Assembly (NCBI RefSeq): GCF_035917335.1
Contig: NZ_CP109067.1
Coordinates: forward strand, 1,304,501 to 1,368,500
DNA length: 64,000 nt
DNA from: Micromonospora sp. NBC_01813
Lineage (GTDB): Bacteria; Actinomycetota; Actinomycetes; Mycobacteriales; Micromonosporaceae
Reading direction: 5' to 3'
The notes beneath the pieces are model-generated. The model did not search any database, was not told the origin of the DNA, and saw nothing but the letters and a program-made list of their open reading frames with translations. Made by a program: the position numbers and the translations under genes. Positions 1-64,000 of this stretch are shown here, piece by piece. The first letter of the stretch is position 1, and each line of letters begins with the position of its first letter.

Positions 1-773
1 GCCGGTGAGGATCGCAACCGTCGTCGGCCAGGCGTAGTTGACGGACACGCCGTAGGCTGCACCGGGCCCCGACGGCCGGTGAGGATCGCAACGTCGGCGG
101 CCGCCGTCAGCCGGTCGACGACGGTACGGCTGCACCGGGCCCCGACGGCCGGTGAGGATCGCAACACGCCGTCACACCGGCTGTGGCAGCCGGGCTGGCA
201 TCAGCTGCACCGGGCCCCGACGGCCGGTGAGGATCGCAACTCGAAGTTGCCGGCCATCAGCACCAGGCCGGCGGTCGTGCTGCACCGGGCCCCGACGGCC
301 GGTGAGGATCGCAACATCGACGTACCCCCAATCTGATCATGTCGACGCGCTGCGCTGCACCGGGCCCCGACGGCCGGTGAGGATCGCAACACGGCTGGTG
401 CGCCGCAGATGTCAGGCGTCACCGGTAGCTGCACCGGGCCCCGACGGCCGGTGAGGATCGCAACGAGCGCGTCACCGGCGACCTGGCCCGCTGGCGGCTC
501 GGCTGCACCGGGCCCCGACGGCCGGTGAGGATCGCAACGGCTCGGGTGCCGGCGCGATGTCCGGCCGGCTGTCCGGGCTGCACCGGGCCCCGACGGCCGG
601 TGAGGATCGCAACATCCACCCTGCCGCGCCGAGCAGCACGGCGCCAGTCAGGCTGCACCGGGCCCCGACGGCCGGTGAGGATCGCAACCTGCTCTAGGGC
701 ACGCTCCAGTGTGGTCAAGGACCATGGCTGCACCGGGCCCCGACGGCCGGTGAGGATCGCAACTTGGACGTCA
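1..773 (+). CRISPR. CRISPR array, left segment (10 full repeats plus one edge-truncated repeat)
   Basis: The unit is a 37-bp repeat that begins GCTGCACCGGGC and ends GGATCGCAAC. Full repeats start at 56, 129, 204, 279, 354, 428, 502, 577, 652 and 727; bases 1-18 are the tail of another repeat cut by the window edge. Intact spacers here are 36-38 bp and all differ. Within the repeat, CCGGGCC can pair with GGCCGG around a CCGAC loop with one bulged G, giving a crRNA-precursor hairpin followed by a 3' ATCGCAAC tag. Repeat and spacer length exclude the 28-29-bp type I-E form; the subtype cannot be set without cas genes. The last spacer begins at 764 and is interrupted after 773 by an insertion sequence. 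Confidence 0.98.
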
Positions 774-798
774 GAGGCCGGTTCGCTAGGTCTTGTCC
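774..798 (+). repeat. Left terminal inverted repeat of the IS element
   Basis: Starts GAGGCCGGTTCG and matches the reverse complement of 2101-2125 at 17 of 25 positions. The TCA immediately to its left (771-773) is repeated immediately right of the other end. Confidence 0.85.
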
Positions 799-873
799 AT
801 TGTGGGTTGATCTGATCGTGCGGATGTGAGCGGTGGTCGTAACCGGTGAGGACGTGACCGCGTTGGGTCGATC

Positions 874-1704
874 ATGGGTGAACGCGCGGCGTATCCGAGT
901 GACCTGACCGACGAGCAGTGGGCGGTGATCGGACCGTTCCTGCAGGCGTGGAAGGCCCGCCACCCGTCGGTGTCCGGGCATCAGGGCCGCTACGAGCTGC
1001 GGGAGATCGTGAACGCGATCTTCTACCAGAACCGGACCGGCTGTCAGTGGGCGTACCTGCCACACGACCTGCCGCCGAAGTCCGCGACGTACTACTACTT
1101 CGCCCGGTGGCGTGACGACGGCACCGACCAGGTCGTCCACGACCTGCTGCGGTGCCAGGCACGGGAGAAGGCCGGCCGTACCGAGGACCCGACCGCGGTG
1201 GTGCTGGACACCCAGTCGGTCCGCGTGGCCAACAATGTGCCCGCCGCGACGACCGGCAAGGACGCCGCCAAGAAGGTGCCGGGGCGTAAACGGGGCCTCG
1301 CCGTGGACGCGTTGGGGCTGGTCATCGCGGTCGTGGTCACCGCCGCGTCGGTCACCGACAACGCCATCGGCATCCGGCTGCTCGACCAGGTCGTCGCGCA
1401 CACCCCCACCGTGACCCGCGCATGGGTCGACGCAGGGTTCAAACAGGACATGGCGCTGCACGGCGCCCTGGTCGGCGTCGACGTCGAGGTCGTCAAACGC
1501 TCCGACACCCGGCCCGGGTTCGTACCGGTCCGCAGACGCTGGATCGTCGAACAGACCCTCGGCACCCTGATGCTGCACCGCCGTCTCGTCCGCGAGTACG
1601 AGAGCCGACCGGAGTCCAGCGCGTCACGCACCTGGTGGGCGTCCACCGCGAACCTGGTCCGCCGACTGACCGGCACCAGCACACCCACCTGGCGGCAGCG
1701 GTGA
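874..1704 (+). CDS. IS5-family DDE transposase
   Basis: A 276-residue transposase that should cut and rejoin the ends of the surrounding 1352-bp element. The N-terminal part (YPSDLTDEQW, then RTGCQW about residues 54-59) is the typical IS5 family start (DUF4096-like region). The candidate catalytic triad is D112 in VLDTQS, D186 in AWVDAGF and E226 in WIVEQT. The gene looks intact, with no frameshift. Its TGA stop (1702-1704) overlaps the GTG start of the next ORF (1701), which suggests translational coupling. The start at 874 is the first ATG in frame; no strong ribosome-binding site precedes it. Confidence 0.93.
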   Translation: MGERAAYPSDLTDEQWAVIGPFLQAWKARHPSVSGHQGRYELREIVNAIFYQNRTGCQWAYLPHDLPPKSATYYYFARWRDDGTDQVVHDLLRCQAREKAGRTEDPTAVVLDTQSVRVANNVPAATTGKDAAKKVPGRKRGLAVDALGLVIAVVVTAASVTDNAIGIRLLDQVVAHTPTVTRAWVDAGFKQDMALHGALVGVDVEVVKRSDTRPGFVPVRRRWIVEQTLGTLMLHRRLVREYESRPESSASRTWWASTANLVRRLTGTSTPTWRQR

Positions 1705-2108
1705 ACCTCACCACGGTCCTCGACCTGATCGCCCACCAGGAGGCCACCGCCGGCCAGACAGCCGACCGGCTACGCGAGCAGATCGCCACACTCACCGCCG
1801 AACTCGGCCGCGTCGACAGCGAACTGGCCGCCCTGGCGACCACCCGCACCACGCTGCGCACGCTCGCCGCCGCCGAGTTCACCGCCGACGACCCGACGAT
1901 CGCCAGCACCCCCTACCAGCAGATCCTGGAAGTCCTCGCCGCCACACCCTCCGGGATGCGGGCGAAGGGCATCTGCCTCGCGCTCGGCGTCGAGCCCTCA
2001 CCGAAGCACGTCGAAGGCACCCGCGCGAAGCTCAAACGGATGGTCAACCGCCGGGTCCTCACCGAAGACGAACCCGGAGTGTTCACTCTCGCCCCGAAAA
2101 GGACGTAA
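1701..2108 (+). CDS. IS-encoded accessory protein, unknown function
   Basis: A 135-residue protein whose GTG start overlaps the transposase stop in a GTGA arrangement. Residues about 15-60 are rich in A, E, Q, R, L and T in a heptad-like pattern and probably form a coiled coil. The C-terminal half (about 75-135) looks like a small winged-helix or helix-turn-helix fold: QQILEVLAATPSGMRAKGI, then VEGTRAKLKRMVNRRVL, then an EPGVFTLA wing. It ends 17 bp inside the right end of the element, so it belongs to the IS and not to the CRISPR locus. A DNA-binding or regulatory role in transposition is an inference only. Confidence 0.75.
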   Translation: MNLTTVLDLIAHQEATAGQTADRLREQIATLTAELGRVDSELAALATTRTTLRTLAAAEFTADDPTIASTPYQQILEVLAATPSGMRAKGICLALGVEPSPKHVEGTRAKLKRMVNRRVLTEDEPGVFTLAPKRT

Positions 2109-2125
2109 TCTTCCGAACTGCCCTC
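2101..2125 (-). repeat. Right terminal inverted repeat of the IS element
   Basis: Read on the minus strand it starts GAGGGCAGTTCGG and pairs with the left end at 774-798. It overlaps the last codons of the accessory ORF. TCA at 2126-2128 is the second copy of the target duplication. Confidence 0.85.
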
Positions 2126-5100
2126 TCAGGTCACGCTGTCGTCCGCGCTGGCCCGCTGCACCGGGCCCCGACGGCCGGTGAGGATCGCAACTGTCCTTCG
2201 TAGACTTGGGGAGCCGTACGAGGATGCGCTGCACCGGGCCCCGACGGCCGGTGAGGATCGCAACGACCGTGCCCGGAAGATTGGTGCCGTCCGCGACCGT
2301 GCTGCACCGAGCCCCGACGGCCGGTGAGGATCGCAACAACGCGATGGTAGCTCTCAACACATTCTTGGCGGTGCTGCACCGGGCCCCGACGGCCGGTGAG
2401 GATCGCAACCCTCCCGCCTCCACCATCCCGCGTGCTCACACCACGCGCTGCACCGGGCCCCGACGGCCGGTGAGGATCGCAACGACTGCTCAGGCCTGGC
2501 GGTCTACGCGATCCGGCAGGGCTGCACCGGGCCCCGACGGCCGGTGAGGATCGCAACGGGGCACCGAAAGGATAGTGCGACCCGTGCGAGTTGCTGCACC
2601 GGGCCCCGACGGCCGGTGAGGATCGCAACGCTGAGCGGCCCATGAAGAGCACCTCGCCCAGGGCGGGCTGCACCGGGCCCCGACGGCCGGTGAGGATCGC
2701 AACTCCGGGTCGGCGGGTGGCTTTGCGGCGGTGTCGGCGAGCTGCACCGGGCCCCGACGGCCGGTGAGGATCGCAACTCAGGTGGCCGCCGCCGTACCGT
2801 CCAGCGCGCGGTGGGCTGCACCGGGCCCCGACGGCCGGTGAGGATCGCAACGTCCTCGCTGCGCGTGTCTGGGGTTGAGGTGGGGGGCTGCACCGGGCCC
2901 CGACGGCCGGTGAGGATCGCAACGGTTGGGGGACTGCGGTGCTCCCCAGTGGCACCGGCGCGCTGCACCGGGCCCCGACGGCCGGTGAGGATCGCAACAC
3001 GCGTGGGACCGCAGGGCTTCCTACCTCGCCAGTCGCTGCACCGGGCCCCGACGGCCGGTGAGGATCGCAACGCCCTGTTCGAGGTCTTCGTCATCGGCCA
3101 GATCTTGTGCTGCACCGGGCCCCGACGGCCGGTGAGGATCGCAACGCCGCCGCATCCAGTGGTGCTGCTGCGATCGACGCTGGCTGCACCGGGCCCCGAC
3201 GGCCGGTGAGGATCGCAACCTCGGCCTCGTCACCGCGTTCGGGCTCGACCTGACCGGGCTGCACCGGGCCCCGACGGCCGGTGAGGATCGCAACTAAGGC
3301 TATGCCACAGAGACTTGGGTCATGACACAGCTGCACCGGGCCCCGACGGCCGGTGAGGATCGCAACCACGACCAGAGGAGGAGTCTTGACCACACCACCT
3401 ACCGAGCTGCACCGGGCCCCGACGGCCGGTGAGGATCGCAACCAGCGACACCACCGACAGCGTGCCCTGCGGGATGAAAGCTGCACCGGGCCCCGACGGC
3501 CGGTGAGGATCGCAACGTCGGGCTTCGGTACGGCGTCGCTGACCACGCCGGTCGCTGCACCGGGCCCCGACGGCCGGTGAGGATCGCAACTGCGCGTGCT
3601 GAATCACGACGCTGCCGGCGGTGGCACCGCTGCACCGGGCCCCGACGGCCGGTGAGGATCGCAACCGGCTTGGCAACCCCACACGTCGGGATCTGTTCGA
3701 GGCTGCACCGGGCCCCGACGGCCGGTGAGGATCGCAACGGCCGCGCGTCCGGTGGCATCGTCGGCGCCGATCATGCTGCACCGGGCCCCGACGGCCGGTG
3801 AGGATCGCAACTCCGTGTCGGCGATCTTGTTGTCGAGGGCGGCCAACCGCTGCACCGGGCCCCGACGGCCGGTGAGGATCGCAACAACGACAACACGTTG
3901 GAGACCGTACGCAAGATGGAGGAGCTGCACCGGGCCCCGACGGCCGGTGAGGATCGCAACGGCCAGAGGACACAGGACAGCGCGTACGCGAGCAGGCTGC
4001 ACCGGGCCCCGACGGCCGGTGAGGATCGCAACGGAACGGTCCGCGTCAGCAGCACCGACACCGCCAGGTCGCTGCACCGGGCCCCGACGGCCGGTGAGGA
4101 TCGCAACGGATCCCGATCCGGCGGAGCGGATGCGTCCTGCCGGATGCTGCACCGGGCCCCGACGGCCGGTGAGGATCGCAACAGCGGCGAGCGCGAAGGC
4201 GACGGGGGAGCCGTTCCGGTGCTGCACCGGGCCCCGACGGCCGGTGAGGATCGCAACGTCCTCGCTGCGCGTGTCTGGGGTTGAGGTGGGGGGCTGCACC
4301 GGGCCCCGACGGCCGGTGAGGATCGCAACACCGACGTCGAATGGAAGCCGTGGGTGTCGATCTCGCTGCACCGGGCCCCGACGGCCGGTGAGGATCGCAA
4401 CACCGAGTCGGAGCAGGTAGCGATCATGGCCGGGCCGAGCTGCACCGGGCCCCGACGGCCGGTGAGGATCGCAACTCGCATCAGGTCGTGGATCAGCCTC
4501 GCCCAGGCTGTTTGCTGCACCGGGCCCCGACGGCCGGTGAGGATCGCAACACAAGAAGAAGCCGCTGGTGGCCGAAACCATCCGGCGGGCTGCACCGGGC
4601 CCCGACGGCCGGTGAGGATCGCAACGCCGACGGCGGCATCAGCTGGTCCGGCCTCCACTGGTGCTGCACCGGGCCCCGACGGCCGGTGAGGATCGCAACA
4701 CCGCCGCGTACGACGATGGCGCATACGAGCTGGCCCGCTGCACCGGGCCCCGACGGCCGGTGAGGATCGCAACTCGTACCGCCGAGTCCCGGCAGGCAGA
4801 CGCCGATTTCGCTGCACCGGGCCCCGACGGCCGGTGAGGATCGCAACGTCGAGACCTGCGCCGCGCTGCGCCGCCTGGCCGCGCTGCACCGGGCCCCGAC
4901 GGCCGGTGAGGATCGCAACCCACCACCGGGCAGTGCTGGCGAGCCAACGCGCCCGGTCGCTGCACCGGGCCCCGACGGCCGGTGAGGATCGCAACGTCGA
5001 AGTCGCGGTCGAACCGGATCGCGTCGCAGTCCCGCTGCACCGGGCCCCGACGGCCGGTGAGGATCGCAACAGTCTCGAATTGTCGAAACGGATCTCTGGG

Positions 5101-5520
5101 CTCCAACGAGCTGCACCGGGCCCCGACGGCCGGTGAGGATCGCAACTGCGTCGGGTCGAACGCGTTCGTCGTCTCCTGCGCCGGCTGCACCGGGCCCCGA
5201 CGGCCGGTGAGGATCGCAACGCGGGCATGGTGATCTCCTCGGGTCGCACCGTCGAGTAGATGCTGCACCGGGCCCCGACGGCCGGTGAGGATCGCACAAC
5301 TGGGCGGCCGTCCACGCGGTCGTCTCGACGACGTACCGCTGCACCGGGCCCCGACGGCCGGTGAGGATCGCAACCTGCTGACGCTGGAGGCCCAGTCGCG
5401 GCCACGGATGGGCTGCACCGGGCCCCGGGCCGGTGAGGATCGCAACAGCGCCTTGGGTCGCCGCCTTGGATCGACCGTCATCAGCTGCACCGGGCCCCGA
5501 CGGCCGGTGAGGATCGCAAC
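2126..5520 (+). CRISPR. CRISPR array, right segment (46 repeats), ending at the trailer end
   Basis: Same 37-bp repeat as the left segment, at 46 positions from 2155 to a last copy at 5484-5520, with 45 spacers of 35-41 bp. The piece before the first repeat (2129-2154) is the right half of the spacer split by the IS. Three repeats are imperfect: 2301-2337 has A for G at position 10, 5262-5300 has two extra bases near its 3' end (GATCGCACAAC), and 5412-5446 lacks two bases in the middle. Two of these lie in the last four repeats, which marks the right side as the older end. The spacer at 2852-2886 is identical to the one at 4258-4292. No repeat follows 5520. Confidence 0.98.
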
Positions 5521-5894
5521 GCCCGGTGAAGCATCATCTGCGGCCGTCGCAAGGAGCTCGCGCCCGAGGCGAGCTCCTGTGGCATCGACGCTGCGCCGGC
5601 CTCCGTGTTCGGCGAGGATGACGACGTCACGATGCCCGGGTCGAGTGCCGGCGATCGCACGCAGGCTGCACCCGTACCCGAGCAGTTCCTACCCTGCGTT
5701 CGCGCGTTCCTTGCTCGCCTCGGCGAAATCGTCGGCCGGAGACCGGAAGTGATCGCGGCGTTGCGCCCGAATGCCTGGTGGGGGCCGGGCTGACCGTCGG
5801 GTGGCCGGCGCGCGCCGTGGCGGTGCGGCTGGGGCGGTATGCCGGTCGGTATCTTTGCTGATTGGGCGGTCCCGCCGCCCAGACCGGGGGACCC
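5521..5894. other. Intergenic region between CRISPR array and ABC exporter
   Basis: About 370 bp without a convincing gene. It contains a strong hairpin at 5552-5578 just after the array. A 62-codon open frame at 5605-5793 has no recognisable motif or good ribosome-binding site and is probably chance. The stretch before 5895 should hold the exporter promoter; I could not identify a clear -10/-35 pair. A GGGGGAC stretch lies just upstream of the ATG at 5895. Confidence 0.6.
5552..5578 (+). terminator. Hairpin at the end of the CRISPR array, probable terminator
   Basis: A perfect 10-bp inverted repeat, AGGAGCTCGC and GCGAGCTCCT, around a 7-base loop, 31 bp after the last CRISPR repeat. It has no T tract, which is common for terminators of high-GC actinobacteria. 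It would stop the pre-crRNA transcript coming from the left. The role is inferred from position and structure. Confidence 0.6.
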
Positions 5895-7646
5895 ATGCTG
5901 ATCAGACTTCTGCGGCGCCACCTGCGACCCTACGGCCGGCCGATCGCCATCGTGGTGCTGCTGCAACTCGTCGGCACGATCGCCTCGCTCTACCTGCCCA
6001 GTCTCAACGGCGACCTCATCGACCGGGGCATCGCCGTCGGGGACACCGGGCACATTCTGCGGGTCGGCGGCTGGATGCTGGTCGTCACCGCCATCCAGAT
6101 CGGCTGCTCCATCGCCGCCGTCTTCTACGGTGCGCGTACCGCGATGGCGTTCGGTCGTGACGTGCGCTCGGCGGTCTTCCACCAGGTCGGGCGGTTCTCC
6201 GCGCGGGAGGTCGGCCAGTTCGGCGCGCCCTCGCTGATCACCCGCACCACCAACGACGTCCAGCAGGTGCAGATGCTGGTCGTGCTCACGTTCACGATGC
6301 TGGTCGTCGCCCCGATCATGTGCGTCGGTGGCATCATCATGGCGTTGCGGGAGGACTTCGGGCTGTCCTGGCTGATGGTGGTCAGTGTGCCGGTCCTCGG
6401 CGTTGCGGTGAGTTTGATCGTGCGTCGGATGGTGCCGCTGTTCCGGGCGATGCAGACCAGGATCGACGCCGTCAACCGGGTGCTGCGTGAGCAGATCACC
6501 GGCGTACGGGTGGTGCGGGCGTTCGTGCGGGAGCCGTACGAGACCGAGCGCTTCGGCATCGCCAACGCGGAGCTGACCGCGACCGCGCTGCGGGCCGGCC
6601 GGCTGATGGCGTTGTTTTTCCCGGTGGTGATGTTGGTGTTGAACGTCTCCAGCGTGGCCGTGCTCTGGTTCGGTGCCGGTCGGGTCGACTCCGGGCAGAT
6701 CGAAATCGGCTCGCTGACCGCTTTCCTGAGCTACCTGATGCAGATCCTGATGTCGGTGATGATGGCGACGTTCATGCTGATGATGGTGCCCCGAGCGGCG
6801 GTCTCCGCCGAGCGGATCACCGAGGTTCTCGACACCGAGTCGTCGGTGCTGCCGCCCACCGGGCCGACGGCCGGTCCGGCACTGCCGGATGGGCAGCCGG
6901 TCCGCGCCGACCTGGAGTTCCGCGCGGTCACCTTCCAGTATCCGGGTGCGGCGGCACCGGTGCTGCGGGACATCACCCTGCGGGCGGGGGCCGGCACCAC
7001 CACCGCGATCATCGGTAGCACCGGCGCGGGCAAGACGACTCTGCTGTCGATGGTGCCCCGGCTCTTCGACGCCACCGCCGGGACGGTGCTCGTCGACGGG
7101 GTCGACGTCCGGGAGTTCGACCTGGACCTGCTGCGGCGTCGGATCGGGGTGGTGCCGCAGCGGCCGTACCTGTTCACCGGCACGGTCGCCAGCAACCTGC
7201 GGTACGGCCGACCGGAGGCCACCGACGAGGAGCTGTGGGCGGCGCTGGAGGTGGCGCAGGCCCGGGACTTCGTCGAGCGGATGCCCGGCGGCCTGGCCGC
7301 GTCGATCGCCCAGGGCGGCACCAACGTCTCCGGTGGTCAGCGACAACGGCTGGCGATCGCCCGCGCGGTGGTCCGAAGACCGGAGATCTACCTGTTCGAC
7401 GACTCGTTCTCCGCCCTCGATCTGGGCACCGATGCTCGGTTGCGGGCCGCGTTGCGGCCGGTCACCGTCGACGCCGCCGTCGTGATCGTCGCCCAGCGGG
7501 TTTCGACGATCATCGACGCCGACCAGATCGTCGTACTGGAGAACGGGGCGATCGTCGGTGTCGGCCGGCACGCCGAGCTGCTCGCCGACTGTCCCACGTA
7601 CGCCGAGATCGTGGCGTCCCAACTCACCGTGGGGGTGGGCGCGTGA
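5895..7646 (+). CDS. ABC exporter half-transporter, subunit 1
   Basis: A 583-residue multidrug or lipid exporter half of the MsbA/LmrCD type, acting in the cytoplasmic membrane. Residues about 1-300 are a six-helix transmembrane domain with the usual coupling region ([11 protein letters not shown]). The nucleotide-binding domain has Walker [10 protein letters not shown] (about 373-381), signature VSGGQRQ (about 477) and Walker B YLFDDSFS (about 498). Aspartate replaces the usual catalytic glutamate after Walker B, so this half contributes a degenerate ATP site, as is known for heterodimeric exporters. The ATG at 5895 is preferred over an in-frame start at 5862 because it follows GGGGGAC and begins directly at the first helix. 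The stop overlaps the GTG of the partner gene. Confidence 0.93.
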
Positions 7647-9619
7647 GTAGCTCCCCGGCACCTGAGCAACGGACCCCGGAACGGTTGCCGGCTGCGGCAG
7701 CTCGGCGCGGCGGCGGACCGCCGTGGATGAACGCCGGGCAGCCGGCCGAGAAGTCGATGAACTTCGGCCCCTCGGCGCGCCGGCTACTCGGCCGGCTGCG
7801 TCCGTACCGGTGGCAGTTGGTGGGGATTGTCGCGCTCGCCGTGGCGAGCGTGGCGCTGATGGTGGTCGGACCCCTGATCCTCGGCCACGCCACCGACCTG
7901 ATCTTCTCCGGTGTGCTCGGCGCCCGGCTGCCCGACGGGCTCACCACCGACGAGGCGGTCGCCCAGGCGCGCGCCGCCGGCAACGACACCCTCGCCGACC
8001 TGCTGGCCCGGGGCCGGGTGGTGCCCGGCGTGGGCATCGACTTCACCCGACTCGGTCAGGTGCTCGCCTGGGCGTTGGGCCTCTACATCGCCGCGAGCCT
8101 GCTCTCCTGGTTGCAGGGTTACCTGCTCAACGGCGTCGTGCAGCGGGCCGTGCTGCGGCTGCGGGCCGAGGTGGAGGAGAAGCTGCACCGGCTGCCGCTG
8201 CCCTACTTCGACCGCCAGCCCCGGGGCGAGCTGCTCAGCCGGGTCACCAACGACATCGACAACATTTCGCAGAGCCTCCAGCAGACCCTCAGTCAGCTGC
8301 TGACGTCGCTGCTCACCGTGGTCGGCGTACTGGTGATGATGGTCTGGATCTCGCCGTTGCTGGCGATCGTCGCGCTGCTCGCGGTGCCGCTGTCGGTGTT
8401 GGTGACCCAGCAGATCGCGAAGCGTTCGCAAAAGTTGTTCATCGCACAGTGGACGCACACCGGTGAGCTGAACGGGCAGATCGAGGAGGCGTTCACCGGC
8501 CACGAGCTGGTCAAGGTCTTCGGCCGTCAGGGTGAGGTGGAGGCCACCTTCGCCGCCAAGAACGACGAACTGTTCCGGGCCAGCTTCGGTGCCCAGTTCG
8601 TGTCGGGCATCATCATGCCGTCGATGATGTTCATCGGGAACCTCAGCTACGTCGCCATCGCGGTGGTCGGCGGGCTGCGGGTCACCTCCGGGCAGCTCAG
8701 CCTCGGCGACGTGCAGGCGTTCATCCAGTACTCCCGGCAGTTCACCCAGCCACTGACCCAGGTCGCCTCGATGGCCAACCTGCTGCAGTCCGGGGTGGCG
8801 TCCGCCGAACGGGTCTTCGACCTGCTCGACGCGCCGGAGCAGACCCCGGACCCGGACCCGGCGGCGCGGCTCGACCGCCCGCACGGCCGGGTCGAGTTCG
8901 AGGCCGTCTCCTTCCGGTACGCCCCGGACCAGCCGCTGATCGACGATCTTTCCCTGGTGGCCGAGCCGGGCCAGACGGTGGCGATCGTCGGTCCCACCGG
9001 GGCCGGCAAGACCACCCTGGTCAACCTGATCCTGCGCTTCTACGAACTGGACGCCGGTCGGATCACCCTGGACGGGGTGGACGTCACCACGTTGCGCCGG
9101 GCCGACCTGCGCGGCCAGGTCGGCATGGTGCTGCAGGACACCTGGCTGTTCGGCGGCACCATCCGGGACAACATCGCGTACGGCAACCCGGACGCCAGCG
9201 AGGCGGAGATCCTGCGGGCCGCGCAGGCCACCTTCGTGGACCGGTTCGTCCGCAGCCTGCCCGACGGCTACGACACCGTCCTGGACGAGGAAGGCAGCAA
9301 CGTCAGCGCCGGCGAGAAACAGCTGATCACCATCGCCCGCGCCTTCCTGTCCGACCCGTCGCTGCTGATCCTCGACGAGGCGACGAGTTCGGTGGACACC
9401 CGTACCGAGGTGTTGTTGCAGCAGGCGATGGCGGCGCTGCGTGCCGACCGGACCAGTTTCGTGATCGCCCACCGGCTCTCCACGATCCGCGACGCCCACC
9501 TGATCCTGGTGCTCGACGGTGGCCGGATCGTCGAGCAGGGCAGCCATCCGCAGCTGCTCGCGGCGGGCGGGGCGTACCGGCAGCTTCACGACGCGCAGTT
9601 CGCCGGGGCCGCCGACTAG
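7643..9619 (+). CDS. ABC exporter half-transporter, subunit 2
   Basis: A 658-residue partner of the preceding gene, starting at a GTG that overlaps its TGA (GTGA). Order: a proline- and arginine-rich cytoplasmic tail (about 1-40), a six-helix membrane domain with an inserted loop of about 60 residues between the first two helices, then a nucleotide-binding domain. Walker A is GPTGAGKTT (about 449-457) and Walker B with a true catalytic glutamate is LLILDEATS (about 573). The signature motif reads VSAGEKQ instead of LSGGQ. The normal Walker B here and the degenerate one in subunit 1 complement each other, which supports an asymmetric heterodimer. The substrate is unknown. The TAG stop (9617-9619) shares a CTAG with the stop of the convergent gene. 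Confidence 0.93.
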
Positions 9620-10488
9620 TCAGCCGTCGACAAGTGCAGGTCCGTCCTGGCGTTGCCGGTGGCCGGGTCGTAGGGGTAGGAGACGTGCTGGTGGACCATC
9701 CGCCATTCGCCGCCTCGGCGTCGGAAGACGCGGGTGCCGCGCGACCAGCTCTCGGCAGCCGCAGCACCGGCCGGCTTCAACTGGACGTGGTTGAGCCCCC
9801 AGGCCACTGCGAGATCGCCGTCGACCACGATCGTCAGGTCCGGCACGGTCCAGGTGACGACGCCGTCGCCGGCCGCGTCGAGACCGGCCTTGCACACCAC
9901 TCGTACGGCGTCGACGCCGACGTACCGCAACGGTTGCTCGTGTTCGTACGAGACGACGTCGTCGGCGATCGGGGCCATGAGGCGGTCGAGGTCGTTCGCC
10001 GCGGTGGCGGCGAACCAGTCCTGGTGGAGCCGGCGTAGCTCCTGCTCGGCGGTGGCAGCATCCTGATCCGGGGCGGGATCCTGCGGGGTGGTCTCGACGA
10101 GCGGGAAGGAGTGGTGCTCGTGGGTGACGACCCACCGGCCGTCCTGCCTGCGCAGGCCGAGGGTCAGCCGCAGCCGGTTGTCCGGATCCTCGGCGAAGCT
10201 CTTCTCGGTGCCGCAGCGCAGCAGCGCGTACGCGAACGCGACGTCATCCCCGGCGGTGACCTGCAGCGACTCGATCTCGAACACCCCGCCGGTAGCCAGC
10301 CATTCGAAGAACGGTGGCCAGCTGTCCCGGTAGGCGTCGATGCCGCGTACGCCCTGCTGCGGTGGCGGTACGTCGAACATCACGATGTCCTCGGCGTGGT
10401 CCTGCAACACGGCGGCGATGTCGCAGCGTTGGACCGCCGCCGCCCAGCGTTCGATCAGCGTACGGATCTGTTCCTCGTTGGTGGCCAT
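9616..10488 (-). CDS. Tandem SnoaL/DUF4440-like domain protein
   Basis: A 290-residue protein of two similar NTF2-fold (SnoaL-like) halves. The first spans about 5-130 ([12 protein letters not shown], then [14 protein letters not shown], then [13 protein letters not shown]). The second spans about 150-285 ([18 protein letters not shown], then [16 protein letters not shown]). Such domains occur in small-molecule isomerases, hydratases and steroid-like ligand binders; this sequence alone does not give a substrate. It lies 61 bp downstream of an ECF sigma factor that itself ends in a SnoaL-like domain, so the two may be one operon. The gene ends tail to tail with the ABC exporter, sharing a CTAG. 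Confidence 0.85.
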
Positions 10489-10549
10489 GGTCGGCTCGGT
10501 CCTTCCGGTCGGTGTCCGTCAGGACTACAACCCCGGCCGGGCCGCGAAC

Positions 10550-11662
10550 TCATCGCGCCGGGTCGTCTCCGGTCAGCTCGGCGGGCAGACCGAAGGCCGG
10601 GAAGTCGGCATCGAGGAAGGAGACCACCTCGGCCACCTGCCGGCCGCGCAGCGTGAGCACATCCAAACCCGCCGGGACGTACGCGGCCCGATCGTCGCTC
10701 CACATGTACGTGCCGAAGGCGAGCTGCCCGTTCGCCCAGGTCGGCAGGAACCGCCAGCGATACCCCAGCACCGCGTCGACCAGGAAGCCACGGATCTGGT
10801 CGCGGCCCGCGTACCAGGTCGTCAGCGGTGGCATCGAGAAACGGGCGTCCTCGGTCAGCATCGCCACGATGGTCTCGAGGTCACCGGCCTGCCACGCGGT
10901 CAGGTAGCGCCGGGCCACCTCCTGCTGGGCCGCGTCGCCGAGCGCGGCGAGGGTCCGCCGCTGGCTGGGCTCCGAATGCAGCTCGGCGACGACCTTGCGG
11001 GCGCGTTGCAGGGCGCTGTTGACACCGGCGACGGTCGTGTCCAGCAGGTCGGCGACCTCGCTGGCGGGGTAGCCGAGCACGTCGCGCAGCAGCAGAACGG
11101 CTCGGTGCGACGCGGACAGGTGCTGCAGCGCGGCGACGAACGCCAACTCGACGCTTTCCCGGGCGATCACCTCGGCCTCCGGGCTCAGCTGCGCCGTCCA
11201 CCCCATCAACCGATCCGGGTACGGACCCAGCCACGCCGTCTCGACCAGCGGCGCCCCCTGCGGGCTCAGATCGGTGGGCAGTTCGCGTCTGCCCCGGCGC
11301 TCGATGATGGTCAGCGCCCGGTTCGTCGCGATCCGGTACAGCCACGGCCGGATCGATCCGCGGTCCTCGAAACGGTCCAGGCTGCGCCATGCCCGGTCCA
11401 GGGTGTCCTGGACCGCGTCCTCGGCGTCGTGCACCGAGCCCAGCATGCGGTAGCAGTACGCCCGTAGCTCGTCGCGTAGCGGTCCGACGAGGCGGCCGAA
11501 GGCGTCGCCGTCACCCGCCCGCGCCACGGCCAACAACTGCGGTACGCCAGCCTCGGCGACCACACCCGGTGCGCCCCCACGATCCCTGACCTCGCTCACC
11601 AGCGAGACAGTACGCCGCCTCGCCGCCCGATTCGCGTACGCCCGTCGGTCCGCGCGGCGCAC
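10550..11662 (-). CDS. ECF sigma factor with C-terminal SnoaL-like domain
   Basis: A 370-residue extracytoplasmic-function sigma factor of the SigJ/SigX5-like group that carries an extra domain. Region 2 is seen in [19 protein letters not shown] through [14 protein letters not shown] (about 55-95). Region 4 is [19 protein letters not shown] followed by a helix-turn-helix (about 185-230). The last 120 residues ([17 protein letters not shown] onward) form an NTF2/SnoaL-like domain, which in related sigma factors modulates activity in place of a separate anti-sigma factor. The GTG at 11662 follows GAGAAGG and lies 14 bp after the upstream stop; it adds an Arg-rich leader of about 20 residues, so an internal GTG at 11599 is possible. 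Confidence 0.88.
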
Positions 11663-11676
11663 CTATGCCTTCTCGG

Positions 11677-12363
11677 TCAGCCGTCGAGATGCGAGACCGT
11701 CTCGTCGATCAACGCGCTGGTGAGGTCATGGAGAAGCGCAAGCGCCTCGTCAGTCTCCGACGAGAGCGAGACTGCGTCGGCATACGCCATTATCACGAGG
11801 TTGTCATGGCGGATGAGGTGCATGACTCTAATGTCGGGTATTTCGAAAGGGTCATACGTGACATAGTCTGGATTTATTATCCGGATACTCTGAAGCGATT
11901 TCCCGCTGTCTCCCCACCATCCGGTAATGTCGGTTGTCGTAGTGTCGGGTACAGTCTCTTTTCGCAGGTCGAAGTAGTTGTAGGTGTCCTGCTCGTACGC
12001 TTCGACTGCCCCGGCCACATTGTGGTAGATCTGTACTTCTATCGCGCCATCTGGCTGGAAGTCTCCGAGTTCTGTGGCGAAGCGCCCATCGCGGCCCAGA
12101 GCAGCGAAGGTGCAAAGCTCGTACCAGTGATCCCGCTCGGTGCGGTAGCCCGACGCTGGTTCATAGTGGGTCGGGATAGTCAAGCTGAACTCTTCGAATA
12201 GGACGCTGAGTCGGAGGCTGCTGCAGATATCCTCGGGGATCTTTTCGTACCGTGGTTCCGGGGCCGGCTGTGGGGTCGATTCGCTGGCATCGCAGCCGCC
12301 GGTGACGATGACCGTAGCGACCGCAGCTATGGCGACGCGGAGCCTGCTAGTGCGTAGACGCAT
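11677..12363 (-). CDS. Putative lipoprotein of unknown function
   Basis: A 228-residue exported protein. The ATG at 12363 follows GGAGG with good spacing and starts a lipoprotein signal: MRLRTSRLR, a hydrophobic stretch, then VTGGC as lipobox, giving lipid attachment at about Cys23. An in-frame start 36 codons upstream is rejected because it would bury this signal. The mature part begins with a Ser/Pro-rich linker and matches no domain I recognise. The 3' half is much less GC-rich than the surroundings: 23 of the 60 bases at 11821-11880 are G or C by my count, which hints at recent transfer. The stop is 14 bp before the sigma factor start, so the two may be cotranscribed. Confidence 0.8.
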   Translation of the reverse strand: MRLRTSRLRVAIAAVATVIVTGGCDASESTPQPAPEPRYEKIPEDICSSLRLSVLFEEFSLTIPTHYEPASGYRTERDHWYELCTFAALGRDGRFATELGDFQPDGAIEVQIYHNVAGAVEAYEQDTYNYFDLRKETVPDTTTTDITGWWGDSGKSLQSIRIINPDYVTYDPFEIPDIRVMHLIRHDNLVIMAYADAVSLSSETDEALALLHDLTSALIDETVSHLDG

Positions 12364-12394
12364 GATGGTCCTCCAGTGCCCGTCCTGGGCAAGG

Positions 12395-13498
12395 TCAGGG
12401 AAGGCGAAAGTCGTTTCCGTCGACGCCGGATACGATGTCCGGCCGCATGGGGATGAGCCGGCCGTCATCACCGTCGCTACCGTCGCGGATCCGGTTCACT
12501 CGAGTGAGGGCTGCCTCGACATCCTCGCTCAGGTTCCTGTGCTGAGCGCTGTCATTGCGGATGACCCGACCGACTGCGTCCGACATGGAGGAGAGTAGGT
12601 CCGTTGCTGTCGATCCTCTGAGGTTCAAGGCGGCCCAGCCGCCGTCGGGGATGGTGGTCGCGGCAACGCCGACGCCGGCGGCGACGGTCGGCATGGTCAT
12701 CGCCCACAGGCCGCTACCAGCAAGAATCCCGCCGAACACGCTCAAGGCGGCACCGCCGATGACCATGACGTTCTTGACTGCTTCCTGCCGGGCCAACTCG
12801 GCCTTGGCCTGGCTCAGCTGCAGTTGGTCGCGTAGTGCCTCGCCGGTGTAGTGCACGACGTTCATCAGGCTGTGCTGGGTGGACTCGGCGATCGCCTTCG
12901 CGGCGGCGATGCCGCCGGCCAGGGCGAGGAGCAGCTGCATCTGGCTCCGCAGGGTGTGCTCGAACGGGTGGTAGAACCCGCTGGCGAAGGTCTCCGCGGC
13001 TTCGCCGCTCCAGTTGCCGAGGCTGTGTCGCAGTTTCCCGAAGTCGTTGCGGATCTCGTCGTACAGAGTCATGTGGGCACCCAGGACCGGCTCCACGCAC
13101 TGGCTTTCGTACATCGAGCCGACCGGCCAGGTGAAGGGCTGGATCCGGCTGGTGATGGCCTCGATCTCGGTGGCCGCCCAGGTGTTCGCTTCCTTGGCCA
13201 GCGTCTGGAGGTGACCGGTGACCTCGTCGATCTCTTCCTGCCGTGGGTCCTGCCAGGGCAGGTTGATGTAGTCCACCGGCACGGTGTAGGTCTTCTCGAA
13301 GGGGAACGTGGTGCCGAACCGTGCCTGGACGTAGGCGACGCCGGGGCCGACCGGCGTGTTCTGCCACCAGCTGGACTTCTTGCCCTCCAGGTAGGCGAGC
13401 CCGGTGTCGATGTAGCGAAGCTCGGCGAAGTAGCCCTGGACCTCGGACAGTTTCCGGTAGAGCTCGTTCCGGTCGTACGTGATCGACGGCTCGGCCAT
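12395..13498 (-). CDS. Large WXG/ESX-like helical protein with hydrophobic segment
   Basis: A 367-residue protein of unknown function. The ATG at 13498 follows AGGAGG; a much longer open frame reaching 13981 is out-of-frame sequence of the next gene and is rejected. The first 250 residues are predicted to be mostly helical. They contain GNWSGEAAETF (about 165-175), reminiscent of the WXG turn of ESX/type VII substrates. Residues about 255-300 are hydrophobic, with two possible membrane helices rich in Gly and Ala, and the tail is hydrophilic. With the next upstream gene (46 bp away) it resembles actinobacterial pairs of ESX-related proteins. The assignment rests on architecture, not a firm family match. 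Confidence 0.72.
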   Translation of the reverse strand: MAEPSITYDRNELYRKLSEVQGYFAELRYIDTGLAYLEGKKSSWWQNTPVGPGVAYVQARFGTTFPFEKTYTVPVDYINLPWQDPRQEEIDEVTGHLQTLAKEANTWAATEIEAITSRIQPFTWPVGSMYESQCVEPVLGAHMTLYDEIRNDFGKLRHSLGNWSGEAAETFASGFYHPFEHTLRSQMQLLLALAGGIAAAKAIAESTQHSLMNVVHYTGEALRDQLQLSQAKAELARQEAVKNVMVIGGAALSVFGGILAGSGLWAMTMPTVAAGVGVAATTIPDGGWAALNLRGSTATDLLSSMSDAVGRVIRNDSAQHRNLSEDVEAALTRVNRIRDGSDGDDGRLIPMRPDIVSGVDGNDFRLP

Positions 13499-13544
13499 CG
13501 TGCCTCCTGACTCGGACCCGGGGTGACGGGGGCGTGCAAGGTCG

Positions 13545-14042
13545 TCAGTAGCCGCCGAGGCGGTTGCCGTCGTACTGCCTGGGCGGTGGATCGTGCACCC
13601 CGGGTGGTTCCGGCACGTACGGTGGCGGCGTCGTGAAGTCGTCGGCGTACTTGTCGAGCAGCCGGCTGAACTCGGCGGCGGCCTCCTCGTCGGTGCCGGC
13701 GTAGCTGTCGGCGATCTCCACCAGGGCGGTGCCGACCTCCTGCATCCGCAGGCAGGTCTGCCGGAGTACGTCGTGTGTCTCGTCGCGCAGCTCCAGCAGC
13801 CGCAGATGCGCCGGCTCCATGCCGAGCCCGGGGCGGTCGAACTGCGTTTCCAGCGAACCCGCGATCGCGTGGATCTGGGCGGTGAGGCTGGCGTAGACGG
13901 CCGCGACCTCGGGTAGTTCGTTGCGCCCAGCCCGGTACAGGTAGTAGAGGTGGGCGCCGAGCGGTTTGCCGGAGCCGACATCGCCTGGGCCGCTGTCCCC
14001 GGTGTACTCCGGCCGCCATCCAGGCTCGGTCGGGTTGGACAT
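13545..14042 (-). CDS. Small WXG100/ESX-like protein of unknown function
   Basis: A 165-residue hydrophilic protein, helical in its middle part (YRAGRNELPEVAAVYASLTA through EEAAAEFSRLLDKYADDF), with a proline-rich tail ending in GNRLGGY. This design, a helical hairpin with a flexible proline-rich C terminus, is common in type VII secretion partners and substrates. The ATG at 14042 is chosen; a GTG directly before it is also possible, and a longer reading to 14249 would overlap the divergent promoter. It is the first gene of a two-gene leftward unit and lies divergent to the Hsp70-WD40 gene. Confidence 0.7.
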   Translation of the reverse strand: MSNPTEPGWRPEYTGDSGPGDVGSGKPLGAHLYYLYRAGRNELPEVAAVYASLTAQIHAIAGSLETQFDRPGLGMEPAHLRLLELRDETHDVLRQTCLRMQEVGTALVEIADSYAGTDEEAAAEFSRLLDKYADDFTTPPPYVPEPPGVHDPPPRQYDGNRLGGY

Positions 14043-14236
14043 CACGAATCCCCGCTCGATCGTCAGTGTCAGGTCACGAAGCCGCACACATTCATCCTGT
14101 TGTAGCAGAGTTACGCAACGTTCGTGAACGTGCGCTCCTGTCACTCTCCCGATAGATCTCGTGACCATGGCGCTACCGCAGTGGTGCGTCGGTGACTCGG
14201 CGCGATGCCGTTCTCCGCTGCGGCTATGGTGGTGGC

Positions 14237-16498
14237 GTGTCGTCCGCACTCCGCCTCGGCATCGACTTCGGCACGTCCAACACGGTTGCGGTGTTGGCGG
14301 GGCCGGATGGCCGGCCTGCTCCGCTGCTGTTCGACGGTTGGCCGGTGCTGTCCTCGGCCGTGTGCCTCGACGGATCGGGCAGGCTGCTGGTCGGCCGCGA
14401 CGCGGAGCATGCCCTGTCGCGGGTCCCGGGTCGGTTCGAGCCCCACCCCAAACAGCGTATCGATGACGGCGTGGTGCTGTTGGACGCCGTGGAGATACCG
14501 GTGGCGACGCTCATCGGCGCGGTGCTGTCCCGGGTCGCCGCCGAGGCCCGTCGGGTGGGCGGCGCGGCGCCGGTCTCGGTCACGCTGACCTATCCGGCCG
14601 CTTGGGGTGAGCCCCGGCAGCGGGTTCTGCGCGACGCCTCGCTCGCGGCAGGTCTCGGCCCGGTCAGCCTGGTGGCGGAGCCGGTCGCCGCGGCGAGCCA
14701 TTTCGCCCGCTCGGATCCGGCCTGGCCGGCCGACTCACCTGCGCTTGTCTACGATCTTGGTGCGGGCACGTTCGACGCGTCGGTCGTGCGCCGCCGCCCT
14801 GATGGTGTGGAGGTGCTCGCCACGAGCGGCCTGGCCGATGTCGGCGGGCTCGACGTGGACGCCGTGCTGTTCGGCGCGCTCGGCGAGGTGTACGGGTCAC
14901 GACATCCGGAGTTGTGGCGACGGCTCAGCCATCCGGCGTCCGATGGTGACCGGCGGGCGAGCCGGCAACTGTGGGACGAGATCCGCCGAGCCAAGGAGAT
15001 GGTGGCTCGCCACGCGTCGGCGACGATCTTCATCCCGTTGATCGAGGTGGACGCGCCGCTTGGTCGTGAGCAACTCGACACCCTGGCCCGGCCCGTGCTC
15101 GACCGGACGGTGGCGGCAGCTCAGGCGGCGTTGCGGGCGGCCGGAGTGTCCAGGCCTGGGCGGGTCTACCTGGTCGGCGGCGCCAGCCGCATGCCGCTGG
15201 TCGCCAGTGTGCTGCACCGGGCGTTCGGTGTACCGCCGACCGTGCTCGACCAGCCGGAGATGGTGGTCGCGATGGGCAGCCTGCTGGCCGCGCCGGTGGC
15301 GCCGTCGTCGCCGGTTCGCGGGCCGGCGGAGGTGAGTGCGCCGTCGTCGCTGGTTCACGCTCCGTTGCAGGTGAGTGCGCCGGGTGCGCCGGCCGGTCCG
15401 GAGGTTGCGGCCGCGCCGAGCGGGGCGCTGGCGGCCGTTCGGACCAGACGCGGACGGCGAGTGGCGGCGGTGGTCGCTGCCGGGGTACTGGTGCTGGCGT
15501 TGGTTCCGGTCGTGTCGTCGAGGCTGACCGATGGTTCGTCCGGCGAAACACCGACACCGACACCGACGCTGGGGTCGATCGCGCCGTTTCGCACCGGTGT
15601 GCTGTCGACCGCGGAATTTGACGATTTGTCGAGCATCGACATCAGTCCGGACGGCAAGCTGCTCGTCGCGAGCGGAAACTCGGACACGCTACGGGTCTGG
15701 AATCTCGACACCGCCGCGCAGGTCGGTGGCCCGACGGCATTGCCGGCCAGCGTGGGTGGCGCACTCTTCGCCCCGGACGGGCAGTCGATCATCGCCCAGG
15801 ACGTCGCCTCGGGGATCCGGTGGTTCGATCTGACGACCCGGCGAGCGGTCGGCCCGGCACTGCCGACGTCGAACACGACTGCGAGTCTGTCGCTCAGCCG
15901 CGACGGTAGCCGGCTGCTCAGCACCGGTAGCGGCAATGAGATATTCGTGTGGGACGTCGCCACCCGGGCGCGGGTCGCTCATGTGGTCACCCGCGAGACA
16001 CCGTACGAAATGTGGTCGTCCGCCATCAGTTCGGACGGCAGGCTGGCTGCCGTGGGCTACGCCGACAACACCGCTGAGGTCTGGGACCTGGCCACCGGGA
16101 AGCGACGTGGGCCGGTCATCACCGGCCACACCACGCTGCCGTCGGGCGACGACCCTGCCTGCGTGGCCTCGGTTGCGTTCAGCCCGGACAGCCGGATCCT
16201 CGCCACCGGTGGTTGCGACCGGACCGTACGGCTGTGGGATCTTGACGGCAACGAACCTCTCGGTGGTCCGTTGGCGGGCACCGGCAGTGTCCACCGACTT
16301 GCGTTCAGCGCCGATGGCGGCCGGTTGTTCGCGGGGACCGGCACCCAGATCCTCGGGTGGGATGTCGGCACCCGCCAGCCGGTCGGCGAGCCCATGCCGG
16401 CGGGCAGCAGGACGTTCTGGCTGGCGCTCACCCCGGATGGCGAGCGGCTGGCCTCCGGTCACCAGGACGGGTCGATCCGGATCTGGCCGGTGCCGTAG
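14237..16498 (+). CDS. Hsp70-like ATPase fused through a membrane helix to a WD40 propeller
   Basis: A 753-residue fusion. Residues about 1-350 are an actin/Hsp70 ATPase: GIDFGTSNT (phosphate 1), YDLGAGTFDASVV (phosphate 2) and VYLVGGASRMP (adenosine loop). The Hsp70 substrate-binding domain is missing. After an Ala/Pro-rich linker there is one transmembrane helix (about 420-440: VAAVVAAGVLVLALVPVV), a Thr/Pro spacer, and then about six WD40-like repeats to the C terminus (for example LLVASGNSDTLRVWNLD and ILATGGCDRTVRLWDLD). The topology predicts a cytoplasmic ATPase and an extracellular propeller. The GTG at 14237 begins just before the ATPase domain; an in-frame ATG at 14192 is less likely. 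Function unknown; signalling or envelope scaffolding are inferences. Confidence 0.88.
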   Translation: MSSALRLGIDFGTSNTVAVLAGPDGRPAPLLFDGWPVLSSAVCLDGSGRLLVGRDAEHALSRVPGRFEPHPKQRIDDGVVLLDAVEIPVATLIGAVLSRVAAEARRVGGAAPVSVTLTYPAAWGEPRQRVLRDASLAAGLGPVSLVAEPVAAASHFARSDPAWPADSPALVYDLGAGTFDASVVRRRPDGVEVLATSGLADVGGLDVDAVLFGALGEVYGSRHPELWRRLSHPASDGDRRASRQLWDEIRRAKEMVARHASATIFIPLIEVDAPLGREQLDTLARPVLDRTVAAAQAALRAAGVSRPGRVYLVGGASRMPLVASVLHRAFGVPPTVLDQPEMVVAMGSLLAAPVAPSSPVRGPAEVSAPSSLVHAPLQVSAPGAPAGPEVAAAPSGALAAVRTRRGRRVAAVVAAGVLVLALVPVVSSRLTDGSSGETPTPTPTLGSIAPFRTGVLSTAEFDDLSSIDISPDGKLLVASGNSDTLRVWNLDTAAQVGGPTALPASVGGALFAPDGQSIIAQDVASGIRWFDLTTRRAVGPALPTSNTTASLSLSRDGSRLLSTGSGNEIFVWDVATRARVAHVVTRETPYEMWSSAISSDGRLAAVGYADNTAEVWDLATGKRRGPVITGHTTLPSGDDPACVASVAFSPDSRILATGGCDRTVRLWDLDGNEPLGGPLAGTGSVHRLAFSADGGRLFAGTGTQILGWDVGTRQPVGEPMPAGSRTFWLALTPDGERLASGHQDGSIRIWPVP

Positions 16499-16499
16499 C

Positions 16500-16515
16500 C
16501 ACCGGCCGGCCGGTG
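16500..16515. repeat. 16-bp perfect palindrome between convergent genes
   Basis: CACCGGCCGGCCGGTG reads the same on both strands and lies directly after the Hsp70-WD40 stop and before the end of the convergent paaX-like gene. It might contribute to termination on both strands but has no loop or T tract. Confidence 0.35.
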
Positions 16516-16530
16516 CCCGCCGGCCCCGCG

Positions 16531-17517
16531 TCAGGCCCTGGCCGGATCGCCGTACGCCGGGTGGCGTACGCCGGTGAGCAGGTCGGCGGTGGTGTGGGCC
16601 TGGATGTCGGAGAGCGCGTTGCCGTCGGCGAAGCGGGCGACGACGTCCCTGACATGCTGCTCGGCGATTTCGGCCAGCCCGTCGTAGACGGCGGCGAAAA
16701 CCTCGCGGGAGGGTTCCCGCAGCCAGCCGGCTGGCAGCAGTTCGACCGGGAGGCGCGGGTCCAGGGTGGGGAAGCGGCGGAAGGTGTCCATGACCTCGGT
16801 CCGGGCCTGTACGGCTGCGGCCCCGGTGACCTGGCCGGCCCGGATGCGGGGGAGTAGTGCGCGCCAGCGGTGCAGGAAGTCTTCGTACTGTTGGCTGATC
16901 TCTTCGATGTCCCAGGCGTCGAGGGGGTCACGGCCGGCGGCCGTGCCGAGGTCGACGTGGCGTCCGTGGAAGATGGCGATGGCGCCGAGGGTGAGTTTGG
17001 CGAGGTGGGCTCTGGCTGGCTCGGGTAGTGGACGCGGTGAGATCCACAGTCCGTCGTAGAGCGGCGCGAAGCCCATCCATCGCAGCTGGCCGCGCAGGGT
17101 GCGTCGCTGGGCGCTCTGATCCTGGGGCAGCGAGAAGGCGATGAGGGTCCAGTGTCCGTCCCATCGCGGGGGTGTCGTGGTGGCGGTGAGGATCCAGTTT
17201 CCGCCGATGGACAGGCTGATCGCGGCGGTCTGGGTGAGCCGGTAGGAGCTGTTGCGGCCGTTGCGGCTTCCTTCGAGTACGCCTCGGCGGGCGAGCCGGC
17301 TGATCGCGGTGCGGGCGCCGGTGGGGCTCACGTCGGCTTCGGCGAGCAGGGCGACGATGGCTGCTGATGGCAGCCAGGCGCTGGTCCGCAGGGTGTAGTC
17401 GGCCAGCAGCGTCACGGCGAGGCCCTGGGGGGAGCTTCCCGTCTGCCGTCGGGGTAGCCGTACCGGGTGGTCCGTGTCGTCGGGGTAGATCTCCTCGATG
17501 TTGAACGGGCTTGTCAC
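16531..17517 (-). CDS. PaaX-family transcriptional regulator
   Basis: A 328-residue regulator. The N-terminal winged helix-turn-helix spans about 30-100 (SAAIVALLAEADVSPTGART followed by ISRLARRGVLEGS), then the PaaX central domain (WTLIAFSLPQDQSAQRRTLRGQL and GLWISPRP) and the PaaX C-terminal domain (about 200-320). PaaX proteins usually repress catabolic genes and respond to acyl-CoA effectors. The GTG at 17517 follows GGAG at suitable distance; an ATG at 17628 would add 37 residues without family character. It is divergent from the CE1 esterase gene, so that gene is a plausible target, but the shared intergenic region shows no operator I can name. Confidence 0.9.
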   Translation of the reverse strand: MTSPFNIEEIYPDDTDHPVRLPRRQTGSSPQGLAVTLLADYTLRTSAWLPSAAIVALLAEADVSPTGARTAISRLARRGVLEGSRNGRNSSYRLTQTAAISLSIGGNWILTATTTPPRWDGHWTLIAFSLPQDQSAQRRTLRGQLRWMGFAPLYDGLWISPRPLPEPARAHLAKLTLGAIAIFHGRHVDLGTAAGRDPLDAWDIEEISQQYEDFLHRWRALLPRIRAGQVTGAAAVQARTEVMDTFRRFPTLDPRLPVELLPAGWLREPSREVFAAVYDGLAEIAEQHVRDVVARFADGNALSDIQAHTTADLLTGVRHPAYGDPARA

Positions 17518-17744
17518 GCGGGCTCCGGCTCGGTCGGGGGCGGCGGTACCGACTGTAGACGGCGTGATCGTCGGCCCGGCGTGGCCGTGGCACATCGACG
17601 CCCATTGCATCACATTATCGAGCTGCATCGATTGACACTTCTGGGACCGAGGAGAACACTAAGTGCCACACGTTGCCGTGCAGGGCTGGGCAGGGCAGGG
17701 CCGGACGTACGAGGCCAGCAGACGACCAGCAAGGAGTCAGATGC

Positions 17745-19130
17745 ATGAGGATCAAACGAAAACTGCTGATGGGCATGGCCATGTCGTTGGTGGCCGCCGG
17801 CCTGGTGATGCCCGCGCTCACCCCGGCGCACGCGGCATCGCTGGTCGAGGTGACCAGCTTCGGTAACAACCCGGGCGGCATGCGGATGCACGTCTACGTG
17901 CCGGACACCCGCCCGACCAACCCGGCGATCGTCGTGGCCATGCACGGCTGCGGCGGCAACGGCCCCGGCTTCTACTCGGGCAGCGAGTTCGCCGGCCAGG
18001 CCGACCGGTACGGCTTCATCGTGATCTACCCGAGCGCGATGCAGCAGGCCGGGTTCGGCAACTGCTTCGACGTCTGGTCGGCCGCCGCCAAGCAGCGCAA
18101 CGGTGGCAGCGACCCGGTGTCGATCATGTCGATGGTCAACTACGTGCAGCAGCAGTACCGGGGCGACCCCAACCGGGTGTACGCCACCGGCAGCTCGTCC
18201 GGCGGCATGATGACCAACCACATGTTGGCGCTGTATCCGGACGTGTTCAAGGCCGGCGCGGCGTTCATGGGGGTGCCGTTCAACTGCTTTGCCAACGCGG
18301 CCGACTATCCGCCGGGGAGCAGCCAGTGCACCGGTGGGAACATGAACCGTACGCCGCAGCAGTGGGGTGACGCGGTCCGCCAGGCGTACCCGGGCTACTC
18401 CGGCCCACGTCCACGGGTGCAGCTGTGGCACGGCACCAACGACACCCTGGTGCCGTACAGCCTGCTACAGGAGGCCGTCGAGCAGTGGACCAACGTGTTC
18501 GGGCTGAGCCAGACTCCGACGTCGACGGACACCCCGCAGGCCAACTGGAACCGCCGCCGCTTCGCTGACAACTCCGGCACCGTCCAGGTGGAGGCGTACG
18601 CGATCCAGGGCGCCGGGCACAGCCTGCCCAGCGGCGGCATGGCCGCCGCCGCCGTCACGTTCTTCGGCCTGACCGCACCACCGCCGACCACCGCACCTCC
18701 GACCACCGCGCCGCCGACGACGGCACCTCCGACCACCGCACCACCGACGACGGCGCCGCCGACCACCGCACCACCGACCACCGCACCCCCGACGACCCCG
18801 CCGCCCACGTCCGGCGCCTGTCGGGTGACCGCCACGGTCAACGCCTGGAACAACGGCCTGACCGAGAACTTCACCATCAGGAACACCGGTTCCAGCGCCA
18901 TCAACGGCTGGTCCCTGGTCTTCACCCTGCCGGGCGGCCAGAACATCACCGGTGGCTGGAACGCGTCGTACTCTCCGTCCTCCGGGCAGGTCACCGCCCG
19001 GAACATGTCCTACAACGGGTCCATCCCGGTCAACGGGCAGGTCGACATCGGCTTCCAGGCGACCCACACCGGTAACACCGCCAAGCCGAGTTCGTTCACC
19101 CTCAACGGGGCTGTCTGCACCGTAGCCTGA
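17745..19130 (+). CDS. Secreted CE1/PHB-depolymerase-type esterase with CBM2
   Basis: A 461-residue secreted enzyme likely to remove acetyl or feruloyl groups from plant cell-wall polysaccharide. The signal peptide is about 1-29 (MRIKRKLLMG through TPAHA). The esterase domain (about 30-305) has the PHB-depolymerase-like fold: VAMHGCGGNG oxyanion region, the nucleophile Ser in ATGSSSGGMM (G-X-S-X-G), a likely acid in WHGTNDTLVPY and a His in GAGHSLP. A linker of PPTTA repeats follows (about 312-355). The last 100 residues are a family 2 carbohydrate-binding module (CRVTATVNAWNNG to NGAVCTVA) with paired terminal Cys. AAGGAG precedes the ATG at 17745. It faces the PaaX-like regulator and ends before a strong hairpin. 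Confidence 0.92.
   Translation: MRIKRKLLMGMAMSLVAAGLVMPALTPAHAASLVEVTSFGNNPGGMRMHVYVPDTRPTNPAIVVAMHGCGGNGPGFYSGSEFAGQADRYGFIVIYPSAMQQAGFGNCFDVWSAAAKQRNGGSDPVSIMSMVNYVQQQYRGDPNRVYATGSSSGGMMTNHMLALYPDVFKAGAAFMGVPFNCFANAADYPPGSSQCTGGNMNRTPQQWGDAVRQAYPGYSGPRPRVQLWHGTNDTLVPYSLLQEAVEQWTNVFGLSQTPTSTDTPQANWNRRRFADNSGTVQVEAYAIQGAGHSLPSGGMAAAAVTFFGLTAPPPTTAPPTTAPPTTAPPTTAPPTTAPPTTAPPTTAPPTTPPPTSGACRVTATVNAWNNGLTENFTIRNTGSSAINGWSLVFTLPGGQNITGGWNASYSPSSGQVTARNMSYNGSIPVNGQVDIGFQATHTGNTAKPSSFTLNGAVCTVA
18675..18810 (+). repeat. PPTTA-encoding tandem repeat (interdomain linker)
   Basis: About eight imperfect 15-bp units encode the Pro-Thr linker between the esterase and the cellulose-binding module. Units differ mainly at third codon positions, so the peptide, not the DNA, seems to be conserved. 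Confidence 0.9.
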
Positions 19131-19170
19131 CCGATCGCGAGCATGACCGCCGCCGCGACATGACGGCGAC

Positions 19171-19208
19171 CGCCGGGGACGACAGGGGTGACCCTGCCGT
19201 CCCCGGCG
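19171..19208. terminator. Strong bidirectional hairpin terminator
   Basis: An 11-bp outer stem (CGCCGGGGACG and CGTCCCCGGCG) continues after one mismatch into a CAGGG/CCCTG inner stem with a GTGA loop. It lies 41 bp after the esterase stop and 12 bp beyond the stop of the gdhA remnant on the other strand, so it probably served both genes. Confidence 0.8.
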
Positions 19209-19219
19209 ACGATCCGGGA

Positions 19220-19372
19220 TCAGATCAGGCCGTGGGCGAGCATCGCCTCGGCGACCTGGCGGAATCCGGCGATGCTGGCGCCGGCGATGTATTCGCCGGT
19301 CACGCCGTACTCCTCGGCGGTGTCGTGGCAGCGTGCGTGGATGTCCCGCATGATCTCCCGTAGCCGATTCAG
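19220..19372 (-). pseudogene. gdhA: Remnant of glutamate dehydrogenase (C terminus only)
   Basis: About 50 codons ending at a TGA (19220-19222) read LREIMRDIHARCHD, then AEEYGVTGEYIAGASIAGF, then RQVAEAMLAHGLI. This is the C-terminal end of NADP-type glutamate dehydrogenase (family pattern near the end: IM..IH, then GANIAGF.KVADAMLAQG). Upstream the match stops abruptly near 19372, where the frame runs into the 3' end of the subtilase gene. The other 90% of the gene is absent, so this is a dead fragment left by a rearrangement. The adjoining hairpin was probably its terminator. The identification is from memory of the family. Confidence 0.82.
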
Positions 19373-19394
19373 TGCCGGTCTCCGTACTGGTGTC

Positions 19395-21089
19395 TCAGTG
19401 GTGGTGCAGCGGCTTGGTGACTGCTGCGAAGGCGTCGACGATCCCGTGACCGTAGAAGCCGTTGAAGTTCTTGCCACCGGAGCAGTAGGCGTCCCACTCC
19501 GGTGACCGGTCCTCGTTGGCGTACGACACCAGACGCGGCTGCGGGCAGGCGGTCTTGGCGGCGGTCCGGTACAGGTGCGACTCCACCTTGTCCGGGTCCA
19601 GGGTCAACCCGCCCCGGCGGGCGTCGCGCTTGCCGTACTTGCTGACGATCAGCGCGGCCACCCCGGAGACGTGCGGCGACGCCATCGAGGTGCCCTGCAG
19701 GTAGGTGTAGTAGCCGCAGACCCCGGCGGCGGTGCACTCCTTGACCACCATCGACTCGGCGCCCGGCACGATGTTGCCGTCCGCGTCCACCAGTCCCTCC
19801 TCCTGCAGCACGTGCAGCGGATACGACGACAGGATCGTGTTGTCGTACGTGCGGTGGGTCGGGGTGCCGAAACCGTCGCGGAACCAGCCGCCCGGCGCGG
19901 CGACCGAGATCTGCTCGGTGCCGTAGTTGGAGTAGTCGGCCTTGGCCTTCGACGGGCCGACCGACGACACACCGATCACGTGCGCCCCTTCGACCGGCAG
20001 GTCCCAGCAGGTGGCGTTGTCGATCGGACGCAGCCGTGGGGTGCCGCCGTAGTTCGGGCTCGACGTGTCGTCGCGCGGGCTGCCAAGGTCCTCGTGGTTG
20101 TTGCCGAGCGAGCCGACCAGGGTGACGCCGCGCTTGTGCGCGTAGTGCAGGGCCCGGTTGACCGCCTCGATAGTGGCCCGCTGCGAGGCCTGCTCCTCGG
20201 CGGAGTCGGCGGGGTTGTTCAGGCAGTTGTACAGCCACGGGTCGATGTAGAACGACATGTTGACCACGTCGATGCCGGCGTCCCCGGCGTAGACGAGGGC
20301 GTTGACCACCGAGTCGAGGAAGAAGTAGCCGGAGTCCTGGCCGCCCTTGAGCGCAACCAGGGTGACCTTCGGCGCCACGCCGGACAGGCCGAAGCCGTTG
20401 GCGGCGGCACCGATCGTGCCGGCGACGTGGGTGCCGTGGCCGCTGTCGTCACGGTCGACCGGGTCGAGGCAGCTGGCCACCTCGCACTCCCCGTCGATGT
20501 CGACGATGTCGGGGGCGAAGTTGCGTGACAGCGAGTAGCTGAAGTTGGGCGCGATGTCGGGGTGCTGGCCGTCGATGCCGGTGTCCAGGATTCCGACGGT
20601 CACGCCGCGCTCGCCCGGCTCGACCTTGCGGGACTTGTCGGCCCGCATCATCGTCAGGCCCCACAGCTTCTCGTCGAGCGGGTCCATCTGGGCGCCACGG
20701 TTGCCGGCCGCCCCGGCGGACCTGCCGCCGACGATCCGGTGCTCCTGCTCGACGGCGTCGAAGCGGGCGCGGGGGGCGTAGCCGACGGGGCGCTTCTCGG
20801 CCGCGCCGAGCAGCGCTGGCGCGGCGGCGACCTTGGCGGCGAATGCGGCGTCGTCGGTGACGACCTGGTACATGCCGACGTCGACGGTGCTGCCGACCAC
20901 GGTGCCGCCGGCGGCTTCGATCGCGGCGACGGCGGCGGTGGAACTGGTGCCGGCCTCGGCGACCACCGTGTACTCGGCGGCGTCGTCCGAAGTGTCCGGG
21001 GCGGCCGCGGCCGGTCCGGCCGGTATGGCACCCAGCAGGGCCAATGCCGTCGCGGTCGCGACGGCACCGGCGGTGAAGCGTCTGCTCAC
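19395..21089 (-). CDS. Secreted subtilisin-like serine protease (S8)
   Basis: A 564-residue secreted protease. An Arg-containing signal peptide (SRRFTAGAVATATALALL to AAAAP) is followed by an inhibitor-like propeptide (about 35-125) and an S8 catalytic domain. The triad lies in GILDTGIDGQHP (Asp), DSGHGTHVAGTIG (His) and GTSMASPHVSG (Ser). Four or more cysteines in the domain suggest disulfides. The protein ends in KPLHHH. The GTG at 21089 is chosen because AAGGGA lies 7 bp upstream; an adjacent GTG at 21092 and an ATG at 21116 are alternatives. Its 3' end abuts the broken gdhA remnant, so insertion of this region may have destroyed that gene. Confidence 0.92.
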   Translation of the reverse strand: MSRRFTAGAVATATALALLGAIPAGPAAAAPDTSDDAAEYTVVAEAGTSSTAAVAAIEAAGGTVVGSTVDVGMYQVVTDDAAFAAKVAAAPALLGAAEKRPVGYAPRARFDAVEQEHRIVGGRSAGAAGNRGAQMDPLDEKLWGLTMMRADKSRKVEPGERGVTVGILDTGIDGQHPDIAPNFSYSLSRNFAPDIVDIDGECEVASCLDPVDRDDSGHGTHVAGTIGAAANGFGLSGVAPKVTLVALKGGQDSGYFFLDSVVNALVYAGDAGIDVVNMSFYIDPWLYNCLNNPADSAEEQASQRATIEAVNRALHYAHKRGVTLVGSLGNNHEDLGSPRDDTSSPNYGGTPRLRPIDNATCWDLPVEGAHVIGVSSVGPSKAKADYSNYGTEQISVAAPGGWFRDGFGTPTHRTYDNTILSSYPLHVLQEEGLVDADGNIVPGAESMVVKECTAAGVCGYYTYLQGTSMASPHVSGVAALIVSKYGKRDARRGGLTLDPDKVESHLYRTAAKTACPQPRLVSYANEDRSPEWDAYCSGGKNFNGFYGHGIVDAFAAVTKPLHHH

Positions 21090-21267
21090 CACAACATCCC
21101 TTCGTAGAGCGTGCATGTATCACACGGGATCGGCACCGCTACGGGTAGTGGTGCCTGGGGTAATGTACAGCCGCTCCACGCGTTGCGGGAGTCCACTGCG
21201 GGCAGTGTCGACGCCCGCCCGGGACAGGACGGTTTCGTTGCCGGGGCGGTGCGGTTTCGCTACCTGG

Positions 21268-22062
21268 TCAGTGCGATTGACCGAGCTTCCAGTACCCGGT
21301 GAAGGTGATCCGCCGCTTCGGCACACCCGCCTCGACGAGATGCCGGCGGGCCGTCGTCGGCAGGTTCTGCTCACCGGCGAAGTACGCCGACACCGTCGCC
21401 GGGGTGTCCGTCGTCCACGCCCGCACCGCCGCCAGCGCCACCGAGCCCGGTTGGTCCCCGGGTTCGCGGGCCAGCCACCGCAGCTGCACCCCCGCCGGTG
21501 CGTCGACCGGCTGGGCGTCGGCCGGGTCGGGAATCTCGATCAGCGCCAGACCGGTGGCTTCGCGCGGCAGGTCGCGCAGAATCCCGGCGATCGCCGGCAG
21601 TGCGGTCTCGTCACCGGCGAGCAGATGGTAGGTGGTGTCCGGCTCGAAGTCGTAGCCGCGCCCCTGGTCCAGCAGGGCGACGGTGTCGCCCGGCTTGGTC
21701 CGCTGCACCCAGCGGGTGGCGATGCCCTCGTCGCCGTGCACGACGAAGTCGATGTCGAGTTCGCGGTCCTGCGGCCGGAACTCGCGAACGGTGTAGTTAC
21801 GCAGGTGCGGGCGGGTCGCCGACGGTATCCGCAGGTACTTGAGGTAGCCGATCGTGTCGATCCGGTTGGGCAGGTCGAAGCTGGTCTCGCCCTGCTCCTG
21901 TGGCAGGAACAGCCGGAACCAGTGGTCGAAGCCGTGGTTCGGCAGCTGCTGCAGCTGGTCGCCGCCGAGGGTCACCCGGATGATGTTCGGGCTGATCCGT
22001 TCGGTGCCGACGACGTCCACGACACACAGCGTGGTGTGCTTTTTGGCATTCTTGAAACTCAT
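21268..22062 (-). CDS. Siderophore-interacting protein (ferric-siderophore reductase, ViuB/SIP family)
   Basis: A 264-residue cytoplasmic flavoprotein thought to release iron from imported ferric siderophores by reduction. The N-terminal FAD-binding domain contains the conserved RNYTVR (about 88-93) and the following PQDRELDIDFVVHG. The C-terminal SIP domain includes LLAGDETALPAIAGIL and ends with GYWKLGQSH, typical of the family. An iron-box-like palindrome lies just upstream (22075-22093), so transcription should be repressed by a DtxR/IdeR-type regulator when iron is plentiful. No siderophore transporter or biosynthesis gene is in the window, so this is a stand-alone gene here. Confidence 0.93.
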   Translation of the reverse strand: MSFKNAKKHTTLCVVDVVGTERISPNIIRVTLGGDQLQQLPNHGFDHWFRLFLPQEQGETSFDLPNRIDTIGYLKYLRIPSATRPHLRNYTVREFRPQDRELDIDFVVHGDEGIATRWVQRTKPGDTVALLDQGRGYDFEPDTTYHLLAGDETALPAIAGILRDLPREATGLALIEIPDPADAQPVDAPAGVQLRWLAREPGDQPGSVALAAVRAWTTDTPATVSAYFAGEQNLPTTARRHLVEAGVPKRRITFTGYWKLGQSH

Positions 22063-22074
22063 CGTTCTCCCAAC

Positions 22075-22093
22075 TCAGGTATGCCTTACCTTA
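22075..22093 (-). promoter_or_regulatory. DtxR/IdeR-type iron box
   Basis: Read on the minus strand, TAAGGTAAGGCATACCTGA matches the 19-bp actinobacterial iron-box consensus (TTAGGTTAGGCTAACCTAA) at 14 of 19 positions. It lies 13 bp upstream of the siderophore-interacting protein start, where a bound repressor would block transcription. Confidence 0.75.
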
Positions 22094-22253
22094 GTAGGCG
22101 CGTGGGGTTGCTGGAAGCGCGGCGTCGCGTCGTCCGACGTGATCCGATCTAGCAACGACTCAGCCGCTGGCGCCCGGCGGTTGGCCGGATGTCGCGCACT
22201 GTTGGCACTGCTGCCACTTGGCTCGGCCGACCCGGGTGGCAAAGGATTCGCCC

Positions 22254-22703
22254 ATGTCGAAGACTCTCGCCGTACCACCGGCACCGGCGACCGCCGCGGT
22301 CGCCTACTTCACCGCTGCGCTGGCCCACCAGACCGACGTGAGCGACGTGCGCGCGGACCTGGCCGCCGACGTGCCCGGCTTGGTCGTGGTCGACGCCCGT
22401 GGGATCGACGCGTGGCGGCAGGGCCGGCTGCCCGGCGCCGTGCACCTGCCGCATCGCGACATCGCCGCCCGGGCCACCAGCCTGTTCCCGGCCGGTACGG
22501 CGGTCGTCACCTACTGCTGGGGGCCGGGTTGCAACGGTGCAACCCGGGCGGCACTGGAGTTCGCCCGGCTCGGCTACCCCGTCAAGGAGATGATCGGCGG
22601 CTACGAGTACTGGGTGCGGGAAGGCTTCGAAGTGGCCACCGACACCGGGCCGCGTAGCCTGCCGGTCGACGCGCTGACCGCCGTCGCGGACTGCGGCTGT
22701 TAG
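22254..22703 (+). CDS. Rhodanese-like domain protein
   Basis: A 149-residue single rhodanese domain. VVVDARGIDAWRQGRLPGAVHLPH is the usual strand-helix start, and VVTYCWGPGCNGATRAA holds the active-site cysteine (the first Cys) that would carry a persulfide. IGGYEYWVREG is the conserved C-terminal part. The protein ends in DCGC. AAAGGA precedes the ATG at 22254. The exact sulfur acceptor is unknown. It is divergent from the iron-regulated gene and its stop abuts that of the convergent permease. Confidence 0.9.
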   Translation: MSKTLAVPPAPATAAVAYFTAALAHQTDVSDVRADLAADVPGLVVVDARGIDAWRQGRLPGAVHLPHRDIAARATSLFPAGTAVVTYCWGPGCNGATRAALEFARLGYPVKEMIGGYEYWVREGFEVATDTGPRSLPVDALTAVADCGC

Positions 22704-22704
22704 C

Positions 22705-24366
22705 TCAGTCGGCGGCGGGTCCGCCACCGGGTCGGCCACCGGTCCGGATCGCCAGCCGGTCGAGGTAACCCAACTGCAGTCCGACGAACGCGGCCAGGAA
22801 CAACAGCATCAGCGGCAGCGGTAGCACCGCGCCGAGCGCCAGCTCGTCGGCCGCCACCCGACCGGCGGCGCTCTGCGCGAACGCTTCCAGCGGCGCCGGG
22901 CGAGTGGTGGGGCTCTGCGCCACCAGCCACGGCCAGAGCACCTGGCCCGCGCCGACCAGCCAGGTGAGCAACCCGGCCAGGACGACCATCGGCGCGGCCG
23001 GGGCGATCATCGTCCGGCCGAACCCGCCGCCGGCCCGCCAACGCGGCTCCAACCCACGAAACAGCAGGGTGAAGGCGAACAGCGCCGGAACGCTGACCCA
23101 GCCCGGCGGCACCAGACCGAGGAACGTGTCCAGTTGGCCGAGGTCACGGGTCCGCAGATAGGACTCGATGGCCAGCGGACCGGTGCCGACGAACAACCAC
23201 GGCGCGAACGGGACGAGCAGCAACTCACTGAACCGGCCGAACGGGCGCAGCCCGCCGATGGCGAACCCGGCCACCGCGGCGACGCCGACCGCGACCACCG
23301 TCGACAGCAGCGGCGGCAACCAGGTCCAGAGCAGTGTCGCGGACAGGTCCGGCGCCGCGAACGGGGCGACATCGTTGGTGAACCGCAGGCTGCGCCGTAG
23401 CCACGGCCAGGCGCCCCACAGCAGCAGCCCGACGAAGACGCCACCGGCGACCGCCAGCACGATGCGTGCCGGGCGGCCACCGCCGCCGGTTCGCGCGTCG
23501 CCGCCGATGGGAACCTGGACCTGCGCCGGCACATCGACGTCCGCGGTGGCCACCTCGATGCGGGCCCGGCTGGCCAGCAGCAGCGCGGTGGCGGCCAGGC
23601 CGAGCAGCATCAGCGGTCCGAGGAGCAGCACCGCTCCCGCGGAACCGAGGCCGAGCTCCATCCTGGCGAAGGCGAACGCGATGGAACCGGCCAGCGGGGT
23701 GCGACCCGTCGCGCTGCTGATCAGCAGCGGCGCGGTGAAGCTCTGTAGCGCCGTCGCGGTGATCCCGAGCAGCAGCAGGCCGCCGACGACCCCGGCGGCC
23801 GGCAGGGCGTCGACCGGGCGGCGCCGACCACGCAGCGTACCGAGGAAGGCGGTGGTGGCGACGGCGACGATCAGCCCGGCGCCGCTGACCGCGCTGAGCG
23901 CCACCAGCGCCGCGGCCGGCTGCTGCACCGCCGAGACCGGGTCGATGCGGTCGAGACGCCAGCCGACGAGCAGGGCCACTGGCGCGTACCCGGCGACCGG
24001 CACCGCGAGCAGCGCCCGGGTGGCCAGCCGGGCCCGGCGCCCGGCCCGGTCGGCGAGCGCCGCCAGCACCGGTGCGACCAGCAGAGCGAGGACCAGCGGT
24101 ACGACCGCGAGCAGTAGGGCGAGTCCGAGTTCGCCGATGAAGCCCTGCTCGAGCCGGGCCTGGTAGTTGGCGCCGCCGACGTCCTGCGGCGGCGCGAGCA
24201 GGTTGTCCCGGGTCGTCGACCGTCGTACCGCCAGCAGGGTGGGCAGCGCGTACGACCAGGCCAGGGCGAGGAGCGCGGGAAGCAGCAGGGCCAGCGCGAT
24301 GCCGATGCGGGCACCGCTGCCGAGCCGGGCAGTGGGCGCTGTCGTTGGCGGGATCGTGCTGGTCAT
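22705..24366 (-). CDS. Polytopic membrane protein, probable fused ABC-type permease
   Basis: A 553-residue membrane protein with about 11-12 hydrophobic helices and no soluble domain. The second half carries a MalG-like region: an LL.P-type helix, then LRTRDLGQLDTFLGLVPPG and a following helix. This recalls the EAA-loop neighbourhood of binding-protein-dependent sugar permeases. The first half has a similar layout (helices, then QQPAAALVAL and GSIAFAFARMELG), so it may be two permease domains in one chain. No ATPase or binding protein is nearby. GAGGAG precedes the ATG at 24366; a longer N terminus to 24459 lacks such support. The family assignment is tentative; an orphan membrane protein of unknown role is the alternative. 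Confidence 0.68.
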   Translation of the reverse strand: MTSTIPPTTAPTARLGSGARIGIALALLLPALLALAWSYALPTLLAVRRSTTRDNLLAPPQDVGGANYQARLEQGFIGELGLALLLAVVPLVLALLVAPVLAALADRAGRRARLATRALLAVPVAGYAPVALLVGWRLDRIDPVSAVQQPAAALVALSAVSGAGLIVAVATTAFLGTLRGRRRPVDALPAAGVVGGLLLLGITATALQSFTAPLLISSATGRTPLAGSIAFAFARMELGLGSAGAVLLLGPLMLLGLAATALLLASRARIEVATADVDVPAQVQVPIGGDARTGGGGRPARIVLAVAGGVFVGLLLWGAWPWLRRSLRFTNDVAPFAAPDLSATLLWTWLPPLLSTVVAVGVAAVAGFAIGGLRPFGRFSELLLVPFAPWLFVGTGPLAIESYLRTRDLGQLDTFLGLVPPGWVSVPALFAFTLLFRGLEPRWRAGGGFGRTMIAPAAPMVVLAGLLTWLVGAGQVLWPWLVAQSPTTRPAPLEAFAQSAAGRVAADELALGAVLPLPLMLLFLAAFVGLQLGYLDRLAIRTGGRPGGGPAAD

Positions 24367-24457
24367 GCCGCTCCTCGTGGTCGTCGGATGCGCGGTCGTG
24401 GCCGACGATAGGGGTGCGGGGCAACCGGGGTTGCTCCGCATGGTCATGATGGCGGCC

Positions 24458-24907
24458 ATGCTGCATCGGAGATCGTTCCGGCAGCCGCGTCAGCGGCGTA
24501 AGCGGGACAAGTGGGGTAAGGGTGACACCTGCGAGGTGTTGGCGCTGGGCGGCCGGGGAGCGGAGTGCTGCAGTGGCCCGGGTGGCTGCAACATCGTTCC
24601 GCTGCTGCTGACCGTGGCCGGCACCGGCACCGGCGTGAGGACCGCTGCGGCCAGCCAGGGCGCCGTGCCGGGTCGGCCGGGTCGGCCGGGTCGCCGGGAG
24701 CGGGCCGCCCTGGCCGCCATCGGCGGCTACCGGCGGTGGATCTCGCCACGGACGGCGGCGCGGTGCCGGTTCACCCCGACCTGCAGCGCGTACGGGGCGA
24801 CGGCGATCAGCCGGTACGGGTTCGCCGCCGGTGTGCGGATGATCTCCAGCCGGCTGGCCCGTTGCCGGCCGGGCGTGCCGATCGGCACCGCCGATCCGGT
24901 GCCGTGA
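24458..24907 (+). CDS. YidD-like membrane protein insertion efficiency factor
   Basis: About 149 residues; the last 65 match YidD: GGYRRWISPRTAARCRFTP, then TCSAYGATAISRYG, then RLARCRPG and TADPVP, with the three conserved Cys. YidD is a small membrane-associated protein thought to help YidC insert proteins. This copy has a cysteine-rich N-terminal part (ECCSGPGGCN) followed by a short hydrophobic stretch, unlike the shorter YidD next to rnpA. The start is uncertain: ATG at 24458 or GTG at 24536. It is divergent from the permease gene and convergent with the amidase, from which it is separated by a hairpin terminator. Confidence 0.78.
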   Translation: MLHRRSFRQPRQRRKRDKWGKGDTCEVLALGGRGAECCSGPGGCNIVPLLLTVAGTGTGVRTAAASQGAVPGRPGRPGRRERAALAAIGGYRRWISPRTAARCRFTPTCSAYGATAISRYGFAAGVRMISSRLARCRPGVPIGTADPVP

Positions 24908-24964
24908 TCGCCGTGCTGGCCGCCCACCGACGCCGCCCACCGACGCGCCGTCCACCGACACGGC

Positions 24965-25001
24965 CGTGCTGGCCGCCCACGAAAGGTGGACAGCCAGCAC
25001 G
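24965..25001. terminator. Bidirectional hairpin terminator between yidD-like and amidase genes
   Basis: CGTGCTGGC (24965-24973) pairs with GCCAGCACG (24993-25001), and an inner CCCAC/GTGG extends the stem around a GAAA-containing loop. It sits between two convergent genes. A copy of GCCGTGCTGGCCGCCCAC also occurs about 50 bp to the left as a direct repeat. Confidence 0.7.
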
Positions 25002-25021
25002 GGTTCGGGACCTTGACGGGG

Positions 25022-26680
25022 TCACTGGGTGAGTTCGGCGACCTCCTCGGCGGTGAGCCGACCCCGGTCGGGCACCGCGGCGGCGGACCGGGCAGCGGCG
25101 GAAGCAGCCGCCGGCGGGTTCGGCGGCCGCTGCCAGTGCCAGTCACTGACCGCCTGGTACGCGGCGACCACCGAGAGCAGCCGGTCCTCGGCGTACGGTA
25201 GTCCACCGAGGATGGTGCCGATCGGCACGCCGCCGCCGGTGAAGCCGATCGGGAAGGCGATCTCCGGCAACCCGACGATGTCGAACGGCACCGGACCGGT
25301 CTGCACCACCACGTCGCAGCTGCCGAAGATCTGGTCGAGGATCCGCTCCAGCAGCAGCAACTTGGCGCGCTGGCCGGTGACGTAGCCGTTGGCGTCGAGC
25401 AGGCAGCCCTGCAGCCAACTGGTCACCGACACACCGAAGCCGCGCAGGTCGTCGCGCAGGTACGGCATGAACGGTTCGCTGCGCTCAGGCAGCCGGACGT
25501 TGTTGAACGCGCTGCCGGTGAGCAGGTCCCACTCGTCGGGCAACGGCACCTCGACCAACTCGCATTCCGGGATCGCCGCCATCTTGGCGAGGAACGCCTG
25601 GCGGGCGAGCGCGGTCTCGGACGTGCCGTCGGCATAGCCGGGCAGGACGCCGATCCGGGTCTTCCACCGCATCCGCAGGTTGCCGCCTTCGTAGCGCGGT
25701 GTCGCCGCGTTGATCAGGTTCGGCACCGGCGGCAGGCCCTGACTGCGCGGGTCGGCCGGGTCCGGTCCGGCCATCGCCATCAGCATGATGGCGGCGTCCT
25801 TGGCGTCGCGGGCCAGCGGTCCGGGATGGTCGCGGCTGTAGGTCAGCGGGATGATCCCGGCCAGCGACACCCGGCCCATCGTGGGCTTGATGCCGGTGAG
25901 GTTCTGCGCATTGGACGGCGCGGTGATCGAACCACCGGTCTGGGTGCCGATGCCGGAGGTGGCCATCCGGCCGGCGACGGCGGTCGCGGTGCCGGTCGAG
26001 GAACCGCCCGGGTTGGTCGACGGGTCGATCGGCGTCCAGGCGTTGATCGTGGTGACCTGGCCGTTGGGCAGGGTGGCCCGGCTGGTGGCCAGCGGTCCCA
26101 TCTGCGTCTTGCCGAGCACGATGCCGCCCTGCACGGTCAGCTTGGCAACCGACGTCGCGTCGTACGGCGGCACGAAGTCCTGGAACAGGTAGGAACTCGC
26201 GGTGGTCAACACACCTTCGGTGAAGTAGTTGTCCTTGATGGCCAGCGGGATGCCGTGCAGCGGACCCCGGTACGGGCGGTTCGCCCACTGGCGGGCGGCC
26301 TTGAGCGCCGCTTCGGCGGTGACCAGGTTGAACGCCTGGTACGTGGAGTCGTACGCGGCGATCCGGTCCAGGTAGGCCTGTACCAGCTCCACCGGGACGA
26401 TCTTGTTGTGCCGGATCATCCAGGCGGCCTCGGACAGCGTCCACTCGGTCGGGTCGGACATGACCGACTCGCGTGGCTTGTTGTATGCGGCGCCCTTGTC
26501 CAACTCCGGGTTGAACTTGACGGCCGGGCCGCTGGCCGGGCTCGGTGCGGCGGAGGCGATGCCGGCCAGACCGGGCAGCGCAACGGTGCCGACGGTGGCG
26601 GCGGTGGCCAGCGCTGCGGTGCGGGCCAGGAACGCCCGGCGGTCGATGAGGCGGTCCAGTGGCTGCTGTACGTCTGTCAT
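25022..26680 (-). CDS. Tat-exported amidase (amidase-signature family)
   Basis: A 552-residue amidase that hydrolyses C-N amide bonds; the substrate is unknown. The N terminus has a twin-arginine signal (DRRAFLARTAALATAATVG to IASAAP), so it acts outside the membrane. The amidase signature has the Ser-cisSer-Lys parts: Lys in PLAIKDNYF, NPGGSSTGTATAVAGRM, and GIGTQTGGSITAPS with the nucleophile Ser. AAGGAC precedes the ATG at 26680; a start 5 codons earlier (26695) and the long upstream frame are less likely. The small gene at 26695-26997 ends just before it and is probably cotranscribed. A C-terminal Ala-rich stretch ends in EEVAELTQ. Confidence 0.9.
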   Translation of the reverse strand: MTDVQQPLDRLIDRRAFLARTAALATAATVGTVALPGLAGIASAAPSPASGPAVKFNPELDKGAAYNKPRESVMSDPTEWTLSEAAWMIRHNKIVPVELVQAYLDRIAAYDSTYQAFNLVTAEAALKAARQWANRPYRGPLHGIPLAIKDNYFTEGVLTTASSYLFQDFVPPYDATSVAKLTVQGGIVLGKTQMGPLATSRATLPNGQVTTINAWTPIDPSTNPGGSSTGTATAVAGRMATSGIGTQTGGSITAPSNAQNLTGIKPTMGRVSLAGIIPLTYSRDHPGPLARDAKDAAIMLMAMAGPDPADPRSQGLPPVPNLINAATPRYEGGNLRMRWKTRIGVLPGYADGTSETALARQAFLAKMAAIPECELVEVPLPDEWDLLTGSAFNNVRLPERSEPFMPYLRDDLRGFGVSVTSWLQGCLLDANGYVTGQRAKLLLLERILDQIFGSCDVVVQTGPVPFDIVGLPEIAFPIGFTGGGVPIGTILGGLPYAEDRLLSVVAAYQAVSDWHWQRPPNPPAAASAAARSAAAVPDRGRLTAEEVAELTQ

Positions 26681-26694
26681 GGCGTCCTTCGTCA

Positions 26695-26997
26695 TCAGGG
26701 CTTGCGCCATTCGGTGCTGATGGACGGGTAGAGCATCGGCGCGGGCTGCTGGGACAGCGCCATCGCGGTCGCCGGGTCGCCTGCGTCCGGGGTGGGCATC
26801 TGGTAGCCGGCCAGGGCCGGCACGGTGCTGCGCATGAACGACCGCAGTGAGGCGAGCACGGAGTCGCGCCCGGGGGAGCCGGTGACCGGGTCGGCGACGG
26901 TGCCGGCCGGCAGCTGGTCGAGGTCGATGCCGAGCGAGGCGAGCTGAGCGACGATCAGGGTGTTGAGCTGATCGTCGGTCGGAGGGGTCGGGGCCAT
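26695..26997 (-). CDS. Small conserved-looking protein upstream of the amidase, unknown function
   Basis: A 100-residue protein: MAPTPPTDDQLNTLIVAQLA, then SLGIDLDQLPAGT, then DSVLASLRSFMRSTVPALAG, ending STEWRKP. It has no signal peptide or membrane helix. GGAGG lies at good distance from the ATG at 26997, and its stop is 14 bp before the amidase start, so it reads as the first gene of a two-gene operon. It might be a partner or cofolding protein of the amidase; I do not recognise a family. Confidence 0.7.
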   Translation of the reverse strand: MAPTPPTDDQLNTLIVAQLASLGIDLDQLPAGTVADPVTGSPGRDSVLASLRSFMRSTVPALAGYQMPTPDAGDPATAMALSQQPAPMLYPSISTEWRKP

Positions 26998-27058
26998 GAA
27001 ACCTCCAGGCTTCGAAGCGATGGCCACAATCTCCGGTCGGTTCGTGTCGGCGGCGTGT

Positions 27059-27078
27059 CGTGATCATCACGTGATCAT
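27059..27078. promoter_or_regulatory. Repeated CGTGATCAT element, candidate operator of the amidase operon
   Basis: CGTGATCAT occurs twice (27059-27067 and 27070-27078) with an 11-bp period, one helical turn, and the junction forms the perfect palindrome ATCACGTGAT (27066-27075). It lies about 60 bp upstream of the small-gene start at 26997, where an operator would be expected. The regulator is unknown. Confidence 0.45.
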
Positions 27079-27109
27079 GAATCTGCCCAGCTCAGGGCCG
27101 GTCGTTTGG

Positions 27110-28264
27110 TCACTGTGTAGGCAGCGGTACGGATTGCCAGACCGTTCCGTCCACCGTTACCTGGCCGGGCGTCGGCGCGCTGCCGCCGGACGTCCACATC
27201 CGTCCGGGCAGTGCGCCGATTGATCCGGGCGGCGTCGGCGTGCCAGCGGTGAAGGTGACGCCGTCGTCCGTACTGGTCCAGGTCAGGATGTTGTGCGTGC
27301 CGTGGTGGCCGACCAGCAGCTGGCCGCGGTCACCGATGGTGAGCGCCCCGGCCGTCACCGTGGGCAGCGACGTCGGCTGATCGTGCCAGCCCTGTCCACC
27401 GTCGGCGGTGTGCCACAGCGTCGAACGGGCGGTGGCGTCCCCACCCAGTGCACTGGTCAGGACGAATGCCTCCTGGGCGTCGCGGGCCGCGAGTCCGTCG
27501 ACCACCCTGGCCGAAACCGTGGTCACCTGCCAGGTGGCACCGCGATCGGTGCTGACGGCCAGCGCGGTGCCGTCACCGTCGGGGTCACTACCGGCCGTCC
27601 AGATCGCCCCGTCGGCAGTGACGTACACCAGACCCATCTCGGTCGGTGGGTCGGCCAGCCGGTAGAGCCGGCCGGCCACCGGGTCGACGGCGACCGGTGG
27701 CCGCAGGTCCGGGCACGGCGTCAGGCAGTTCACCGGTACGGCCCACGGTGGGAAGGCCGCGACGGTGAGCGTCGTGCCGGTGACGTCGGACCAGGTACGG
27801 CCGGCGTCGGTGGACACGTGGTCGGTCACGCCGACCCCGACCAGGTACACGTCCGGGGTCAGCACGTGGGCCTCGGCCCGGGACACGACCATCCCGCCGG
27901 CGTCGCGCAGGCAGTACGCCTGCGTGTCCGGTCCGGCTGGCGCGGACCAACTGGCCCCGCCGTCGCCACTGCGGGCGAACTCGAACTCGCACGAGTCGTG
28001 GACGTTGCGGTAGCCGACACTGACCTGCCCGTCCCAGTACGCCAGGTGCGTCGCAGCCGGTCGGGCCGGCGGTGGGTCCGGTTGCCGTCCCACGGTGGCG
28101 GCCAGTCCCGGGGCGGCCACCGCCACCATCAGCAGCCCGACCGCGGCGATCCGGTTGCGGGTCCGGCGCCGACGGGCCCGTGCGCGCAGGCTGTCCAGGG
28201 TGGGCGCGGCGACCGAACGGCGGATCCGTTCGGGGTCGAAGCCGGTGAGTCGTAGGTCAGTCAC
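27110..28264 (-). CDS. Membrane-anchored Asp-box (BNR) propeller protein, possible sigma partner
   Basis: A 384-residue protein. A short cytoplasmic N terminus (about 1-40, VTDLRLTGFDPERIRRSVA onward, Arg-rich) precedes one membrane helix (about 42-60). The rest is an extracellular beta-propeller with at least five Asp-box motifs: SGDGGASWSA, STDAGRTWSD, STDRGATWQV, TADGGQGWHD and STDDGVTFTA. Such propellers resemble sialidase/sortilin folds, but no catalytic set is visible. Its GTG start overlaps the stop of the ECF sigma gene (GTGA), and this position is typical of anti-sigma factors. A role as a non-standard membrane anti-sigma or sensor is an inference. A longer frame to 28834 is an artefact of the overlapping sigma gene. 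Confidence 0.82.
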   Translation of the reverse strand: MTDLRLTGFDPERIRRSVAAPTLDSLRARARRRRTRNRIAAVGLLMVAVAAPGLAATVGRQPDPPPARPAATHLAYWDGQVSVGYRNVHDSCEFEFARSGDGGASWSAPAGPDTQAYCLRDAGGMVVSRAEAHVLTPDVYLVGVGVTDHVSTDAGRTWSDVTGTTLTVAAFPPWAVPVNCLTPCPDLRPPVAVDPVAGRLYRLADPPTEMGLVYVTADGAIWTAGSDPDGDGTALAVSTDRGATWQVTTVSARVVDGLAARDAQEAFVLTSALGGDATARSTLWHTADGGQGWHDQPTSLPTVTAGALTIGDRGQLLVGHHGTHNILTWTSTDDGVTFTAGTPTPPGSIGALPGRMWTSGGSAPTPGQVTVDGTVWQSVPLPTQ

Positions 28265-28782
28265 GGCAAACTCCCGGTGGAACTCGGCGCGGCGAGCAGA
28301 TCGGCCAACGCGGCCCGGCCGCGCGACAGCCGGGACTTGACGGTGCCTTCCGTGACCCCGAGGGCGTCGGCGACCTCGGCGACCGGCAGATCGGCCAGGT
28401 AGTGCAGAGCGATCGCGTGCCGCTGCCCATCCGGCAGTTCCCTCAGCGCCTGCATCAAGGCGAGGTGTTCGGCCGAGGTGTCGGCCATCAGCCGCTCGGC
28501 GTCGACCGGTGTGGCCAGCCTGGGCAGGAGCCGGGCGAGAATCCGCCGCCGGTGCCGGCTGCGCGCGATGTTGAGCGCCACCCGGCGCAGCCAGGCCTCG
28601 GGGCTGTCGAGTTCGGCGAAGCGCTGCGGCGTCAGCAGCGCCCGGACGAACGCCTCCTGCACACTCTCCTGCGCCTCCCCGACATCGCCGACGACCGCGT
28701 ACAACTGGACGACGAGCCGCCGGTAGCAGGCGGCGTACACCTGACCGATGGCGTCGTCGGCGTCCGCCGGGGAGTCTCGCAT
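28261..28782 (-). CDS. ECF-type RNA polymerase sigma factor
   Basis: A 173-residue sigma factor. Region 2 includes YRRLVVQLYAVVGDVGEAQE and VQEAFVRALL, with SPEAWLRRVALNIARSRHRR after it. Region 4 is PDGQRHAIALHYLADLPV followed by EVADALGVTEGTVKSRLSRG (helix-turn-helix). It directs RNA polymerase to a specific promoter set. The ATG at 28782 begins just before region 2; the frame is open to 29298 but that part overlaps the neighbouring gene and looks non-native. It is translationally coupled to the membrane Asp-box protein. Confidence 0.9.
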   Translation of the reverse strand: MRDSPADADDAIGQVYAACYRRLVVQLYAVVGDVGEAQESVQEAFVRALLTPQRFAELDSPEAWLRRVALNIARSRHRRRILARLLPRLATPVDAERLMADTSAEHLALMQALRELPDGQRHAIALHYLADLPVAEVADALGVTEGTVKSRLSRGRAALADLLAAPSSTGSLP

Positions 28783-28904
28783 GAACAGTTCCACTCCCGG
28801 GCGGCCCGGGAGGTTCCCGATCGCCGGGACCCACTCAGGACGGGAGGGTCGGCGGGACGGCGCGTTTTCCGGGTTCGTCAGCTCGCGGCGTAGGAGATCC
28901 GGGG

Positions 28905-31601
28905 TCAGGTCGGGGGCGTCGGTGCCGGCAGCGGTGACGCACCGTGGCAGCCGGGCGGGTCGTCCGGCTGCGCCCGACCGCAGAAGAAGATCTCCTGTGG
29001 CTCCTGGTCGACCTGCGGCACGCTGGGGACGTACATCAGCGAAAGCCGCTTTTCTCTCGGCTCGCCCGACTGCGGGTCGAACCGGATCGGGCCGGTCACC
29101 CCGTTGTGGGCCCGCTGCGCGTTCTGCAGCAGCACCTGGGTGAAGACCGTGACCGGGCTGACCGACCGTGGGTCCAACGTCCGTTCCTTGATGCCCATCC
29201 GGTTGGCCAGCTCCTCCAGCGCCTCGATCAGCATCCTCGACGCGTCGTACGCCAGCGCCACCCGTTCGCCCACCGGAGGGCTGGTGCCGTCGACACACCG
29301 CCGCTCACCCAGCAGATCGTCGCGTCGGATCAGATCCAGGAACTGCCGGCGCGACTCGTCACGCTCCGCGTCGGCGATCAGGCGGCTGCACGTCGCCAGG
29401 GCCGCCTTGGACACGTAGGTCACCGGCAGGTTCCCCGGTGCGCTCGCCCGCAGTTGGTGGTTGGCCAGATACCGGTTGACCGAATCGTCGGCGACCAGGT
29501 GCAGCGGCGGGTTGTTGCGGCACTGCCGAAGTGCCTCCAGGAACTCGTCGAACTCGGAGTACCGGCCGGCGAAGAACAACATGCCCTGGTAGCCGCACTC
29601 GTCGGCCAGCGAGTCGCCGAACCGGAACGGACGGTCTCTCGCCCGGCTGCCGAGGATGTCGGTCAGCCCCGACACCAGGGTGCTGACGTACAGGTCGTCC
29701 TCCAACGGGCTGTCGTCGCCGGTGGTGTAGTAGATGTGGGCCTCGTCGACCTCCAGCACCTCGGTGGCGTACGTCGCAACGAGCCGGGCCTGGTCGGCGT
29801 TGGGCGCCACCATCTGCAGATACAGTCCGGAGTTGAGGTGGAACCCGTCCGCCGACAGTGTCGGCGCTATCGCCGGCAGACCGATCCGGTGCAGCCGCTT
29901 GAGCGCCTCGGCGGTGGTGGTGCGGCTCTCCACCAGCCCGATGACCCCCATCACCGTCGGGTCCCGGCGCGCCAGGCCGGCGAGCAGATCGACCGTCCGC
30001 ACCGCGTGGCGCATCTGCTTGCCACCGTTGGCGATGACGATCCGGATCAGTGCCTTGCCGTCGGTGCCCGCCGACATCTTCATCCGCTCGTACTGGGCGA
30101 CGGCCATGCCTTCGAGTTCTTCGCGCTCGGAGACGTAGGAAACCTCCCGCGGGCCGGTCCGCTGCCCGGTCATGATGCCCAGATACACCAGAGTCATCAA
30201 CGGTCGCCGCCCCTGGCTGCGCTGCCAGACCTGCATGACCTCCTCGTTCTGGCGGAAGATGCGTTCCTGCACCCCGCGCAACGCCTCCTGGCCCGGGTCG
30301 TTGTTGAACACGTAACCCGCGTTGTCGCTGTAGCCGATGCACTCCCCGTCGATCAGCCGCAGGGAGATCTCCCCCTGGGTCGGATGAGGCAGGCAACCCG
30401 GCCCCCACCGGCCGCTGGCCCAGACCAACGCGCCGGCCAACAACACCAGGACCAGGGCGGCGGCGATGCTGCGCCGCGCCCACCAGGGCGGTGCCGGCGG
30501 CACCAGATCGGGAACGGCCGGGTGTCCGTAGCGGTCGTCGCGGTCGGGGTCAGAACCCAGTGCCAGGAACCACGCGTCCGCCCGGCGCAGCCGGCGCTGC
30601 TCGGGCAGTGCGTCGCGCCAGTCGTCGAGGCCGATGCCCACCTCGGCCAGCCGTAGCGGGGATCCGGCACCGTCCACCGGCTGGTAGCCGTTGGCGGCGT
30701 CGGCCACGATCAGCAACGGATCCCACCGGCCGGTCTCGTTGCGGACGTCGTTGACCAGCCGCAGCAGCGCGTGCCCGGCGTTGCCGGGGGCGACGTTGTC
30801 CAGCAGCAGCACCGGGTAGGCGGTGCGCCGCCACCCGGTCGGTGACCAGACCCGGCGGGCGTAGCCGGCCCGCAGATCCTCCAGGAACGCGTGCACCAGC
30901 AGCTTGCGTACCTGCTCGGGTTGCTCGCCGGTGCGTTGGTCGGTGGTGAGCCGTTCGGCGAAGCCGATGAAGGTGCCGCTCTGCCGGGGTGCCAGGTACT
31001 GCTGGCGCATGAACCATCGGTAGCGCCCGCCGATGACCGGCAGCCGACCCGACAACGCCGCCCGGAACAGCACGTCCGGTACCGCCCGCAACACCAGCCA
31101 GAGCACCAACCGGTACGCGGTGGCGAACGCGGTCTCCGCGTCCGATGCCCCGCGTAGGCTGTCCGCCGCCGGCCGGCGGCGCCAGTCCCGCAGCATCTGG
31201 GTGATCCGGGACCGGCGTTCGGTCACCTCGACATCGGTCAACCGCTGGTCCATCAGCCAGCGGGCCAGCGGGTAGTGCCGGAACGCGAACGGCTCGGCGC
31301 CGAACGCGTCCAGGGCCAACTGGTGGTGCATGGCGTCGAGCAGCGGGCGGATGCCATGGTCGTCGGCGAACAGCGCCGCGTCGATCTCGACGTGTGGTAC
31401 ACGGCGTCGACTCGGTCGCCGCAGCCGTCGTAGCAGTCCCTGGTGGATGTCCGTCCCGGAGGCCCCGATCGCCACCACGATCGGCAGCTCGGTCTCGCCC
31501 CGGCGCGGGCGGCGGATCAGCCTGCCGACGACGGCGAGCAGCTCAGCCATCCCACGGGAGGCGAACCGGTCCTGTGACCGGTCACCAGATTCGCCAGCCA
31601 T
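28905..31601 (-). CDS. Cytoplasmic domain-TM-periplasmic binding protein fusion (Leu/Ile/Val-binding type)
   Basis: An 898-residue membrane protein. Residues about 1-375 are cytoplasmic; IVVAIGASGTDIHQGLL looks like a degenerate P-loop, followed by DAALFADDHGIRPLLDAMHH and PVLLLDNVAPGNAG (Walker-B-like). One transmembrane helix (about 377-397: SIAAALVLVLLAGALVW) follows. The extracellular part (about 400-898) is a type I periplasmic-binding fold as in branched-chain amino acid binding proteins: VMGVIGLVESRTTTAEA, IGLPAIAPTLSADGFH, VAPNADQARLVATYA and GMLFFAGRYSEFDEFLEAL. The binding domain is thus anchored to a cytoplasmic NTPase-like module rather than a transporter, suggesting ligand sensing. 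GAGGTG precedes the ATG at 31601. It lies upstream of the ECF sigma gene. Confidence 0.8.
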   Translation of the reverse strand: MAGESGDRSQDRFASRGMAELLAVVGRLIRRPRRGETELPIVVAIGASGTDIHQGLLRRLRRPSRRRVPHVEIDAALFADDHGIRPLLDAMHHQLALDAFGAEPFAFRHYPLARWLMDQRLTDVEVTERRSRITQMLRDWRRRPAADSLRGASDAETAFATAYRLVLWLVLRAVPDVLFRAALSGRLPVIGGRYRWFMRQQYLAPRQSGTFIGFAERLTTDQRTGEQPEQVRKLLVHAFLEDLRAGYARRVWSPTGWRRTAYPVLLLDNVAPGNAGHALLRLVNDVRNETGRWDPLLIVADAANGYQPVDGAGSPLRLAEVGIGLDDWRDALPEQRRLRRADAWFLALGSDPDRDDRYGHPAVPDLVPPAPPWWARRSIAAALVLVLLAGALVWASGRWGPGCLPHPTQGEISLRLIDGECIGYSDNAGYVFNNDPGQEALRGVQERIFRQNEEVMQVWQRSQGRRPLMTLVYLGIMTGQRTGPREVSYVSEREELEGMAVAQYERMKMSAGTDGKALIRIVIANGGKQMRHAVRTVDLLAGLARRDPTVMGVIGLVESRTTTAEALKRLHRIGLPAIAPTLSADGFHLNSGLYLQMVAPNADQARLVATYATEVLEVDEAHIYYTTGDDSPLEDDLYVSTLVSGLTDILGSRARDRPFRFGDSLADECGYQGMLFFAGRYSEFDEFLEALRQCRNNPPLHLVADDSVNRYLANHQLRASAPGNLPVTYVSKAALATCSRLIADAERDESRRQFLDLIRRDDLLGERRCVDGTSPPVGERVALAYDASRMLIEALEELANRMGIKERTLDPRSVSPVTVFTQVLLQNAQRAHNGVTGPIRFDPQSGEPREKRLSLMYVPSVPQVDQEPQEIFFCGRAQPDDPPGCHGASPLPAPTPPT

Positions 31602-31996
31602 GCCCACCTCGTCTGCTCTAGCCGGCTCGCAAGGTCGCGTCCAGTGTCCATCATGCTCGCCACCCCGTGCAGCCCTGCGTGTCAAGACCAGGACCGATGC
31701 GACGGTCGGCTTCGGCAAGGACATCGGTGCAAGGAGTGTGAGCGTGACCATCCAGGTGGACAACGCGTCAGTCGACGCTGTCGATCGAGGGTCCGATGGT
31801 GGCGCAGCTTCCCAGTCGCCGCCCCGCGCTGCCTACGCCCGGTGGAACCTGGAACCAACATCGACTACCAACTGGCTAAACTCATCTGTGCGCTGTGCCT
31901 GTTCATCGCAGGTGTATCGGTGGTGAGTGGAGGCCCGTCAGCAGTTCGGCGGCTGCAGGATACTAGCTGGAAACCTTGGTAGGTACTATCAGTGTC
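31602..31996. other. Intergenic region between two divergent genes, nothing firm
   Basis: About 395 bp separate the leftward binding-protein fusion and the rightward LCP gene. It must contain both promoters. Open frames across it have no motif or good start. I see no clear -10/-35 pair, repeat or RNA gene. GC content falls slightly near 31850-31990. Confidence 0.5.
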
Positions 31997-33106
31997 ATGT
32001 CACGTCGACCGCATCTTGCGGAGTACACGTCCACCGAGGAGCTCGGTAGCCCGCCGTTGGACGACTCGTCCGGCGATCGGTCGGGACCACGTCGGGGTGC
32101 CACAACCCCAACCCGGCCGAAGCCACGCCGTGGCCGCGGCATGCGCATTGCACTAATCGCCCTGATCGTGCTCGTCATGCTCGGCGGAGGCGGACTGCTT
32201 GTCGGTGGGTTCTACCTGCGGTCGATCGAGTCGGGCATCGAGCGGGTGAAGGCTTTCGATGACGTTCCCGAGGAGAGTCGACCAGAGAAGGTCACTACCG
32301 CGACGAACATTCTGATTCTCGGCAGCGACACCCGCGACTTGGAGAACACCTCAGGGTCGCGAAGCGACACGATCATCCTGGCGCACATCGCAGCGGATCG
32401 GCAGAGCGCCCAACTGATCTCCATTCCCCGCGACACCTGGGTCTTCGTGCCACCCAACCGTGACGGCAGCCTTGGTGGACGCGAGGCGAAGATCAACGCC
32501 GCGTACGCGTGGGGTGGTATCTCGCTGATGGTGCAGACGGTGGAGGAATTCACCGGCGTCCGTATCGACAACGTCGCGCTCGTCGACTTTGCCGGCTTCC
32601 GTGCGATCATCGACGCCCTCGGTGGTGTCGAGATCGACGTGGAACACGCGTTCACCTCGACGCACTCACTGAACCCCGACGGCCGACGTTCGTTCGCCGC
32701 TGGACCCCAGACGATGGACGGTGCCGCCGCATTGGACTACGCCCGTGAACGCTACGCGTTCGCCGACGGCGACTTCGCCCGGATTCGCCACCAGCAGCAG
32801 GTCATCAAGGCGATCCTGGAGACTGCCGCCTCCGGCGGGGTGCTGACCAGCCCCGGGACGCTCAACTCGTTCATCCGGGCTACCGCCGACGCCGTCGCCG
32901 TCGACGAGACATTGTCGCTGCTGGACTTCGGGATGGAACTGCGGCATCTGCGTGGTGATGATCTCACTTTCGTCACCAGTCCGACCAAGGGCACCGGACG
33001 GGTGGGCGACGAAAGCGTCGTCTTCGCCGACACGGAGTCGGCGAAGATCTTCTACGACGCGGTTCGCCGTGATGCGGTCGCGGAGATCATGGCGGCCATC
33101 GAGTAA
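31997..33106 (+). CDS. LytR-CpsA-Psr (LCP) family glycopolymer ligase
   Basis: A 369-residue membrane enzyme that attaches polyprenyl-linked cell-wall polymers to peptidoglycan. A basic cytoplasmic stretch (about 1-50) is followed by one membrane helix (about 52-75) and the LCP catalytic domain. Its landmarks are ILILGSDTRD, SGSRSDTIILAHI and ISIPRDTWV (phosphate-binding Asp and Arg residues), then INAAYAWGG and DYARERYAFADGDFARIRHQQQ. It is the first gene of the rightward exopolysaccharide locus and would anchor the polymer made by the following genes. The start at 31997 begins MSRRPHLAEY; a start 7 codons earlier is possible. A hairpin follows at 33141. Confidence 0.92.
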   Translation: MSRRPHLAEYTSTEELGSPPLDDSSGDRSGPRRGATTPTRPKPRRGRGMRIALIALIVLVMLGGGGLLVGGFYLRSIESGIERVKAFDDVPEESRPEKVTTATNILILGSDTRDLENTSGSRSDTIILAHIAADRQSAQLISIPRDTWVFVPPNRDGSLGGREAKINAAYAWGGISLMVQTVEEFTGVRIDNVALVDFAGFRAIIDALGGVEIDVEHAFTSTHSLNPDGRRSFAAGPQTMDGAAALDYARERYAFADGDFARIRHQQQVIKAILETAASGGVLTSPGTLNSFIRATADAVAVDETLSLLDFGMELRHLRGDDLTFVTSPTKGTGRVGDESVVFADTESAKIFYDAVRRDAVAEIMAAIE

Positions 33107-33140
33107 CCCACGCCATCTCCTGGCGAACTCTGCCGAGCAA

Positions 33141-33158
33141 GACCAGCACGGGCTGGTC
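33141..33158 (+). terminator. Hairpin after the LCP gene
   Basis: GACCAGC (33141-33147) and GCTGGTC (33152-33158) form a perfect 7-bp stem with an ACGG loop, 35 bp after the LCP stop and followed by a C-rich stretch. It may end or attenuate transcription before the glycosylphosphotransferase gene. Confidence 0.45.
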
Positions 33159-33223
33159 GCACCCCCCCGGGCACGCGACATTACCAATGGGCGACTGCAA
33201 GAGAGGCTAGGAGAGGTTTGGAC

Positions 33224-34810
33224 ATGTCGTCGCTGGCGGCGGCCGGCCGGGAAGCCACTGTCGAACTACCGACTGTCGGCCCGGGTGGGGGTCGGCCGCC
33301 GGCCGGACCAGCCCAGCCGGCCGGCTTCGAGCCTGAGAACCACCTCGTACCGCGCCCCCGGTCTGCGGAGTCCGCCGCATCCGCACCAGAGGTCCCGGCA
33401 TCCGCCGACCGGTACGACCAACAGAACCACGCTGGTGCCACTGCGGTGCTTCCGTACGCAGGGTCGCGTACCTCCACTCGGACGCGCCCGCTCCGAGCCT
33501 GGATGATCGCTGCTCCGGTTGATGCCGCCGCTCTGCTGGCCCCGCTGCTGGCCTCCGACCAGTACTGGCGCGGCACTCTGGCGATGTCGGCCCTGACCGT
33601 GACGGTGTTCGCCTTCGGTGGGCTGTACCAGGCCCGCCGACACGTCAGCTTCCTCGACGAACTACCCGGTCTGTGTGGGCACTTGCTCGCAGCCGCCGGT
33701 GTCGTCGCGCTCATCGCCGGGCTGCGACACGACTCGGTGGAGTATGTGGCCGGCATGATGCGCGGAGTGGCAGTGTCCGCGGCGCTGCTGATTCTGGGCC
33801 GAGCCCTCACCCTGGCGGTGGTGCTGTTCGCTCGGCGCCGCCGGTGGGTCGAGCACAACGCGGTGGTCCTCGGCAGCGGGCCCGTCGCAGTCGAGCTGGC
33901 CCGGCTGATGCGCCGGTATCCCAGCTACGGCCTGCGGTTCGTCGGCTGTGTCGACTCGTCGGCGCGAATGCGGGAAGGCACGTCCCTACCGCTCGTCGGC
34001 ACCTTCGACGATCTCGGAAAGATCATCGATCTGGTGGACTGCGACGTACTCATCATCGCCGAGCCGGACTGTCATGAGCCCGACCTGATGGAGTTGCTGC
34101 GCCGACCGGAGTGCGCTAGTCGAGACCTTTGGGCGGTCGCCCGGCTGTGGGGCTCCCGGTCGCAGGGCCGGCAACCTGACCACATCGGCGCGATACCTCT
34201 GGTCCATGTGCGACACGTCAGCCTCACCGGCCCTCGGTGGGCACTCAAGCGTGCGTCGGACATGGTGTTCGCCTCAGTCGCGTTGTTGCTACTCAGTCCA
34301 GTTCTCGCCCTCTGCGCACTGGCCACCCTCGTCGACGGCGGTCGGGGCATCTTCTTCCGTCAGGAGCGGATCGGGCAGTATGGCCGCAGATTCGATGTCA
34401 TCAAGTTCCGCTCCATGCGACCCGACAACGATCAGGAGTCGAAGACCAACTGGTCGATCGCCAACGACCGGCGGGTCGGCCCGATCGGTCGATTCATGCG
34501 ACGTACCTCGTTGGATGAGCTACCTCAGTTGTGGAACATACTGCGGGGTGACATGACTGTGGTGGGCCCGCGTCCAGAGCGGCCGTATTTCGTGGAGCAG
34601 TTCTCAGCCGAGCATCCGGATTACGCCATGCGTCACCGTGTGCCGGTTGGCCTGACCGGTTTGGCGCAGGTCAGTGGGCTGCGGGGAGACACGCCCATTT
34701 CCGACCGGGCCCGGTTCGACAACTACTACATCGAGAATTGGTCGTTGTGGCTGGACGTGAAGGTGTTGTTGCGGACGGTGGCTGAGGTTTTTCGTGGCGG
34801 CGGGCGGTAG
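33224..34810 (+). CDS. Initiating exopolysaccharide sugar-phosphate transferase (polyprenyl glycosylphosphotransferase)
   Basis: A 528-residue membrane enzyme that loads the first sugar phosphate on undecaprenyl phosphate. A Pro-rich cytoplasmic tail (about 1-95) precedes four membrane helices (about 95-205). Next comes a Rossmann-like CoA-binding-type domain (AVVLGSGPVAVELARLM). After a fifth helix lies the bacterial sugar transferase domain (about 335-528): FFRQERIGQYGRRFDVIKFR, RRTSLDELPQLWNIL, MTVVGPRPERP and VGLTGLAQVSG. AGGAGAGG sits 7 bp before the ATG at 33224; a TTG two codons earlier is rejected. This is the committed step of the locus. It ends 65 bp from the convergent DUF1501 gene. 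Confidence 0.95.
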   Translation: MSSLAAAGREATVELPTVGPGGGRPPAGPAQPAGFEPENHLVPRPRSAESAASAPEVPASADRYDQQNHAGATAVLPYAGSRTSTRTRPLRAWMIAAPVDAAALLAPLLASDQYWRGTLAMSALTVTVFAFGGLYQARRHVSFLDELPGLCGHLLAAAGVVALIAGLRHDSVEYVAGMMRGVAVSAALLILGRALTLAVVLFARRRRWVEHNAVVLGSGPVAVELARLMRRYPSYGLRFVGCVDSSARMREGTSLPLVGTFDDLGKIIDLVDCDVLIIAEPDCHEPDLMELLRRPECASRDLWAVARLWGSRSQGRQPDHIGAIPLVHVRHVSLTGPRWALKRASDMVFASVALLLLSPVLALCALATLVDGGRGIFFRQERIGQYGRRFDVIKFRSMRPDNDQESKTNWSIANDRRVGPIGRFMRRTSLDELPQLWNILRGDMTVVGPRPERPYFVEQFSAEHPDYAMRHRVPVGLTGLAQVSGLRGDTPISDRARFDNYYIENWSLWLDVKVLLRTVAEVFRGGGR

Positions 34811-34875
34811 CTATCTGGCGTCGAGCCGACCGCCGTCGATCGGCGAGCGATGCGCTTGCGCGCAGCCGCAGTTGG

Positions 34876-36168
34876 TCAGTCTGTCGGATGGTCCACGCTG
34901 GCTGGTCCCCGCTCGGTGCGCAGCAGCGGCAACTCGACCGGCTCGTAACCATCCAGGTAGCGTGCTGGCTCGGCCTCCAGCACCCTGGCGAGCAGCGTGC
35001 CGAATATGTCCCGGAAATCGACCGTAGCCTTCAGATCGCCGTCGTCGAGGTCGGCCAGTGATGGTTGCTCGCCGAACCTGCCGCCGGCGACTGCGGGCCC
35101 GGCCACCAGCACCGGTCCTGCCGTGCCGTGGTCGGTGCCGTCGGAGGCGTTGGCACGGACCCGGCGACCGAACTCGCTGTAAACGACCACAGTGACCCGC
35201 TGGCCGGCTGGCGAAGCCGACATCGCCCGTACGAAGCCAGTCAACGCTCGGTCCAACTGCCCCAGCAGCAGCTCCTGGCCGACTCGTTCCTGCGCATGGG
35301 TGTCAAAGCCGCCGAGACTGACCGAATACATCCGCGTAGGCACGCCCAATGTGACGCAGCGCGCGACCAGACCCAGTTGGGTGCCTAGCGCTCCGCTGCC
35401 ACCGGTGCCCGTCGCCGATGCCGCAAGCGAGTCGAGGTCATCGTCGGCAGGGAAGGGATCGGCCAGTTCCTGTGCGGAACGGACCGTGCGTGCCATTTCG
35501 ATCAGATCGGCGTACGCTGCCGCAGCCCGCGCCCGCATCGGCGACTCCTGCGGGTGCGAGGCACCGAGCGCGGCCACCACCTGCGGGTCGATCCAGTCCG
35601 GCACCCGCAGCCCGCGATAGCTCACGCAGGCACCGATGCGACTTCGGCCTACCAACAGCGGCGGCAGGACCGGCTCGAAGCTGACCGCAGCCTCCACCGG
35701 CGCCTTGATACCGTCCAACCACCGTCCAATCCAACCAGAGTTGGCCGGGTTCGTCGGTGAACCGGTTTGCCAGATATCCATTGAACGGAAGTGGCTGCGG
35801 TCCGGTTTGGGATATCCCACCCCGGAGACGATGGCGAGTTGCCCGTCACCCCACAGCGTTCGTAGCCCGGTGAGTACTGGGTTGAGACCCAGCTCGGCAT
35901 CGATCGGCAGCACCGATTCGGGCTCGTAGCCCAACTCCGGGCGGGCCGAGTGGTATGCCGAATCGGCGTACGGGATCACCGTGTTCAGGCCGTCGTTGCC
36001 GCCGTAGAGAGTGACTACGACCAGAATATCTCGGGCAGTGGCGGCTGCTTCTGGGGCGGCGCTGGACAACAGGTCGGCCAGTGCGATGCCGCCGGCTCCA
36101 GCGGCCAATGCGGTCGCTCCGGTCACTCCGGACGCGATCAGGAACTTACGTCGGCTAAGCGCGTCCAT
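34876..36168 (-). CDS. DUF1501 protein with Tat signal
   Basis: A 430-residue exported protein of the DUF1501 family, related to sulfatase/alkaline-phosphatase-like folds; its reaction is not established. The N terminus has a twin-arginine signal (LSRRKFLIASGVTGATALAA). Typical family parts follow: VVVTLYGGNDGLNTVIPY, RSHFRSMDIWQTG, SLGGFDTHAQE, and VVVYSEFGRRVRANASDGTD then HGTAGPVLVAGP. It lies 2 bp after the stop of the DUF1800 gene, and the two families are known to occur as a pair. It is located on the strand opposite to the exopolysaccharide genes, between two of them. Confidence 0.92.
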   Translation of the reverse strand: MDALSRRKFLIASGVTGATALAAGAGGIALADLLSSAAPEAAATARDILVVVTLYGGNDGLNTVIPYADSAYHSARPELGYEPESVLPIDAELGLNPVLTGLRTLWGDGQLAIVSGVGYPKPDRSHFRSMDIWQTGSPTNPANSGWIGRWLDGIKAPVEAAVSFEPVLPPLLVGRSRIGACVSYRGLRVPDWIDPQVVAALGASHPQESPMRARAAAAYADLIEMARTVRSAQELADPFPADDDLDSLAASATGTGGSGALGTQLGLVARCVTLGVPTRMYSVSLGGFDTHAQERVGQELLLGQLDRALTGFVRAMSASPAGQRVTVVVYSEFGRRVRANASDGTDHGTAGPVLVAGPAVAGGRFGEQPSLADLDDGDLKATVDFRDIFGTLLARVLEAEPARYLDGYEPVELPLLRTERGPASVDHPTD

Positions 36169-36170
36169 CG

Positions 36171-37439
36171 TTAGGTCACCAGATATTCCGGACTGGCGAG
36201 TCCGATGGTCAGCAGCATCCGTTGGTTGCGAACACCGCGCAGCACGGCATACGTACGGTCGGTCCAACCATCGACACACAGGAGGTAGGCGACGTCGTCC
36301 GGGGTGAGTGGTCCGGGATCGGTGAGACTGACAATCTTGCCAGCCAGGCTCAGCCTGACCTGGGCGGCGGCCGAGGTGAGCCACGTCCCGCCAGCCGGCC
36401 AGCCGCCGACGCTGGGTGGGTTGAAGGGCCGCTGGCCCATCCCGCTGAGCCCGTTGAGGATCTCTGGCAGCATTTCGGTGGGGATGGCGGCGGGCCGTAC
36501 GCCGAGTTGACGCATACCTCCGACGAACCACTCGATCGGCTGCTTGACCATGCTGTCAGCGGTGCCGGCGAACGCCTCATCAGTGAACATCGCCCGCAGC
36601 ATCGCCATCGGGTCGGGGAACCCGGCGGCCATCCGCTCGCGGGTCGGTTCAGGTATCGGGTCGGTGGATGAGGCGTACCGGAACCACAGCCGGGAGGCGA
36701 TGAACCGAGCGCAGGCTGGCTGGCTAAGCAGCATGTCGACCAGCCCGAGTTCGGTGAACGCGCCGGTGACCCCGAGAATGGTCTTGTTTCCGGCATCGTG
36801 ACTGGGCGGGTGAAACACTGTCACCTGGCCCGCCAGGTCGATGCGCCAGCCCGTCAATGCCCGGCCGGCCTGCTTGACGTCAGCCTCGGTGTAGTGGCCG
36901 ATGCCGAGCAGGAACAGTTCGAACAGCTCCCGGGCGAGGTTCTCGTTGGGTGCTTCGCGGGTGTTGAGCTGACCGTCGAGCCAGTGCACCAGCGCTGGGT
37001 CCCGTACCATCCGCTGGGCAAGATCTCTGACGTCGCGGGCGGCCCGGATCGTGTGGTACTGGGCCAGCATCAGTTGTGGGCTCTTGACCTTGGCCACCGC
37101 GGTGGCCCAGTGTCCCTGCCAGAAGAAGGCCAGTTTTTCCACCGCCTGGTTACGTGCTGCTGCCATCCGGTCCAGCCACCACTGGCTAAGCCGCTCCAAG
37201 TCGATCTGGCGCTGTCGGTCGGCCTCGGCACGCTGGTCCCCGTTCGGCTCACGCAGGCGCGAATGAGGATCGGGACCCAGATCCGGGGCGGGCGCGCCTG
37301 CCGCACCGATGTCAGGATCGGTTGGCGCAAGCAGCGCGGCGAGGGTCGCCGGGTAGCCGGCCCGCTGGGCGGCAGCGAGCTCGGCTGCCGTCGGACCGAA
37401 ACCGGCCCGACGGAGCAGGAGCGCGACGTCGCCGGTCAT
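36171..37439 (-). CDS. DUF1800 family protein
   Basis: A 422-residue protein of the DUF1800 family, function not established. It begins with the typical LLRRAGFGPTAAELAAAQ. It contains WWLDRMAAARNQAVEKLAFFWQGHW, LDGQLNTREAPNENLARELF then ELFLLGIGHYTEADV, and ARALTGW-like RALTGWRIDL. No signal peptide is visible with this start. It is the upstream member of a pair with the Tat-exported DUF1501 gene, which may be its partner outside the cell. The ATG at 37439 lacks a clear ribosome-binding site. The 194-bp region to 37634 holds divergent promoters for this pair and the glycosyltransferases. Confidence 0.9.
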   Translation of the reverse strand: MTGDVALLLRRAGFGPTAAELAAAQRAGYPATLAALLAPTDPDIGAAGAPAPDLGPDPHSRLREPNGDQRAEADRQRQIDLERLSQWWLDRMAAARNQAVEKLAFFWQGHWATAVAKVKSPQLMLAQYHTIRAARDVRDLAQRMVRDPALVHWLDGQLNTREAPNENLARELFELFLLGIGHYTEADVKQAGRALTGWRIDLAGQVTVFHPPSHDAGNKTILGVTGAFTELGLVDMLLSQPACARFIASRLWFRYASSTDPIPEPTRERMAAGFPDPMAMLRAMFTDEAFAGTADSMVKQPIEWFVGGMRQLGVRPAAIPTEMLPEILNGLSGMGQRPFNPPSVGGWPAGGTWLTSAAAQVRLSLAGKIVSLTDPGPLTPDDVAYLLCVDGWTDRTYAVLRGVRNQRMLLTIGLASPEYLVT

Positions 37440-37633
37440 GGCGCAACACTATCGAATCCTCGCGATCGCGCCCAACCGTCCGTGATGGGCGCAGCGTCGA
37501 ATGGACGGGATCGGAGCCACCGTAGGACTGTCGGCTCCAAAGCTCCCGAGATCCACTGCGGAAACGTGGGTGGGGTAGCATCGCTCGCCGGCAGTCCAGG
37601 CAGCGTGCCAATCCGGCGGGAGACATACCAATC

Positions 37634-38722
37634 ATGACGATACTGGCGGACCGCTCGGTCGCGCTCGTCCACGAGTGGTTCGGCGCCACTGGCGGGTCCG
37701 AGCAGGTGTTCCGGCACATCGCCGATGTCGTTCCACACGCACGACGGTTCGTGCTCTGGAAGGACCCCGGCGTCACCGAGGTCGGCCTGCAGGAGTCCTG
37801 GCTGGCTCGCACACCGCTGCGGCACAGCAAGACCATCGCCCTACCAGTGATGCCCCTCGTCTGGCGGACTCTGAGCCGGGAACATTTCGACGTGGTTCTC
37901 TCCTCCAGCCACGCGTTCGCGCACACGGTCCGGCTCGGCCAGCCCGGACATACCCGCCACCTGAGCTACATCCATTCACCGGCCCGGTACGTATGGAGTC
38001 CCGACTTCGACGGCCGCGGTTCCGGACCGCTGCTGGCGATGCCACGGCGGGCACTGCAGACCGTCGACGTTCGGCTGAGCCGCCACGTCGACAGCTACGC
38101 CGCCAACTCTCGCGAGGTCCAGGCTCGGATCCGCCGGTTCTGGGACCGCGACTCGATTGTGATCCACCCGCCTGTCGACGTCGAGTACTTTGTCGCTGCC
38201 CCGTCGTCGGACACCGTTCAGTCCCGCGACTACCTGCTCGGCATTGGGCGGTGGATCCCCTACAAGAACTTCGACCTGATCATTTCGATCGCCGCTGCGG
38301 CCCGCATGCCGCTGATCATCGCTGGTTCGGGGCCTGAGGAGGACAACCTGCGCAAGCACGCCGATCGAATCGGTGCCGAGGTGACCTTCGAGGTACGTCC
38401 GGACCGCGACCGACTGCGCCAGCTCTACTGGGGAGCCCGCGCGCTGCTGTTCCCGGTGCACGAAGACTTTGGCATCATCCCGGTCGAGGCGCAGGCGTGT
38501 GGCACCCCGGTGCTCGGGCTACGCCGGGGCGGCCTTCTCGAAACCGTTGTCGACGGCGAAACCGGGTTCCTCATCGACTCCACCCGGGCAGAGGACTACG
38601 TTCCGCTGCTGCGCCGACTCGGCGAGCTTGATCCGGCCCAGATCCAGGCCCATGCCAAGATGTTCTCTGGCACCGAGTTCGCTGCCAAGCTCACCGCCTG
38701 GATGAACAATGAGTGTCCCTGA
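37634..38722 (+). CDS. GT4-family glycosyltransferase
   Basis: A 362-residue cytoplasmic glycosyltransferase of the GT-B fold, probably adding a hexose to the lipid-linked repeat unit. The N-terminal acceptor domain includes VALVHEWFGATGGSEQVF and LSYIHSPARYVW. The C-terminal nucleotide-sugar domain includes LGIGRWIPYKNFDLII, IIAGSGPEEDNLRK and DFGIIPVEAQACGTPVLGLR with the conserved E-x7-E region. It starts the second rightward block of the exopolysaccharide locus. Its stop overlaps the next gene by 14 bp, pointing to translational coupling through the whole block to 45155. Confidence 0.92.
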   Translation: MTILADRSVALVHEWFGATGGSEQVFRHIADVVPHARRFVLWKDPGVTEVGLQESWLARTPLRHSKTIALPVMPLVWRTLSREHFDVVLSSSHAFAHTVRLGQPGHTRHLSYIHSPARYVWSPDFDGRGSGPLLAMPRRALQTVDVRLSRHVDSYAANSREVQARIRRFWDRDSIVIHPPVDVEYFVAAPSSDTVQSRDYLLGIGRWIPYKNFDLIISIAAAARMPLIIAGSGPEEDNLRKHADRIGAEVTFEVRPDRDRLRQLYWGARALLFPVHEDFGIIPVEAQACGTPVLGLRRGGLLETVVDGETGFLIDSTRAEDYVPLLRRLGELDPAQIQAHAKMFSGTEFAAKLTAWMNNECP

Positions 38723-39893
38723 GCCGCTCGACACCCTACGGGTGCTACACGTCAGCCACACCGCCTATCCCGGCGGCGCGGAGCTCGCTCTCGTACGGCT
38801 GCTGGACCGGCCAACCGCGTGGCAGGCTTCGCTGTGTGCGCCCCTTTCCGGCGGTGCCTTCGACAAACTTGGCCACCAGGTTCGCGTCGACCGGAGCCTG
38901 CCCGGGCTACCTACCGGTGGTACTCGCAGCCGCAGCCCGCTACTGGCCGCCCGCTATCTGGCCGCCCTGCATGCGGGAGCCCGCCGGCTGCGCAACAGCC
39001 CGCTGCGTGCCGATGCTGACCTGTTGCACGCAAACACCGCAGCCGCGGCGATCATCTGCGCACTGGCCGATCCGCAGCGGACCACACCGCTCGTGGTGCA
39101 CCTGCGGGATCTGGTCAGCACAGACAGCCTCGGTCGGTTCGGGTACACCGCGTTGCGTGGCGCGCTACGCCGTGCAGACGGTGTCATCGCCAACTCGCAG
39201 TCCACCCTGCAGTCTGCCGACGGGCTCTACCCGGCCGGCGCACCGACTGCGGTACTGCAGAGCCCGATCGGGGTGGCGGTGCGCCGTACCGAGGCACGCC
39301 TACGGCCGGAAGCAAAGGTGATCGGCATGGTCGGTCGGCTGCAACATTGGAAAGGCCAGCACATTTTTCTCGAAGCGTTCGCGCGGTCGTTCGCCGGCAC
39401 ACAGGTACGTGCCCACATCGCTGGTGCACCACTGTTCAACGAGGTCGGATACGCCGACGAACTTCGCCGGCTTGCCCAGGACCGCGGCATCGCCGACCAG
39501 GTGACATTTCTCGGTCATGTCGACGACATCAACGGGTTCTTCGACAGCGTCGACATCGTCGTACACGCCTCTACCCGGGCCGAACCGCTTGGCCAGACCG
39601 TGATCCAGGCGTTGGCGCATGCCCTGCCCGTCGTGGCCACGTCCGGCGGCGGGCCAGGCGAGTGGATTCAACCCGGGGTCAACGGTGAGCTGGTCGAGCC
39701 GGGGGATCCTGAAGCCCTCGCACGGGTGCTGGGTACTCTGGTCAGCTCGGTCGACCGGCGGCATGCCCTTGCTGCCGGCGCGGCAGACACCCCCGGCATC
39801 GCCACCGACGACGAGTGCGTCCAGGCTCATGCCGAGTTCTTCGCGCAGGTACGTCGGATAGCGAGGCCGGCCACGGCAAGGCAGGACGGATGA
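38709..39893 (+). CDS. GT4-family glycosyltransferase
   Basis: A 394-residue GT-B enzyme. The N-terminal domain begins LRVLHVSHTAYPGGAELALV; the donor domain shows VIGMVGRLQHWKGQHIFLEA, VTFLGHVDDINGFFDSVDIV and EPLGQTVIQALAHALPVVAT then GGGPGEWI. It starts inside the preceding gene and its TGA overlaps the ATG of the next one (ATGA). Sugar donor and linkage cannot be told from sequence. It is a middle gene of the exopolysaccharide assembly block. Confidence 0.92.
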   Translation: MSVPEPLDTLRVLHVSHTAYPGGAELALVRLLDRPTAWQASLCAPLSGGAFDKLGHQVRVDRSLPGLPTGGTRSRSPLLAARYLAALHAGARRLRNSPLRADADLLHANTAAAAIICALADPQRTTPLVVHLRDLVSTDSLGRFGYTALRGALRRADGVIANSQSTLQSADGLYPAGAPTAVLQSPIGVAVRRTEARLRPEAKVIGMVGRLQHWKGQHIFLEAFARSFAGTQVRAHIAGAPLFNEVGYADELRRLAQDRGIADQVTFLGHVDDINGFFDSVDIVVHASTRAEPLGQTVIQALAHALPVVATSGGGPGEWIQPGVNGELVEPGDPEALARVLGTLVSSVDRRHALAAGAADTPGIATDDECVQAHAEFFAQVRRIARPATARQDG

Positions 39894-41083
39894 GCGCCGC
39901 CCGCGGGCCGCTGCGGGTGGCCTACGTACTTCTCGCTCCGCCGAGTTACAGCGAGACCTTCATCACCAGCGAGATCGCTGCGGTGCGGTCCGCTGGCGCC
40001 ACCGTCGAGGTGTTCGCTGCCCGCCGCTCTTCCGACCGGACCACCGATGCGTCCGGGCTGGCCGCCTCGGCGCTGCGTGCTCCGGTCCGGATGGTTCGGC
40101 ACACCCATCGCCTTGGTGTCTCCTACGGGCCCCGGGCGATGCTGGCTGCCAGCTACGCAGACCGGCTGCGTCCCGATGTGGCTGCGTTCGCGCCGGACAT
40201 CATCCATGCGCATTTCATCAATCTGCCGACTGCGGTAGCGACGTTGCTCGCCGCTGAACTGCGCCGGCCGGTCACCGCGATCGCACACGCAGCGGACTTC
40301 CTGCTGGACCGCAACCAGTTGGCACTGCGCCGCAGGCTGGCGCGACTGGACCACCTGTTCGTCATCTCGGCGGCTACGGCGCGACAGATCGGCTCGCGTG
40401 GAGTCGACATGTCGACCGTGCCGCACAGCGTGGTCCGGGCCGCCTTCGACGGCCAACTCCTCGACCCGCTGCCTCGGCGGGCCGAGCCGCCGTACCGGCT
40501 TGTCACTGTCGCCCGGCTGGTCGCCAAGAAGGGGATCGGTCTCTGCCTGGACGCGCTCGCCCAGCTCGCCGACGCAGGGCTGCCGGTACGCTATGACGTG
40601 TACGGCGATGGCCCGCTGAGGGGCGAGTTGACCGAGCATGCCGCCAGGCTGGGGTTGACCGGTATCGCCACCTTTCACGGGGCGGTTTCCCACGACGTGG
40701 CCACCGCGGCGTTGGCCGGGGCGGATCTCGCGGTGTTGGCCTGCAAGTCTGGGCCAGACGGTGACCTGGACGGTATTCCGGTGTTCCTGATGGAGGCGGG
40801 CAGTCGGGGCGTTCCGGTTGTCAGCACTCTGGTCTCCGGCATCCCTGAACTGGTCGGGGACGGCGCCGGCTGGCTGGTTCGGCCGGACGACCCGGTCGCC
40901 CTCGCCGGCGCGATCCGCGAGGCTGTCGAGGATCCCGCCGAAAGCGCCCGGCGGGTGAAGGCCCTGCGGGAGCGGATCGACAGCGAATTCTCTCCCGGGC
41001 TACAGGCGAAGCGGCTACTCGGCACCTGGTACGCGCTTGCCAGCCGGGCCGACCGACCGGAGGCTTCCGGCAGATGGGACTGA
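39890..41083 (+). CDS. GT4-family glycosyltransferase
   Basis: A 397-residue GT-B glycosyltransferase. The N-terminal part (LRVAYVLLAPPSYSETFITS, DIIHAHFINLP) and donor part (LVTVARLVAKKGIGLCLDAL, YDVYGDGPLRGEL, DLDGIPVFLMEAGSRGVPVV) resemble colanic-acid/exopolysaccharide GT4 enzymes of the WcaL/AmsK kind. The ATG at 39890 overlaps the preceding stop; an upstream in-frame start at 39815 would overlap the previous gene by 78 bp and is not needed. Its stop overlaps the next start by 10 bp. Confidence 0.92.
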   Translation: MSAARGPLRVAYVLLAPPSYSETFITSEIAAVRSAGATVEVFAARRSSDRTTDASGLAASALRAPVRMVRHTHRLGVSYGPRAMLAASYADRLRPDVAAFAPDIIHAHFINLPTAVATLLAAELRRPVTAIAHAADFLLDRNQLALRRRLARLDHLFVISAATARQIGSRGVDMSTVPHSVVRAAFDGQLLDPLPRRAEPPYRLVTVARLVAKKGIGLCLDALAQLADAGLPVRYDVYGDGPLRGELTEHAARLGLTGIATFHGAVSHDVATAALAGADLAVLACKSGPDGDLDGIPVFLMEAGSRGVPVVSTLVSGIPELVGDGAGWLVRPDDPVALAGAIREAVEDPAESARRVKALRERIDSEFSPGLQAKRLLGTWYALASRADRPEASGRWD

Positions 41084-42270
41084 CCGTAGTCTCGACGTAC
41101 TTCCCGTTGCCGACCGACCGTGGCGACCCGGTGCGGGTGCTCATGATCTTGCGGGCAATCGCCCTCACCCGGCCGTATACGCTGCGGGTGGTCCGCCGCC
41201 CGGACACCACGGACGCGCAGGTCGATGAGCTGCGTGCGTTGCTGCCCGGGGTACGGGTGTATGACTACCAGGCGACCCCCTACCGTTCGGACCGGCTCGG
41301 TCCGCTGGGCCGCTATCCGGAATCGTTCGCGGTCGGACTGCCGCCTTGGGTGCGCACCCGCTACAGCCGCGAGCTGCACGCGGACCTGTTCAGCGACACC
41401 GGATCGGGTATCGCTATCGGTGAGGCAGCCGCCGCCTATCTGCCCGGCACCCGGTTGCGCTGGCACTGGGACAAGGCGAACGTCCTGGCCGCCAGTAGTG
41501 AGCAGGACATCGCGGAGGCTCCCAACCCGGTACACCGCATGCGGGCCCGGTATCTGGCTGGCATCTCCACCCGCTTCGAGGAACGTAGCCTCGCCCACTG
41601 TGCGACGGTCTCGGTGACCAGCGAAGAGGAGGCGCACCGGCTGCACGGTCGACACGGCCGCGTCGCTGATTTCATCCTGGCCAGCTGTGTGCCATTGCCG
41701 GTTGACCACTTGCCCCGGCCCCAGCCAGGCCGGCTGGTGTGGCTCAGCAGTTTTGCCTACTTGCCCAACCTGCTCGGCTTGCGCCGGTTCCTGGACGAGG
41801 GGTGGGAGCGGTTGCACCGGGCCGGCTACCAACTGACCCTCATAGGTTCCGGTCTCACTGACCCCGTCCGCGACGAACTCGCGAGCCACCCCGGGGTGGA
41901 ACTGCTCGGTTTTGTCGACGACCTGCGTCCGGTGCTAGCCCTGGCCAGCGCGGCAGTGGTGCCAGTGTTCAGCGGAGCCGGGGTGAAACTCAAGACGCTG
42001 ACTCTGCTCGCCCACGGACTGCCGGTGTTCAGCACTCCGGTCGGGGCGGAGGGCGTGCCACCGAGCGAAGCGGTCAGCCGGGGTCAGACCCCAGCCGAGA
42101 TCGCCGATGCGATCCTGGGTACCAGTCCGATGCAGTTGCACCGGATGGCCACCGCTGCGGTCGACCTGGTCAGCCGGCAATTTTCCGCCCGGCAGTTTGA
42201 GATCCACCTGATCGAGTCCCTGCGCCGCACCGGTTATCTGAGGGTCGGCGCACTGGACGAAGGAGCTTGA
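41074..42270 (+). CDS. Glycosyltransferase, GT4-like
   Basis: A 398-residue glycosyltransferase. It opens with LTVVSTYFPLPTDRGDPVRV, then shows RWHWDKANVLAASSEQ in the middle. The C-terminal domain has RLVWLSSFAYLPNLLGLRRF, LIGSGLTDPVRDEL, VELLGFVDDLRPVLALAS and FSGAGVKLKTLTLLAHGLPV. This last pattern (G.G.K.K.LEA.A.G.P) is typical of the Glyco_trans_1_4 subgroup. It overlaps both neighbours, with the last base of its TGA being the first of the next ATG, so it belongs to a tightly coupled operon. Confidence 0.9.
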   Translation: MGLTVVSTYFPLPTDRGDPVRVLMILRAIALTRPYTLRVVRRPDTTDAQVDELRALLPGVRVYDYQATPYRSDRLGPLGRYPESFAVGLPPWVRTRYSRELHADLFSDTGSGIAIGEAAAAYLPGTRLRWHWDKANVLAASSEQDIAEAPNPVHRMRARYLAGISTRFEERSLAHCATVSVTSEEEAHRLHGRHGRVADFILASCVPLPVDHLPRPQPGRLVWLSSFAYLPNLLGLRRFLDEGWERLHRAGYQLTLIGSGLTDPVRDELASHPGVELLGFVDDLRPVLALASAAVVPVFSGAGVKLKTLTLLAHGLPVFSTPVGAEGVPPSEAVSRGQTPAEIADAILGTSPMQLHRMATAAVDLVSRQFSARQFEIHLIESLRRTGYLRVGALDEGA

Positions 42271-45155
42271 TGTCGACCCGCAAGCTGATGTCGGCGTCGT
42301 TCGCCAACCTGCTGATCCCGATCAGCGGGCTGCTGGTCAGTCCGTTCCTCTCCCGCGAACTGGGACCCGACGGTCGGGGCCTGTACGCCGCACTGACCCT
42401 GCCGATTGTGGTGTGTGGCTGGATCGGCACCTTCGGCCTCCAGGACGCGCTCAGCTTCCACCTACGCAAGGGCCTGCTGGCCAGCCGTCAGGCTGCGCGG
42501 GTCAGCCTCATCGCGGTGGTGCCGCTCGGGCTACTCGGGCTGGCCCTGCTCGGCGTTCTAGGCGCCGTCGTCTTCGCCGCGGACCAGCCGCATTACACAA
42601 TGTTTCTCACCTTGTCTCTGCTGGCGCCGCTGCATATCCTGGCGAACCTTTTCATCGGTGCGTTGACCGGTGCGTCCGATATCCGTGGCGTCAATATGGT
42701 CAAGGTCGTACCGGCGCTGATCCGTACCGTGGTGGTGATCTTCGCCTGCCTGGCGTTCGACCTGAGCGCCTACTGGGCCAGTCTGCTGTTCCTACTGTCG
42801 GTGATCGCCGGGGTGGTCATCGGGCTTGCCCGGCTACGCGTGTCGCCAGGGGCGGACGATTCGTCCGACGAAGACACGACGGACACCGGCGACAGGGAAC
42901 CGGACGGCATTCCAACCCGGTCCATTGTCGCCTATTCGCTGACCTGCCTGCCGGGTGTGTTGGCGGCGATCTCCAGCGCGCGGCTTGACCAGATCATCGG
43001 GTTGCCCGTCATCGGCGCCCGGGAACTCGGCTACTACGCGGTCGCGGTCAGCGTCGCGGAGATCCCAATGGTCATCGCTACCGCCGCGCGAACCGTGCTG
43101 ATGGGAAGATCCGCGACGGCCGACCCACAGGAGGCGACTCAGATCGCCCGGCTGGCGGTATTTGTTTCCGTGATCGCCTGCGGGTTGCTCGCCGTCACCG
43201 CAGCCGTCGCGGTGCCGATCGTCTTCGGTCGGGCCTTCGCTCCATCGGTGCTGCCGACCGTGATTCTCTGCGCCGGCACCGTGCTTTACACCGGGATGCT
43301 GATCTTCAGCGCGGTGCTGCTGGTCAACGACCGCCCGGGCTGGTCCTCGGCATCCCTGGTCAGCGGCTCTGTGAGTGGACTGGTACTGCTGTTCGTTCTG
43401 GCCCCGCTCGGCGCGGTCGGGGCCGCCATTGCCAGCGTCGTCGGCTACGGCGTGTCTCTCGTGGTTGCTGCGTTGCTGGTGCGCCGTACCGACGGACCGT
43501 CGTTGCGAATGCTCACCGTCCCCTATCCGGAGGACGTTCGGCTCATCGCCGGCAAGGTGCAGCAACTGACCACTTCGGGACCGTTGGCACCAGCGGTTGG
43601 GTGGCTTCGACGCGTCGGTCCTGGCACTGTCGGTGCGGCGCTGTTGATCACGCTTGCCTGGTTCCGGGTCCTGGGCCCGCACCTGCTGGCTGTCACCACC
43701 GGCGGCCGGCCCGAGTTCAACAGCCGCACCGAGTCGCCAGCCGAAGTGGTCGACCTCGCAGGCGACGTGCTCAGCCTGGCGTTCCTCGGTGTCGCGCTAG
43801 CGATGATCGGCTACGGGCTGTGGCGCCGACCGCGCCCTACGCAGAAGCGGTGGCTGCCGGCCGTCCTAGCCCCGCTGGCCGGGATCGCGCTCGCCGGTCT
43901 GCTGGCCGGAGACCGGCCTGGCCTGGTGACACTGGCCCTCCCAATCGCCGCAGTGGCGATCTGGGTCCTGCCGCCACGGCCTGCTGTTCTTGGCGTGTTC
44001 GGGCTGGTCGGCGGGGTCACCGCAGTCGTCTCAGTGTTGCTCGCTGCGATCCGGCCGGATCTCGGATTGCTCTCCGGCGAGGACAGCGGCGCTAAGGAGG
44101 GCTTCCTCGGCGGGCTGCTCACCGGTCCATTCCCGCATTCCAATGTTCTCGGCATCAGCCTGACACTCGCCGTACCGTTCATTCTGGCTATCGCCAGCAG
44201 GTCAATTCGTTGGCCGGTCCTGGCGGTTACCTTGTTCGCGATCTATTGGACTGGTTCGCGTACCAACCAGTTGGCCATCGTCGTGGTTGTCGTCAGCTAC
44301 CTGACCATCCGGCTCTTGTTGCTGCGCCGTCCGCGTCTGCTGCCGTGGCTGCTGGCGGTGCCGGCGATCGGCGCACTGGGCTTGACCATCGTGGTGCCGC
44401 TGTCGACCAGCAACCCGGCCGCCTTCACTGACCGCGGCCGAATCTGGTCCGCGCTGCTGAACGGTTGGGAGCAACGACCGGTATGGGGTTGGGGAACGGT
44501 CTACTTCGATCGCCCCGAGATTGCCGACGAACTCGGCGGAAACTTCAACCACGGGCACAACGTGATGGTCCAGCTGCTTATCGTCGGAGGTCTGGTTTCG
44601 GCCCTGCTGTTCGGCCTACTCTGCCTGGCGGCCTGGCACCGGGCGGTGCGGCTACTGAACGGCGGTGCCTACAGCGCAGTGCTGTTCCTCATCGCGTTGG
44701 GCATGCTGTCCTGGCTCGAAGCCTCGCACGTGGCAACGACACTGGCCGGCTATGCCACCTGGCTGCCACTAATGATGATCATGCGACTCGGCGACCACCC
44801 GCCCGCCGAGACAGCGGCTGATGCCGCAGACAAACGCCCGTCGCAGGACTTCGACCGGAGCCAGGACACCGAGCCCGGGCCCGCTGGACTGATCCCCAGG
44901 AGCGCGACGCCAACCGGCACCGGTGGAGATCGGTGGCTCTCGCAGGCGGAGCACCGGCAGCCGGTACGTTCGGCCGGTGCCGGCGTCTACTTGAGCCACA
45001 GCTATCCCGATTCTGACGGCAATGCCGATCAGGCTGTCGCCGCTGGACCTGACAGCGGCATCCCTGATCGATACCGCCCCGACTCCGGCCCGGCCAGATC
45101 AGCAGGCACCACCCTCGAAACGGAGAAGCCTGCCAGGCTCGCGTCAGAACAATAG
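42270..45155 (+). CDS. Wzx-type flippase fused to Wzy/O-antigen-ligase-type polymerase
   Basis: A 961-residue membrane protein. Residues about 1-425 resemble a polysaccharide flippase of the MATE/MVF group: SASFANLLIPISGLLVSPFL, then RELGPDGRGLYAAL and twelve or so helices. Residues about 450-835 resemble an O-antigen polymerase/ligase: GSRTNQLAIVVVVVSYL, DRGRIWSALLNGWEQRP, VWGWGTVYFD and FNHGHNVMVQLLIVGGLVSA. The last 120 residues are hydrophilic and disordered. Flipping and polymerisation of lipid-linked repeats are normally done by two proteins; here both appear in one chain without frameshift. AGGAG precedes the ATG at 42270; the open frame begins with a TTG one codon earlier. It is the last gene of the coupled block. 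Confidence 0.88.
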   Translation: MSTRKLMSASFANLLIPISGLLVSPFLSRELGPDGRGLYAALTLPIVVCGWIGTFGLQDALSFHLRKGLLASRQAARVSLIAVVPLGLLGLALLGVLGAVVFAADQPHYTMFLTLSLLAPLHILANLFIGALTGASDIRGVNMVKVVPALIRTVVVIFACLAFDLSAYWASLLFLLSVIAGVVIGLARLRVSPGADDSSDEDTTDTGDREPDGIPTRSIVAYSLTCLPGVLAAISSARLDQIIGLPVIGARELGYYAVAVSVAEIPMVIATAARTVLMGRSATADPQEATQIARLAVFVSVIACGLLAVTAAVAVPIVFGRAFAPSVLPTVILCAGTVLYTGMLIFSAVLLVNDRPGWSSASLVSGSVSGLVLLFVLAPLGAVGAAIASVVGYGVSLVVAALLVRRTDGPSLRMLTVPYPEDVRLIAGKVQQLTTSGPLAPAVGWLRRVGPGTVGAALLITLAWFRVLGPHLLAVTTGGRPEFNSRTESPAEVVDLAGDVLSLAFLGVALAMIGYGLWRRPRPTQKRWLPAVLAPLAGIALAGLLAGDRPGLVTLALPIAAVAIWVLPPRPAVLGVFGLVGGVTAVVSVLLAAIRPDLGLLSGEDSGAKEGFLGGLLTGPFPHSNVLGISLTLAVPFILAIASRSIRWPVLAVTLFAIYWTGSRTNQLAIVVVVVSYLTIRLLLLRRPRLLPWLLAVPAIGALGLTIVVPLSTSNPAAFTDRGRIWSALLNGWEQRPVWGWGTVYFDRPEIADELGGNFNHGHNVMVQLLIVGGLVSALLFGLLCLAAWHRAVRLLNGGAYSAVLFLIALGMLSWLEASHVATTLAGYATWLPLMMIMRLGDHPPAETAADAADKRPSQDFDRSQDTEPGPAGLIPRSATPTGTGGDRWLSQAEHRQPVRSAGAGVYLSHSYPDSDGNADQAVAAGPDSGIPDRYRPDSGPARSAGTTLETEKPARLASEQ

Positions 45156-46550
45156 TGAATCACGGAGGTGGTTCGCTATCCGGCGTAGCTGCCCGGCTCC
45201 CTCGACCGGAGCAGTCATCCGCAACACCAACTGCCGGTCCAGTACGCCATCGAGACCCCCACGCCAGTAGGCCACGATCACCAGCGCGTACCGCTGCTCA
45301 CCGTCCACCTGAAGCACGCTCGTCTCGGCGTACACGGCGGTCGCTCCGGCCTGTACCCACTGCAGGCCCCACGCCTCCTCAGCCCGGCGCATCGCCGCTC
45401 GGCGGTCCACGGAACAGCCCTCGGGGCACGGCCGTACGACGACCTCGCCACCGAGATCCTGACCGTCGCCGAAGGCCGAGCCGCATTGCAGGCTGCCTGT
45501 CTTGTCGTCCTGCCTGCTCGAAACGCACTCCCAGGTCCTGGGCACTCTGAGAGTGAAGCCAAGGTCTGCCAGGTCTGTAAAGGTCCGTAGGGCATCGGTC
45601 GGAACGAAACGTGGCCAGTCACGCGGCCACTGCCCGTCCAGCGGCGGCTCCACCCCCGGCTCGAGCGGGATCGCGGTCGGTAGGCCCGCTGGCGCGGTCA
45701 CAGCCGTGGGCGAGGCGCTCGGATCGGCAACCGCCGGGGCGTCGGGAGCATCGGGCCACCACACAACGGCGGCTCCGACGGCGACTAACACCACCACTGT
45801 CAGCGCCGCACCCAGGATCAGACCCCTGGGAAGCCGTTTCGGTCGCGGAGTCGGGGCGAAGCGGGGCACCGGGGGGTAGACCGGTCGGTGCGCTGGGGGT
45901 CCCTCCGGAGGATACGGCCCGTACCCCTGAATGGCGTCGGTCGGGGCGTACCCGCTGCCGGACACGGGATAGGGCGCACTGGAGGTGGGAGAGCCGGGCA
46001 AGGCCTGCGCGCCGGAGATAGGGTGCGGTGCCGGCAGCGCTTCGCCGGCGGCTGCACTGGCCGAGGGCTGGGCCGGCGACGTCGGTTGTCCCGGGGGGCG
46101 CAGTGGGGTTCCGCTCCATGGGTTGCCGGCTGGGCTGATCGGCCCGAGCGCGGTGCTTGCCTGGACGGCCGCCGGATCTGGACGGCCGCGGGTGCCTGCC
46201 GGGGATGCAGCCGACTCCGGCGTCGGAAGGTCGGGCGGTACCGCCTGGTAGTCCTGGCCGAGCGCCTCGAAGATCCGTTCGGCACCCTGACCCGGCTCGG
46301 TGCCGCAGGCCACCCACGGCGTTGTCGCGGTGAAGTCGGCGTAGCGGAACGCGTGTTCACCCGGCCGGGTCCCGGTCAGCGAGTTCGCGGTCGCTGAGAA
46401 GGCCTCCCGCCAGCGCTGGTCCTCGGCGACCGCAGCGTCGAGGATAGCCACCGTCAGCGGCTCGCCGCCGGGTTCCACAGCCGACCAGACGCTGCCCACC
46501 TGGCATGACCCCAGCATCGCGATGAGCTGGTAGGGACTATCCGGCTGCAC
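45144..46550 (-). CDS. Membrane protein with degenerate kinase-like N terminus
   Basis: A 468-residue single-pass protein. The first 60 residues (SPYQLIAMLGSCQVGSVWSA, then GEPLTVAILDAAV) look like the N-lobe of a Ser/Thr kinase. However, the glycine loop is altered, the Lys is missing and no catalytic loop follows, so kinase activity is unlikely. A long Pro/Ser/Ala-rich region (about 105-240) leads to one membrane helix (about 247-268) and an extracellular domain (about 310-468) with four or more Cys. It overlaps the flippase-polymerase gene tail to tail by 12 bp. A role near the polysaccharide machinery is suggested only by position. Confidence 0.72.
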   Translation of the reverse strand: MQPDSPYQLIAMLGSCQVGSVWSAVEPGGEPLTVAILDAAVAEDQRWREAFSATANSLTGTRPGEHAFRYADFTATTPWVACGTEPGQGAERIFEALGQDYQAVPPDLPTPESAASPAGTRGRPDPAAVQASTALGPISPAGNPWSGTPLRPPGQPTSPAQPSASAAAGEALPAPHPISGAQALPGSPTSSAPYPVSGSGYAPTDAIQGYGPYPPEGPPAHRPVYPPVPRFAPTPRPKRLPRGLILGAALTVVVLVAVGAAVVWWPDAPDAPAVADPSASPTAVTAPAGLPTAIPLEPGVEPPLDGQWPRDWPRFVPTDALRTFTDLADLGFTLRVPRTWECVSSRQDDKTGSLQCGSAFGDGQDLGGEVVVRPCPEGCSVDRRAAMRRAEEAWGLQWVQAGATAVYAETSVLQVDGEQRYALVIVAYWRGGLDGVLDRQLVLRMTAPVEGAGQLRRIANHLRDSLLF

Positions 46551-46684
46551 GACGACCTCCAGTGTGTATGCCGGCGATCATAGCGAGCCGCTCGTGACCC
46601 AACCGCCGCGCCGGGTGACCACACTGCCCTGCGACACGTGGGTGACGAGTACGACCAGGCGAGGCAGGGGTCGAGCCGGCCGGT

Positions 46685-47377
46685 TCAGGCCGCGTCGCGC
46701 ACCCACGCCTCGGCGTGCGGGCCGGCACCGACGATCCGTAGCAGCTGGACCGACTGGGCCGGGTCGTCAACGGTGACGAAGTAGGAGTTTCCCCGGCGCA
46801 GGTGTTGCGCGACGGTCAGGCCGAGCGCCTCACCCGCCTCGGTGAGCGCGGTCAACGCGCGCGGGTCGGGCACCCGGACCCGGATCTGGCTGCGTCGGCG
46901 GGAACCATTCGCGACCAGCAGCGCGGCCCGCCACATCGTCCGGGCCGTCGCGGCCCGGTTGCCGGGACGGGCGTGTGGACCGACCTGGCCGGCTGCCGCC
47001 TGCCAGAGTCGGTCGAGCCAGTCGGACACCTCGTCGGCGTTGGTGGCCGGCACCAGGACGTCGAACTGATCCCGCTCGTCACGCCCGCGCGCCGGTGGCG
47101 TGGTGGCCACGTACACCCCGGGGAACTCGTCGTCGATGACGGTGGCGATCCGTCGGGCCAGCGCCGGGTAGGCGGTGCTGACCAGGCTGACCAGCCCGGT
47201 ACGCCGCTGCCACGGCACCGGGCGCAGCAGGTGGGTGACGGTGGCCGCCTCCACCCGGGGCATCCGGTCGGCGGCCACGGCGGTGGCCACCGCGTCGAGC
47301 AGCCGCCGATGGGGGATCGCACCCCACCGGCGGGCACCCGGGCCGGCGCAGGGTCGGATCTGGGCGTCAACCGACAT
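46685..47377 (-). CDS. WhiA-like (LAGLIDADG-fold) protein lacking the C-terminal HTH
   Basis: A 230-residue protein of unknown function. Its two halves resemble the LAGLIDADG-type core of the sporulation regulator Whi[21 protein letters not shown] in the first half, then [35 protein letters not shown] and [14 protein letters not shown] in the second. WhiA itself is about 330 residues and ends in a helix-turn-helix domain that is absent here. The ATG at 47377 overlaps the adenosine deaminase stop by 11 bp, so it is the last gene of the leftward purine operon. The resemblance is from memory of WhiA and needs a profile search; no catalytic residues are evident. Confidence 0.6.
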
Positions 47378-48473
47378 GGCGGGCCTCCGGTAGGTCGGCG
47401 ACCAGCTTCGCGTACGCCGGTTTGATCACATCGTCGATGATCGCCAACCGTTCGTCGAACGGGATGAACGCGCTCTTCATCGCGTTGACCGTCAACCACC
47501 GCAACTCAGCCCACCCCCACCCGAACGCCTCCACCAACAACCACATCTCCCGAGACATCGACGTACCACTCATCAACCGGTTGTCCGTGTTCACCGTCAC
47601 CCGGAACCGCAGATCACGCAACAACCCGATCGGATGCTCACCCACCGACCCCACCGCACCCGTCTGCACATTCGACGACGGACACAACTCCAACGGAATC
47701 CGCTTGTCCCGCACATACGACGCCAACCGCCCCAACCGCACCCCACCACCACCCACCTCGAGATCATCCACGATCCGCACCCCATGCCCCAACCGATCCG
47801 CCCCACACCACTGAATCGCCTGCCAGATCGACGGCAACCCAAAAGCCTCACCCGCATGAATCGTGAAATGAAAATTCTCCCGCTGCAGATACTCGAAAGC
47901 ATCCAGATGACGAGTCGGCGGAAAACCAGCCTCCGCACCCGCGATATCGAACCCCACCACCCCCGCATCCCGATACCGCACCGCCAACTCCGCGATCTCC
48001 TGCGACCGCGCCGCATGCCGCATCGCCGTCAACAACGTCCCCACCCGGATCACCCGACCCGCCCGCGCCGCCTCAGCCGCCCCAGCGGCGAACCCGGCCA
48101 CCACCGCCTCCACCACCTGACCCAACCCCAACCCCCGCGACAGATGCTGCTCCGGCGCGAACCGCACCTCCGCGTACACCACCCCGTCCGCCGCCAGATC
48201 CACCGCACACTCCGCCGCCACCCGGAACAACCCCGCCTCCGTCTGCATCACCGCCACCGTGTGCGCAAACGTCTCCAGATAACGCTCCAACGACCCCGAA
48301 TCCGCCGCCGACACGAACCACCGACCCAACTCGTCCGGATCCGTCACCGGCAGAACATGCCCCACCTCCGCCGCCAACTCCACCACCGTGGCCGGACGCA
48401 ACCCACCATCCAGATGGTCATGCAACAACGCCTTCGGCACCCGAACGATCTCCGCCAACGAAATAGCCACCAT
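47367..48473 (-). CDS. add: Adenosine deaminase
   Basis: A 368-residue enzyme converting adenosine to inosine, with one Zn ion. Conserved parts: [12 protein letters not shown] (metal His pair), [36 protein letters not shown] (metal His), DRLGHGVRI (catalytic His), [14 protein letters not shown] and [14 protein letters not shown] (Asp pair). The ATG at 48473 is preferred since the family starts close to the HDHLDGG motif; one at 48506 would overlap the xanthine dehydrogenase gene. The coding strand uses many G- or T-ending codons, unlike the C/G-ending neighbours, giving a strong strand skew over almost the whole gene. It feeds purine into the adjoining xanthine/urate pathway. Confidence 0.95.
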
Positions 48474-48489
48474 GTCGCCTGACTCGTCC

Positions 48490-51348
48490 TTACTCTTGTT
48501 CGGCATCGATCTGGCCGCGCCGCAACCGGTCCCATACCCGGTCGCGGGTGAACGGCAGATCGGTGAATCGGATTCCGGTCGCGTCGCGTAGGGCGTTCGC
48601 CAACGCCGCAGCCACCGGGTTGAACGGACTCTCACTCATCGATTTGGCGCCCGACGGCCCCAGCGGGTCGCTGGTGCGGGCGAAATGAACCTCGGTGACC
48701 GGCACGTCGGCGAACGTCGGCAGGTGGTAGCTGCGGAAGTCGGCCGTGGCCACCCGGCCCTCGTCGTCGATGTCGACATGCTCGGCGAGCGTGGCGCCGA
48801 GTGCCTGGGCCACCCCACCCTCCACCTGCCCGCGGCACTGCATCGGATTGAGCACCGTTCCGGCGTCGGCACTGTGCACGCTGCGCAGAATCCTGATTTC
48901 GCCGCTGTCCGGGTCGACGGCGATCCGGAACCAGTGCACGTTGAACGCCACCGACCGCTGTCCGCCGTCGGCGTGCCCGTTGGCGGACAGCGCGGCACCG
49001 GCCGCCTGTGCCAACTCCACCAGAGCGACGCGTCGGCCGGCGCACCAGACCGCGTCGCCGGCCAACCGGCACTGCCCACGGTCCACCCCGGTGTGTCGCG
49101 ACGCGGCGTCGAGGAGTTGGTCCCGCAGCCCGACGGCGGCCCGCTGGGCCGCCGTACCGGCGACGACGGTGCCGGTCGAGGCGAAAGCGCCGGTGTCGTG
49201 CCCGACCAGCGCGGTGTCCGACTGGCGGATGCGTACCTGGTCCACAGTGGTAGCCAGCGCGTCGGCGACCAACTGCCGGTGTACGGTCGTCGACCCGTTG
49301 CCGAACTCGGCCATCCCGACGTCCAGTTGGTAGCCGCCGTCGTCGGCGAGGCTTGCCCTGGCCCGGCCGTGGTGACCGCCCGGCGGGCCGGTGGCGATCA
49401 TCGCCACCGCCATGCCGTCGCCGACCAGCCACCCTGCCGGCGGCACCTGGCCGTCCGTTCGCGGCTGCGAGCGGGCCCGCGCGATCAGATCCAGGCACTG
49501 GTCCAGGCCGTAGCTGCGTACCTGAACGGTGTCGTCGTGCCCGACCGGGGTGACCAGCGGATCGTCCGGGCCGATCACGTTGCGGGCGCGGAAGGCGATC
49601 GGGTCGACGCCGAGCCGGCGGGCCAACTCGTCGACCGCCGACTCGACGGCGAACGACACCTGGCCCAGACCGTAGCCGCGGAACGCCCCGGACGGGACCG
49701 TGTTGGTGTACACCGACCAGCCGTCGACCTTCTTGTTCGGGCAGCGGTAGACGGCGACCGACTCGCTGCAGCCGTGCGCCAGCACCGCCGGACCGTGGTT
49801 GCCGTACGCGCCGGTGTCGGCGACCACCGACAGCCGCAACGCGGTCAGCGTCCCGTCACGTCGGCCGGCCACCGTCACCGTCACCTGGAACGGGTGCCGG
49901 GTGGTCGCTGCGGTGAACTGCTCCGACCGGGTGAACTCCAGCTTCACCGGTCGGCGGGTGCGCAACGCCGCCAGCACCACGATGTCCTCGACGAGCATCT
50001 CCTGCTTGCCGCCGAACCCGCCGCCGACCCGCCCGGCCACCACCCGGACCCGCTGCTGCGGCAGATCGAACAGCCGGGCCAACGCCCTTCGGGTCAGGTA
50101 CGGCGTCTGTGTGCTGGACCGTACCGTCACCCCGCCGTCGGGTTCCGGCCAGGCCACCGCCCCGTGCGTCTCCAGATGGGCGTGCTGCACCCGCTGGGTG
50201 CGTAGCGTCGCGGTGTAGACCTCGTCTGCCTCGGCCAGCGCGTGGTCCACGTCGCCGACCTCCCCGTGCACCTCGCCGGCCACGTTGTCGGCCGGTCGGG
50301 CGATGCCGGAGGTGGTGGGATCCTTGTCGTGCAGCACCGGGGCGCCCGGCGCCATCGCCGCCTGCGGGTCGAAGACCGCCGGCAGGACGGCGTAGTGCAC
50401 CCGGACCAGCCCGGCCGCGGTTTCCGCCGCCGCCTCCGTCTCGGCGACCACCGCCGCCACCCGTTGTCCGACGAAGCGGACCGTGTCGTCGAGCAGCCGG
50501 GTGTCGGCTGGGTCCTCGTGGGCGTGCTCGTGCTGCGCGCTGGAGTACAGCCGGTCCGGGCAGTCGCGGTGGGTCAACACCGCCAGTACGCCCGGGACCC
50601 GCATCGCCGCGTCGACGTCGAAGCCGGTGATCCGGGCGTGCGGCACGGTGGAACGCACCAGTTTCAGGTGGGTCAGGCCGGGAACGGCCACGTCGAAGGT
50701 GAACCGGGCGGTCCCGGTGACGATCTGCCGGCCAGCCGGTGCCGGCACGTTGGCGCCGACGGCCGCGCTGCGGACCGCGCCGACGGCCGCGCTGCGGACC
50801 GCGCCGACCGCCGCGCTGCGAACCGCGCCGACCGCCGCAGGGTGAACCGCGTCAGCCGGCCCGCCCGGTACCGCGTCCGCCGGTGCGTCCCCGGCTTCCT
50901 GCGCCGGCGTGGGCGGGACGTGCCGGACGCCGGCGATCGCGTCCCGGATCGCCCGGTAGCCGGTGCACCGACACAGGTTGCCCTTCAACGCACGCGGCAG
51001 GTCCGCCTGTTGCGCGTCGTCGAGCGCGGCGACCGTCATCAGCAGGCCGGCGGTGCAGAAGCCACACTGGAAGCCCTGCGCGTCGAGGAACCGCTGCTGC
51101 AACGGATGCAGGTCGGCGCCCTCGGCCAGACCCTCGACAGTGGTCACCGCACGACCCTGCGCCCGGACCGCCGGATACACACAGCTGTGCACCGGCAACC
51201 CGTCGACGTGGACCGTGCAGGCACCGCAGTCGCCCGCGTCGCAGCCCTTCTTCACCCCGTACCAGCCCTGCTCGCGCAGGAAGGTCCGCAGACACTGGCC
51301 GGCGGCCGGCTCCCCGGCGGCGGCCGTGCCGTTGACGACGATGCTCAC
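48490..51348 (-). CDS. Xanthine dehydrogenase, fused [2Fe-2S] and molybdopterin subunits
   Basis: A 952-residue fusion oxidising hypoxanthine and xanthine to urate. Residues about 1-150 are the iron-sulfur subunit: C36, C41, C44 and C56 (first cluster), then C95, C98, C126 and C128 (second cluster). A linker of SAAVGAVR repeats (about 167-200) joins it to the molybdenum-binding subunit (about 200-952), with [23 protein letters not shown] and [12 protein letters not shown], whose Glu aligns with the catalytic base. The GTG at 51348 overlaps the FAD-subunit stop (GTGA); the open frame to 51975 is not native. With the upstream FAD subunit and XdhC it makes a complete three-cofactor enzyme. Confidence 0.93.
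50753..50848 (-). repeat. Four 24-bp tandem repeats in the xanthine dehydrogenase linker
   Basis: Units start at 50753, 50777, 50801 and 50825; the first two are identical and the others differ at a few bases. They encode the SAAVGAVR-type linker between the iron-sulfur and molybdenum domains. Tandem units of this kind change number easily, so the linker length may vary between strains. Confidence 0.9.
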
Positions 51349-52217
51349 CGGCCGGCCTCGCCGGCTCCGTCGGCTCCGGTAGTGGTCCCGCCCGAGCGGG
51401 CGTCGACCAACTCGGCCCTGACCTGCGCCGCCATCCGCAGGGTCCGGTGCCGTCGCCAGGCCGGCAGGCCGTGCACGTCGTCCATCCAGCCGGCTGCCGC
51501 GCAGGCCGCGTCCACCTGGTCCAGCGTCTGCTCCTCGGTCGGCCAGTCGGGCAGCCGCAGCACCACTGGCCGGCGGGTGGCGGCGGTCACCGACAGCGTC
51601 CATCCGGTGGTGTCCGGCCCGCTGCGGCCGATCACCAGCGCCGCCGAGCGTCCGTGGGTGAACAGCGACGCCCGACGCATCGCGTACCGGGACCGGGCGG
51701 CCCAGGCAGGCACCCGTACGCCGCGCAGGTACTCGCCCTGAGCGAGCGCGGTCGACTCGACGTCGCGGACGAAGTCGGCCGAGGCCACCTGCCGCTGCCC
51801 ACCGGTGAGGTCGGTGAGCAGGCACTGGGCCTCGGTGCCGACGGCCAGCGACGTCATCGGCCCGGCCGGTAGCGCCGCGCAGATGTTGCCGCCGACGGTC
51901 GCCACGTTCCAGATCTTGTGCGAGGCGAGCAGCGCGTCGCAGCAGCGACCGACGAGTTCGGCGAACCGGGCCCACTCCGGCGGTGGCCGAAACCGGGAAA
52001 GCTCGGCGATGGTGCAGGTGGCGGCGATCTCCAGGCCGTCGTCGTCGACCCGCAGCGGCGGCCAGTGCAGCCGGGTGAGGTCCCGCAACCGGCGGACGTC
52101 CGGCTGCGGCTGCGAGTAGAGGTAGCTGCCGCCGGCGAGCCAGCGGTCACCCGTACGCCAGTCGCCGTCGTCGGCGGTGATCACGTCGGAGACGGTATGC
52201 AGATCCACGCTCCGCAT
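51345..52217 (-). CDS. Xanthine dehydrogenase FAD-binding subunit (CoxM-like)
   Basis: A 290-residue FAD subunit that passes electrons from the iron-sulfur clusters to NAD or another acceptor. FAD motifs are WLAGGSYLYSQPQ (equivalent of the AGGT loop) and NVATVGGNICAALPAGPM (the TxGGN signature, where S is often A). The C-terminal CoxM domain follows (YAMRRASLFTHGRSAALVIG). The ATG at 52217 begins MRSVDLHTV; an earlier in-frame start at 52259 overlaps the divergent gene. It is the first gene of the leftward operon FAD subunit, xanthine dehydrogenase, adenosine deaminase, WhiA-like protein. Confidence 0.92.
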   Translation of the reverse strand: MRSVDLHTVSDVITADDGDWRTGDRWLAGGSYLYSQPQPDVRRLRDLTRLHWPPLRVDDDGLEIAATCTIAELSRFRPPPEWARFAELVGRCCDALLASHKIWNVATVGGNICAALPAGPMTSLAVGTEAQCLLTDLTGGQRQVASADFVRDVESTALAQGEYLRGVRVPAWAARSRYAMRRASLFTHGRSAALVIGRSGPDTTGWTLSVTAATRRPVVLRLPDWPTEEQTLDQVDAACAAAGWMDDVHGLPAWRRHRTLRMAAQVRAELVDARSGGTTTGADGAGEAGR

Positions 52218-52244
52218 CGTCCAACCGCGCGGGCGTCGCGGACA

Positions 52245-53009
52245 ATGACGGTGGAGCACAATCCAGATCCACGGATCAGCCAGGTGGTTGGACGAACCTA
52301 CAAGGCGACCGTCGTGGGCTTGACCGGACGGTCAGCGGCTCCGCATCGTGGGCCGGTGCTTGCCGGAATCGTGCTCGCCGCTGGCGCCGGTCGCCGCTAC
52401 GGCCGGCCCAAGGCCCTGGTCCGCCTGGGTGGGACGCTGCTGGTCGAACGCGCTGCCGCCACCCTGACTGCGGCGGGTTGCCGGCCGGTGGTCGTCGTCG
52501 TGGGTGCCGGGGCCGACCAGGTACGGGCAGCCGCCGACCTGGCCGACGCGACGCTGGTCGACAACCCGGACTGGGCCAGCGGGATGGCGTCGTCGTTGCG
52601 CACCGGGCTGGCGGCGGTAGCGGCCGGACTGGTGGGATCCGAGGCTGCGGCAGCGGCGAGACCGCCCGACGCGGTGGTCGTTCTCCTCGTCGACATGCCG
52701 GGCATCGGTCCGGCAGCGGTGCGTCGGGTCGCCGCCGGTGCCGACCGACGCACGCTCGCCGTCGGTGGGTTCGCGCCGGCGCGTACCGGTCATCCGGTGG
52801 TGCTCGGCCGCGACCACTGGTCGGCGGTTGCGGCCACGGCGACCGGGGACGCCGGTGCCCGCGACTACCTGCGGGCACACGCCGACCAGGTGCGGATCGT
52901 GCCATGCGGCGACGTCGCCGACCCGACCGACCTGGATCGGCCGGCGGACGCGATCGGTTGTCGACTGCCGCAGGCACAGGCCGGCGAGCCGCCGGCGGTG
53001 GCCCGATGA
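52245..53009 (+). CDS. MobA-like nucleotidyltransferase (molybdenum cofactor maturation)
   Basis: A 254-residue protein of the NTP-transferase (MobA/MocA-like) family that probably attaches CMP or GMP to molybdopterin for the xanthine dehydrogenase. The nucleotide loop is LAGIVLAAGAGRRYGRPKAL, followed by VVVVVGAGADQVRAA, NPDWASGMASSLRTGL and VVVLLVDMPGIGP. The first 35 residues before this domain have no family match, so a GTG at 52314 or 52357 may be the true start. It is divergent from the FAD-subunit gene (27 bp apart) and its TGA overlaps the ATG of xdhC. Confidence 0.88.
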   Translation: MTVEHNPDPRISQVVGRTYKATVVGLTGRSAAPHRGPVLAGIVLAAGAGRRYGRPKALVRLGGTLLVERAAATLTAAGCRPVVVVVGAGADQVRAAADLADATLVDNPDWASGMASSLRTGLAAVAAGLVGSEAAAAARPPDAVVVLLVDMPGIGPAAVRRVAAGADRRTLAVGGFAPARTGHPVVLGRDHWSAVAATATGDAGARDYLRAHADQVRIVPCGDVADPTDLDRPADAIGCRLPQAQAGEPPAVAR

Positions 53010-54253
53010 TCACGCCGGTGCTCTCCGAGGCGCTGCGATGGTGGTACGCGGGCGAGTCGGTGGCGCTGGCGACGGTGACCGCGACCACCGGCAGCGCACC
53101 CCGACCCCCGGGCAGCGTCATGCTGGTCGCCCCGGACGGCACGGCGACCGGCAGCGTCTCCGCCGGCTGCGTCGAAGCCGCCGTGTACCAGCTGTGCCGT
53201 CGCGTGCTGGACACCGGCGAGGCGAACCTGTCCCGGTTCGGTGACACCGACGAGGTGTTCGGCCCCGGTCTGACCTGCGGCGGCGAGGTCGAGGTGTACG
53301 TGGAGCGGGTCGACCGGGCCGCCGTGGCGGAGTTCGACCAGCTCTGTGCGCAGGTGCGCGGCGGCAGCCCGGTCGCGGCGGTGACCTGTGTGACCGGCCC
53401 GGCGGTCAGCCGAGGCCGGTGGTTGCTGGTGGACGACGGAGCCGGGGTGCGGGGGACGCTGGGTGACGCCGGGATCGACGCCGTCGCCGCGCGGGCCGGC
53501 CGCGAGCTGCTCGCGGCGGGTCGCACCGGGCTGGTCCGTCCGGTGCCCGGGGTCAGCCTGCTGGTCCGCAGCTTCGTCCCACCGCCACGGATGATCATCT
53601 TCGGTGCGTCGGACTTCACCGCCGCGCTGGCTCGGCAGGGGCGGTTCCTCGGCTACCGGGTGACGGTGTGCGACGCCCGGTCGGTGTTCACCACGGCGCA
53701 GCGGTTTCCCGACGCCGCCGAGGTCGTCGTCGACTGGCCGCACCGCTACCTGGGCACCGAGGTCGACGCCGGCAGGGTGGACCACCGTACGGTGCTCTGC
53801 GTACTCACCCATGATCCGAAGTTCGACGTGCCGCTGCTGCGCCTCGCCCTGGATCTGCCGGTTGCCTACCTGGGCGCGATGGGTTCGCGGCGCAGCACCG
53901 ACGACCGGGTGGCCCAGCTGCGGGCCGTCGGGGTGCCGGCGACCGCACTCGCGCGGTTGTCCGCCCCGATCGGGCTGGACATCGGTGCGCGTACCCCCGA
54001 GGAGACCGCGGTGAGTGTCGCCGCGGAGATCATCGCGGCCGGTGCCGGCCGCCCCGGTGGCCGGCTGACCATCGGCACCGGCTCGATCCACCCCACCAGC
54101 CACACCGCCGCCGCGACCCTGGGCCGGTCAGCCGGCGGTGAGCCGCAACGCGAGGAAGAAGTCCACCCGGTCCTCGAACCGGCCCAGGTCCCGGCCGGTC
54201 AACTGCTCGATCCGGTTGATCCGGTACCGCAGGGTGTTGACGTGCACATGTAG
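53006..54253 (+). CDS. xdhC: XdhC/CoxI-family molybdenum cofactor insertion protein
   Basis: A 415-residue maturation protein that delivers sulfurated molybdenum cofactor to xanthine dehydrogenase. The N-terminal XdhC/CoxI domain has VTATTGSAPRPPGSVMLV, SVSAGCVEAAVYQ and GPGLTCGGEVEV. The C-terminal Rossmann domain has MIIFGASDFTAALARQG, VLTHDPKFDVPLLRLAL and YLGAMGSRRSTDDR followed by IGLDIGARTPEETA. The start overlaps the preceding stop (ATGA). The last 40 residues have no family character and overlap the 3' end of the pucR-like gene on the other strand by 126 bp. Confidence 0.92.
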   Translation: MITPVLSEALRWWYAGESVALATVTATTGSAPRPPGSVMLVAPDGTATGSVSAGCVEAAVYQLCRRVLDTGEANLSRFGDTDEVFGPGLTCGGEVEVYVERVDRAAVAEFDQLCAQVRGGSPVAAVTCVTGPAVSRGRWLLVDDGAGVRGTLGDAGIDAVAARAGRELLAAGRTGLVRPVPGVSLLVRSFVPPPRMIIFGASDFTAALARQGRFLGYRVTVCDARSVFTTAQRFPDAAEVVVDWPHRYLGTEVDAGRVDHRTVLCVLTHDPKFDVPLLRLALDLPVAYLGAMGSRRSTDDRVAQLRAVGVPATALARLSAPIGLDIGARTPEETAVSVAAEIIAAGAGRPGGRLTIGTGSIHPTSHTAAATLGRSAGGEPQREEEVHPVLEPAQVPAGQLLDPVDPVPQGVDVHM

Positions 54254-55681
54254 CCGCTCGGCGCACCGGCTCCACGACCCACCACAGTCGAGGAACTCGG
54301 CAAGGGTACGCAGCAGGTCGGCGCGGTGTGCCCGGTCGTACTCCTCGACCGGGCCGAGCAGCCGGTCGCGGAACCCCTGCCGGGTGCCGACCGGCACCCC
54401 CGCCAGCAGCAGCGAGTGCGACGCCAGCTCCCCGGCGGCGACCACCCGCACCGGCCCCGACCCGGTGCCGGTCGCGGAACGGTGGGCGTGCAGCGCCTCC
54501 TCGACAGCCCCGCTCAGCCCGGGCGCGCCGGCACTCGGAGCGCTGACGCCCAGGGTGAGTCGACCACCGCGCAGCCCGGGCGACATCCGGTCGGCCGCGG
54601 CGAGCAGCGCCGACCCGATCGAGCCGGCCGTCCTCGGTGACACCGCCAGGATGGCGAGTGCCCCGGCGGGCAGCTCCGGCTCCAGCAGGGCGACCGCCCG
54701 GTCCGGCGCCAGCCGGCTGAGGAACTCGTCCACCACCGCCATGGTCAGCGTCCCGGGGGCGCGCAGACCGTCCAGGGTGGCCACGACCGCCACGAAGGTG
54801 GCGTCCGGTTGGAGTCGGGCGGCCAGCAGCGCGGCCCGCAGGCCGGCAAGATCCCCGGGTACGCGAAGTGCCGCCCGCAGTTGCCCGGCCAGTCGCGCCT
54901 CGACCCGGGTGACCTCGTCCAGATGGGCCCGCTCCAGCGCGACCACGCTGGTCAGTTCGTCGACGGTGCCGGGTAACGAGTCCAGATCGCCCCGGCAGGC
55001 CACCAACCAGGCGGCGAGCCGGTGCTCGGCGCGGCCGGGCACCCCGAACACCGAGAACCGTTCGCCGTCGACCGTGACGGTGGCCGGCAGCCGCTGCACG
55101 GTCAGGAAAGCGCGACTGAGCGCTTCGGCGGTCGCGTCGGCCAACTCCGCCGTACCGGCGACGACCCGCCCGCTGGTGGTCAGCGTCCAGCAGTCGGTGC
55201 CGATCGCCCCGGCGACGGTGGGCAGCAGGTCGGTCAGCCGCGCGCCGGCGGCCATCGCCGCGACCAGGCCTCGCTGGCGGCCCAGCACCGCGGCCAGCGC
55301 GCTGGCCCGCTGCGCCCACAACGCCGGGTGTACGTCGTCGATGATGTCGCGGAACGACACGTCGGCCGGCACCTCGAACAGCGGCAGCCGGTGCCGCCGG
55401 CAGGCGGCGATCAGGTCACGCGGCACGCTGCCGTGCAGAGCCTCACCCGCGCCGAGCGCGGTCACCCCGGCGGCCGCCAGCGCCGACACGAACACCTCGG
55501 ACTCGGCCGGGCCGCGATGCCACATCAAACCGGTGAGCACCAGGTCGGCGGTGGCCACGTACCGACCGGGGTTGGGCAGGTCGATGACGTTGACCCGGGC
55601 CACCGTGCGGTCCCGGCCGTCGTCGCCGGTCAGCGGGACCAACTTGAGGTGGGACTTGTCGAGCACGTCGGCCAGCAGCAC
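54128..55681 (-). CDS. PucR-family transcriptional regulator
   Basis: A 517-residue regulator, likely the local activator or repressor of purine catabolism. The N-terminal PUR domain (about 1-120) starts LLADVLDKSHLKLVPLTG and includes ADLVLTGLMWHRGP. A middle GGDEF-like/CdaR-like region follows, and the C-terminal PucR helix-turn-helix (about 455-512) reads LLRTLAEFLDCGGSWSRCAE then LHVHVNTLRYRINRIEQLTG. GGAGG lies upstream of the GTG at 55681. It is divergent from the OHCU-decarboxylase/HIU-hydrolase gene and overlaps xdhC tail to tail. Sitting between the two halves of the locus, it is well placed to control both. Confidence 0.93.
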   Translation of the reverse strand: MLLADVLDKSHLKLVPLTGDDGRDRTVARVNVIDLPNPGRYVATADLVLTGLMWHRGPAESEVFVSALAAAGVTALGAGEALHGSVPRDLIAACRRHRLPLFEVPADVSFRDIIDDVHPALWAQRASALAAVLGRQRGLVAAMAAGARLTDLLPTVAGAIGTDCWTLTTSGRVVAGTAELADATAEALSRAFLTVQRLPATVTVDGERFSVFGVPGRAEHRLAAWLVACRGDLDSLPGTVDELTSVVALERAHLDEVTRVEARLAGQLRAALRVPGDLAGLRAALLAARLQPDATFVAVVATLDGLRAPGTLTMAVVDEFLSRLAPDRAVALLEPELPAGALAILAVSPRTAGSIGSALLAAADRMSPGLRGGRLTLGVSAPSAGAPGLSGAVEEALHAHRSATGTGSGPVRVVAAGELASHSLLLAGVPVGTRQGFRDRLLGPVEEYDRAHRADLLRTLAEFLDCGGSWSRCAERLHVHVNTLRYRINRIEQLTGRDLGRFEDRVDFFLALRLTAG

Positions 55682-55723
55682 GGGGATCGCCTCCGGAGAC
55701 GGTGATTGGATGAACCTCCAAAA

Positions 55724-55752
55724 CCGTACGGCGACGATGTTTCGTCTTTGGT
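55724..55752. promoter_or_regulatory. Candidate operator between the pucR-like and ureide genes
   Basis: The divergent intergenic region holds the palindrome CCGTACGG (55724-55731), an inverted repeat GACGA-TGTT-TCGTC (55733-55746) and CTTTGGT (55746-55752). The last resembles the CNTTGGT core of the Bacillus PucR box. This is a candidate only, based on position and short similarity. Confidence 0.35.
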
Positions 55753-55819
55753 CGCCGCACCGCTATCGGTGGGCTGGTCGCGGCTGCTTGACTGCAGCGC
55801 AGCGAAAGGGGTGCCGGGA

Positions 55820-56749
55820 GTGGATCGCGGACTCGACGTGTTCGACACACTGCCCGCCGACGAGGCGCGCGAACAGTTGCTCAGCTGTTGCGCGGCGCCG
55901 GGCTGGGCCACGGCGGTGACCGCCGGGCGTCCCTATCGCGACCGGGACGCCCTGGCCGCCCAGGCGCGCGAGCAGGTGACGTTGCTGCCCTGGTCGCAGG
56001 TGGCGCAGGCGGTCGCCGCCCATCCCCGGATCGGGCAGCCGCCGGCCGGTGACAGTCGGGAGGCCAGCTGGTCACGGCGGGAGCAGTCGGCGGCGGCCGA
56101 CGGCGGCCGGGCCGCCGCCGACGACACGGCCCGCGCCGAGTTGATCATCTTGAACGAGGCGTACGAGCAGCGCTTCGGCTACCGGTTCCTGATCTTCGCC
56201 AACGGTCGGGGGGCCGCTGAGTTGGCGGCCGCCGCCCGGCAGCGGCTGCGCCACGACGACGACACCGAACGGGCGGTGGTGCGCACCGAACTCGGCGACA
56301 TCGCCGCGCTGCGGGTCGGCCGGCTGCTCGACGACCTCGCCCAAGCGCCAGCCGAGCAGACCCCGGCGGACCCGACACCGGTCGATCCAACATCGGTGGA
56401 TGCGTCGCCGCCCCGGTACGCCCCGCTGTCCACCCACGTGTTGGACACCGCCACCGGGACCCCCGCGCCCGACCTGCCGGTGCGCCTCGACGTGCCCGGC
56501 GGCGACGGGGGCTGGCGCACCGTCGCCGCCGGGCGCACCGACGCCGGCGGGCGGCTGCGCGACTGGGCACCGGCGGACCGGTGGGACACCGGGACGTACC
56601 GGCTGGTGTTCGACGTGACCGACCGGCTCGGCGCCGACGGCTTCTACACCGAGATCCCGGTCGTCTTCACCGTGCACGACACCACCCGGCACCACCACGT
56701 GCCGCTGCTACTGAGCCCGTACGGCTACACCACCTATCGAGGGAGCTGA
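55820..56749 (+). CDS. Fused OHCU decarboxylase and 5-hydroxyisourate hydrolase
   Basis: A 309-residue bifunctional enzyme for the two steps after urate oxidase. The N-terminal OHCU decarboxylase domain (about 1-170) has AHPRIGQPP with the catalytic His and FGYRFLIFANGR. After a Thr/Pro-rich linker the C-terminal transthyretin-like HIU hydrolase (about 195-309) begins LSTHVLDTATGTPAPDLPV and ends in the family tetrapeptide YRGS. The GTG at 55820 follows AAAGGGG at suitable distance; an open frame from a TTG at 55706 lies in the promoter region. The fused order is reversed relative to the reaction order (hydrolase first, decarboxylase second). The gene is 3 bp before the urate oxidase start. 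Confidence 0.93.
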   Translation: MDRGLDVFDTLPADEAREQLLSCCAAPGWATAVTAGRPYRDRDALAAQAREQVTLLPWSQVAQAVAAHPRIGQPPAGDSREASWSRREQSAAADGGRAAADDTARAELIILNEAYEQRFGYRFLIFANGRGAAELAAAARQRLRHDDDTERAVVRTELGDIAALRVGRLLDDLAQAPAEQTPADPTPVDPTSVDASPPRYAPLSTHVLDTATGTPAPDLPVRLDVPGGDGGWRTVAAGRTDAGGRLRDWAPADRWDTGTYRLVFDVTDRLGADGFYTEIPVVFTVHDTTRHHHVPLLLSPYGYTTYRGS

Positions 56750-56752
56750 TTG

Positions 56753-57616
56753 ATGGGGATCGTCCTGGGTCCGAACCGGTACGGCAAGGCGGAAACCCGG
56801 GTGGTCCGGGTCGACCGCGACGGCGACCGGCACACCCTGACCGACCTCAACGTCTCCGTCGCGCTCGCCGGTGACCTCGCCGCCACCCACCTCACCGGCG
56901 ACAACAGCCAGGTGCTGCCCACCGACACGCAGAAGAACACCGTGTACGCGTTCGCCCGCCGGCACGGCATCACCAGCGCAGAGGAGTTCGGCCTGCTGCT
57001 GGCCCGGCACTTCGTCGACAGCCAGCCCAGCATCGACCGCGCCCGGATCGACATCGAGCAGTACGGCTGGCAGCGGCTCGGCCCGCACTCGTTCCAGCGC
57101 GACGGTACGCAGACCCGGACCGCGACCGTGCGCTACGACGGCGACCGGGCCGAGATCGTCGCCGGACTGACCGGGCTGGTGCTGCTCAACTCCACCGACT
57201 CGGAGTTCCGCGGCTTCGTCGTCGACCCGTACACGACGCTGCCGACCGCCGACGACCGGATCCTGGCCACCGCCGTCGACGCCCAGTGGCGCTACGCCGG
57301 CGTCGACCCGGGCGCCGCCGACTGGGACACCGCCCACGCGGCGGTCCGCGACACGCTGGTCGCCGCGTTCGTCGGCACCTACAGCCGGTCGCTGCAGCAG
57401 ACCCTCTACGCGATGGGCGAGCGGGTGCTCACCGACCATCCGCAGGTGGTCGAGGTACGCCTCGTCCTGCCCAACAAGCACCACCTGCTGGTCGACCTGG
57501 GCCCGGTCGGGCTGGACAACCCGAACACCGTGTTCGTCGCCGCCGACCGCCCGTACGGCCTGATCGAAGGCACCGTGCTCCGCGACGACGCGGCACCGGC
57601 GTTGGGCGACTGGTGA
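56753..57616 (+). CDS. Urate oxidase (factor-independent urate hydroxylase)
   Basis: A 287-residue cofactor-free oxidase turning urate, O2 and water into 5-hydroxyisourate and H2O2. The catalytic dyad is K12 (LGPNRYGKAE) and T57 (LPTDTQKNTVYAF); SEFRGFVVDPYTTL and LVLPNKHHLLVDL are conserved active-site regions. Length is normal for the family. The ATG at 56753 is used; a TTG just before it is ignored. The TGA stop overlaps the start of the next gene (TGATG). The product is the substrate of the fused enzyme directly upstream. Confidence 0.95.
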   Translation: MGIVLGPNRYGKAETRVVRVDRDGDRHTLTDLNVSVALAGDLAATHLTGDNSQVLPTDTQKNTVYAFARRHGITSAEEFGLLLARHFVDSQPSIDRARIDIEQYGWQRLGPHSFQRDGTQTRTATVRYDGDRAEIVAGLTGLVLLNSTDSEFRGFVVDPYTTLPTADDRILATAVDAQWRYAGVDPGAADWDTAHAAVRDTLVAAFVGTYSRSLQQTLYAMGERVLTDHPQVVEVRLVLPNKHHLLVDLGPVGLDNPNTVFVAADRPYGLIEGTVLRDDAAPALGDW

Positions 57617-59010
57617 TGCTCGTCGTCACCGGTGCGGCCATCGCCACGGTCGACCCCGCCGGCACCGAACACCGCAGCGGCCACCTCGTCGTCGGCGACG
57701 ACGGCCGGATCGCCGCCGTCGGCCCCGGCGACGTCCCCGCCGGTCTGCTGGAGCAGTTGGCCGGCGGCGACCCCGGCGAGGTCCAACGGGTCGACGGGAC
57801 CGGCTGCCTGGCCACCCCCGGCCTGGTCAACACCCACCACCATCTGTACCAGTGGGCCACCCGGGGGCTCGCCCAGCAGGACACCCTGTTCGGCTGGCTG
57901 ACCACCCTGTATCCGATCTGGTCGCGGATCGACGCCGACACGGTCCACGCCGCCGCGGCCGCCAACCTCGGCTGGCTGGCCCTGTCCGGCTGCACCACCA
58001 GCACCGACCACCACTACGTCTTCCCCCGCGACGGGGGCGACCTGTTCGCCGCCGAGATCGCCGCCGCGCAGCGGATCGGACTGCGGTTCCACCCCTGCCG
58101 TGGCTCGATGGACCTCGGCCGGTCGGCCGGCGGGCTGCCACCGGACTCGACGGTCGAGGACACCGACGCCGCGCTGGCCGCCACCGAGGCCGCCATCGAC
58201 CGCTGGCACGACCCGTCGCCGGAGTCGATGCTGCGGGTCGCCGTCGCGCCCTGCTCACCGTTCTCGGTCACCCCCCGGCTGATGCGCGAGGCCGCCGAGC
58301 TGGCCCGCCGTCGCGGCGTACGGCTGCACACCCACCTCGCCGAGACCGTCGACGAGGAGGAGTACTGCCAGGCCAACCACGGCTGCACCCCGGTGCAGTA
58401 CGCCGAACAGCTCGGCTGGCTCGGCACCGACGTGTGGCTGGCGCACGGCGTACACCTCGACGACGCAGCGGTGGCCCGCCTCGGTGCCACCGGCACCGGC
58501 GTCGCGCACTGTCCCAGCTCTAACGCCCGCCTCGGCGCCGGCACGGCCCGGGTCACCGATCTGCTCGCCGCCGGCGTCCCGGTCGGACTCGGCGTCGACG
58601 GCGCCGCCAGTCAGGAAGCCGGCCACCTCGGCGAAGAGCTGCGTCAGGCGCTGTACGCGGCCCGGCTGCGCGGCGGTCCGGGGGCGTTGTCGGCCCGCGA
58701 CGCACTCGCCATGGGCACCATCGGCGGTGCCCGCTGCCTCGGCCGCGACGCCGAGATCGGCTCCCTGGAGGTCGGCAAACTGGCCGACGTCGCCCTGTGG
58801 CGACTCGACGGACTCGGCCACGCCGGCATCACCGATCCGGTCGCCGCACTGGTGCTCGGCCCGCCCGCCCCGGTGGAGCTGCTGCTGGTCGGTGGCCGCC
58901 CGGTGGTGCGACGGGCCGAGCTGCGTACCGCCGACGCGGTCGAGCTGGCCCGCGAGGCCGCCCGTACCCACGACGCCCTGCTGGCCTCGGCCGGTACCGA
59001 ACAGGAGTGA
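57616..59010 (+). CDS. Amidohydrolase, 8-oxoguanine/guanine deaminase type
   Basis: A 464-residue metal-dependent deaminase of the AtzA/TrzN-like group. Metal and active-site motifs: PGLVNTHHHLYQWATRG, TSTDHHYVFP, RLHTHLAETVDEEEY, HCPSSNARLGAG and GLGVDGAASQEAG. NTHHHLYQ followed by TRG is typical of 8-oxoguanine deaminases, which also act on related purines; in this locus it may convert guanine to xanthine. Its exact substrate is an inference. The ATG overlaps the urate oxidase stop. A longer open frame from 57286 lies inside the urate oxidase gene and is rejected. Confidence 0.9.
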   Translation: MLVVTGAAIATVDPAGTEHRSGHLVVGDDGRIAAVGPGDVPAGLLEQLAGGDPGEVQRVDGTGCLATPGLVNTHHHLYQWATRGLAQQDTLFGWLTTLYPIWSRIDADTVHAAAAANLGWLALSGCTTSTDHHYVFPRDGGDLFAAEIAAAQRIGLRFHPCRGSMDLGRSAGGLPPDSTVEDTDAALAATEAAIDRWHDPSPESMLRVAVAPCSPFSVTPRLMREAAELARRRGVRLHTHLAETVDEEEYCQANHGCTPVQYAEQLGWLGTDVWLAHGVHLDDAAVARLGATGTGVAHCPSSNARLGAGTARVTDLLAAGVPVGLGVDGAASQEAGHLGEELRQALYAARLRGGPGALSARDALAMGTIGGARCLGRDAEIGSLEVGKLADVALWRLDGLGHAGITDPVAALVLGPPAPVELLLVGGRPVVRRAELRTADAVELAREAARTHDALLASAGTEQE

Positions 59011-59015
59011 CCGCT

Positions 59016-60611
59016 ATGTCCCGCACCCAGGTCGACCCGGGCTCGGCCACGGCAGCCGATACCGCAGACGTCCTCACCGTCGACGCGGTCGCCTTCCTCG
59101 CCGACCTGCACAGCCGGTTCGCCGGCCGCCGCGCCGACCTGCTCGCCGCCCGCCGGCGGCGGCGCACCGAGATCGCCCGCACCGGCCGGCTGGACCTGCG
59201 ACCCGACACCGCGCAGGTGCGTGCCGGCGACTGGACCGTCCCGCCGCCCCCGGCCGACCTGGCCGATCGGCGGGTCGAGATCACCGGGCCCACCGAGCGC
59301 AAGATGACCATCAACGCGCTGAACTCCGGTGCCCGGGTCTGGCTGGCCGACCTGGAGGACGCCAACACCCCGCACTGGGCCAACGTCATCGGCGGGCAAC
59401 GCAACCTCGCCGACGCCGTCCGGGGCACCATCGAACTGCGGACCGAGGCCAAGACCTACCGGCTCGGACCCGGGCCCCGCCCGACGATCGTGGTCCGTCC
59501 GCGCGGCTGGCATCTCGACGAACGACATCTCGTCTTCGACGGGGCCCCGGCGGTCGGCGCACTGGTCGACGCCGGGCTCCACCTGTTCCACAACGCCGCC
59601 GAACTGCTGCGCCGGGGCAGCGGGCCCTACCTCTACCTGCCGAAGCTGGAAAGCCACGAGGAAGCGGCGCTGTGGCACGACGTGTTCGCCCACACCGAGT
59701 CCGCTCTCGACCTGCCGACCGGCAGCATCCGGGTGACCGTGCTGATCGAGACGATCACCGCGGCCTTCGAGATGGACGAGATCCTCTGGGCGCTCGGCCC
59801 GTACGCCGCCGGGCTCAACGCCGGCCGGTGGGACTACCTGTTCAGCATCATCAAGAACTTCCGTGACGCCGGTGGGCAGTTCGTCCTGCCGGACCGGTCG
59901 GCGGTCACCATGACCGCGCCGTTCATGCGGGCCTACACCGAACTGCTGGTCGCCACCTGCCATCGGCGGGGCGCGATGGCGATCGGCGGCATGTCGGCGT
60001 TCATCCCCAACCGGCGTGACGCCGAGGCCACCGCCCGTGCCGTCGACCAGGTCCGGGCGGACAAACAGCGCGAGGCCGGCGACGGCTTCGACGGTTCCTG
60101 GGTGGCCCACCCCGACCTGGTACCGGTCTGCCGGGAAGTGTTCGACGAGTTCCTCGGCGAACGGTCCAACCAACTGGACCGGCAGCGGCCCGATGTCGCG
60201 GTCACCGCCGACCAGCTGCTCGACGTCGCCGCCACCGGCGGCGCCGTCACCGAAGCCGGGCTGCGCGGCAACGTCGCCGTCGCGCTGCGCTATCTGGAGG
60301 CCTGGTTGCGTGGCAACGGGGCGGTCGCGATCAACAACCTGATGGAGGACGCGGCCACCGCCGAGATCTCCCGGTCGCAGATCTGGCAATGGATCCACAA
60401 CGGGGTACGCCTGCCCGACGGCACCCCGGTCACCGCCGGCCTGGTGCGGGGCATCGGCGACGCCGAACTAGCCGTAATCCGGGCTTCTTGCACCGAAACG
60501 GACTGGGCGGCCAGCCGTTTCCCGGCCGCCCGGGCGCTCTTCGACGACGTGGCGCTCAGTGACGACTTCGTCGACTTCCTCACTCTGCCGGCGTACCGGC
60601 TGATCGACTGA
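59016..60611 (+). CDS. aceB: Malate synthase A
   Basis: A 531-residue enzyme condensing glyoxylate and acetyl-CoA to malate. Family landmarks: ARVWLADLEDANTPHWANV, IVVRPRGWHLDE, RVTVLIETITAAFEMDEILW, GLNAGRWDYLFSIIKNFRD and RGAMAIGGMSAFIP. AGGAG lies 8 bp before the ATG at 59016. Its place among ureide genes is logical: allantoicase releases ureidoglycolate, whose breakdown gives glyoxylate that this enzyme returns to central metabolism. No isocitrate lyase gene is adjacent, so this copy is probably devoted to purine-derived glyoxylate. The stop overlaps the next ATG. Confidence 0.95.
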   Translation: MSRTQVDPGSATAADTADVLTVDAVAFLADLHSRFAGRRADLLAARRRRRTEIARTGRLDLRPDTAQVRAGDWTVPPPPADLADRRVEITGPTERKMTINALNSGARVWLADLEDANTPHWANVIGGQRNLADAVRGTIELRTEAKTYRLGPGPRPTIVVRPRGWHLDERHLVFDGAPAVGALVDAGLHLFHNAAELLRRGSGPYLYLPKLESHEEAALWHDVFAHTESALDLPTGSIRVTVLIETITAAFEMDEILWALGPYAAGLNAGRWDYLFSIIKNFRDAGGQFVLPDRSAVTMTAPFMRAYTELLVATCHRRGAMAIGGMSAFIPNRRDAEATARAVDQVRADKQREAGDGFDGSWVAHPDLVPVCREVFDEFLGERSNQLDRQRPDVAVTADQLLDVAATGGAVTEAGLRGNVAVALRYLEAWLRGNGAVAINNLMEDAATAEISRSQIWQWIHNGVRLPDGTPVTAGLVRGIGDAELAVIRASCTETDWAASRFPAARALFDDVALSDDFVDFLTLPAYRLID

Positions 60612-61861
60612 TGGCCAGGCTGGCCCCGGCGGACTACGCCGCGATCGACGACCGGCTCGCCCCCGTCGACGCGGCCCTGGCCGCCCGCTACCCGGGAGAG
60701 CCGGCCGGGCGTCAACCGGTGCACACCGTCTACGTGCCCGCCGACCGGATCACCGTCGACCTGGTGCCGGCCTGGGGGGCGGCCGCGTTGACGGCGCTGG
60801 ACGAGCATCCGCCGGCTCCGTTCCCGGCCGAACTCGATCAACGGGTCCGGGCCAAGCTGGCCAGCCAGCCGATCGAAGACCTGCGCATCGACGTCGAGGA
60901 CGGCTACGGGGTCCGCGACGACGCCACCGAGGACGCCGACCTGCGGGCGGCGGCGCACGCGCTGACCGCCGCCCGCGCCGCCGGCACCGCCTCGCCCTGG
61001 GTGGGGATGCGGATCAAATGCCTGGAGGCGGCCACCCGCCGACGCGCCCTGCGCAGCCTCGACCTGTTCCTGGACGCCTGCGGCGGACCACCCGACGGCT
61101 TCGTGATCACCCTGCCGAAGGTCAGCCACCCGGCGCAGGTCGCCGCGATGGTCGACATCTGTGCCCGGCTGGAACAGGCGTACGGGCTGGCCGACCGGGC
61201 ACTCACCTTCGAGATCCAGATCGAGACGCCGGCGGCGGTGCTGGCGGCCGACGGCACCGCGACCGTCGCCCGACTGATCGGTGAATCCGCCGGCCGCTGC
61301 ACCGGGCTGCACTTCGGCACCTACGACTACGGAACCGGATGCGGGGTCGCCGCCGATTATCTGAGTATGGACCATCCAAGTTCCGACCACGCCAAGGCGA
61401 TCATGCAGGTGGCCGCAGCCGGCACCGGCGTCCGGCTCAGCGACGGCTCGACCAACATCCTGCCGGTCGGCGACACCGCCGCCGTACAGGCTGCCTGGCG
61501 CCGGCACACCCACCTGGTCCGCCGTTCCCTGGAACGCGGCTTCTACCAGGGCTGGGACCTGCACCCAGGACACCTACCCACCCGGTTCGCCGCCACCTAC
61601 GCCTTCTACCGCGACGGGCGGGCGGCGACCACGGCGCGCCTGGGCACCTACCTGGCGCGGCGGGCCGGCGGCATCCTCGACGAACCGGCGACCGCCCGGG
61701 CCCTGGCCCGGTTCCTGCTGCGGGGACTCGACTGTGGCGCCCTCGACCCGGCCGAGGCGGGGTTCGCCCGCCGGGAACTGGTCGCGCTGGCCCATCCGGC
61801 GTCCGGGCTCGGCGCCGACCCGCGCACCCTCTCCGGTGAGGAGCGGCCCAATGTCCGTTGA
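60611..61861 (+). CDS. HpcH/HpaI aldolase/citrate-lyase-like protein (DUF6986 type)
   Basis: A 416-residue TIM-barrel protein related to the citrate lyase beta/HpcH family. Metal-site-like motifs are IEDLRIDVEDGYG, FVITLPKVSHPAQV, TFEIQIETPAAVL and LHFGTYDYGTG. Its reaction is not established; proteins of this kind sit next to malate synthase and ureide genes in actinobacteria, so a carbon-carbon lyase acting on a glyoxylate-derived compound is possible. The ATG overlaps the malate synthase stop and its own stop overlaps the allantoinase gene by 11 bp, showing it is part of the operon. Confidence 0.87.
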   Translation: MARLAPADYAAIDDRLAPVDAALAARYPGEPAGRQPVHTVYVPADRITVDLVPAWGAAALTALDEHPPAPFPAELDQRVRAKLASQPIEDLRIDVEDGYGVRDDATEDADLRAAAHALTAARAAGTASPWVGMRIKCLEAATRRRALRSLDLFLDACGGPPDGFVITLPKVSHPAQVAAMVDICARLEQAYGLADRALTFEIQIETPAAVLAADGTATVARLIGESAGRCTGLHFGTYDYGTGCGVAADYLSMDHPSSDHAKAIMQVAAAGTGVRLSDGSTNILPVGDTAAVQAAWRRHTHLVRRSLERGFYQGWDLHPGHLPTRFAATYAFYRDGRAATTARLGTYLARRAGGILDEPATARALARFLLRGLDCGALDPAEAGFARRELVALAHPASGLGADPRTLSGEERPNVR

Positions 61862-63173
61862 CCTGGTGCTGCGGTCGCGCCGTACGGTGCTGCCCGACGG
61901 CGAACGACCGGCGGCCGTCGTGGTCGGCGACGGCCGGATCGTCGCGATCGTCGGCTACCGCGACCAGGTGCCGGCGGTCGTCGACAACGACCTCGGCGAC
62001 GTCGCGCTGCTGCCCGGCCTCGTCGACACCCACGTGCACGTCAACGAACCCGGCCGTACCGAATGGGAAGGCTTCGCCACCGCGACCCTCGCGGCGGCCG
62101 CCGGCGGGGTCACCACCATCGTCGACATGCCGCTGAACAGCCTGCCGCCGACCGTCGACCCGGCGGCGTTGGCTGTCAAGCGCGCCGCCGCCGACGGACG
62201 CTGTCACGTCGACGTCGGTTTCTGGGGTGGCGCGATTCCCGGCAACCGGCACGAGCTTCCCGGCCTGTACGACGCCGGCGTCTTCGGTTTCAAGGCCTTC
62301 CTGGCCGACTCCGGGGTGCCGGAGTTCCCGCCGTTGGACCCCGGGGAGCTCGCGGCCGCGTTCGCCGCCGTACCCGCGCTGTTCGTCGTGCACGCCGAAC
62401 AACCCGACCAGCTCTGCTCCGCCACCTCGTCTACCCGCTACGCCGACTTCCTGGCCAGCCGGCCACCGGCCGCCGAGATCGAGGCCGTCTCGGCGGCGAT
62501 CGCCACCGCCCGCGCCACCGGCGCCCGGATGCACATCCTGCACCTGTCCGCCGCCGGAGCGGTGCCGCTGCTGGCCGCCGCCCGCGACCAGGGCCTGCCG
62601 GTCAGCGCCGAGACCTGCCCGCACTACCTGACCCTGACCGCCGAGGAGATCCCCGACGGCGCGACCGAGTTCAAGTGCTGTCCGCCGATCCGGGGCCGCG
62701 ACAACCAGGACGCCCTCTGGTCGGCGCTCGCCGACGGCACCCTCACCTGTGTCGTCTCCGACCACTCACCCTGCCTGCCGGCGCTGAAGACCCCCGACAC
62801 CGGGGACTTCGCCACCGCCTGGGGCGGCATCGCCTCCGTACAACTGGGGCTGCCGGCGGTCTGGACCGAGGCCGACCGCCGAGGCTTCACCCTCGCCGAC
62901 GTGGTGCGCTGGATGGCGCAGGCCCCGGCGGAACTGGTCGGACTCACCGCCAAGGGCCGGCTCGCCGTCGGCGCCGACGCCGACCTGGTCGCGTTCGACC
63001 CGACTGCGAGCTACCACGTCGACCCGGGCCGGCTGCGCCAACGGCACCCGGTCACCCCGTACGCCGGACGACGCCTGACCGGCATCGTCCGGGCAACCTG
63101 GCTGCGCGGCGCACCCGTCACCATCGATGAGCCGCGCGGCCGCCTGCTGGTGAGAGGAACAGATGACAAGTAG
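61851..63173 (+). CDS. allB: Allantoinase
   Basis: A 440-residue cyclic amidohydrolase opening allantoin to allantoate. Metal-site motifs: LVDTHVHVNEPGRTEWEGF (His pair), GVFGFKAFLADSG (the Lys expected to be carboxylated), FVVHAEQPDQ, MHILHLSAAGA and CVVSDHSPC (Asp). It follows GAGGAG and starts inside the previous gene. The stop overlaps the allantoicase start by 11 bp. Its substrate is the product of the OHCU decarboxylase domain encoded five genes earlier. Confidence 0.95.
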   Translation: MSVDLVLRSRRTVLPDGERPAAVVVGDGRIVAIVGYRDQVPAVVDNDLGDVALLPGLVDTHVHVNEPGRTEWEGFATATLAAAAGGVTTIVDMPLNSLPPTVDPAALAVKRAAADGRCHVDVGFWGGAIPGNRHELPGLYDAGVFGFKAFLADSGVPEFPPLDPGELAAAFAAVPALFVVHAEQPDQLCSATSSTRYADFLASRPPAAEIEAVSAAIATARATGARMHILHLSAAGAVPLLAAARDQGLPVSAETCPHYLTLTAEEIPDGATEFKCCPPIRGRDNQDALWSALADGTLTCVVSDHSPCLPALKTPDTGDFATAWGGIASVQLGLPAVWTEADRRGFTLADVVRWMAQAPAELVGLTAKGRLAVGADADLVAFDPTASYHVDPGRLRQRHPVTPYAGRRLTGIVRATWLRGAPVTIDEPRGRLLVRGTDDK

Positions 63174-64000
63174 CCGTGCCGTCACGCCGCTGCCCGACCT
63201 GCCGGACGACTTCGATCCCACCTGGCTGCCCGATCTTGCGTCCCGGGCACTCGGCGGGGGAGTGGTCGGCGCCAACGACGAGTTCTTCGCCGCCGCCGAC
63301 AACCTGCTCAACCCGTACCCGCCGGGCTACGCCCCCAGCACCTTCGGTGCGAAGGGCCAGGTCTACGACGGCTGGGAGACCCGGCGGCGGCGCCAACCCG
63401 GATCGGACCATGTCATCGTCCGTCTCGGCGCACCCGGCGTGGTCCGCGCGGTCCTGATCGACACCGCGTACTTCACCGGGAACTACCCGCCGTACGCGGC
63501 GGTCGACGGGTGTGATCTCGCCGGCTACCCGGGGCCGGCGGAGCTCGCCGCCGCGCAGTGGACACCTCTGACGCCGCGTACGGCGTTGGCCGGCGACGCC
63601 CAGGTCGTCGTTGCGGTCGACGCGCCGGCGCGGCAGACCCACGTACGGCTGACGATTTTCCCCGACGGTGGGGTGGCGCGGCTGCGGGTGTACGGCGAGC
63701 CGGTGCCGGATCCGACGATGCTCACCGAGGTGCTGGATCTCGCCGCCGTCGAGCACGGCGCCCGGGTCGAGGCGTGCAGCGACCGGTTCTACGGGTCCCC
63801 GCAGCAGATGCTGTTGCCCGGTCCGGCGCGCACGATGGGCGAGGGTTGGGAGACGGCGCGGCGGCGTGACGACGGCAACGACTGGGTGCAGGTGCGGCTG
63901 TGCGCGTCCGGCGTGATCGAGTTCGTCGAGTTGGACACCAGCCACTTCAAGGGCAACGCTCCGGCGGCGGCCCGGCTCCGGGGCGTGGACGCGTCGGTCG
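63163..64000 (+). CDS. Allantoicase, 3' end beyond the window
   Basis: The first 279 codons of an allantoicase (allantoate to ureidoglycolate and urea). It begins MTSSRAVTPLPDLPDDFDPT and shows the duplicated domain of the family: LGGGVVGANDEFFAAADNLL, GWETRRRRQPGSDHVIVRLG and VLIDTAYFTGNYPPYAAVDG. The second copy has ACSDRFYGSPQQMLLPG, GWETARRRDDGNDWVQVRL and ELDTSHFKGNAP. GAGAGG precedes the ATG at 63163. The frame is still open at 64000; families of this kind are about 330-350 residues, so some 50-70 codons lie outside. Confidence 0.94.
   Translation, partial: MTSSRAVTPLPDLPDDFDPTWLPDLASRALGGGVVGANDEFFAAADNLLNPYPPGYAPSTFGAKGQVYDGWETRRRRQPGSDHVIVRLGAPGVVRAVLIDTAYFTGNYPPYAAVDGCDLAGYPGPAELAAAQWTPLTPRTALAGDAQVVVAVDAPARQTHVRLTIFPDGGVARLRVYGEPVPDPTMLTEVLDLAAVEHGARVEACSDRFYGSPQQMLLPGPARTMGEGWETARRRDDGNDWVQVRLCASGVIEFVELDTSHFKGNAPAAARLRGVDASV

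What the first reader, a model, noticed from the sequence alone, without database searches (positions are those of the whole stretch)
764..2154. IS5-family element sits inside a CRISPR spacer and its excision restores a normal spacer
The element (774-2125) is flanked by a TCA duplication and by 25-bp imperfect inverted ends. Joining 764-773 with 2129-2154 gives a 36-bp spacer between two perfect repeats. The insertion splits the array: without read-through, the 46 repeats to the right would lose transcription from the leader. Whether the IS silences or, by its own promoter, keeps the distal array active is open.
Basis: partly seen in the sequence, partly recalled or inferred. Interest (0 to 1): 0.72.

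Follow-up and report, generated by a model that had tools for sequence, protein, structure and literature searches.

The report
Jumping gene inside a CRISPR spacer
A small jumping gene appears to have landed recently inside one stored memory unit of an otherwise complete bacterial CRISPR immune array; this is a known kind of event, though this jumping gene carries a conserved extra gene whose role is unknown.

Summary
Confirmed. A 1,352-bp IS5-family element (774-2125) sits in spacer 37 of an 82-spacer type I-C array; leader and cas operon lie just left of the window. The ends hold: TCA duplication, inverted ends matching at 17/25, an identical second genomic copy, and same-genus copies with matching TNA flanks. 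Removing the element plus one TCA leaves a 36-bp spacer, within the array's 34-41 range. No empty site was found: the joined spacer occurs in 0 of 300 family genomes at up to 3 mismatches, and no second strain of the species was available. Silencing of the distal array is untested. The element's two genes run in the array's direction to 17 bp from its right end, with no terminator-like site, so I judge read-through likelier. IS insertion into CRISPR arrays is known (IS6110 in a repeat, a MITE in a spacer). Less expected is the element's second gene (long helix plus winged helix, overlapping the transposase by 4 nt), under purifying selection in related elements and present, diverged, in Streptomyces plasmids.

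The parts
1..763 (+). leader-proximal part of the type I-C array lying in the window (end of repeat 27 to repeat 37); repeats 1-26 lie left of the window in L008
   Evidence: all 37 proximal repeats identical to GCTGCACCGGGCCCCGACGGCCGGTGAGGATCGCAAC
764..773 (+). left piece of the interrupted spacer 37 (10 nt, includes TSD copy TCA 771-773)
771..773 (+). target-site duplication TCA, left copy
774..2125 (+). IS5-family insertion sequence, 1,352 bp
774..798 (+). left terminal inverted repeat
   Evidence: 17 of 25 positions match the right end
874..1704 (+). DDE transposase, 276 aa, open frame
   Evidence: DUF4096 and DDE_Tnp_1; IS5 family transposase
1701..2108 (+). ORF2, 135 aa; GTG start overlapping the transposase stop by 4 nt (start inferred: the frame is open further upstream, but relatives in L090 and L091 are annotated from the same place); long N-terminal helix plus winged helix
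   Evidence: frame listed as 1422-2108; dN/dS 0.32-0.62
2101..2125 (-). right terminal inverted repeat
2126..2128 (+). target-site duplication TCA, right copy
2129..2154 (+). right piece of the interrupted spacer 37 (26 nt)
2155..5520 (+). leader-distal part of the array, repeats 38-83 (43 of 46 perfect; repeat 40 one substitution, repeats 80 and 82 with indels)

Best explanation
An IS5-family element with a TNA target (IS1031-like) inserted, probably recently, into an existing spacer of a complete type I-C CRISPR array and duplicated TCA. Shown from sequence: the ends, the TSD, two open genes, an identical second copy, a complete set of cas genes and a leader on the left. Inferred: spacer 37 no longer gives its original crRNA; the other 81 spacers are uninterrupted; leader transcription, the element's own transposase transcript, or both read out of the element into repeats 38-83, where the repeats can still be processed. 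The insertion then costs one spacer plus some dosage of the distal ones. The confidence below is for the insertion; for the read-through part it is about 0.7.
For: Single array with perfect repeats on both sides and a 36-nt joined spacer. TNA duplications at other copies. 100% identity of two genomic copies over 1,352 bp, implying recent movement or gene conversion. Seven I-C cas genes in open frames: six match PADLOC profiles over nearly their full length, Cas4c over 20-198 of 229 (starts of cas5, cas4, cas1 and cas2 chosen by me). Leader of 126 bp between cas2 and repeat 1. Repeats with indels only at the far right, as expected for a trailer end. Transposase and ORF2 on the array's strand, ORF2 stop 17 bp from the element's end; 0 terminator-like sites at 700-2260 against 0.9 +/- 1.0 in shuffles; RNA at the right end folds less well than most shuffles (z 1.72).
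Against: No uninterrupted allele: 0 of 300 family genomes; 0 exact hits to a 27-nt core of the joined spacer in viral contigs. No sigma-70-type promoter-like site at 700-2260 either (0 found, 0.1 expected), so an element-borne promoter is not shown. The terminator scan sees only hairpins with T runs, and Rho-dependent termination cannot be judged. The second genomic copy has mismatched flanks TTA/TCA.
Confidence: 0.9

Rival explanations
1. The insertion silences the 46 distal repeats: leader transcription ends inside the 1.35-kb element, and the distal spacers are dead memory.
For: Repeat 38 now lies 4.1 kb from the leader, and no promoter-like site was found in the element.
Against: Element genes run in the array's direction and are open to 17 bp from its end; no terminator-like site; 43 of 46 distal repeats still perfect, although a recent insertion would leave them so in any case.
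Confidence: 0.25
2. The insertion was selected because spacer 37 (or the distal array) was self-targeting or blocked a useful mobile element; the IS relieved the conflict, as reported for IS insertions in cas genes (PMC10359306, passages seen).
For: General precedent only.
Against: The joined spacer has no match with up to 3 mismatches in its own genome or in 299 other family genomes, and its 27-nt core has no exact match in viral contigs. An insertion that spares 81 spacers and the cas genes would be a poor escape route. The other 81 spacers were not tested for self-targets.
Confidence: 0.05
3. Assembly artefact: the two identical IS copies caused a wrong join.
For: Two identical 1,352-bp copies exist; the other copy has unmatched flanks.
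Against: The same repeat continues on both sides with a matching TSD and a joined spacer of normal length; a swap between the copies would put array on one side only.
Confidence: 0.03

Closest known systems
IS6110 (IS3 family) in the DR/CRISPR locus of Mycobacterium tuberculosis (PMC7820667, passages seen, among them parts of the abstract)
   Same: IS splits one array in two, 3-bp duplication, ancestral array rebuilt by joining the flanks
   Different: IS6110 cut a repeat, not a spacer; type III-A system; different IS family; many strains available to confirm it
MITE HqIRS37 inside a spacer of Haloquadratum walsbyi HBSQ001 (PMC3119063, passages seen)
   Same: mobile element inside a spacer; the ancestral spacer inferred by removing it
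   Different: a MITE; that strain has no cas genes, here a full set lies beside the array
IS insertions into cas genes (PMC10359306, passages seen)
   Same: IS hitting a CRISPR-Cas locus
   Different: here a spacer is hit and the cas genes are open
IS5 family, IS1031-like group
   Same: DUF4096 plus DDE transposase, NCBIfam IS5 model, three-base target site
   Different: extra downstream gene overlapping the transposase by 4 nt; a single ORF and a three-nucleotide target are named as common features of the IS1031 group in PMC2516522 (passage seen), and IS427-group ORF pairs are described as frameshift pairs in PMC3281130 (passage seen)

Membership tests
IS5 family | transposase matches the family model above its curated cut-off | tested here: met
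   NF033580 154.7 bits, cut-off 110; PF13340 and PF01609 above cut-offs
IS5 family | terminal inverted repeats at the ends | tested here: met
   17 of 25, same ends in same-genus copies
IS1031 group of IS5 | three-base target duplication (three nucleotides in PMC2516522; the form TNA is recalled) | tested here: met
   identical TNA flanks in 4 of 6 genus copies by BLAST ends, a fifth if L040 is read two bases further; the sixth is TTA/TCA
IS1031 group of IS5 | single ORF | tested here: not met
   conserved second ORF inside the element
IS1031 group of IS5 | placement by ISfinder comparison | not testable with these tools
   ISfinder is not available; filed only as IS5 family
Type I-C CRISPR-Cas | cas3-cas5c-cas8c-cas7c-cas4-cas1-cas2 with an adjacent array | tested here: met
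   seven PADLOC matches, six nearly full length, Cas4c 20-198 of 229; array
Type I-C CRISPR-Cas | active interference or crRNA production | not testable with these tools
   no RNA or phage-challenge data

The most novel reading that the evidence does not exclude
The element is a portable internal promoter for CRISPR memory: its transposase-ORF2 transcript runs out of the right end and supplies pre-crRNA for the 46 distal repeats, and ORF2, a coiled-coil winged-helix protein made from the same transcript, regulates that promoter, so old spacers come under the control of a transposon.
Probability: 0.08. Interest if true: 0.6.

Novelty: new member of a known kind. Interest (0 to 1): 0.27.

Why it matters
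It is a clean natural experiment: one array, one co-directional IS at spacer 37 of 82, cas genes open. It lets one ask how far leader transcription reaches through a transposon and whether IS transcripts can feed crRNA production. Separately, it points to a conserved but unnamed second gene in an actinobacterial IS5 lineage.

Tried and rejected
Protospacers by BLAST in phages: the distal array gave only weak matches (24 records, best E 0.08 at a limit of 1). L008:18066-20000 (spacers 1-26) gave one 35-nt, 91% match in Mycobacterium phage DudeLittle at spacer 16 (E 4e-3 at a limit of 0.01), a lead only; window 56-763 (spacers 28-36) gave none (limit 0.01). Spacer 27 and the joined spacer 37 were not put to this search. 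Plasmids, distal array only: 10 records, 9 Thermus at 65-68% over stretches without a listed gene, which I read as repeat matches, and one Nonomuraea piece. Viral contigs, exact cores of two spacers only (joined spacer 37, and the spacer found at 47 and 66): none.

Same-genus arrays: 446 bp of the distal array matched in 4 of 7 genomes, the own included. G001 and G005 match at 64-75% (one 42-bp piece at 86%), which I read as repeat similarity; G002 has one weak match. Spacers were not compared one by one.

Self-targeting of the other 81 spacers was not tested. ISfinder could not be searched.

ORF2 as a chance frame: rejected, because dN/dS is 0.32-0.62 in 13 comparisons that are not independent. 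Dropped before that count: copies with a broken transposase or a cut (L011, L014, the second element in L017, L022, L023, L031, L035, L045) and the shorter matches L024-L030 and L032; L019 was kept, with its transposase compared over 182 aa only. ORF2 as the frameshifted second half of the transposase: rejected, because the DDE frame is complete without it. ORF2 as a known family: Pfam and NCBIfam gave nothing at the curated cut-offs and PHROGs nothing below E 0.09; Foldseek gave mainly general winged-helix matches, none at E <= 0.001.

Full report
Where it is. The window is G000:C1:1304501-1368500 of a 7.63-Mb single-contig genome. Named records with ORF2 relatives belong to Micromonospora, Verrucosispora, Plantactinospora, Salinispora and Actinoplanes, all Micromonosporaceae as I recall; the species itself was not identified. 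Just left of the window lies a type I-C set, cas3-cas5c-cas8c-cas7c-cas4-cas1-cas2 (L008:10187-17939). All seven frames are open; six match PADLOC profiles over nearly their full length, Cas4c over 20-198 of 229; the starts of cas5, cas4, cas1 and cas2 were chosen by me. A 126-bp leader (L008:17940-18065) and the array follow, so the array is read left to right.

The array. It has 83 repeats and 82 spacers. All 37 repeats left of the element are identical; 43 of 46 on the right are, repeat 40 having one substitution and repeats 80 and 82 indels near the right end. Spacers are 34-41 nt (spacer 37 counted as joined). A pattern search of the whole genome with 29 bases of the repeat, up to 2 mismatches, gave 82 matches, all here; repeat 82 falls outside that pattern.

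The element. 774-2125, 1,352 bp, TCA on both sides, ends matching at 17 of 25 positions (4 of 20,000 random window pairs do as well). A second copy, 100% identical over its full length, lies at C1:4859935-4861286 but is flanked by TTA and TCA. In the 7 genus genomes searched (own included), four further copies over the whole or nearly the whole length occur in two genomes (94-98% identity). Three have matching TNA flanks by BLAST ends (TGA/TGA, TGA/TGA, TCA/TCA). The fourth, L040, aligned to base 1350, has TGA on both sides if its end is read two bases past the alignment edge. This fixes the ends and a three-base TNA target. The transposase (874-1704) is an IS5-family DDE enzyme above curated cut-offs. 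The IS1031-like grouping rests on the three-base target and on recall, not on ISfinder.

What the insertion did. Removing the element and one TCA leaves a 36-nt spacer between perfect repeats 37 and 38. That is what simple insertion into a spacer predicts, but the empty allele itself was not seen: 0 of 300 family genomes hold the joined spacer at up to 3 mismatches, and only one genome per species is held. The own genome was among the 300, so the same search shows no self-target for this spacer.

Does it silence the distal array? Transposase and ORF2 run in the array's direction and stop 17 bp before the element's end. No terminator-like or sigma-70-like site was found at 700-2260, and RNA at the right end folds less well than most shuffles (193 of 200 fold at least as well). 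I judge read-through, from the leader or the transposase transcript, likelier than silencing (about 70:25), but nothing here measures transcription. An outward promoter has been shown for another IS5 group (IS903; PMC3281130, passages seen), not for this element.

ORF2. The element carries a second gene (1701-2108, 135 aa) whose GTG start overlaps the transposase stop as GTGA. The frame is open further upstream, so the start is inferred from conservation and from annotated relatives. Of 14 elements examined, the window's included, 13 have this 4-nt overlap; the exception (L019) has a transposase frame that ends at 182 aa. dN/dS against the window copy is 0.32-0.62 for ORF2 and 0.19-0.25 for the transposase in 13 comparisons that are not independent, so ORF2 is a real protein under purifying selection, weaker than on the transposase. 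Copies dropped before this count are named in Tried and rejected.

A search with ORF2 in named genomes gave 22 loci. A transposase relative lies beside it in 14 of 22; of the other 8, four matches begin at or near a contig end (L025, L028-L030) and four are partial or solitary (L024, L026, L027, L032). In plasmids, 60 records have an ORF2 relative, 56 of them Streptomyces, all below 60% identity (20 rows seen, 37-45%). Of the 15 records listed for the transposase (of 875), 8 have an ORF2 relative directly downstream by the coordinates. In two annotated ones the pair overlaps by 4 nt and the second gene is a hypothetical protein (L090, L091). In L091 the pair lies between inverted ends; if these are placed by analogy at GTGGG, the flanks are TAA and TCA. 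In 396 phylum genomes 5 had a match, the own included. The other four belong to one genus and match the C-terminal part; of their 10 loci, 9 have a transposase relative nearby, two of these weakly (E 1.7e-5 and 0.001), and in at least one (L085) the two genes converge.

AlphaFold2 gives a 60-residue helix and a winged helix (mean pLDDT 87.6, pTM 0.50), and Foldseek mainly general winged-helix matches. A DNA-binding regulator of the element or a transposase partner is the likeliest role (inference). Three searches of the paper library (of which 71 found nothing; listings only, plus passages of two listed papers) brought up no description of such a gene, which is not proof that it is undescribed.

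Known or new. IS insertion into CRISPR arrays is established: IS6110 within a repeat of the M. tuberculosis DR locus (PMC7820667, passages), a MITE within a spacer of Haloquadratum walsbyi, with the spacer reconstructed (PMC3119063, passages), and IS insertions in cas genes (PMC10359306, passages). The finding is a well-defined new example. Score low to moderate.

Noticed in passing
window 1701-2108; L090:2346-2744; L091:2346-2762: Conserved second gene of this IS5 lineage, long helix plus winged helix, 4-nt overlap with the transposase, no family above cut-off in Pfam or NCBIfam and nothing significant in PHROGs.
   Followed up: yes
window 2852-2886 and 4258-4292: Spacers 47 and 66 are identical (35 nt) while their neighbours differ: repeated acquisition or recombination.
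   Followed up: partly
L008 about 3029-5990: A second array on the same strand, upstream of the cas genes, with a 37-nt repeat sharing both ends but a stronger hairpin stem (e.g. an A-U pair replaced by G-C), perhaps served by the same Cas proteins.
   Followed up: partly
L008:17940-18065: The leader folds unusually well (z -3.07), with a hairpin directly after the cas2 stop that may separate operon from array.
   Followed up: no
L009:7936-9287: Second identical IS copy with unmatched flanks TTA/TCA, next to another element with a 54% identical transposase: possibly an adjacent deletion or recombination.
   Followed up: partly
L090:1-914: On a Streptomyces plasmid an IS256-family transposase is also followed by a small hypothetical gene with a 4-nt overlap; its sequence does not look like ORF2 by eye.
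   Followed up: no
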